The notes under the pieces are model-generated. The model saw nothing but the letters and a program-made list of their open reading frames with translations, ran no database searches and was not told the DNA's origin. Shown here piece after piece: positions 1 to 38,749 of a stretch of DNA of 38,749 nt. Every line of letters begins with the position of its first letter. Positions within the stretch are counted from its first letter, which is position 1. Position numbers and translations under genes: made by a program. The DNA is from an uncultured Rhizobiaceae group bacterium. GTDB lineage: Bacteria > Pseudomonadota > Alphaproteobacteria > Rhizobiales > Rhizobiaceae. Where the stretch lies: contig CALFBM010000037.1 in NCBI GenBank assembly GCA_937951645.1, positions 1 through 38,749 on the forward strand, given 5' to 3'.

Positions 1-335
1 TCAGTATAAGTGCGCGTCATTTTGGAAGCAATTTTGGTACAATAGACATTGTTGGTGGCAATTCCCAAGCCATGCTCAAGTACTGCAACATCAAAGCGTG
101 CAAAATGAAATATGATCGTACGATTAGTATCTTCCATAAGTGCTTTTAGATTAGGCGCTTCTGTTTGTCCCTTGGCAATCTGAACGACGTCAGCAGTACC
201 ATCACCTGGTGACAATTGCACAACGCAAAGTCTGTCGCGCAAAGGGTTTAGCCCAAGCGTTTCTGTATCGACCGCAATAGAGTCGTGATAATTGTCTAGA
301 TTTGGCAAATCGCCTTTATGAAACCGGATTGTCAC
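1..335 (-). CDS. rnd: Ribonuclease D, N-terminal part, truncated by window edge
   Basis: Manual translation from GTG at 335: VTIRFHKGDLPNLDNYHDSIAVDTETLGLNPLRDRLCVVQLSPGDGTADVVQIAKG..., a DEDD 3'-5' exonuclease motif (DTET) typical of RNase D; no stop before position 1. Confidence 0.85.
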   Translation of the reverse strand, partial: MTIRFHKGDLPNLDNYHDSIAVDTETLGLNPLRDRLCVVQLSPGDGTADVVQIAKGQTEAPNLKALMEDTNRTIIFHFARFDVAVLEHGLGIATNNVYCTKIASKMTRTYT

Positions 336-384
336 CGCTTGTCCCCTTGTTTGTATGCTCTGCGAATCTTATAGCCTGATTGGG

Positions 385-1215
385 TCAAACCGACAAATCA
401 ACTGAAATGCCAGGTATCCAGTCATAAAGTAATGCGAAAAGTAAAAGCCCAAGTGCAATGCGATAGATCGTAAAAATCAAAAAACTTGAACGTTTTACAA
501 AGGCCATAAGAAAGGCAATTGCGGCAAGGGCTGCAAAGAAAGTCAGCACGGCAGCCATGATTGCGCCATTGGAAATTTCAATACCCGACTCGATAGCATC
601 CAAAGTTACGAAGGCACCTGCCCCTGCGATTGCAGGGATGCCTAAAAGAAATGAGAATCTTGCAGCCTCTGGACGAGAAAACCCCATAAAGCGTGCAGCA
701 GTCATGGTAATACCTGAACGTGAGGTTCCAGGAATAAGCGCCAGTGCTTGCGCAAAGCCCATGGTAACCGCAGGCGACATTTTCATATCTTCCATCACCT
801 TGGTCTGTTTGCCAATATAATCTGCCACATACATCAAAATACCAAAGATAATGGCATTCCATGCAATCACCTCGACGGAGCGAAGCCCATCACCATAACC
901 GGACTTTTTAAGGAACAATCCAAATACGACCGCAGGAATGGTTGCCACAATAATATAAAGTGCCATTCTGGAATTATCATTCATGCGAAGGTGCAGTAAA
1001 TCCAATCCGCCAGCAATCAGTTTAAGAACATCGCGCCAGAAATAAACAATTACTGCAAAAAGGGAGCCGATATGAACCATAACATCAGTTACTTGCCCTT
1101 GATCCGGCCAGCCTGTAACAGCAGGGATCAGCGCCAGGTGACCTGATGAGGATATGGGTAAAAATTCGGTAATGCCTTGCACAATTGCAAGGACTATAAT
1201 TTGTTCAGGTGTCAT
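385..1215 (-). CDS. uppP: Undecaprenyl-diphosphatase (BacA/UppP)
   Basis: MTPEQIIVLAIVQGITEFLPISSSGHLALIP and PGTSRSGITMTAARFMGFSRPEAARFSFLLGIPAI are UppP signature motifs; start placed at internal ATG 1215 rather than the ORF-track 1284. Confidence 0.95.
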   Translation of the reverse strand: MTPEQIIVLAIVQGITEFLPISSSGHLALIPAVTGWPDQGQVTDVMVHIGSLFAVIVYFWRDVLKLIAGGLDLLHLRMNDNSRMALYIIVATIPAVVFGLFLKKSGYGDGLRSVEVIAWNAIIFGILMYVADYIGKQTKVMEDMKMSPAVTMGFAQALALIPGTSRSGITMTAARFMGFSRPEAARFSFLLGIPAIAGAGAFVTLDAIESGIEISNGAIMAAVLTFFAALAAIAFLMAFVKRSSFLIFTIYRIALGLLLFALLYDWIPGISVDLSV

Positions 1216-1352
1216 CAAATTGCCTCTAGGATACAGATTGACTTGCGTGAGGCTGGCAGCCTCTTTATTGTTTCGGGAACGCAAAACTGATTCATCTCTT
1301 GTTTTTCATGTTCGCGCCATAATTTCCAGTGGATTTATAAGTAATAGGCCTT

Positions 1353-2045
1353 ATGCACACACTCTATCATCACCCAATGTCTGCCAGTTCGCGATATATT
1401 CGCTTGCTTTTGGCTGAATATGAACAATCTGTTGGTCTTCTGGAAGAAAAACCATGGGAACGTCGCATGGAGTTTTTGCAGATTAACCCCGCAGGCAGCC
1501 TACCGGTATTGATGGTAGATGAAGGACAATTTATCAGTGGAGGTATTGTCATTGGTGAATATCTGGATGAAACCAGTGGCGCAATGATGCGTAACAAACG
1601 CCTTTTGTCTGAAAAATCACTTGAACGTGCAGAAACAAGACGGCTGATTGAATGGTTTTTAAGCAAGTTTGATTCAGAGGTGACCCGCTATCTCGTACAA
1701 GAACGGGTTTTTAAGCAATTGATGCGAACAGAAGAAGGTGGTGGAGCGCCCGATTCAAATATCATTCGGGCTGCCCGTGCAAACCTGAAAAACCACATGA
1801 AATATTTATCAGCACTTGCTTCTTCCAGAGACTGGCTTTCTGGCAATACCATTTCTGCGGCAGACATGGCAGCGACTGCTGCAATTTCAGTTTTGGATTA
1901 TCTAGGTGAAATTCAATGGGAAGACGAGCCAGCCGCAAAGGACTGGTTTGCCCGGATGAAATCCCGGCCTTCATACAGACCCTTGCTGGCTGACAAGGTC
2001 ATGAGCCTGCCGCCAGCTTCTCATTATATTGATCTGGACTTTTAA
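1353..2045 (+). CDS. Glutathione S-transferase family protein
   Basis: Thioredoxin-like N-terminus (MHTLYHHPMSASSRYIRLLLAEY...NPAGSLPVLMVDEG) plus helical C-terminal GST domain (TISAADMAATAAI). Confidence 0.85.
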   Translation: MHTLYHHPMSASSRYIRLLLAEYEQSVGLLEEKPWERRMEFLQINPAGSLPVLMVDEGQFISGGIVIGEYLDETSGAMMRNKRLLSEKSLERAETRRLIEWFLSKFDSEVTRYLVQERVFKQLMRTEEGGGAPDSNIIRAARANLKNHMKYLSALASSRDWLSGNTISAADMAATAAISVLDYLGEIQWEDEPAAKDWFARMKSRPSYRPLLADKVMSLPPASHYIDLDF

Positions 2046-2048
2046 CCT

Positions 2049-3173
2049 TTGGTATCAACGGTGAAACTCAAGAATGATTTAATTACTCGAGCCAAATCAC
2101 TTGGGTTTGATGTTTGTCGTATAACATCTGCCGAACTCCCCCTGGATATTGGTTACAAGCTTGAGCAAAGTGTCGAGCTAAATCGACATGCAACGATGCA
2201 ATGGATGGAAACAACACTTGAGCGCCGTAAATCTCCAACTGCGATGTGGAGTGAGGCCAATACAGCAATCATGTTGGGTATGAATTATGGTCCTGACACA
2301 AATCCACTTGAAACACTGGATCAAAAATCAAAGGCAACAATTTCAGTTTATGCCCGTAACCGGGATTACCATGACATTATAAAAGGCAAATTAAAAACAC
2401 TTGCTGGCTGGTTAGCCGCTCAAACAAAAGAAGACGTAAAGGTTTTTGTAGACACTGCCCCCTTGATGGAAAAGCCCTTGGCAAAACAGGCGGGTCTTGG
2501 TTGGCAGGGTAAACATACGAACCTGGTTAGCCGTGAATTTGGTTCCTGGCTCTTTCTGGGCTCTGTTTTAACAAAAGCAGATTTATCAGCAGATGGGCCT
2601 GAAACAGATCATTGTGGCTCTTGTCAGTCTTGCCTTGATGTCTGCCCGACAAAGGCATTTCCAGCACCTTACCAATTGGATACTGGCCGTTGTATTTCCT
2701 ATCTAACAATCGAACATGATGGTCCTATACCTGATGAATTTCGCGAACCGATCGGAAATCGAATTTATGGGTGTGATGACTGTCTAGCAGTTTGCCCCTG
2801 GAATAAATATGCGCAGGAAACATCTGAAATAAAGCTCAAGGCACGTGAGGATTTATCTGCTCCTGATTTACAAGACCTGGCCAGTTTGGATGATGCGGGT
2901 TTCAGAAAAAAATTTTCAGGTTCTCCAATCAAGCGAATTGGACGCAACAAGTTTCTTCGTAACGTAATGATTGCAATTGGTAATTCCAAAGATAAGAATT
3001 TGAAAGAAATAATCATTCAAAACAGCAAGGATGACAACTGTCTTGTGCGTGGTGCTAGTATTTGGGCGCTTTCCAGATTTGAAGATCAGGCAGTCTTTGC
3101 CGATATGCGTATGAAGGCATTGGAAAGCGAGGCGGATGAGAGTGTCCGCAATGAATGGAATAAATATGCGTAA
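2049..3173 (+). CDS. queG: Epoxyqueuosine reductase QueG
   Basis: Two 4Fe-4S motifs (CGSCQSCLDVCPTKAF, CDDCLAVCPWNKYA) and QueG N-terminal domain; TTG start in the ORF track, so the exact start is uncertain. Confidence 0.93.
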   Translation: MVSTVKLKNDLITRAKSLGFDVCRITSAELPLDIGYKLEQSVELNRHATMQWMETTLERRKSPTAMWSEANTAIMLGMNYGPDTNPLETLDQKSKATISVYARNRDYHDIIKGKLKTLAGWLAAQTKEDVKVFVDTAPLMEKPLAKQAGLGWQGKHTNLVSREFGSWLFLGSVLTKADLSADGPETDHCGSCQSCLDVCPTKAFPAPYQLDTGRCISYLTIEHDGPIPDEFREPIGNRIYGCDDCLAVCPWNKYAQETSEIKLKAREDLSAPDLQDLASLDDAGFRKKFSGSPIKRIGRNKFLRNVMIAIGNSKDKNLKEIIIQNSKDDNCLVRGASIWALSRFEDQAVFADMRMKALESEADESVRNEWNKYA

Positions 3174-4035
3174 ACTTTTTATCTTCGGCTTCGGCTTTTC
3201 GTCTGCTGCAATTGCTGAACAAGCAAAAAGCGATTTTGATGTTATCTGCGGTACATCACGGTCTGAAGGAAAAGTTGAGATGCTTCGTTCCGGAGGCTTT
3301 GAAGCAGAAATTTTTGATGGGAAACCGACACCAGAACTGGAAGCACAATTGGCAAATACCACTCATATTGTCATATCCATTTCTCCGGGTGAAGAAGACC
3401 CTGTTCTGGCAGCTTTCCCCGATCTGATTAAACTTGCTCCAAAGCTTCAGTGGATTGGTTATCTTTCAACCGTTGGGGTTTATGGTCATCACGAGGGGGC
3501 ATGGGTGGATGAAACAAGCGAATTACGCCCTGTTTCCAAACGCTCAATTCAGCGTGTTGAAGCAGAGAAAGCCTGGATGAAACTTGCTATAGAAAATAAT
3601 ATCCTACTGAGTATTTTCAGACTTTCGGGGATTTATGGCGCTGGTCGTAACTGGTTCGTTAACATCGAAAAAGGCACTTCGCGCCGCATGGTGAAGCCTG
3701 GGCAGGTTTTTAATCGTATTCATCGTGAAGATATTGGTCAGGCTGTTGTATTGGCGATGCGCAAGAACATTGGTGGAATTTTTAATATTACGGATGATGA
3801 TCCTGCGCCGCCGCAGGATGTTGTAACTTATGCCCATGAATTAATGGGTAAGGAGCCACCACCGGAAATTGATTTTGAAACAGCAGATATTTCACCAATG
3901 GCGCGCAGTTTTTATGGTGAAAACAAGCGTGTTAGCAATAAAAAATCAAAGGAAATTCTGGGTCTTGAATATCAATGGCCAAACTATCGTTTTTCGCTGA
4001 AGCGTTTGTGGGATGAGGGAAGCTGGAAAGCTTGA
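3166..4035 (+). CDS. NAD(P)-dependent SDR / NAD-dependent epimerase family protein (YeeZ-like)
   Basis: MRKLFIFGFGFSSAAIAEQ Rossmann start; WIGYLSTVGVYG; overlaps the queG stop by 8 nt. Confidence 0.8.
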   Translation: MRKLFIFGFGFSSAAIAEQAKSDFDVICGTSRSEGKVEMLRSGGFEAEIFDGKPTPELEAQLANTTHIVISISPGEEDPVLAAFPDLIKLAPKLQWIGYLSTVGVYGHHEGAWVDETSELRPVSKRSIQRVEAEKAWMKLAIENNILLSIFRLSGIYGAGRNWFVNIEKGTSRRMVKPGQVFNRIHREDIGQAVVLAMRKNIGGIFNITDDDPAPPQDVVTYAHELMGKEPPPEIDFETADISPMARSFYGENKRVSNKKSKEILGLEYQWPNYRFSLKRLWDEGSWKA

Positions 4036-4115
4036 TACCACAAGGTCTTGTTTTGAGTTTGTAGAAGGGTTGTTTTCACTAGACTCCTTACTTCAATCAT
4101 GCGAATTCATCATCC

Positions 4116-4781
4116 ATGAAACAGGATTTGGAAATCAAGATTTGCGGGCTGTCTACCAATGAGAGCATAGATGCTGTCATTGCAGATGGTGCATCGCATA
4201 TGGGTCTGATTTTTTTTGAAAAAAGCCCACGTCATGTAAGCCTTGAACAAGCACAATCCTTGTCTGAGCATGCAGGCGAGCGAATTTCCAAGGTAGCGGT
4301 TACAGTGAATGCGCAGGATGATTATTTGGATAATATTGTTTCCGTAACAAAGCCGGACATGCTGCAGCTTCATGGTCATGAAAGTGCTGATAGGATTCAG
4401 GAATTAAAACTTCGTTTTGGTTTGCCGGTGATGAAAGCCTTCGCAATAAGTGAGGTTTCTGACTTTGAGAAAGTGAAGCCCTATATTGGGATTGCTGATA
4501 GGTTTCTCTTCGATGCGAAGCCGCCAGAGGGTTCTGACTTGCCAGGGGGTAATGGTGTCGCATTTGATTGGGAAATTATGGACGCTTTACCCAAAGATGT
4601 GCCATATATGTTGTCTGGCGGTTTGGACGCTTCCAACATATGTGAAGCGCTTAAGCGTTCAGGTGCAAAAGCAGTTGATGTTTCATCAGGGGTTGAACGT
4701 GCTGTAGGCGTTAAAGATATAAAATTAATTGAAGAATTTTTGGCAGCCTGTCATGACTGTGATGCTGCCAAACATGGGTAA
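4116..4781 (+). CDS. trpF: Phosphoribosylanthranilate isomerase
   Basis: KICGLSTNESIDAVIADGASHMGLIFFEKSPRHVS... and LSGGLDASNICEAL; lies upstream of trpB. Confidence 0.95.
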   Translation: MKQDLEIKICGLSTNESIDAVIADGASHMGLIFFEKSPRHVSLEQAQSLSEHAGERISKVAVTVNAQDDYLDNIVSVTKPDMLQLHGHESADRIQELKLRFGLPVMKAFAISEVSDFEKVKPYIGIADRFLFDAKPPEGSDLPGGNGVAFDWEIMDALPKDVPYMLSGGLDASNICEALKRSGAKAVDVSSGVERAVGVKDIKLIEEFLAACHDCDAAKHG

Positions 4782-4792
4782 GGAAATAAGTT

Positions 4793-6022
4793 TTGAGTAA
4801 ACCAATCGAACCAAATTCATTTAAAACAGGACCGGACGAAGAGGGCCACTTCGGTATTTTTGGTGGACGTTATGTTGCCGAAACTTTAATGCCACTTATT
4901 CTTGAACTTGAACAAGCTTATAAAGGCGCTAAAGCCGACCCTGACTTTCATGCTGAAGTTGCGAACCTCAACAAGCATTATACGGGTCGCCCATCGCCCT
5001 TGTATTTTGCAGAAAGTCTGACCGCGCACTTGGGTGGTGCAAAGGTTTATTTTAAACGTGATGAGTTGAACCATACAGGCTCTCACAAAATCAATAATTG
5101 TCTGGGTCAAATTCTGCTTGCAAAGAAAATGGGCAAGACACGAATTATTGCAGAAACAGGCGCAGGCCAACATGGCGTTGCAGCTGCAACGGTTGCTGCA
5201 AAATTTGGTCTGCCTTGTGTGGTTTACATGGGCAAGACAGATGTTGAACGCCAAAGCCCGAATGTTTTCAGAATGAAACTGTTGGGTGCTGAAATTGTTC
5301 CTGTTACTGCTGGTGCTGGTACGCTTAAAGATGCCATGAACGAAGCGCTTCGTGATTGGGTGACCAACGTTGATGATACATATTATTTGATTGGAACAGC
5401 TGCAGGACCGCACCCTTATCCTGAACTGGTTCGTGATTTCCAGTCTGTTATTGGCAAAGAATGTAAAGAACAAATGATGGAAGCAGAGGGGCGTTTGCCT
5501 GATATGCTGGTTGCTTCTGTTGGGGGTGGCTCAAACGCAATTGGCCTTTTTCATCCTTTCCTTGATGATAAAGACGTGCAGATTGTTGGCGTTGAGGCAG
5601 GTGGCCATGGTCTTGATGGGGATGAGCATTGCGCTTCGCTTTCGGCAGGCAAGCCTGGTGTGCTTCACGGCAACCGTACATTCCTGTTACAAGATGATGA
5701 TGGGCAAATTTTGGAAGGCCATTCAATTTCAGCAGGCCTTGATTATCCAGGCATTGGCCCTGAGCATTCCTATTTAAAAGATACAGGCCGTGTTGAATAT
5801 GTTCCGATCATGGATACCGAAGCACTGGAAGCATTCCAGCTTCTGTGCAGGACAGAAGGTATTATTCCAGCACTTGAACCAAGCCATGCATTGGCAGAAG
5901 TTGTAAAGCGTGCACCAAAAATGGGTAAAGACAAAATTATCGTGATGAACCTTTGTGGTCGTGGCGATAAAGACGTCTTTACGGTTGGCAAGGCGCTTGG
6001 CGTTGATATGGAAACGAATTAA
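4793..6022 (+). CDS. trpB: Tryptophan synthase beta subunit
   Basis: [61 protein letters not shown] start. Confidence 0.98.
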
Positions 6023-6042
6023 TTTTCAAAGAGTGACTTATA

Positions 6043-6870
6043 ATGAAAACAAGAATTGATACACGCTTTGAAGCGCTTAAGAGTGAAGGTCGGCCGGGTC
6101 TCGTAACCTTTATTATGGCAGGTGATCCCAATCTGGAAGCCAGTCAGGAAATTCTCAATGGTTTACCGAACGCTGGTGCGGACCTAATCGAAATAGGCAT
6201 GCCATTTTCTGACCCAATGGCAGATGGGCCTTCCATTCAGCTGGCAGGTCAACGCGCTTTAAAAGGCGGGCAAACACTTGCCAAGACTTTGGCGATGGTA
6301 GCAAGTTTTCGTAAATCAGATAACAAAACGCCAATCATTTTAATGGGCTATTACAATCCAATTTATATTTACGGCAATGAGAGATTTTTGGAAGATGCGA
6401 GTGCTGCTGGTGTTGATGGTCTTATCATCGTGGATTTGCCGCCAGAAGCAGACAATGAACTTTGTATTCCTGCAATGGATCACGGCATTAATTTTATTCG
6501 CCTGGCAACTCCGACGACAGATTCAGACAGACTTCCAAAGGTTTTGGAAAATACCTCGGGCTTTTTGTACTATGTTTCAATTACAGGTATAACAGGTGCT
6601 GCCGCTCCTGATCCGGATAGGGTTGGCAAGGCTGTTGCTGCAATTAAGGAAAAAACGGATATTCCCGTAGCCGTTGGTTTTGGCGTCAAAACGGCACAAC
6701 AAGCTGCAGCTATCGGCAAGGGTGCAGATGGTGTTGTGGTTGGGTCGGCGCTTGTTTCAGTGATACTGGATCACTTGGATGATCAGGGAGAGGCAGGCCC
6801 AGATACTGCAAAAGCCGTTCACGAATTGGTCTCTGATCTTGCGTCAGGCGTTCAATCGGTTAAACACTGA
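6043..6870 (+). CDS. trpA: Tryptophan synthase alpha subunit
   Basis: [44 protein letters not shown]. Confidence 0.98.
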
Positions 6871-6928
6871 TAAAACACAATTTACCTGCATGGCTTGCAG
6901 GGTTTAATAACTTAAGGATGTTGGTCAT

Positions 6929-7855
6929 ATGAACTGGATCACAAATCTCGTACCTCCAAAGATTGGTAATCTTCTTAACCGCAAGGATATGCCTGAAAAC
7001 CTCTGGATTAAATGCCCGGAGTCTGGCGAGATGGTCTTCCATAAGGATCTGGAAGCAAACATGGGTGTTATCCCAAGCTCTGGCTATCATATGAAGATAA
7101 CGGCGAAAGAACGCCTGAATTTTCTTTTTGATGATGGCGAGTACGAAATTATTGAAATGCCAAAAGTGGCGCAAGATCCGCTTAAGTTTCGTGATAAATC
7201 AAAATATGCAGACAAGTTAAAAGATGCTCGCAAAAAAACCGATCTGGAAGATTCAATTCTGGCCGCAAAAGGCAAGGTTGAAGATTTGGATATGATTGCG
7301 GTTGTCCATGAAATGCAGTTTATTGGTGGTTCGCTTGGCATGGCTGCTGGTGAAATGATCGTCAAGGCAATGGAGATTGCTGCAGAAACAAAAACACCCT
7401 TGGTGCTTTTTGCAGCTTCTGGTGGTGCCCGTATGCAGGAGGGTATTCTATCCTTGATGCAATTGCCACGTACAACAGTTGGCGTTCAGCGCATGAAAGA
7501 TGCGGGTGTTCCTTACATTGTGGTTTTGACCAATCCAACAACGGGCGGTGTATCAGCTTCTTACGCAATGCTTGGCGATGTTCATATTGCTGAACCCGGC
7601 GCTGTAATTGGCTTTGCTGGTCGCCGGGTGATTGAGGGTACAATCCGTGAGAAATTGCCGGATGATTTCCAAACTGCAGAATATCTTCAAGAACATGGCA
7701 TGGTTGACATGATTGTCAGTCGCCTTGATATGAAATCAACACTATCACGGGTTATTCGATTGCTTCTTAACATGCCTGTTTATGAAGCACCTGCAATTGC
7801 GCTTGCGGCTCCGCAGGAAATTTCTGAACCAAAAGAAGAAATTGCAAAAGCCTAA
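6929..7855 (+). CDS. accD: Acetyl-CoA carboxylase carboxyltransferase subunit beta
   Basis: [32 protein letters not shown]..., [40 protein letters not shown]. Confidence 0.97.
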
Positions 7856-7861
7856 AGCTTG

Positions 7862-9166
7862 ATGAAATCTGACGCGCTCATTAACAAGCTCTCCGAGATA
7901 CATCCAAAAGGCTTTGATCTTTCGCTTGGTCGTATCTCGTTACTGCTTGAAAAACTTGGCAATCCGCAAGATAAATTACCCCCTGTGATTCATGTGGCAG
8001 GAACCAACGGCAAAGGCTCCACACTTGCTTTTACGCGTGCCATTTTAGAGGCACAAGGATACAAGGTTCATGTTCATACCTCACCGCATTTGGTAAATTG
8101 GCATGAACGCTATCGTTTGGCAGGAACATTGGTTAGCGATGATGTTTTAGCTGATGCTATCCAAAGGGTTGCAGATGCCAATGATGATGAGCCGATAACC
8201 GTGTTTGAACTTTTATCGGCAGTCATGTTTGTTTTGTTTAGTGAGCATGAAGCTGATTTTGCATTGGTTGAAGTAGGTCTTGGTGGGCGGTTTGATGCAA
8301 CCAATGTTATCCCAAAACCAATCGTATGTGCAATTGCTCCTGTAGCGTTGGATCATCAAGCCTATCTTGGTGACACAATTTCAAAAATTGCCTATGAAAA
8401 AGCTGGTATCATAAAGCAGGGTGTTCCTGTTGCGATTGCTATCCAGCAAGATGAAGCGCGTGAAACAATTGAAGAGGTTGCACGCAAGAATAATTCGCCC
8501 ATGCAAATTGCCGGGCAGGATTTTGATTCTTACCGCGATTCAACAGGCTTTATCTTCCAGGATGAAGATGGTCTTCTGGATTTACCTTTGCCAAAATTAT
8601 CTGGTCAACATCAAATGGCCAATGCAGCTCTTGCCATTGCAACCATTCGTTTAGGTGGAATTGAAGTCTCACCCGAAGCATTTGCACAAGGCATGCTTAA
8701 TGTAACTTGGCCTGGTCGATTGGAAAAATTACCAAATGGCAAGATTACCAAGCAACTATCCAGTCATTGCGATATCTGGATTGATGGTGGACATAACCCT
8801 TCTGCAGGAGAAGCAATTGCTACAGAATTGCTCAGGCAAAATATCGGAAGTGACCGAAAAACATTACTGATTTGCGGCATGATTAACACCAAAGAACCTT
8901 ATGGTTATTTCAAGCCTTTTGAAGCGCTTGACGCAGAGGTGTTCACTATCCCCGTCGCAATGAGTGAAGCAGGAATGTCACCAGAGGATTTATCGCAAGT
9001 TGCCATAAAAGCAGGTCTTGAAACACAGAGTTTTGCTTGTCTGAAAGATGCAATCACTGAAGCGGCGAATCGCCTGAATAAAGAAAATGACATGCGTATA
9101 TTGTTTTGTGGCTCATTGTATATGGTTGGGGAAGTTTTGGCTCTAAATGAAACTCCACCAAAATAA
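7862..9166 (+). CDS. folC: Bifunctional folylpolyglutamate synthase/dihydrofolate synthase
   Basis: HVAGTNGKGSTLAFTRAIL, VEVGLGGRFDATNVI, WIDGGHNPSAG; follows accD. Confidence 0.95.
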   Translation: MKSDALINKLSEIHPKGFDLSLGRISLLLEKLGNPQDKLPPVIHVAGTNGKGSTLAFTRAILEAQGYKVHVHTSPHLVNWHERYRLAGTLVSDDVLADAIQRVADANDDEPITVFELLSAVMFVLFSEHEADFALVEVGLGGRFDATNVIPKPIVCAIAPVALDHQAYLGDTISKIAYEKAGIIKQGVPVAIAIQQDEARETIEEVARKNNSPMQIAGQDFDSYRDSTGFIFQDEDGLLDLPLPKLSGQHQMANAALAIATIRLGGIEVSPEAFAQGMLNVTWPGRLEKLPNGKITKQLSSHCDIWIDGGHNPSAGEAIATELLRQNIGSDRKTLLICGMINTKEPYGYFKPFEALDAEVFTIPVAMSEAGMSPEDLSQVAIKAGLETQSFACLKDAITEAANRLNKENDMRILFCGSLYMVGEVLALNETPPK

Positions 9167-9178
9167 CCTGGAAACAAG

Positions 9179-9206
9179 AAAGCTCGGCTGTCTCCAGCCG
9201 GACTTT
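9179..9206. terminator. Shared intrinsic terminator between convergent folC and trxA
   Basis: AAAG-ct-CGGCTG-TCTC-CAGCCG-ga-CTTT hairpin in the 62-bp gap between the two stop codons. Confidence 0.6.
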
Positions 9207-9228
9207 AACACGTAAGCTTTATTCAGAC

Positions 9229-9549
9229 TTATGCTGCGCCATTGATCCAGTCAACCAAAGCACTTTTTGGCTTGCCACCAACTTGCATCGCAGCAGGTTC
9301 GCCATCTTTGAAGATAAGAAGCGTAGGGATTGAACGCACTCCGTATTGGGCAGCAAGATCAGGGTTTTCATCAATGTTGATTTTAGTGATCTTTACTTTT
9401 CCTTCCATCTCGTCAGAAATTTCTTCAAGGCTTGGGCCAATCGCTTTACAAGGACCACACCATTCAGCCCAGAAATCCACAACAACAGGAATATCTGAAC
9501 CCAATACATCTGACTGGAAATTATCTGCATCTATTTTTTGTGTAGCCAT
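9229..9549 (-). CDS. trxA: Thioredoxin
   Basis: [28 protein letters not shown] active site. Confidence 0.97.
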
Positions 9550-9643
9550 TATAAGCTTCCTTATTATTTGTGTTCGTAAAACTTACGACTCGTTTCTAAC
9601 TTGCCTTAAAGGTAAGAACGCAACCTGCCAACGTCAAGATGTC

Positions 9644-12600
9644 TTAGCGGTTCTTAATTGCATCAAGGGCCCTATCCAGGGTTTCATTCGGAATTATCAT
9701 TAAATCAGGCGCTTGCGTCCACAATAATGCCGACACAATTTTTTTAGACGGGTAAATACGCTCAACCAAATCACGATAAAGTGCTAGTTGTGTGATGTAT
9801 TCTTCAGGAGTTTCCTCAATATTTCTTGGGATATACCGATTGGTTTTATAATCCAGTATGGTGACGTGACCATCAGAAACAATCAAACGGTCTATCTGAC
9901 CCGTTACGAGCATGCTGCCGGAATTTATATCCAATCTTCCAGCAAGAGAAACTTCTGCACGCGCCTCTCCTCTAAATATAGTTTTAAAACGATCATCGGA
10001 AAAAATATTAAAGACGCTCTTTATAATTTCAGAACACTGCTTGGCTGATAATCCAGGCCAGGCTTTCTCAAGATAGTCAGTTGCAAGTGATAAACGGTTT
10101 TCAGGTAATATATCCGATAGCACTTCCAATAATTTATGGGTCGCATTACCTCTTTGAATCGCAATAGAATTATCCTCAACCCTTGTTTCAAATTTTAAGG
10201 TTTCATTTGTAATGGTATCGTGATCAATCAAGGCATACGCGCCAGATGGTGTGAGGGGGCGTGGGAGTGGTGGATCAGATTTGGCAGGCTGAAATAGCCA
10301 ATCGGGAATATTGCCTGTATGCGAGCTCGAGGAATCTTTTTCAATAGTTATTGTAGAAGTGATAGGCGGTTGTGCTTTGGAAACCCAGCGTAAGCCGGTA
10401 ATTTCACCAGTTTCATTTGTGATTTGAGTTGCGGTTTCAGCCAAGGCATCTTCAACCATTTTGTGCCAATAAGCATGTTTTGGTTCAGTTGTTCCACGAA
10501 AACCACATACGACAAGACGGTCAGCTGCACGGGTCATGCCAACATATAAAAGCCGCCTGTATTCTGCTTCTGCAGCTTCACTGATTAGGGCCGTACTTTT
10601 GCGCGTGGCTTCTATATGTTTGTTTTTGCTCGTGAGCCAAAGGTATCCATTCTGGTATGGATTATTATTGATTTCCAAAATTTCAGGTCTGTGTTTTTCG
10701 CTCCAGGCCGCCCCACAGTGATCAACCAGAAATACAACTCTTGCTTCAAGGCCTTTTGAGGAATGTACTGTGAGTATACGAACCTCGTCGCGTTCCAGTT
10801 CCACTTCACGTTTAATGACGGGTTCAGCTTTGGCAAGTTCAGTAATAAAAGTCTCAAGGCCACCATTTCGATCATTGGTGAAAGACAGTGTTTCATCCAA
10901 AAATGAATCAAGCACATCTTCTGCTTCCATGCCAAGACGGCTTAAGATTTTCTTGCGCCCTTCCATTTTACCAAGAAGATATGCATAAAAATCAAACACA
11001 CTTGCAGAGCGCCCAACTGCAAAAATCTTCTCAAGGCGTTTGATAATCAAGGAAGCTATTTCAGATTTTGCATGTGATTTGTCTTCTGCTATCGCAATAA
11101 TCTGTTCATGGAGGCTGGTGTCCCCACGGTAATGCGCAAGTTCGAACAATGTATCTTCATCAATATTAAAAAATACACTCTTAAGAACGCAAGCAAGGGA
11201 TAAATCATCCTCTGGCAGAAGCACCACACGCCCTATTGCAAGTAAATCTTCTATCGCCACATGATCTGTCAATGTCAGACGGTCAGCGCCCGCAATGGCC
11301 AAGCCCTTGTCTTTCATCGTACGGGTGAAAGCAGTTAGAAAACGATCCCGCTTGCGTACCAGTACAAGAATATCACCGAAGGCCAAGGGTTTTTCCATAC
11401 CAGGCAGTTTTTGGCCTACCCATTCTTTAATTGAGTCAGCAATTTTGCTTGCCAAAAGAATTGCAGGATCATCTGCAGGCTTCTTGTCAACAGGATCAAG
11501 CCAGCTTTCTGTTTGCTCAATCTTCTCTTGTACGAACAATGGCCAGACCTGGACTTCACCCGGATGCGTACTTCGCACTGCATCATGGACTGGCCTTTCT
11601 TCTGATTGGGTAAGTCCCGTGAGGTTTTCTGGGTGTGAAAAAACCGTATCAACTGCGTGTAGAACATCTTGTGTTGAGCGAAATGAAAGTTCCAGACGCC
11701 CGGCATGAAATGTCTTGCCGGCTTCATTAACGCGTTTTTTAAGGTATTTTTCCTGTCGATCAAACTCACTGGGCTCAGCGCCCTGAAAAGAGAAAATAGA
11801 CTGCTTCTCGTCACCTACCACAAAAACAGTGCGGTTTAGATTTGCTGCCGTTTCGCCTGAGTAAAAATCTTCTGTTACCGCATTGATAATTTCCCACTGT
11901 TTGGGAGATGTATCTTGCGCTTCATCAACCAGAAGGTGATCAATACCGCGATCAAGTCTGTAGCGTATCCAGTCCCTGATATCAGCGCGTGTTAAAAGAT
12001 TGGCGCATTTTTCAATCTGATCATCAAAGTCAATAACACCACGTTGCCGCTTCATGTTTTCATAAAGTTGTAGAACTGACTCTGCAATCCTGAAGAGATG
12101 ACAAGAGTTTTCCAAAAGTTCAATTGTGTTGATTTTTTCAATTGCAGCTATCAGATAATGGGCTATTGAAATAAGTGTATCAGCTGCAGTTGGAATTTTA
12201 TTTTTAACAAAATTGGTTGCAATGGTTTTTTCAGCTTTAGGCTCATTTTTGGCAGTAAGTACGGCCTTTTTAATGGTTTCAAAAGTAATTTCCGGCGCTT
12301 TATTTTCAACAAGAACTTGTAAGGCATTTGCTAATAAAAGATCAGTTTTTTTATCACTATTTGCTGCTTGCTCTGCAATTGAAGTGATACCTTTACAGTT
12401 ACTGAGGATATCCAGAACGGTCTGGTTGTAAATTTGTTCAGGCGTATCATCCAGGGTTATGCCAAGCGTCGCATATAGTGGCTTCAATGCATTTTTAACA
12501 TCCCCTTTTGTCCAGCCAAGAAAGTCTTGCCGGATTGAAATGATTGCATTAAGGCCATCTTCTATAGTGCTATCTGTAGCGTATGGAATTAGCTTTGCAT

Positions 12601-13123
12601 AATGTAATGCCGCTTCACTTGAGTTGCCCCCCAAAACTTGCGCCCTGGCTTGAGAGAGCATATTGGCTTGTTCAATTTCCTGAAGGGCCTCAAAATGTCC
12701 AGGCACATTTGCCTCAAGTGGGAATTGATGCAGGAGTGATTCACAAAAAGCATGAATTGTTTGTATCTTAAGTCCACCTGGCGTATCGAGCGCCAAGGCA
12801 AAAAGCTGTCGTGCCTTGGTTCTCAGTTTTGGGGTTGGATGTTGGTTTGATGTATTTAAAATTTCCGCATCAAGCTTTGCATCTTCCATCATGGTCCAGT
12901 TGGCAAGTGTACTGAAAACACGGTTTTTCATGTTTGCAGCAGCAGCTTTTGTAAACGTCAGACAGAGGATTTTATCAGGTGCATTACCTGCGAGCATAAG
13001 ACGAATAACCCGCTGTGTCAGAACGTGGGTTTTTCCAGAACCGGCATTTGCCGAAACCCATGCAGAGTTTTTCGGATTGGAAGAAGCATATTGTTGTTCA
13101 AGGGTAGAGGAAGGAATGTTCAT
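9644..13123 (-). CDS. addA: Double-strand break repair helicase AddA
   Basis: UvrD-type Walker A (VSANAGSGKTHVLTQRV), VDEAQDTSPKQWEI, C-terminal nuclease motif (ILDYKTNR); ATGA overlap with addB. Confidence 0.95.
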   Translation of the reverse strand: MNIPSSTLEQQYASSNPKNSAWVSANAGSGKTHVLTQRVIRLMLAGNAPDKILCLTFTKAAAANMKNRVFSTLANWTMMEDAKLDAEILNTSNQHPTPKLRTKARQLFALALDTPGGLKIQTIHAFCESLLHQFPLEANVPGHFEALQEIEQANMLSQARAQVLGGNSSEAALHYAKLIPYATDSTIEDGLNAIISIRQDFLGWTKGDVKNALKPLYATLGITLDDTPEQIYNQTVLDILSNCKGITSIAEQAANSDKKTDLLLANALQVLVENKAPEITFETIKKAVLTAKNEPKAEKTIATNFVKNKIPTAADTLISIAHYLIAAIEKINTIELLENSCHLFRIAESVLQLYENMKRQRGVIDFDDQIEKCANLLTRADIRDWIRYRLDRGIDHLLVDEAQDTSPKQWEIINAVTEDFYSGETAANLNRTVFVVGDEKQSIFSFQGAEPSEFDRQEKYLKKRVNEAGKTFHAGRLELSFRSTQDVLHAVDTVFSHPENLTGLTQSEERPVHDAVRSTHPGEVQVWPLFVQEKIEQTESWLDPVDKKPADDPAILLASKIADSIKEWVGQKLPGMEKPLAFGDILVLVRKRDRFLTAFTRTMKDKGLAIAGADRLTLTDHVAIEDLLAIGRVVLLPEDDLSLACVLKSVFFNIDEDTLFELAHYRGDTSLHEQIIAIAEDKSHAKSEIASLIIKRLEKIFAVGRSASVFDFYAYLLGKMEGRKKILSRLGMEAEDVLDSFLDETLSFTNDRNGGLETFITELAKAEPVIKREVELERDEVRILTVHSSKGLEARVVFLVDHCGAAWSEKHRPEILEINNNPYQNGYLWLTSKNKHIEATRKSTALISEAAEAEYRRLLYVGMTRAADRLVVCGFRGTTEPKHAYWHKMVEDALAETATQITNETGEITGLRWVSKAQPPITSTITIEKDSSSSHTGNIPDWLFQPAKSDPPLPRPLTPSGAYALIDHDTITNETLKFETRVEDNSIAIQRGNATHKLLEVLSDILPENRLSLATDYLEKAWPGLSAKQCSEIIKSVFNIFSDDRFKTIFRGEARAEVSLAGRLDINSGSMLVTGQIDRLIVSDGHVTILDYKTNRYIPRNIEETPEEYITQLALYRDLVERIYPSKKIVSALLWTQAPDLMIIPNETLDRALDAIKNR

Positions 13124-16100
13124 GAAGCCTCCTCTTCATCATCGCCAAATGACCATTCCCTTGTTCTGGCAAGGTGATCGTAATCGCCCGAGATATCTCC
13201 ATCCTTAAAAGGAGCACGTCTTGATAAATAACCCTGTTCTTGAAACTGATATCCCTTGATAAGCTTCAATAGTTCTGCTTCAGCATTATTGATAATACCA
13301 TCAAGAGAATGGTCTTTACCGGTAATGGATTGAGCTTTGAACTCTGACCCTCTGCGCAAGCGCATATAGATTAAATCCTTGATGCCAGAAGGGTTTTCTA
13401 TATTAAATCCAGCTTGTTTTGCAATCAAGCCTTCAAGTGCCAGCTGTGGGGACAATGTTTGTGCCTGTTTGATGGAAGGACTTGTACCTGTTTTATAATC
13501 AATAATATGAAGCGCACCATTATCCATAACATCAATACGGTCAGCACGGGCACGTAACTTGAAAGTATCATTTGCCAGTTTTATAGAGCCTTCAATTTCG
13601 CAAAGTGTCTCGGAAATTTTTTGCTTGAGGTGATATTTGTCTTCCCATTCGATGTAGGCTTCCGCAATTTCGTGAAATCTTAACTGCCAGATATTTGAAA
13701 TATCCGCCGAGAGATTTTGCTCTTCGATATGTTCTTTCGAAAGTTTTTTTAAATAATCCAGACGTTCTTTTGCAGACATGGATTGATCTACACCTTCGAT
13801 GTAATCTTGCATGATTGCATGATACAGTGTCCCTTTGAGTAGAGGGTCGGGGTCTCGTTCCAGTGGATCAACTGGTTGAAGTTTTAAAATACGTTTAGCA
13901 TAAAGCGCGTAAGGATCACGTATCCAGGTTTCAATATCCGTAACAGCAAGTGAGGATGGGCGTGATGTAACAGGTGGAGTTGGATTGGGTCGCTCAGCCC
14001 GTTTGTTCTCATTACTGCTTTTATCCAAAATATCTGCATATTGAAGATATAGATTACCGCGCTTTTGCAAAGCCTTGGTTTGCTCTTCTCCGATAAGTGC
14101 TGATAATCGCTGTATCCAGCGTGAGGCAACTGTAGGAGATTTGTCAACGCGGGATGAGCGTGAGAGAAAAACTTCCCCTTTGCCCATCAATTGCTGGAAA
14201 TCATGTGCTGACAAGCCTGTTCTGCGTTCTGGTGAAGACATGCCAAGTTCTTGGCGCATCAAGCGGTTGAGAAAAGCATCGTTGCGTGTTGTCTGTGGCC
14301 ATGTTCCTTCATTCAAACCTGCAAGAATAATACGGTCATGTTCTAGCAGGCGCACTTCCAGTGGACCATAAATATGTAGCCTTGGATGCGTATTGCCGCG
14401 TGGTCGGGTAACGATGCTTTTCAGGATCGCATCAAATACGGAAGAAAAATCTTGCGGGTTGACCAGGAACAGGTTTTCGTCCATTGCCAGCACATCTTCA
14501 AAAAGGTTTTTTAGCTCCCTTGCACCCTCACCGTTTAGAATTTTTGAGCTACCTTGATGGTCACTTGAGAGAATTTCTGCTGCATTGGCAATCTTCAGGA
14601 AGAAAACTTCAAGTGATATTTTACTTTCGGTTTTTGCCAGTTTCATTAAAGGTTCAAAGACAGCATCAAGATGTGAAGCGTAATCAAGTAGTTTTTGCCA
14701 ATCGTCTTCCTTAAGTTGCCTGATATAAGGTGAGACATATTTTGCACCATCTAGTTGAACTCTGCGGTTTTGAATTAATCTCTTAAAATCACCTGGAACA
14801 GGTTTGTTAATAACGCCTCTCAGCGCTACCAGTTCAAAAGTGCGCGCCAGCCTTTGTGCCTCTTCGTTTGAAGAGCCAACAAGACAAAGTGGATGTTTGA
14901 GAAGGGCAGCAAGTGTTGAATTTTGAAATGAAGTGAAGCAGATTTGTGAAACTTGACGCAAGAAAAGTGCTGCCTCAGAATTTTTAAGCGGCGCTCCGCC
15001 TGTATCATCAACAATAATGTTGTAGCGCTGTAACTCCACTGAAACGCGCCTGGCCAGGTTTCTATCAGGTGTAATAAGTGCTGCAGTTTTTTGACTGTCG
15101 GTTAAAACCTCACGCATGGCAATCGCAATTGCCAAGGCTTCTTGTCGTTCATTGCCTGCTTCAATAAGGGAAATTTTTGAAAGTGCGTCTTTTATTTTTT
15201 CAGTGTTAAATTTTTTACTCTGTGAAATCCAGTTTGCTGTAAAACTTGAAGGGGCAAGGGCCATTCCAAGTAACACCTGACGATAACTGCCTGGTTCTGT
15301 TGTATTACCAAGCTCGATGACATTTTCACGGTTGATATTCAAACCTTGAAGTAATTGTGCAAGGCCGAATTGTGGATGCGTTTCCAGTGTTGTTTGATTT
15401 TCACCCTTTGCCTCAGTCAAGGCCTGCCATTCAAGTTCAGAAATGGATTTATCAAGGCCGGGCAGGACTACGGCACCATTTTCGAGGCCAGCGACAGCGC
15501 GCAGTAATCTTCTTGTTGATGCAACAGAGCCTGTAGAACCTGCTACAATGACAGGACCTTCGTTTTTGCCCGATAAATAAAATTTGGTACGTAACTCCAG
15601 AAGTTTTGCAGCTCGTTCAGCAGGATCCAGCAAGCCCTTTGAATTCAAATGATCGGGCCAAACTTCCATGATGATGTTCAGGAAGGTTGTGGTAAGTTTC
15701 CACCATTCAGCGTGATTATCCGGAACAATATTACGAACCGCGGACCATTCAATTTCTTCCTGGGTTATTTGACTCAGTAAAATGCTTAAATCCTGAGCAA
15801 GCAAAATAGCATCGGCACGTGAAGATGGAATGATAATGTCTTCATCTTTATAAATGCGTCTGGTTTCTTCCTCCATCGCATCGACCCAGTATTGAATTAA
15901 ATTCGCCAGTTGAAGAGTACGTTCTAGTGGTTTGATTTCTTCACCAGGTTGTCCAAAGTGGCTGGAGTCTGGAGAAATACCAAAATCCTCATCACCAACA
16001 TCGCCAAGTGTTTTAATATTGGGAAGTAAAAGCGCTTCTTCATCATAGACACTCATGAAAGCAGTAGACAGTGCCCTTGCTGCGCGTCTGTTTGGCACAA

Positions 16101-16275
16101 AAATGGTAGCAGATGAAAGTAGCAATGGATTATCGCGTGGAGAAAATCCGTTAATCAATGATCCATCAAGAAGGCTTTTTACAAGAACCTGCAGAAAGTT
16201 ACATTCTGCAGGAATCGAATAAATATTCGATAGTAAAGTCTTGCTGGTTTTTGAAGGGTTTGAAATCTTTGGCAC
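13120..16275 (-). CDS. addB: Double-strand break repair protein AddB
   Basis: Partner of AddA; FVPNRRAARAL N-terminus and C-terminal nuclease domain (LHIIDYKTGTSPS). Confidence 0.93.
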   Translation of the reverse strand: MPKISNPSKTSKTLLSNIYSIPAECNFLQVLVKSLLDGSLINGFSPRDNPLLLSSATIFVPNRRAARALSTAFMSVYDEEALLLPNIKTLGDVGDEDFGISPDSSHFGQPGEEIKPLERTLQLANLIQYWVDAMEEETRRIYKDEDIIIPSSRADAILLAQDLSILLSQITQEEIEWSAVRNIVPDNHAEWWKLTTTFLNIIMEVWPDHLNSKGLLDPAERAAKLLELRTKFYLSGKNEGPVIVAGSTGSVASTRRLLRAVAGLENGAVVLPGLDKSISELEWQALTEAKGENQTTLETHPQFGLAQLLQGLNINRENVIELGNTTEPGSYRQVLLGMALAPSSFTANWISQSKKFNTEKIKDALSKISLIEAGNERQEALAIAIAMREVLTDSQKTAALITPDRNLARRVSVELQRYNIIVDDTGGAPLKNSEAALFLRQVSQICFTSFQNSTLAALLKHPLCLVGSSNEEAQRLARTFELVALRGVINKPVPGDFKRLIQNRRVQLDGAKYVSPYIRQLKEDDWQKLLDYASHLDAVFEPLMKLAKTESKISLEVFFLKIANAAEILSSDHQGSSKILNGEGARELKNLFEDVLAMDENLFLVNPQDFSSVFDAILKSIVTRPRGNTHPRLHIYGPLEVRLLEHDRIILAGLNEGTWPQTTRNDAFLNRLMRQELGMSSPERRTGLSAHDFQQLMGKGEVFLSRSSRVDKSPTVASRWIQRLSALIGEEQTKALQKRGNLYLQYADILDKSSNENKRAERPNPTPPVTSRPSSLAVTDIETWIRDPYALYAKRILKLQPVDPLERDPDPLLKGTLYHAIMQDYIEGVDQSMSAKERLDYLKKLSKEHIEEQNLSADISNIWQLRFHEIAEAYIEWEDKYHLKQKISETLCEIEGSIKLANDTFKLRARADRIDVMDNGALHIIDYKTGTSPSIKQAQTLSPQLALEGLIAKQAGFNIENPSGIKDLIYMRLRRGSEFKAQSITGKDHSLDGIINNAEAELLKLIKGYQFQEQGYLSRRAPFKDGDISGDYDHLARTREWSFGDDEEEAS

Positions 16276-16306
16276 TCCGAATAAAGTGCCTTTTGCCTAC
16301 AATTAG

Positions 16307-17062
16307 TCAAGCTGCACTTTTTGCAATTGCATCTTCTGCTTCATGTATAGAATCAGGTGTTCCAACATGAAGCCAAAGACCTTCAAGACGTAACCCAAAC
16401 AGCCGCTCCTGTTCAAGAGCCGCATCAAATTGTTTGTTAAGTGTAAAGGCACCGCTTGGGGCGTCATCGAAAACAGCGGGGTTTATGATTGCAGCGCCTG
16501 CGTAGGCAAAGGGGGCAATTTTCTTTTCCCCGCGCCGCATCAGGCGTCCATCAGCGTCCATACTGAAATCACCCTTGGAGCCAAATCCAACCGCATTTGC
16601 CATACTCGCCAATAGTAACATGATGTCCATTTCATCACGATTCCAGAATTCCGCCATTCTATTCAGGTTTGGGCAATATCCTTCAACCCAAAAAGAATCT
16701 GCATTAATCAGATAAAATGGATCCTGACCCAAATGAGGTAAGGCATTCGCAATACCCCCCCCAGAATCAAGCAGTTCTTTGCGCTCATCTGAAATAATAA
16801 TTTTCAGGTCTTTGCGTTTGGTAAGGTGGTTTTCAATCTGATCAGCGTGATAGTGAACATTGATAATAACTTCTTCAACATTGGCTTTCACCAAGGCATC
16901 AAGGCCGTGATCAAGTAGTGTTTTACCATAAACCTTGACCAAGGGTTTGGGAATTTTATCTGTGATAGGCCGCATTCTCTTGCCTAGGCCGGCAGCCAAT
17001 AGCATTGCTTTCTTGGGTCCTGTATTTGGTGGCCTATGCGCAATTATATTTGTTTCTTGCAT
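16307..17062 (-). CDS. murU: Nucleotidyltransferase family protein (MurU-like)
   Basis: KKAMLLAAGLGKRMRPITDKIPKPLVKVYGKTLLDH signature; downstream of a TsaE/phosphotransferase fusion. Confidence 0.75.
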   Translation of the reverse strand: MQETNIIAHRPPNTGPKKAMLLAAGLGKRMRPITDKIPKPLVKVYGKTLLDHGLDALVKANVEEVIINVHYHADQIENHLTKRKDLKIIISDERKELLDSGGGIANALPHLGQDPFYLINADSFWVEGYCPNLNRMAEFWNRDEMDIMLLLASMANAVGFGSKGDFSMDADGRLMRRGEKKIAPFAYAGAAIINPAVFDDAPSGAFTLNKQFDAALEQERLFGLRLEGLWLHVGTPDSIHEAEDAIAKSAA

Positions 17063-17141
17063 CTTTAGCTCCTGCGCCGGTCGTCCCTGTTTTCCGGCAT
17101 CTTAAATCAATTTTTTCATGTCAGTTAATGCTGATTGTTTG

Positions 17142-18635
17142 TTACAGTTTTATTACATTTTCTAGCCAGTTTGCATATTCACTCAAGGCCGGATGTTTTA
17201 AGTTGCGTTGTAAATATTGCTGAATGCGTGGCAGGTGTTTCAAGTAAGCCGGTTTTCCGTCACGCTCGTTTAAGCGAATAAAGATACCCAGTATTTTTGT
17301 CGCTCTTTGCGCGGCCATGATTGAATAACTTAAGCGAAAGCTTTCTGCATCAAATGTTGGATTTCTGGCTTCTCGAAGTTTTATATAATGATCAACCAAC
17401 CCTGTTTCCAATTCTTCGCTCACGTCCACACGGGCATCTTGGGCAAGTGACGCAACATCATAAGCTGCAGGCCCAATTACCGCATCCTGAAAGTCAATAA
17501 CGCCAATACGGTCTGTTCCGGATTTTTTTTCTCGCCATAGGATATTTGGAGAATGATAATCGCGCATAACAAGACTCTGTTCTTGTTGCTGGATGATTTG
17601 TGCGTATTGTTGCCAAATTCTTAAAAATGCTTCTGCATCAGCAGCTTTTATTTCCGAGCCTGATTGAGAAGGTGCATACCATTGGAGCAGTAAATCAACC
17701 TCGATGAGTATTGCTTGTTCATCATAAGAGGGAATTACGTAGGGTTCGCCGGATTTAAGATTTATATTGGGTTTAAATTGACATTCATGAAATGCTGCAA
17801 GAAATTCCACAGCTACCATATAGCGCTCAGTAATTGGTGTTCTGTTGCCGTCAATAATTCCCTCATCACCAAAATGCTCAATTAGTAAAATGCCATTTTT
17901 CAAATCCTGGGCTTTAATCTCTGGTGCGCAAAAATGCTTTGCCCTTATTAATTCATCAATGGCTACAAAGGCTGTTACGTCTTCTGCCAGATGCGCGATT
18001 TTACTATAAGGTTTGCCACCTTTGATTGGAGAGCCATCTGGTAGGGCTGGCGCATTCATCAATAAAAGCTGTTCGTTTTCACTTGTTATGAGTTCATAAC
18101 TGCGAGTAGATGCATCCCCCATCAATGGACTACGTATTATATTTTCAAATGGGGTGGCTTCCAAAAACTCCCTGATCAAAAGACTACGTTTTATACGACT
18201 TATTAAGTCCGGGTTACCAGAAACAGAAAGCTTGCGAACAGTCTCATCTTCTTCCGAGAACTTGATATGTATCGCTTCTTGAGGTATTTCGTCAAAACAT
18301 TGTTCTGGCCATTCCATGACAGCACAGCCAGTTTCAAGGGCGTCTTCCCAGCCGAGTTCTTCAAGCTCATCCATGCCGCAGATACGGTATAAATCAAAAT
18401 GAGCAATATTCGGAGAAGTTTCATATGTTTGACAAAGTGTATAAGTGGGGCTTGGCACTTCAAAATTTTCGTCATGAGCCAAATGCCGAATAATTCCACG
18501 TGCCAAAACACTTTTACCCAAGCCAAGATTTCCAGATAGGCAAAGAAAATCGCCAGTTTTCAAAACCATTGCAATATCTTTACCCAGCCGAGCAGTCTCA
18601 AGTTCGCTGTTGGTTGTTATTAGCAAAGGTTCCAT
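17142..18635 (-). CDS. Bifunctional TsaE (tRNA t6A ATPase) / AmgK-like phosphotransferase fusion
   Basis: N-terminus: GNLGLGKSVLARGIIRHL (Walker A), SPTYTLCQTYE, HFDLYRI (TsaE). C-terminus: APH fold (VMRDYHSPNILWRE, IGVIDFQDAVIGPAAYDVASL). Confidence 0.92.
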   Translation of the reverse strand: MEPLLITTNSELETARLGKDIAMVLKTGDFLCLSGNLGLGKSVLARGIIRHLAHDENFEVPSPTYTLCQTYETSPNIAHFDLYRICGMDELEELGWEDALETGCAVMEWPEQCFDEIPQEAIHIKFSEEDETVRKLSVSGNPDLISRIKRSLLIREFLEATPFENIIRSPLMGDASTRSYELITSENEQLLLMNAPALPDGSPIKGGKPYSKIAHLAEDVTAFVAIDELIRAKHFCAPEIKAQDLKNGILLIEHFGDEGIIDGNRTPITERYMVAVEFLAAFHECQFKPNINLKSGEPYVIPSYDEQAILIEVDLLLQWYAPSQSGSEIKAADAEAFLRIWQQYAQIIQQQEQSLVMRDYHSPNILWREKKSGTDRIGVIDFQDAVIGPAAYDVASLAQDARVDVSEELETGLVDHYIKLREARNPTFDAESFRLSYSIMAAQRATKILGIFIRLNERDGKPAYLKHLPRIQQYLQRNLKHPALSEYANWLENVIKL

Positions 18636-18639
18636 TGAA

Positions 18640-21210
18640 TTAAGCTGCAGCTGTGATTGCAGTATCGGCGTTATAGGGAACTTGTTTCACTTCAGGTTTG
18701 ACAGGAAGGCGGCAAATAAAGCACGAACCATTTGGGCTTGCATCTTCTACACTAACAGTACCGCTGTGCATTTCTACAAAGCTGCGTACAATAGAAAGGC
18801 CAAGGCCTGTCCCCTTTCGGGCACCTTCATGCGGCTGCGTCTCAAATCTGTCAAAGATTGTATCGCGTTGGTTTTCTGCAACACCAGGTCCTTGATCAAC
18901 GACCCTGATTTCATGATAGTCACCATGACATTCAGCGGAAATCAAGATGGTTCCGCCATCGGGAGAGAAGTTTACCGCGTTAGAGATAAGATTGTTCAAA
19001 ACCTGATTAATCCTGGTGGGATCAGCAATCATCTTGGAGCTTCCTTGAGAGACACTAATATTTTTCTTAAGGCCTTTTTGCTCAAAGGCATGTTCGAAAA
19101 TAGAGAGAATATCATGTATCATCTCTTCAAGATCAATTTCTCCAAATTCTAGTGTCATCGACCCTGCGTCAATGGAGGCAAGGTCCAGAATATCATCAAC
19201 CATGGCCCGTAACTCATCAGCTGAGCTGTTGATATGAGACAGATATTCAGCCTGTTTTTCATTCATCTGGCCAATTTCAGGCGTTGCAAGCATTTCACCG
19301 AAGCCTGCAATATTGGTCAGAGGTGCACGTAATTCATATGAAACGTGCTGGATAAATTTGCTTTTTAGTAAATCAGAAGCTTCCAGTGCTTCTGCGCGTT
19401 CGTTGAGTGCTTTTTCAAAATTTACATTTGCTGTTATATCTGAAAGTGTTAACATCGATTGTCCATCGGGCAAGGGTACTAATGTATAGTCAAAAGTTGA
19501 ACCATTACGTAGTTCAAGCCTGCCATTTATTTCTGAACGTTCATCATCAAGGCCAGTCACTTTACCAAGAATCTTTTGTAGGTCATCCGGATTTGAAATT
19601 GTATCAGTCCAGGATTCAATAATCCTGACGATATGAAGCCCTTCATCAACCTCCAGTCCAGGTATCTTCCATAAAGATTCCAGGGCCGGATTGAACAAGC
19701 GAAGTTTGCCATTTGAACCAAATACGGCAACCGCCTCATTGAGATGATCCAATGTTTCGCCCTGAACCTGCATAAGCGAGTTGTAATTACTTTCAAGCGC
19801 CAGGCGTTCGGTGACATTTTCAAATATCCAGGTGGATCCGCCCTGGTTTCTGGGGTTCATGACAACACGGATGGTCTGACCATCCAGCAAATGCCACCAC
19901 TCTTCTTTTGGCTCTATTGCCTGATAAATATCCAATTGACCATCACGCCATTTACGCCAATCAGGATGTGCAGGCAACAGTTTACCTTCGCGCATGGCAT
20001 CCAGAAGTTCTGCGTTGGAGGGTTTGGACTCCAGGAAACCTGCGTCAAGTTTCCAAAGCTGTTGAAAGCCGCTGTTGTGAAAAATGAGTTTTTGTGACTT
20101 GTCAAAAATGGCAACGGCGGTCGCCAATTGATCAAGCATACGCGAATGACCTTCATTCGTCTCTTTGAGGGTGCGCTGGATGTCATCAACATCACTTTTA
20201 TCTAAGGCAATTCCGGCAAAGCCAGCCTCTCCTTTGATGGAAAAAACTTCCAGTTTTTTTCTGTCCCCTGCAACAGTGGCAGGAAGAATTCCCCGATATA
20301 AGTCTTGTTTTTCCTGGGTTTTATTGATTTTCTCACGTTGTTTGTGGTCAAAAAGGTTCCAGTCTGTACCAATAGCTTGTGCTGGTTCGGATAATTCAAG
20401 CGCATCTGAATAGGCCTTGTTTATCCAGGATAGTTTACCTGTGGCATTTCTTAACCAAATTGGCATTGGCAGTTTTTCAAAAAGTTGTTCAATTGTTCTA
20501 AATTGCCCAATAAGCTCTTCATGTTCATTTTTAATTCTGGCGTATTCCTCACGCTCAGTTCCAAGTTCCCGGATGCGAACAAAAGCATAGGTACCCGATA
20601 CACGTCCTTGTACTTCTAGAATGCTGCCACTTTTCGTTGCAATACTTGTATCAAATGGCACAGCGTTAATGCGCAATTCTTGCAGCATAGGTTTAAAAGA
20701 GCCGGAAGCTTCACTTGTGAGCCAATTATCAAATGATAAAAATTTACTGCTGTCGTTTGGAGTTCCTGCAGAAGGCGATAGTTTTCCAAGTAATTTAGGC
20801 GTTTCGTCTGTACCATTCCATACAATAATACATTGATCTGAAACACTCACCAATGCTTCATTTCTATCATTTTGTGCGCGTAAATTTGAGAGGCTGTCCT
20901 TTAACTGAGAGTTTTCAGCCGTGATTCTGACTCGTTCACGTATCAACCATGAAGCTGACATAAGTGCAAAACTCATAGCTCCGCCAAATACTGCCAGCAT
21001 TAAGATTTCTGTTGAATGAAAGTTTTCAAGCAGGCGCTCTGTAAAGCTTGGGCCCTTTGTTTCTTGTGCAATAGCGTGGCTATAAGACACAGGTAGGCTG
21101 GCAATTGCCAAACCTGCTTTAAGCCTTATTGTTCTTGAGCGCGCAATTACATTACGTCGCACAAAAGGCCTATGCCTTGCGATATTATCAGGTTTTATTA
21201 ACCCCGGCAT
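18640..21210 (-). CDS. divL: PAS-domain DivL-like sensor kinase
   Basis: TM near N-terminus, several PAS-like regions, DHp box KFIQHVSYELRAPLTNIAGF with Tyr at the phospho-His position, intact HATPase (N, G1, F and G2 boxes). Confidence 0.75.
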   Translation of the reverse strand: MPGLIKPDNIARHRPFVRRNVIARSRTIRLKAGLAIASLPVSYSHAIAQETKGPSFTERLLENFHSTEILMLAVFGGAMSFALMSASWLIRERVRITAENSQLKDSLSNLRAQNDRNEALVSVSDQCIIVWNGTDETPKLLGKLSPSAGTPNDSSKFLSFDNWLTSEASGSFKPMLQELRINAVPFDTSIATKSGSILEVQGRVSGTYAFVRIRELGTEREEYARIKNEHEELIGQFRTIEQLFEKLPMPIWLRNATGKLSWINKAYSDALELSEPAQAIGTDWNLFDHKQREKINKTQEKQDLYRGILPATVAGDRKKLEVFSIKGEAGFAGIALDKSDVDDIQRTLKETNEGHSRMLDQLATAVAIFDKSQKLIFHNSGFQQLWKLDAGFLESKPSNAELLDAMREGKLLPAHPDWRKWRDGQLDIYQAIEPKEEWWHLLDGQTIRVVMNPRNQGGSTWIFENVTERLALESNYNSLMQVQGETLDHLNEAVAVFGSNGKLRLFNPALESLWKIPGLEVDEGLHIVRIIESWTDTISNPDDLQKILGKVTGLDDERSEINGRLELRNGSTFDYTLVPLPDGQSMLTLSDITANVNFEKALNERAEALEASDLLKSKFIQHVSYELRAPLTNIAGFGEMLATPEIGQMNEKQAEYLSHINSSADELRAMVDDILDLASIDAGSMTLEFGEIDLEEMIHDILSIFEHAFEQKGLKKNISVSQGSSKMIADPTRINQVLNNLISNAVNFSPDGGTILISAECHGDYHEIRVVDQGPGVAENQRDTIFDRFETQPHEGARKGTGLGLSIVRSFVEMHSGTVSVEDASPNGSCFICRLPVKPEVKQVPYNADTAITAAA

Positions 21211-21344
21211 GTCCCCGGTCCTCTCGCCGCTCGATTCCCCAGACTGCCCTGCTTTTACACTTCCTTTTTCAAATCAACTGATTCGTGGAAGTTTTTGATT
21301 CTTAATACTTTAAACAATTCATGATTCGCCGTGAACCCTTTTTT

Positions 21345-21380
21345 CAAAAAAAATGTCGCCGCATTTGTCAATGCGGCGAC
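21345..21380 (-). terminator. Rho-independent terminator of ahcY
   Basis: GTCGCCGCATT-tgtc-AATGCGGCGAC, perfect 11-bp stem, followed on the minus strand by an ATTTTTTTTG tract. Confidence 0.9.
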
Positions 21381-21410
21381 TACTATATCTTGTGGATAAT
21401 AAAGGTTGAA

Positions 21411-22805
21411 TTAATATCTGTAGTGTTCCGGCTTATATGGACCTTCAGTTTCAACACCAATGTAATCAGCCTGATCTTTGCTCAATTCAGTCAATTTCAC
21501 CCCGATTTTGGCAAGATGCAGACGCGCAACCTTTTCATCAAGGTGTTTTGGCAGGATATAAACTTCATTGTTATATTCATCCCCTTTTGTCCAAAGCTCG
21601 ATTTGAGCAAGAACCTGATTGGTGAAAGAAGCTGACATCACAAAACTTGGGTGACCTGTTGCATTCCCAAGATTAAGCAGACGTCCTTGAGAAAGAAGGA
21701 TCATGCGATTGCCTGATGGCATTTCATACATATCTACCTGGTCTTTAATGTTTGTCATTTTCAAATTACGCAGATTTGCAACCTGGATTTCATTGTCAAA
21801 GTGACCGATGTTGCCAACAATCGCCATATCTTTCATTTCACGCATATGCTCAATACGAATAATGTCCTTGTTGCCTGTGGTAGTAATGAATATGTCTGCT
21901 TCTTTAACAGCATCCTCAAGTGTAGTTACTTCAAAACCATCCATTGCGGCTTGAAGCGCACAGATCGGATCAATTTCTGTGACTTTAACACGGGCACCGG
22001 CTCCTTGAAGAGATGCAGCAGACCCCTTGCCCACATCACCGTATCCACAAACAACAGCAGTTTTGCCCGCCATCATTGTGTCTGTTGCACGGCGGATGCC
22101 GTCAACCAGAGATTCTTTACAACCATATTTGTTATCAAATTTTGATTTTGTAACAGAGTCATTCACATTGATTGCAGGGAAAGGCAGTTCGCCCTTTTTG
22201 TGCAATTCATAAAGGCGGTGAACACCAGTTGTTGTTTCTTCGGAAACACCTTTAATGGCATCACGTGTTTTAGTGAACCAGTCCGGGCTTTCTTTCATAC
22301 GCTTATGAATTTGCGCTTTAATTGCTTCTTCTTCTTCTGAAGCGGGCACAGCAAGAATATCTTCGCCAGCTTCTGCGCGCGCGCCAAGAAGAATATATAA
22401 AGTAGCGTCGCCTCCATCATCAAGGATCAGATTTGCACCTTCAGGAAACATGAAAGATTTATCCAGATAGTCCCAATGCTCCTCCAATGTCTGGCCTTTG
22501 ATAGCGAAAACAGGGATTTTTGAGGCAGCAATTGCTGAAGCTGCATGGTCTTGGGTTGAGTAGATATTACAAGAAGCCCAACGAACGTCAGCCCCTAATT
22601 CCACTAGTGTTTCGATTAGAACAGCTGTTTGAATGGTCATATGCAATGAACCAACGATACGAGCACCTTTAAGTGGCTTTGTGGCTCCAAACTCTTCGCG
22701 CAAAGACATAAGGCCTGGCATTTCTGTTTCTGCTATATCAAGTTCCTTGCGACCAAAATCTGCAAGGGAAATATCTTTCACGACGTAATCTGTGAATTCT
22801 GACAT
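21411..22805 (-). CDS. ahcY: Adenosylhomocysteinase (S-adenosyl-L-homocysteine hydrolase)
   Basis: [36 protein letters not shown]-terminal KPEHYRY. Confidence 0.98.
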
Positions 22806-22881
22806 GGGAGTTCCTTTATGGAAAAATGTATGGTTTGTATTTGCGCTGACTTCTATCAGCTAGTTTCAGTATTCGCAATAT

Positions 22882-22903
22882 CATATAAAGATTTCTTTAT
22901 ATG
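22882..22903. promoter_or_regulatory. Palindromic operator candidate upstream of ahcY (possible SahR-type site)
   Basis: CATATAAAG-attt-CTTTATATG, perfect 9-bp arms, 77-98 bp upstream of the ahcY start; on the minus strand a TTGTCA-like -35 lies about 17-18 nt before it, so it would overlap the -10. Confidence 0.55.
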
Positions 22904-22940
22904 TACCAAATGCGTCTTTTTGACAACGTAATTTCCGGTA

Positions 22941-23219
22941 CTATTCGTCTTCACCAAACTTCTCATGGATGAGATTGGATAATGCCTCAAGAACTTTATC
23001 TGCCTCATTGCCTGTTGCTGCTATGTGGATTTGACTACCTTTGGAGGCAGCTAGCATCATCAGACCCATGATAGAGGTTCCACCTACAATATGACCATCT
23101 TTGCTAACGGTAACCGCTGCATCATGACCTTGTGCGCACTGAACAAATTTTGCTGATGCCCGGGCATGCAAGCCGCGCATATTGGTAATCTTTAAAATTC
23201 TATAGGGAGTATCTGACAC
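22941..23219 (-). CDS. ptsH: HPr family phosphocarrier protein
   Basis: ITNMRGLHARASAKFVQCAQG (HPr His site), GGTSIMGLMMLAASKGSQI. Confidence 0.95.
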   Translation of the reverse strand: MSDTPYRILKITNMRGLHARASAKFVQCAQGHDAAVTVSKDGHIVGGTSIMGLMMLAASKGSQIHIAATGNEADKVLEALSNLIHEKFGEDE

Positions 23220-23221
23220 CT

Positions 23222-23626
23222 TTATTCGTTGCCTTGCAGAACTTTACTGGCAACGTGGATATATTTTCGCCCTGCTTCCTGAGCCAGTTCCGTAGCTTCT
23301 AAAATGGTTTTTGTCTCACGCAGGCTTGCGAGCTTTACAAGCATGGGTAGATTAATCCCGGCGATAACATCAACCTTGTCATCCTGCATCATTGAAATTG
23401 CCATATTGCTTGGTGTGCCGCCAAACAGGTCTGTTAGAATGATAACACCAGAACCAGTTTCCACCTGCTGGATGGCATCAGATATTTCTTTTCGGCGAAC
23501 TTCCATATCATCATCGGCGCCAATATCAATGGTAATCATATTATCTTGAGGGCCAACGATATGCTCTAGTGCAAGTTTAAATTCTTGAGCCAGGTTACCA
23601 TGTGTGACAATCACTATACCGATCAT
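23222..23626 (-). CDS. PTS mannose-type EIIA component
   Basis: MIGIVIVTHGNLAQEFKLALEHIVGPQ, ILTDLFGGTPSNMAISMM. Confidence 0.93.
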   Translation of the reverse strand: MIGIVIVTHGNLAQEFKLALEHIVGPQDNMITIDIGADDDMEVRRKEISDAIQQVETGSGVIILTDLFGGTPSNMAISMMQDDKVDVIAGINLPMLVKLASLRETKTILEATELAQEAGRKYIHVASKVLQGNE

Positions 23627-23674
23627 TTAAAAACTCCAACAGCTAGCGGTTTTCTACAGCAATGTTGAGCTTTT

Positions 23675-24130
23675 TTAAGCAACATGCAAGCCAGCATTTT
23701 CAATAAGCCAGGCAAATATGATTCGTACGGCTTGATTTTCATGGCGTTGAGGTACCTGTAGCATCGGTAATTTTATAAATTGAAAGTCATAAAACCTTTG
23801 CTCTGGCATGCGTTCAATTTTCTCATCTTCGAGAAGTTCCACTACAAGGTTAATAACAGTAGTCTGTTTATTGGGGTGTGGTGTAATTCCATAGCCACGG
23901 ATTTCGATTAACCCTGCAATTGTTTCAGGAACCTTGGCTTCAAGGTGTTGGGATCTGGAATTTAACAAAACCTGATCATCAGCAATTAAAAAAGCTTCAA
24001 GGCCTTCGTGTTTGGCTCTCTCAAGGAGACCCATCATCAAGGATGTTTTACCACTGCCTGCCATGCCTTTAATTAGAATACCGACTTGACTGATTTCAAG
24101 TGCACAAGCGTGATGAGTTTTGCCGACCAT
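23675..24130 (-). CDS. hprK: Short HPr kinase/phosphatase (catalytic domain only)
   Basis: GILIKGMAGSGKTSLMMGLLERA Walker A, LIADDQVLL, GLIEIRGYGI; 151 aa, typical of alphaproteobacterial HprK. Confidence 0.9.
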   Translation of the reverse strand: MVGKTHHACALEISQVGILIKGMAGSGKTSLMMGLLERAKHEGLEAFLIADDQVLLNSRSQHLEAKVPETIAGLIEIRGYGITPHPNKQTTVINLVVELLEDEKIERMPEQRFYDFQFIKLPMLQVPQRHENQAVRIIFAWLIENAGLHVA

Positions 24131-24145
24131 GGTAACTAATAGACC

Positions 24146-26086
24146 CTAAACCTGTTTTTTGGGTTTTATTTTTCGATTGGTATCAGGTGGTAACATCACA
24201 ATAAATCGTGCACCTGTATTTCCGTCGTGTCTGTTCTCGGCACGAATTTTACCGCCATGGGCTTCAATAATCTGGCGACTAATAGATAGTCCAAGACCTG
24301 AGTTTTGACCAAAACCATCAGTCTCTGCCCGGTCTGTATAAAAGCGTTCGAAGACACGGTCGAGATTTTCAGCTTGAATACCAGGTCCATTATCTTCGAT
24401 CACCATGATGATTATATTTCTATTCCGCGCTAATCCTATGGATACTTTCCCGCCAACTTCAGGAGCGAAAGATGCTGCGTTATCAATAAGGTTATTAATA
24501 ACCTGCCCCAGACGAATATCATGTCCTGCAACAAGAAATGCTTGATCGGATGTTTTGTTCTTGTTGATGGTAAAGGCAATTTCAATTGGCTTCTTGCGCC
24601 GCATATCACGGCTGGCAACTACGATATTTTCCAGGAGCTCGGCAAGATTAACCTGCTCTGCATCATCTCTTGCCAAATCAGCATCCAGTCGTGAAGCATC
24701 GGAAATATCTGTAATCAACCGGTCCAACCGTCTGACATCGTGTTGAATAACATCCATAAGCCGCTTTTTGGATTCTTCTGTTCTGGCAAGCGGTAATGTT
24801 TCAACGGCACTTCTAAGCGATGTTAGCGGATTCTTGAGCTCATGGCTGACATCAGCAGCAAAGCTCTCAATCGCCTCAATACGCTGGTAAAGCGAGTTGG
24901 TCATTTCATTAATTGATGTTGAGAGATCTCCTACTTCATCTTGTCGGTGTGAGAAGTCGGGAATTTCAACACGGGATTTAACCCCTCGCTTAACACGAAT
25001 TGCTGCTTCGGATAATCTCCTCAAAGGAGTTGCAATAGTACTTGCCAGAAGTGCTGAAAGCACCAAAATAATAATTGATGCTACCAAAAATATTCGTAGA
25101 ATTGCAACGCGCTCTTCACGAACAATCCTGTCAATATCATCGCCCTCAGTTGACAAAAGCAAGACACCTAAAACAGCTCTAAACCGTTGTACAGGGATTG
25201 CTGCTGAAACGGTTAGTTTTCCAGCCTCGGTCTGGCGTACAATATGTCTGGGTGCACCGGTCAATGCGGATTGAACTTCTTCGTATTGTTTGCCGGAACC
25301 ATCAAGTTCCTTGTAAATTGGATTACTCCTGCTTTGAAGTATCTTGTTTAATGTGTTCCCAATGGTTTCCACCCAGCCAACTCTTCTCTCTTCACCGCTA
25401 ATTGGTTCAAGGTTAAATTGTTTGATCTGGCCTCCTGCATATAAATACCGAGAATCAAGTATTAACGCGCCATCTGAATCATAGATACGGGCTCTCGTTT
25501 GTGTCGGTTTTATCAATTGTCGAAGCACGGGTGCTACTTGCTCTGGATTGATTGGATATGAAAAATTATCAAGTGGCACTTTCGGTTGAAGACTTTCACC
25601 AGCTTTTAATTCCCATAACTTGTCGGGGTCGATTGTAATGGCATCCGGGGTTGCTGTTGCTGAACTTGCAATTGCACTTGCAATAATTCTGCCTTGTGTC
25701 AGCAGGCTTTCTGTCTTTGCATCAATCAACCCTTCCCGGAATTGGTTCATGTAAAGGATTGCGCTTAGAAAAATGGTAAGGGCTGTCAGATTTAGAAACA
25801 GGATACGACGCGTCAGCGAAGAAAACAGGTTTTGTTTTATGACCTTGAAGCTACGCGAGAGAAGCCCTTTGCGTTTTGGCTTAATCCCATCTTCAAAATA
25901 AGCATCACTATGAAAATGGGATTCTTTTTTGGGTGCTTTTTCGTTAGACACGTCGCGTATATTTTGTTCAACGAGCCTAAGGGTGTTTTTTGAGGCTTCA
26001 GCTTTGGACAAGAAAGAAGCGTTACGGGCAGAAGGTTTTTCTGCTTCGTTAATAGCGTCTTTATTTATCTCAGGCTCGATGCTCAA
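24146..26086 (-). CDS. chvG: Sensor histidine kinase ChvG (ExoS-like)
   Basis: Two TM segments with periplasmic domain, HAMP, FAADVSHELKNPLTSLRSAVETL, HATPase; adjacent to chvI and hprK. Confidence 0.92.
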   Translation of the reverse strand: MSIEPEINKDAINEAEKPSARNASFLSKAEASKNTLRLVEQNIRDVSNEKAPKKESHFHSDAYFEDGIKPKRKGLLSRSFKVIKQNLFSSLTRRILFLNLTALTIFLSAILYMNQFREGLIDAKTESLLTQGRIIASAIASSATATPDAITIDPDKLWELKAGESLQPKVPLDNFSYPINPEQVAPVLRQLIKPTQTRARIYDSDGALILDSRYLYAGGQIKQFNLEPISGEERRVGWVETIGNTLNKILQSRSNPIYKELDGSGKQYEEVQSALTGAPRHIVRQTEAGKLTVSAAIPVQRFRAVLGVLLLSTEGDDIDRIVREERVAILRIFLVASIIILVLSALLASTIATPLRRLSEAAIRVKRGVKSRVEIPDFSHRQDEVGDLSTSINEMTNSLYQRIEAIESFAADVSHELKNPLTSLRSAVETLPLARTEESKKRLMDVIQHDVRRLDRLITDISDASRLDADLARDDAEQVNLAELLENIVVASRDMRRKKPIEIAFTINKNKTSDQAFLVAGHDIRLGQVINNLIDNAASFAPEVGGKVSIGLARNRNIIIMVIEDNGPGIQAENLDRVFERFYTDRAETDGFGQNSGLGLSISRQIIEAHGGKIRAENRHDGNTGARFIVMLPPDTNRKIKPKKQV

Positions 26087-26091
26087 ATAGT

Positions 26092-26796
26092 CTACCCCTC
26101 ACGAAATCTGTACCCAACACCATAGAGTGTTTCGATCATATCAAAGTCGTCATCTTCAACTTTGAATTTTTTACGAAGACGTTTGATATGGCTATCTATC
26201 GTGCGATCATCTACATATACCTGATCATCATAAGCTGCGTCCATGAGTGAATCACGACTTTTTACAACGCCAGGTCTTTGAGCAAGAGCATAGAGTATTA
26301 AAAATTCTGTAACTGTCAGGGTTACGGGTTTGCTATTCCATGTACAGGTATGGCGTTCCTGATCCATAACCAATTGACCACGTTCCAACGTTTTTGCAGA
26401 AGTTTCTCCTGCCTTTGCGCCACTTTCAGGAAGTGCAGAGACTCGCCTCAGAACAGCCTTAACGCGCTCAACAAGTAGGCGTTGTGAAAAGGGTTTTTTG
26501 ATAAAATCATCTGCACCCATCTTGAGGCCAAATAATTCATCTATTTCTTCGTCTTTTGACGTCAGAAAAATAACAGGAAGATCAGAAGTTTGGCGAAGAC
26601 GCCTTAATAATTCCATACCATCCATGCGCGGCATTTTAATATCAAAAATAGCAAGATCAGGCCGCTTCATATTCAAGCCATCCAATGCCGAACTGCCATC
26701 GGTATAGGTTTCAACTTTGTAGCCTTCGGATTCAAGCGCAATTGAAACAGATGTAAGAATATTACGATCATCGTCGACTAGAGCAATTGTTGGCAT
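26092..26796 (-). CDS. chvI: OmpR-family response regulator ChvI
   Basis: [26 protein letters not shown] receiver domain plus winged-helix output ([14 protein letters not shown]); start taken at 26796. Confidence 0.93.
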
Positions 26797-27091
26797 ATTA
26801 AGGAACTCCCGTAGTATAAAACTTGAACTATTAAATAAGGCAAACATGCATTGGCGCTATAACTTTGGGCAAATTGTGGCAATCGTTTATGCCAGATTCT
26901 AACTTATACATTTAAAATGGCTTTAAACACCTCTATGTGCAAGGGCAGCAAAGGGTTTTGCAACTTATTAATCCTTTAACCCTCATCCCCAAATTAGACG
27001 AACTAATGAGTAGAAATTTATCTCTTTTCACTGTATGACACGCCAACCTCATGTGAAAAATGGGCTGATTTATCTTAAAAGGGCATCAAAA

Positions 27092-28690
27092 GTGACGGAT
27101 ACAAGCGTTAAAGCAATCATATCAAACCTCAATGAACTTGGTATCAAAAACCCAGGTAGCGTTTTGGCAAACCAGCAAGCTTCCGAACTTTATGAGCTTT
27201 CAATTGCACGTTCAGAGTGCAGATTAACAGACATGGGTGCTTTATGTGTTGAGACAGGCACACACACTGGGCGTTCTGCCCAGGACAAATTTGTCGTTGA
27301 TGATGATGTAACTAAAGAGACAGTCTGGTGGGATAATAACAAGTCAATGTCTCAGGAAAACTTTGCGACATTAAAAGCTGATATGATGGCGCATGCTGAA
27401 GGCAAAGAACTATTCGTACAAGATTTGCATGGCGGTGCAGACGCCATTTCAAAAATCAAGGTTCGTGTTGTAATGATGAAGGCATGGCACGCACTTTTCA
27501 TTCGTAACTTGCTTATTCGTCCGGAAACTCCGGAACTCGAAGGCTTCAGCCCGGAATTTACAATTATTGACCTTCCAGACTTTAAGGCTGATCCTGAACG
27601 TCATGGCTGTCGTTCAGAAACTGTGATTGCCTGTGATTTTAAGAACAAACTTGTTTTAATTGGTGGTACTTCATACGCAGGTGAGATGAAGAAGTCGGTT
27701 TTCTCTTATCTCAATTTCAAGTTACCTGAATCTGGCGTAATGCCGATGCACTGTTCTGCAAACCACAATGATGACGGTGAAAGTGCTGTATTTTTTGGCC
27801 TTTCAGGAACAGGCAAAACAACCCTTTCAGCGGACCAGTCCCGTACGCTAATTGGTGATGATGAACATGGCTGGAATGCAGATGGCATTTTCAATTTTGA
27901 AGGGGGCTGTTACGCAAAAACAATTCGCTTGTCGCAAGAATCCGAGCCTGAAATTTATTCAACAACACAGCGTTTTGGTACGGTTCTGGAAAATGTTATT
28001 TTAGACGAAAATCGCAAACCCGATTTCGATGATGGGTCTCTTACAGAAAATACACGTTGTGCCTATCCAATTCATTTTATTCCAAATGCTTCTGCAACGG
28101 GTACTGCGCCGCATCCAAAAAACATCATTATGCTAACAGCTGACGCCTTTGGTGTTTTGCCCCCAATAGCAAAATTGACACCGGCCCAAGCGATGTATCA
28201 TTTTCTTTCAGGCTATACCGCAAAAGTTGCCGGCACTGAAAAGGGTGTAAGCGAACCGGAAGCAACATTCTCAACATGTTTTGGCGCACCTTTCATGCCG
28301 CGCCACCCATCTGAGTATGGAAACCTTCTACGTGATCTTATTGCAAAGCATAATGTGGATTGCTGGTTGGTAAACACTGGCTGGACGGGTGGCGCCTACG
28401 GTATTGGTAATCGCATGCCGATCAAGGAAACACGCGGTCTTTTATCTGCTGCACTGGATGGATCGCTTAATAATGCCTCATTCCGCAAGGATGAAAACTT
28501 TGGCTTTATGGTTCCGCAGGCCGTAGCAGGCGTTGAGACATCAATTCTTGATCCGCGTGGCACTTGGTCAGATGCTGATGCTTATGATGCACAAGCAAAA
28601 AAGCTTGTTGGCATGTTTATTGCCAACTTTGAGCAATTTTCCTCACACGTCGATCAAGACGTACGCGATGCAGCGCCTCTGGCTGGGTAA
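27092..28690 (+). CDS. pckA: Phosphoenolpyruvate carboxykinase (ATP)
   Basis: [45 protein letters not shown] start at 27092 has a purine-rich RBS, while the ORF track extends to 27035. Confidence 0.96.
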
Positions 28691-28693
28691 ATC

Positions 28694-30916
28694 TCATCCG
28701 CCAAAAATCAAATCGAGAATGGTTCTTGGTTTTTCACGCCTTTTTTGCCCGCCAACATTGGCGGATGGACGCGGATTTCCGTCAATTTCCGAGAGTGTTT
28801 TACGGCGTGTATTATCGCTAGGCCTTTGGTTTGTGATTATCTGGGATGAACCACTCTGGCTTTGACCTTGCCCAACATTTTGTCGAGGTTGAGGTGTGGG
28901 TAACGCAGCTACCTCAGGTTGGTAATTACCAGGCAGAGATGCAAGTTCAGTGCCTTGATGAGCAGGTGACATGAATTTCTGCCAACTAATTGCAGGTAAC
29001 GACCCGCCTGTAACTTTTTTCATCGGCTTGCCGTCATCATTGCCATACCAAACACCAGTAACAAGATTTGCTGTATAGCCCACAAACAATCCATCGCGAG
29101 AATTTTGCGTAGTGCCTGTTTTGCCTGCAACCTGACGTTTGCCAAGGTTGGCGTTTTTACCAGTACCCTTGGTAATTACATGCCTGAGCATGGAATTCAT
29201 CATACCCAGTTCGCGTGCACGAACCACTTTGGGGTTTTGTGTGGATTTGCGTTCGTAAAGAATATTTCCGTCAAGGTCAGTTACACGTTTTACCACATAA
29301 GGTGAAACTGCCCGGCCACCATTGGCGAAAGGAGCATAAGCACCTGTGAGTTCCATTAATGTGACCTCAGATGTGCCCAAGGCAATTGAGGCATTTGGTG
29401 TCAACTTGGATTTAATGCCCATTCTTTGTGCTGTTTTAACAACATTCCCCGGACCGACTTCCATTACAAGCTGAGCTGCAACCGTATTGAGGGATTTTGT
29501 AAGTGCAGTATCCAGTGAAACCGGGCCACGAAACTTGCGGTCATAATTTACAGGTTTCCACTTACCAATTCGAATAGGTGCATCCTGTCTTACAGATTGC
29601 GGCGTCCGGCCTGTTTCAAGAGCTGCCAGATAAACAATCGGCTTAAAGGCAGAACCAGGCTGACGCTTTGCATCCGTTGCCCGGTTAAACTGGCTGTCAG
29701 CGTATTCGCGTCCACCCACAAGTGCTTTCACCGCGCCATAAGGGGTCATGGACACAAGTGCGCCCTGACCAACATTTCGTTTTTCACCATTATCAGCAAG
29801 TGCATCAGCAATTACTTTACCTGCCTGTCTTTGGAGTGCCATATTAATGGTTGTGTCGATGATTACATCTTCACGTAATTCGCCAATCAAGCTTGGTAAT
29901 TGCTTCATAACCAAATCAGCAACATAATGTTCAGACCCACTCCAAAAATGCTTTGCTTTCTTGGCTTGCATGGTCAGTGCTTTGGCAGCTTCGCGGTCCG
30001 TAATAAAATCTGCTCGGCGCATGGTGCCAAGAACAATCTGTGCACGAGCCTCTGCAAGTTCAGGATTTTTGGCAGGTGACAACTTTGAAGGTGCTTTTAA
30101 CAAGCCTGCCAAAAGAGCAGCTTCAGCAAGGTTTACATCTCGTGCTGATTTGGAAAAATACCTGCGAGAAGCTGCATCAACACCGTATGCGCCTGAACCG
30201 AAGTAAACGCGGTTTAAATAAAGTTCAAGAATTTCATCTTTGTCATATTTTTTTTCAAGCCAAAATGCGATGATAAGTTCCTGGACTTTTCGCTCCAGCG
30301 TGCGGGATGGCTTCAGGAAAAGGTTTTTTGCAAGCTGTTGGGTAATGGTTGAACCACCTTCGACAAGACGTTTAGCCATAACATTGCGCACCATGGCCCT
30401 TGTAAATCCAATAGGGTCAAAGCCAAAATGTGATTTATAGCGACGATCTTCAACTGCAATTACTGCCATCGGAATATAAGGCGACATCTCATCAAGGCGC
30501 ATGGCAGCACCACCCGTAAGCCCGCGGTTTGCAATCAATGTACCGTCAGCAGAAACAATTCGTGCATTGGGAGGGCGTTGCGGAATTGCCCAGCTTGTGG
30601 ATTGTGGAAGTTTGGAGGCGTAATACCCTACAAGACCTGCAACACCAATTGCTCCCCAAAGGCCCAGTACGAAGCACCAATAAAGACATCTGCCCATAAA
30701 GCCCATGAAACCGCCGCGTTTGCGAACCTGTTTACGCTTGTTTTGTTTTCGGCGTGCGCTTCCCGCCTTTGCAGGCTTTTTAGCGAATTTTCTTGTTTGT
30801 TTAGGAGAGGCTACTGCACGGTCATCTGATGTCAAACGCATATCCCCATGGTTTTTTTTACGCGCAGGCGCACCAAAGGTCGGTTCTATTCGTGCAGGTT
30901 TTTTGCGTTTTGCCAT
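28694..30916 (-). CDS. Class A penicillin-binding protein (PBP1A family)
   Basis: Basic cytoplasmic N-tail, one TM, transglycosylase motifs (VEDRRYKSHFGFDPIG, EGGSTITQQLAKN) and transpeptidase motifs (QPGSAFKPI, GKTGTTQNSRDGLFVGYT). Confidence 0.95.
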   Translation of the reverse strand: MAKRKKPARIEPTFGAPARKKNHGDMRLTSDDRAVASPKQTRKFAKKPAKAGSARRKQNKRKQVRKRGGFMGFMGRCLYWCFVLGLWGAIGVAGLVGYYASKLPQSTSWAIPQRPPNARIVSADGTLIANRGLTGGAAMRLDEMSPYIPMAVIAVEDRRYKSHFGFDPIGFTRAMVRNVMAKRLVEGGSTITQQLAKNLFLKPSRTLERKVQELIIAFWLEKKYDKDEILELYLNRVYFGSGAYGVDAASRRYFSKSARDVNLAEAALLAGLLKAPSKLSPAKNPELAEARAQIVLGTMRRADFITDREAAKALTMQAKKAKHFWSGSEHYVADLVMKQLPSLIGELREDVIIDTTINMALQRQAGKVIADALADNGEKRNVGQGALVSMTPYGAVKALVGGREYADSQFNRATDAKRQPGSAFKPIVYLAALETGRTPQSVRQDAPIRIGKWKPVNYDRKFRGPVSLDTALTKSLNTVAAQLVMEVGPGNVVKTAQRMGIKSKLTPNASIALGTSEVTLMELTGAYAPFANGGRAVSPYVVKRVTDLDGNILYERKSTQNPKVVRARELGMMNSMLRHVITKGTGKNANLGKRQVAGKTGTTQNSRDGLFVGYTANLVTGVWYGNDDGKPMKKVTGGSLPAISWQKFMSPAHQGTELASLPGNYQPEVAALPTPQPRQNVGQGQSQSGSSQIITNQRPSDNTRRKTLSEIDGNPRPSANVGGQKRREKPRTILDLIFGG

Positions 30917-31150
30917 GAAATTTTACTACCATTGCTCAAAGAGCGTCACAGTTAATATGCAGTGAACAATAAATGAGGCAATTTAATGGGACGTAAACAC
31001 TGTAGTAATCTGTAAAAAATACTTTAAAAACAATACTCTCAAACTGTTGATTAAAATTTTAAAGAATTAATTAAACTGATCTTAGCCATTTTATGGTCTT
31101 TTAGGCGTTCAAATTTGTGCATTTTGTACAAAGCAAAACGGATGTTAGCC

Positions 31151-32305
31151 ATGGCAAATTTAGCTCTTGCGCCCGGATTCCAATCAGGTGGAAACCGTAT
31201 TGATTGGGTAGATTATGCAAAAGGTTTTTGCATAATCTTCGTTGTCATGATGCATGCAACACTGGGCGTTGAAAAACATGCCGTCCTAAAAGAAATTGCT
31301 GAACCCGGCTCCACGGGCTGGATGAACTATGTGGTTACCTTTGCACAGCCGTTTAGAATGCCTGATTTTTTCATGATTTCCGGCTTGTTCTTGGGTTTGG
31401 TAATTGGTCGTTCATGGCTTGGCTATTTTGATCGTAAAGTTGTTCATTTTGCCTACTTTTATGTCATATGGCTTGTAATCCAGTTTGCCTTCAAAAGCCT
31501 TGGCTGGATATCACAAGGCGTGCCAGCTTCTCAAATTGGTGGCAACTTCTTGTTCGCACTGATTGAACCTTATGGAACGCTTTGGTTTATATATATGCTG
31601 CCAGTCATGTTTATCGTGACGCGCTTGCTTGTTAAAGTGCACTGGATATTGGTCTTGGCGGTAGCAGCATTGCTGGAAATAGCCCCAATACATACGGGAA
31701 GCTTGTTGGTGGATGAATTTGCAGCACGCTATGTTTATTTCTTTGCGGGTTACGCACTGGCAAAACCGATTTTCCAATTGGCTGGCTGGGCAAGAGATAA
31801 CATTAGCAAGGCGCTTGGGTTCTTGGGTGTATGGGCGGTTATTAATGGCATCTTCACTTTCACAGCCATGCCGCAGGTTTTTGAAAGTATCTTTGCTGCT
31901 GCAAACCGCCAAATTCCATCCAATATGGCGCAACTGCCAATTGTCTCGCTTGCATTGGGTGCAGCAGGTGCGGTGGCTGTCGTTTGTCTTTGTGCCATAT
32001 TATCCAGATTTAAAGTTGCAGGCTTCTTGCGTTATTTAGGCAAACACTCAATCGTGGTTTATCTGGCCTTTTTTGCACCGATGATCATCACAAGAGAAAT
32101 TCTGTTCAAATTTGCCCCAGGCCTTGATCTGGGAACTACGTCACTGATCGTTCTGCTATCAAGCATAATAGGCCCTGTAATCGCCTATGAATTTACAAGA
32201 ATTACAGGCTGGTTCGGTTTCTTGTTCTCCCGCCCAAAATGGGCATGGATTGATAAAAGCGGGACTGCAAAAGAAGCAAAGGCCAGCTTGCAGGCTGCTG
32301 AGTGA
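31151..32305 (+). CDS. Acyltransferase family 3 membrane protein
   Basis: RIDWVDYAKGFCIIFVVMMHATLG motif and multiple hydrophobic segments; start placed at internal ATG 31151. Confidence 0.85.
   Translation: MANLALAPGFQSGGNRIDWVDYAKGFCIIFVVMMHATLGVEKHAVLKEIAEPGSTGWMNYVVTFAQPFRMPDFFMISGLFLGLVIGRSWLGYFDRKVVHFAYFYVIWLVIQFAFKSLGWISQGVPASQIGGNFLFALIEPYGTLWFIYMLPVMFIVTRLLVKVHWILVLAVAALLEIAPIHTGSLLVDEFAARYVYFFAGYALAKPIFQLAGWARDNISKALGFLGVWAVINGIFTFTAMPQVFESIFAAANRQIPSNMAQLPIVSLALGAAGAVAVVCLCAILSRFKVAGFLRYLGKHSIVVYLAFFAPMIITREILFKFAPGLDLGTTSLIVLLSSIIGPVIAYEFTRITGWFGFLFSRPKWAWIDKSGTAKEAKASLQAAE
31211..31237. repeat. Perfect 12-bp-arm inverted repeat inside the acyltransferase gene
   Basis: GATTATGCAAAA-ggt-TTTTGCATAATC. 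Confidence 0.95.
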
Positions 32306-32353
32306 TTTTGGGTCAAATCTTGTAATTTGAATGGCACTTCATATATCTGGGTC

Positions 32354-32878
32354 ATGAAAAGACGTACATTTATCCAATCGTTGGTTGCACTGGTGTCTTT
32401 ACCTGCAACGCCATCCTTATCCTTGGGATCAGCCACAACAGCCGTTCCAGCCGCTACCGCAGTGCCTGCAAAAGCCAGATTTTGGTCTATCTATATGACG
32501 GCTCTTCATGGTGATTGCCCTCCTCATGCCTTGCAGGCCATGACGAATATTTCTGCAACTGACGCGAAAAGATACGTCACTCAACTGATTGCAGAAGGGG
32601 TTATCAAACCAAACCCTCTATTAAAAAATTCAGTTTCCAAAGTTTTCAAAAGCAATGAAGACAGCCTTTTGGAAAAAGTCAAAAAGCGCTCGGAAATGAA
32701 GGCGCAAGCTAAATCAGGCGAGGTCAAGATTGCTGAAACCATAAAGGCAAAAGACGATTTGGACAATGAAGCAGAGTTGCATGATGATTTTGATGATGTC
32801 GATTTGGAAGTTGTCGCAGAAGAAGAGCTAATGGAAGAGGGAACTCAAATACTGGATGAAACTGTCGTTCAGAGTTAA
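32354..32878 (+). CDS. Hypothetical protein with possible Tat signal and acidic C-terminal tail
   Basis: MKRRTFIQSLVALVSLPATPSLSLG N-terminus; conserved-looking core (SATDAKRYVTQLIAEGVIKPNPLL); D/E-rich tail. Confidence 0.65.
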   Translation: MKRRTFIQSLVALVSLPATPSLSLGSATTAVPAATAVPAKARFWSIYMTALHGDCPPHALQAMTNISATDAKRYVTQLIAEGVIKPNPLLKNSVSKVFKSNEDSLLEKVKKRSEMKAQAKSGEVKIAETIKAKDDLDNEAELHDDFDDVDLEVVAEEELMEEGTQILDETVVQS

Positions 32879-33092
32879 TTAATGTTAGCTTCTTCGAATA
32901 CCCAAAATTAGTGTGGATGGATAAGACTCCAACTGAGCAAGAAGTGAAGATCAGCTTGGAGGTTTCTATGTGCCAGAAGCAGACCTGAATTTTAATTCAC
33001 TCAATGACTGCCACGTACTCATTGCACAGGCGACCTATCTTAAATTCTACCTAATAACGTCAACTTGAAAGACAACGCCAATGTAGCAGATT

Positions 33093-33539
33093 TTAGCGTC
33101 TCTTTTTACTCCAACGCATACCTAAAAAACCGACGATTGCGGCAGTGATGGATGAGAAAAAGAAAAACGATGCTCCGCCTGTAGTTAGTATAATCAATCC
33201 TTCGCTAACTTGTTGCCAGTCTCGACAATAGAATAATCTAAGAAGAAAGAGAGATAATAATACTGCGGGAGTTAACATAATAAACCACAGGTGAATCTCC
33301 CATTCTGGCTGATATTTGAAATAAAATAAAATGGCAGCAGATATTAGTAATATTAGAATAGTGCCACCTAACCACAAGATATTAACAGCTAAACTTACGT
33401 AGGCAAAATTAACACCATCTAAGGTGCACGGCGCATAATCGTTTCCACCCAACATCAAAAAAAGTAAAATTAAATACCAAATAGTTATCAAGGATAACGG
33501 TAAAAAACGCCAAGCTTTCTTGTTCATTCCAATATCCAT
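33093..33539 (-). CDS. Hypothetical integral membrane protein (about 4 TM)
   Basis: 148-aa ORF with four clear hydrophobic segments and positively charged ends; no family recognised. Confidence 0.55.
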   Translation of the reverse strand: MDIGMNKKAWRFLPLSLITIWYLILLFLMLGGNDYAPCTLDGVNFAYVSLAVNILWLGGTILILLISAAILFYFKYQPEWEIHLWFIMLTPAVLLSLFLLRLFYCRDWQQVSEGLIILTTGGASFFFFSSITAAIVGFLGMRWSKKRR

Positions 33540-33630
33540 AAGTTACTCATTTGAGTATGATTGCAGTCTGATTTGAATATGTCGAAGAGAAATCCAATGG
33601 CCATATTGGTTCATAAACAACCATTTAACC

Positions 33631-34614
33631 TCAAGCCTGTCCAATCAATATCCCTGCGCCCAATACCAGTATGCCACCCAGCATGATCTGCATTACCGCC
33701 TTGAGCCAAGGTGTTTCCATATATTTGTTTTGTATCCAGGTAATCACAAACAGTTCCACAAAGACAATCGCAAAGGCTAGATAGGTTGCTATCCAGAAGT
33801 CTGGAATTAAATATGGAAGTGCGTGGCCTAATCCGCCTAGTGTGGTCATGACGCCTGTGGCAATCCCGCGTTTAATTGGGGAGCCACGGCCTGAGATGAT
33901 GCCATCGTCAGATGCTACTTCCGTAAAGCCCATGGAAATGCCGGCACCGATGGAGGCAGCCAGGCCAACGAGCAAGGTCGTCCATGTGTCTTGTGTGGCA
34001 AAAGCTGTGGCAAAGATGGGTGCGAGTGTTGAGATAGAACCATCAATCAAACCTGCAAGACCTGGTTGAACATAGGTCAAAACAAATTGCTTGTGCTCGG
34101 TTGCAGCCTCCATTTCCTTGATATCTTGCGTAATGTTGCTGGCTTCTGCATCTTGTGCTGCCGCCATATGGCCAGCTTCTGCTGCAGCCAAAGTACCAAG
34201 CAGTTTTCTAATCGATGCATCTTTTGTTTGTTTAGTGGCTGCAGTGTAAAAACGATAAGCCTGCGCTTCCATGCTGGCTGCCTGCTTGCGTACTTCTTCA
34301 ACGCCAAAAGGTTTTACCAGCCAATCCGGTTTGCGGTTGTAAAATCCTGAAACATGTTCGCGTCTGATAAGCGGTATGGTCTCGCCAAATATTTCCTGAT
34401 GAAGTTCAATCAGCCATTGGCGGTGCTGGTTTTCTTCCCCAACCATCTCATCAAAAAGCTTGGCGCTGTCAGGAAAGTCTTCACGAAGCCCGTCTGCATA
34501 ACTTGCATAAATACGGGCATCATCTTCCTCAGATGAAATTGCAAGCGCCAGAATTTCCTGTTCGCTCAGGGATGAAAATGTTTTTTTGCTACTGGGTAAA
34601 AATCTTGAAATCAT
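33631..34614 (-). CDS. mbfA: Rubrerythrin-VIT1 fusion, MbfA-type membrane ferritin / iron exporter
   Basis: N-terminal ferritin-like domain (EEDDARIYASYADGL, MVGEENQHRQWL, AAAEAGHMAAA) joined to a VIT1/CCC1 domain (GLIDGSISTLAPIFATAFAT, GFTEVASDDG). Confidence 0.9.
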   Translation of the reverse strand: MISRFLPSSKKTFSSLSEQEILALAISSEEDDARIYASYADGLREDFPDSAKLFDEMVGEENQHRQWLIELHQEIFGETIPLIRREHVSGFYNRKPDWLVKPFGVEEVRKQAASMEAQAYRFYTAATKQTKDASIRKLLGTLAAAEAGHMAAAQDAEASNITQDIKEMEAATEHKQFVLTYVQPGLAGLIDGSISTLAPIFATAFATQDTWTTLLVGLAASIGAGISMGFTEVASDDGIISGRGSPIKRGIATGVMTTLGGLGHALPYLIPDFWIATYLAFAIVFVELFVITWIQNKYMETPWLKAVMQIMLGGILVLGAGILIGQA

Positions 34615-34626
34615 GATATTATCTTC

Positions 34627-34643
34627 TTTAGAATAATTCTAAA
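34627..34643. promoter_or_regulatory. Putative iron control element (Irr box) upstream of mbfA
   Basis: TTTAGAA-TAA-TTCTAAA perfect palindrome, 12 nt upstream of the mbfA ATG. Confidence 0.75.
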
Positions 34644-34740
34644 CTAATATAGTGCGTATAATTTAACTCGCCAAGAGCAGATTTGGTAAAATATTTATCT
34701 TATAAAAAATGACAAGATATCAAATTCCGCTGATATTTTT

Positions 34741-34768
34741 AAAAATAAAAAGCGCAAATGAATGCGCT
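34741..34768 (-). terminator. Rho-independent terminator of serA
   Basis: Minus strand AGCGCA-ttcatt-TGCGCT followed by TTTTATTTTT. Confidence 0.85.
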
Positions 34769-34795
34769 CTTAAGTGATTTTATGGATGCTAAAGC

Positions 34796-36403
34796 TTAAT
34801 CGAGATCAAATTCAAGTGTTTTTACTTGTTGGAAAAGGCCAGTATCCATGAGCGATTTAACCACACCACCATTAGGTTGTTCATCAAGATATAAAAGCGC
34901 AATTGCATCACCACCTGCCTCATTACGACCCAAATGGAAGTTTGCAATATTGAGATTTGCCTCGCCCATGGCTTTACCCAATGTCCCAATGATACCGGGC
35001 TCGTCATGGTTGGTTGTATAAAGCATGTGACGACCAACGTCTGCATCCATATTAATACCTTTAATCTGGATGAAGCGTGGTTTGCCATCAGAAAAGACCG
35101 TACCGGCAATAGAGCGTTGCTGGTTTTTTGTCGTGATCACAAGTTTCATGTAACTGTCATAGATACCGGACTTGTCCTGCTTGGTTTCAGAAACCTGAAT
35201 GCCACGCTCTTTCACCATGATGGGTGCAGATACCATGTTTACATCTGCAACCTGCGGGCGAATAAGACCTGCAAGTGTAGCACTTGTGAGCGCGTTCGTG
35301 TTCATGCTTGCAATTGCGCCATCATAAATGATTTCAACTTTCTGAATTGGATCATCATTTACCTGCCCGACAAAAGCTCCAAGATATCCTGCCAGTTTGA
35401 TAAAAGGCATCAGACGCGGAGCTTCTTCGGCAGTGATTGATGGCATGTTAATCGCGTTGGAAACTGCACCATTGATCAGGAAATCGGACATTTGTTCAGC
35501 CACCTGAATGGCAACATTTTCCTGTGCTTCGCACGTTGCTGCGCCAAGGTGAGGTGTACAAACAACGTTTGGCAGCCCAAACAATGGACTTGCTTCTGCA
35601 GGCTCAACTTCAAATACATCAAAGCCTGCGCCAGCGACCTTGCCAGCCTTGATGGCATCAGCAAGGGCGTTTTCATCAACCAGACCACCACGCGCACAAT
35701 TTACGATACGCACGCCATCCTTCATTTTGGCGATTGCATCTGCGTTAAGCATCATGGCTGTTTTTTCGGTCTTGGGTACGTGAAGTGTAATGAAATCTGC
35801 ACGCGGCAGGAGTTCATCCAGTTCCACTTTCTCAACGCCAAGCTGCTTGGCACGCTCTTCTGACAAGAAAGGGTCAAACGCAATTACCTTCATTCGAAGA
35901 CCAATCGCGCGCTCGGCGACGATGGCACCAATGTTACCACAGCCAATAAGGCCAAGTGTTTTATTGGTAATTTCAACGCCCATGAACTTGGATTTTTCCC
36001 ACTTGCCAGCCTGTGTGGAAACATCAGCCGCAGGAATTTGTCTTGCAACCGCAAACATCAGCGAGATCGCATGTTCAGCTGTAGTGATTGAATTCCCAAA
36101 AGGGGTATTCATTACTATGATGCCTTTACGGGATGCGGCAGGGATTTCAATATTATCAACGCCAATGCCTGCGCGACCCACAACCTTGAGACGTCCGGCT
36201 TTTTCTATAAGCTTGGCGGTTACCTTTGTTGCAGAGCGAATGGCAAGGCCATCATATTGGTCAATAACATCGTAAAGTGCACCCTTGTCTTTCCCAAGCT
36301 CAGGTTGAAAATCAACATCAATGCCTTTTTCACGGAAGATGTTTACAGCAGTTTCAGAGAGTTTGTCAGAGACAAGTACACGGGGTTTGGTATTTGAAGC
36401 CAT
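34796..36403 (-). CDS. serA: D-3-phosphoglycerate dehydrogenase
   Basis: MASNTKPRVLVSDKLSETAVNIF, GRAGIGVDNIEIPAASRKGIIVMNTPFGNS, LGLIGCGNIG, C-terminal ACT domain; start set at ATG 36403. Confidence 0.96.
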   Translation of the reverse strand: MASNTKPRVLVSDKLSETAVNIFREKGIDVDFQPELGKDKGALYDVIDQYDGLAIRSATKVTAKLIEKAGRLKVVGRAGIGVDNIEIPAASRKGIIVMNTPFGNSITTAEHAISLMFAVARQIPAADVSTQAGKWEKSKFMGVEITNKTLGLIGCGNIGAIVAERAIGLRMKVIAFDPFLSEERAKQLGVEKVELDELLPRADFITLHVPKTEKTAMMLNADAIAKMKDGVRIVNCARGGLVDENALADAIKAGKVAGAGFDVFEVEPAEASPLFGLPNVVCTPHLGAATCEAQENVAIQVAEQMSDFLINGAVSNAINMPSITAEEAPRLMPFIKLAGYLGAFVGQVNDDPIQKVEIIYDGAIASMNTNALTSATLAGLIRPQVADVNMVSAPIMVKERGIQVSETKQDKSGIYDSYMKLVITTKNQQRSIAGTVFSDGKPRFIQIKGINMDADVGRHMLYTTNHDEPGIIGTLGKAMGEANLNIANFHLGRNEAGGDAIALLYLDEQPNGGVVKSLMDTGLFQQVKTLEFDLD

Positions 36404-36437
36404 TTTGGCCTCCTTCATGAATTTTAATAAAATTATA

Positions 36438-37604
36438 TTAAGCGAGTGTTGCAAGTTGCTGTTGGAAGGCCCACTCAAGCCAAGGCATAAGTGCTTGCAA
36501 GTCAGAGGTTTCAACTGTGGCACCTGCCCAGATGCGTAGCCCTGATGGTGCATCGCGGTAAGATCCAATATCCAGAGCAACGTTTTCAGCTTCAAGCAAT
36601 TGAACCATGCCTTTTGCAAAAGCTGCTTGCTCATCTGCCGCAAGTGCTGCAATGCGTGGATCTGTGATTGAAAGGCATACAGATGTATTGGAGCGGGTTG
36701 CAGGATCAATTGCCAGGTTTTCAAGCCATGGCGTTTTACTTACAAAAGCATCAATCACTGCAAAGTTTTCATCCGCACGCTTTAAAAGACCTTCAAGACC
36801 ACCAATTTCTTTCGACCATTCCAGTGCATCAATATAATCTTCAACACAAAGCATGGAAGGCGTATTAATGGTGGCACCATCAAAAATACTGGTGTTTAAT
36901 TTGCCACTTTTTGTTAAACGAAAAATCTTCGGAAGCGGCCATGCAGGCGTGTAAGTCTCCAAACGCTCAACAGCGCGTGGTGACAAGATAAGCATCCCGT
37001 GTGCACCTTCACCACCAAGAACCTTCTGCCATGAGAAAGTTACAACATCGAGTTTTGGAAAGTCCAGATCCTGGGCAAATGCAGCAGAAGTTGCGTCACA
37101 AATGGTAAGACCGGCACGCTCAGCAGGGATGAAATCCGCGTTTGGAACGCGAACGCCTGAGGTGGTTCCGTTCCAGGTGAAGACAACGTCATTGTCAAAA
37201 TTGATTTCACGAAGATCAGGAAGATGGCCATAGTCTGCCCTAATCAGACGCATATTCTCAAGCTTGAGTTGTTTAACAGCGTCAGTAATCCAGCCTTCAC
37301 CAAAGCTTTCCCATGCAAGCATGTCGACGCCGCGTTCACCAAGCAGGTTCCACATGGCCATTTCAACAGCGCCAGTATCAGAAGCAGGCACAATGCCGAT
37401 GTAATAATCATCAGGCACTTGTAGAACTTCGCGTGTTAGATCAATTGCAAGTTTGAGTTTGGCTTTACCTTCCTTGGCACGGTGTGAGCGACCAAGAGAA
37501 GCATTCTTCAATTTTTCGAAAGACCATCCTGGGCGCTTTGTGCACGGACCAGAAGAAAAACGCGGATTTTCCGGCCGCGTAGCCGGGTGTTGTATCATAT
37601 TCAT
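36438..37604 (-). CDS. serC: Phosphoserine aminotransferase
   Basis: [73 protein letters not shown]. Confidence 0.95.
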
Positions 37605-37617
37605 AATGAACTAACCT

Positions 37618-37690
37618 TACAGATAGTGAGCCCCTCGTTGGGGAGGGGTGGCCCACAATCTGGGTAACTCGAAACCCCTGAAATTGTCAA
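37618..37690 (-). ncRNA. Structured 5' leader of serC, candidate serC RNA motif
   Basis: Minus strand carries hairpins CCCA-gattg-TGGG (37652-37664) and CCCCTC-cccaac-GAGGGG (37631-37648), with an upstream GGGGT able to pair alternatively with ACCCC; located directly before serC-serA in an alphaproteobacterium. Confidence 0.6.
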
Positions 37691-37754
37691 GCAGTTCCAT
37701 TAAAAAGGCCCTTTTTGCATTGCTGCATCATGTAGCTTGGAACGGGTTCTTGCA

Positions 37755-37769
37755 GAACGATGTAGGAAC
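37755..37769 (-). promoter_or_regulatory. Putative LexA (SOS) box, leftward
   Basis: GAAC-GATGTAG-GAAC, matching the alphaproteobacterial GTTC-N7-GTTC pattern on the minus strand. Confidence 0.6.
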
Positions 37770-37804
37770 ATGTGCCAAAAAGTGGCACAAATCTGACACA
37801 TCAT

Positions 37805-37819
37805 GTTCTAGTCTCGTTC
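37805..37819 (+). promoter_or_regulatory. Putative LexA (SOS) box, rightward
   Basis: GTTC-TAGTCTC-GTTC exact match to GTTC-N7-GTTC, upstream of the HTH gene. Confidence 0.65.
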
Positions 37820-37859
37820 TAAAAGAAAACGCCGCCCCATCGGTCAATGGGAACGGCGT
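37820..37859 (-). terminator. Rho-independent-like terminator on the minus strand
   Basis: ACGCCG(37829-37834)...CGGCGT(37854-37859) with inner CCCAT/ATGGG; on the minus strand followed by TTTTCTTTT. Confidence 0.6.
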
Positions 37860-37955
37860 AGATCTGAATTCAGAATGCTTGGTAAGAGCAAAGAAAACAT
37901 ACCATTCTGGTGTCATAGGCACAAGCTTTAATAAAACAGATATGGCGGTGCTATC

Positions 37956-38606
37956 ATGAGCACATTTGCTATATCGAGTAGTCTTCTAAATTCAGCATTA
38001 GTGAAACGGCAAACAACTACTGAAGATGTTCAATATCTAACTGGTGAGAAAACAGGCAAAGGGCCAACTAAAAAGCGTTCTCCTTTGAAACGCTTTTATC
38101 GAAAATATCAAAAATCCCCAGATCGTGCTGCATCTTGGATGAGGCGGCGAAGACTTGGTTCAAAGAGCATAGCCATGCCCAGCGAGATTTGTGATCTATT
38201 TACTGAGGGTGAACGTGCATCACTCAATATCATTGCAAACGTTATTAGAGAGCATGGCACTTGTGAGTGGCCTTTGGATAAGATTGCGGCGATTGCTGGT
38301 GTCTGTCGTAGAACTGTTCAAAATGCTATCGTAGCCGCTCGTGAAGCAGGATTGCTTAGTATTCAATTACGCCCTGTACGCGGACGTAAGAACCTTCCTA
38401 ATGTAATCAAGATAGTAAATGACCGCTGGCTATCATGGCTAAAGCGGATCAGATCTTCTTTTCATTTGGCTATAGGGTGCAAAACGATGCACCCCACGGG
38501 TGAACAGATATATAATAGAACTCAAATAAGTGAAAAGTCGGCACCTTTAGCATCAGTTGAGATAGCAGTTGATGGGCTTATGAAGGGGAAGAAGCCTGAT
38601 GATTGA
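37956..38606 (+). CDS. Helix-turn-helix (winged-helix, replication-protein-like) protein, probably mobile-element derived
   Basis: FTEGERASLNIIANVIREHGTCEWPLDKIAAIAGVCRRTVQNAIVAAREAGLLSIQLRPVRGRKNLPNVIKIV resembles HTH proteins seen on rhizobial accessory elements; basic N-terminal region. Confidence 0.7.
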   Translation: MSTFAISSSLLNSALVKRQTTTEDVQYLTGEKTGKGPTKKRSPLKRFYRKYQKSPDRAASWMRRRRLGSKSIAMPSEICDLFTEGERASLNIIANVIREHGTCEWPLDKIAAIAGVCRRTVQNAIVAAREAGLLSIQLRPVRGRKNLPNVIKIVNDRWLSWLKRIRSSFHLAIGCKTMHPTGEQIYNRTQISEKSAPLASVEIAVDGLMKGKKPDD

Positions 38607-38639
38607 GCAATCTAAGTTCCATTGCTCTGGGTTAGCTCC

Positions 38640-38656
38640 CCCGTCTTCGAGACGGG
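38640..38656. terminator. Hairpin downstream of the HTH gene
   Basis: CCCGTCT-TCG-AGACGGG perfect 7-bp stem; no clear T-tract, so terminator function is uncertain. Confidence 0.4.
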
Positions 38657-38685
38657 AACGCTTTAGCACAGCTTTTGATGAATGA

Positions 38686-38749
38686 TCATACTCTCCAGAA
38701 AAATGAACCACCCGAAGGGGTTTCTGGCTCATTTTTCTGGAGAGTATGA
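38686..38749. repeat. Large inverted repeat with 21-bp perfect arms ending at the window edge
   Basis: TCATACTCTCCAGAAAAATGA (38686-38706) and TCATTTTTCTGGAGAGTATGA (38729-38749), with inner ACCC-GAAG-GGGT hairpin. Confidence 0.95.

Follow-up and report, generated by a model that had tools for sequence, protein, structure and literature searches.

Altogether our analysis provides strong support for the model that the 65-bp inverted-repeat block upstream of serC is the P-arm part of the attR site of a phage-satellite-like element, integrated in the serC leader RNA. The block lies between serC and an HTH gene in the window, the whole stretch of DNA analysed here (38,749 nucleotides, all of contig C37 of an uncultured Rhizobiaceae bacterium). 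It had been taken for an SOS switch, which the inverted repeat almost certainly is not. Small phage-like elements appear to have used the serC leader for integration repeatedly across Rhizobiales and Rhodobacterales, and this use is apparently unreported; in the non-subscription literature searched we found no report of the leader as an integration target.

The insertion can be read directly from alignments. serB and serC are adjacent in six congeners, and the serC site is empty in five congeners. When the empty sites are aligned with both ends from our genome, the breakpoint falls at a 14-bp core: contig C11 matches the empty sites as far as the core, from which point the window matches them into serC. 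The core is duplicated at both ends of the element and single in the empty sites, as an attachment site should be. The breakpoint implies that all window DNA to the right of about 37654, the boxes included, belongs to the element. Our genome's own attL copy diverges just after the 14-bp core, which is why a longer core pattern missed it.

C11 carries the only integrase match in the genome. Its order is serB, the native serC promoter, the core GGGCCACCCCTCCC at 18574, a TGTG pair, the integrase, portal, protease, connector, capsid and the contig end. The integrase (PF00589, E 2.2e-25) is 68% identical to that of a related element in another genus (G019). The pair, TGTGCCA-N4-TGTGTCA at C11:18658-18675, lies at the 3' end of the integrase gene and forms the P' arm, so that TGTG pairs occur on both arms (the window's at 37783-37800). 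C11 and C37 are unjoined in the draft; because the serB/serC locus is split between them, each has a copy of the core and only one integrase match exists, we link them as the probable two ends of one element. A terminase gene was looked for and not found in this 82%-complete draft genome, so part of the element may be absent, either from the element itself or from the draft. The rest of it is absent from the window because C37 breaks at an IS200/IS605-like repeat, which begins 5 bp after the HTH gene and ends in a 25-bp hairpin (38686-38710 / 38725-38749). The original prediction had placed the remaining genes of a mobile or prophage-like element beyond the window, and the integrase and capsid-type genes on C11 bear this out. 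It had also pointed to the HTH gene, which is present as described.

Table 1. Features of the attR region in the window (C11 and C66 are other contigs of the same genome).
Feature	Position	Strand	Basis or remark
serC (host)	36438..37604	-	adjacent to serB in congeners
serC leader RNA RF00517, integration target	37606..37658	-	Rfam covariance model, 59.5 bits against a 35-bit gathering cut-off; intact at attR
att core GGGCCACCCCTCCC	37641..37654	-	second copy at C11:18574 (attL); five-congener alignment
Predicted element-borne serC promoter: TTGACA, 17-bp spacer, TTACCC	37662..37690	-	sequence; core-anchored conservation
CTRCA-type repeats (CTGCA/CTACA)	37730..37765	-	consensus of relatives; between right box and core
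"LexA-like" box 1, GTTCCTACATCGTTC	37755..37769	-	serC-proximal; P-arm repeat
Third, inverted TGTGCCA copy	37771..37777	+	part of the palindrome originally described; conserved only in part
TGTGTCAG-A-TTTGTGCCA, paired direct repeats spaced 11 bp	37783..37800	-	invariant columns; probable integrase arm-type sites, P arm
"LexA-like" box 2, GTTCTAGTCTCGTTC	37805..37819	+	element-proximal; P-arm repeat
Predicted intrinsic terminator, stem 37859-37829, then TTTTCTTTT	37820..37859	-	points out of the element, to the P arm and serC
HTH gene, first gene of the element	37956..38606	+	PHROG 15967; weakly like phage replication-initiation proteins
IS200/IS605-like repeat end	38611..38749	+	interrupts element, ends contig; 99% copy at C66:8688-8826 by a TnpA-like ORF

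What had been described in the block was a pair of opposed boxes in the arms of a large inverted repeat, with a palindrome at its centre. The boxes are where they were placed, with half-sites GAAC at 37755-37758 and 37766-37769 and GTTC at 37805-37808 and 37816-37819, and a repeat search recovered the inverted repeat (arms 37747-37772 / 37802-37827, 73% complementary). TGTGCCA (37771-37777) and TGGCACA (37783-37789) do lie between the boxes, but a direct repeat describes them better than a palindrome: the inner sequence reads TGTGTCA-N4-TGTGCCA on the minus strand (37800-37783), and a third copy beside it is inverted. In the aligned block the invariant columns are GAAC-N7-GAAC, TGTG-N-CAG-N-TTTGTG-N-CA and GTTCC...CGTTCTG, and the most strongly conserved columns are those of the TGTG direct repeat and the outer half-sites. 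Chance does not account for the four-half-site arrangement: of 397 genomes in the order, 22 contain GAACN7GAAC-N33-37-GTTCN7GTTC and 1 the reversed control pattern. A class-wide pattern search gave 0 of 385 and carries no weight here, as its distance limit shut out the window's own block and it sampled few of the relevant families. CTRCA-type repeats, roughly 10-11 bp apart in relatives, are candidate accessory or excisionase sites.

The distribution of the block is that of an attachment-site arm. A serC locus of another genus (G019) gave the first further example, spaced identically, and other families (G137 and G108) the next ones. When 84,980 genomes were scanned for the core and right box, 47 genome contigs had the block, mostly from Rhizobiales and Rhodobacterales, and in more than 40 of them serC begins about 170-200 bp further on. 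Viral contigs added six more, one of which (L176) holds a complete element and serC. The block is one end of elements of about 10 kb whose genes were assigned with Pfam and PHROG: they begin with an HTH gene (or primase and ATPase), continue with HNH, terminase, capsid, connector, protease and portal genes, and close with a tyrosine integrase. At that integrase end the start of the leader is repeated, exactly over 31 bp in G555, over 23 bp in G108 and over a shorter length in G019, so that the G555 and G108 elements are flanked by direct repeats about 10 kb apart. With Rfam the leader at attR is complete and that at attL is a half or degraded one (L104 / G555). The TGTGNCA-N4-TGTGNCA pair recurs at the 3' end of the integrase gene in complete relatives, and the TGTG pair does so in about a dozen viral contigs. 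One viral contig (L173) has P arm, serC-leader-like core, P' arm and integrase in an unbroken series, which is the attP arrangement. Some block-bearing serC loci had neither an integrase nor a packaging gene in the stretch examined. The block-bearing serC loci of L159 and L091 adjoin lysis-type genes, named from their translations, suggesting that full prophages may use the site as well.

The same P arm is found elsewhere before tRNA-like cores or near tRNA-Ser and tRNA-Thr genes, in some cases with an adjacent integrase. Arm-like blocks lie near tRNA-Ser(gct) in L103, L107 and L110 and near tRNA-Thr(ggt) in L095, L098 and L108. Blocks beside integrases with other target genes are as expected for attachment-site arm sequences, and it is with the integrase, not with serC, that the arm travels. 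Since some of the tRNA-Ser blocks have an adjacent integrase, it looks as if this integrase family has changed its targets and kept its arms.

GTTC-N7-GTTC is the LexA motif of Alphaproteobacteria (PMC3323433), as the original prediction stated, and both boxes match it exactly. Boxes of this type precede the genome's own lexA and recA, and its SOS promoters (recA, lexA and three other probable ones) read GTTC-[CT]T-AT-rich-TGTTC. The window's boxes resemble such sites in their half-site and 11-bp spacing and differ from them in their spacer, their unconserved inner half-site and their attachment-site context. In a scan with a small LexA matrix, made from five host sites (recA, lexA, comM, an imuB/dinP-like gene and one further gene, all but lexA named by reading translations), the two boxes come 17th and 26th among 67, with scores at chance level. 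Their spacers are matched or bettered by 13% and 31% of random spacers, whereas the five host SOS sites score far higher. Conservation of both boxes beside related loci was also expected of a switch; among 52 relatives, selected only on the core and right box so that the right box is fixed by the search and provides no evidence, the left box is complete, with GAAC as its inner half-site, in only 16; elsewhere that half-site is mostly GATT, GAAT or GATC. In a set selected by profile, several elements lack the right box or carry GTTT or GATC at its inner position. In the aligned block, conservation continues beyond the boxes (CGTTCTG). Random-like spacers beside those of the host boxes, together with the inconstant left half-site, leave the SOS-controlled divergent switch without support. 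We conclude from these comparisons that the resemblance to LexA boxes most likely stems from the 11-bp phasing of the repeats. Attachment-site repeats phased in this way can mimic alphaproteobacterial LexA boxes and are a trap for SOS-regulon prediction.

Boxes of the same form exist in other settings. Six genomes from one family of the order (L063-L068, at about 1501-1564) have GAACN7GAAC and GTTCN7GTTC at a different locus, most with TTGAC between the boxes; L064 and L068 adjoin CspA-like and DUF192-like genes, and these boxes look more like real SOS promoters. Our genome itself has high-scoring LexA-type boxes at C88:4639-4664, where two overlap, C126:99 and C139:19834. An EcfG-type promoter (GGAAC-N16/17-CGTT) was also considered for the block and, by eye, does not fit.

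Could LexA nonetheless bind the arm? The block might be attP-arm DNA that LexA also occupies and that DNA damage frees, coupling excision or element transcription to the SOS response. Both boxes do stay perfect in several Rhizobiales elements, but the chance-level spacers, the unconserved inner-left half-site and a sigma-70 scan that recognised no convincing promoter at the boxes make this unlikely. It is very unlikely that the elements, having integrated in the leader RNA and swapped the promoter, use host LexA bound to the attP arm to couple both excision and serC expression to DNA damage.

Prophages are often SOS-induced, and the boxes stand upstream of the element's first gene. These points, with the motif match and the boxes at the genome's own lexA and recA, favour two functional LexA boxes acting as a divergent switch for the HTH gene and serC; set against the spacers, the inner-left half-site, the conservation outside the boxes and the variant inner half-sites of other elements, they leave such a switch very improbable. 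Nor is the block simply an operator of the HTH gene, since the two adjoin in only some loci: orthologues stand beside serC in L104, L105, L102 and L077, and the block upstream of serC is conserved with or without an adjoining HTH gene, which rules that candidate out. A host regulatory region for serC unrelated to integration, such as a serine-responsive operator, would account for the strong recurrence just upstream of serC and is scarcely credible, because the block is missing from the serC of congeners, also occurs beside tRNA genes and integrases, and lies on the element side of the breakpoint in the empty-site alignment.

For the attachment-site model we envision a scenario in which the tyrosine integrase recombines a short core in the host serC leader with the attP of the element. 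The TGTGNCA pairs, which both arms have, are most likely where it binds the arms. The GAAC/GTTC boxes and CTRCA repeats belong mainly to the P arm and most likely serve an accessory or excision protein that would assemble on one face of the helix. Insertion has cut serC off from serB and the native serC promoter. The sigma-70-like sequence just before the core could then allow serC and the rebuilt leader to be transcribed; in relatives CTTGC...GTA stands directly before the core at a fixed distance in the core-anchored consensus, and transcription from the window's copy would start near the leader. As the elements bring this conserved promoter to attR, serC should stay expressed after insertion. 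The HTH gene, the first of the element, is transcribed away from serC. The predicted terminator folds at -19.7 kcal/mol (z -4.3), and a GC-rich hairpin is also present in L104 and L105. Insertions that restore their target gene are known in general; here elements would swap the promoter of an amino-acid gene while its leader RNA is rebuilt.

To our knowledge the repeat sequences of the block are unlike those of lambda. The leader in the window is a full match to RF00517 at attR, an Rfam family defined for the leader and not for a role as attachment site. Satellites that carry capsid genes are already known (PMC11389934). Like capsid-forming phage-inducible chromosomal islands (cfPICI), the complete relatives are about 10 kb long, with a tyrosine integrase and their own terminase, portal, protease, connector and capsid genes, and no tail gene was recognised among their identified genes. 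L104, for example, has an integrase and capsid and packaging genes, with no tail genes among its identified ORFs and two ORFs unassigned; our own element is seen in part. Unlike cfPICI, the elements described here are alphaproteobacterial, target the serC leader and begin with an O-like HTH gene or a primase. Lambda-type attP places Int arm sites on both arms and Xis sites on the P arm. The site described here is alike in that one type of repeat is present on either arm, helically phased repeats of another kind stand on a single arm, and the core lies between the arms.
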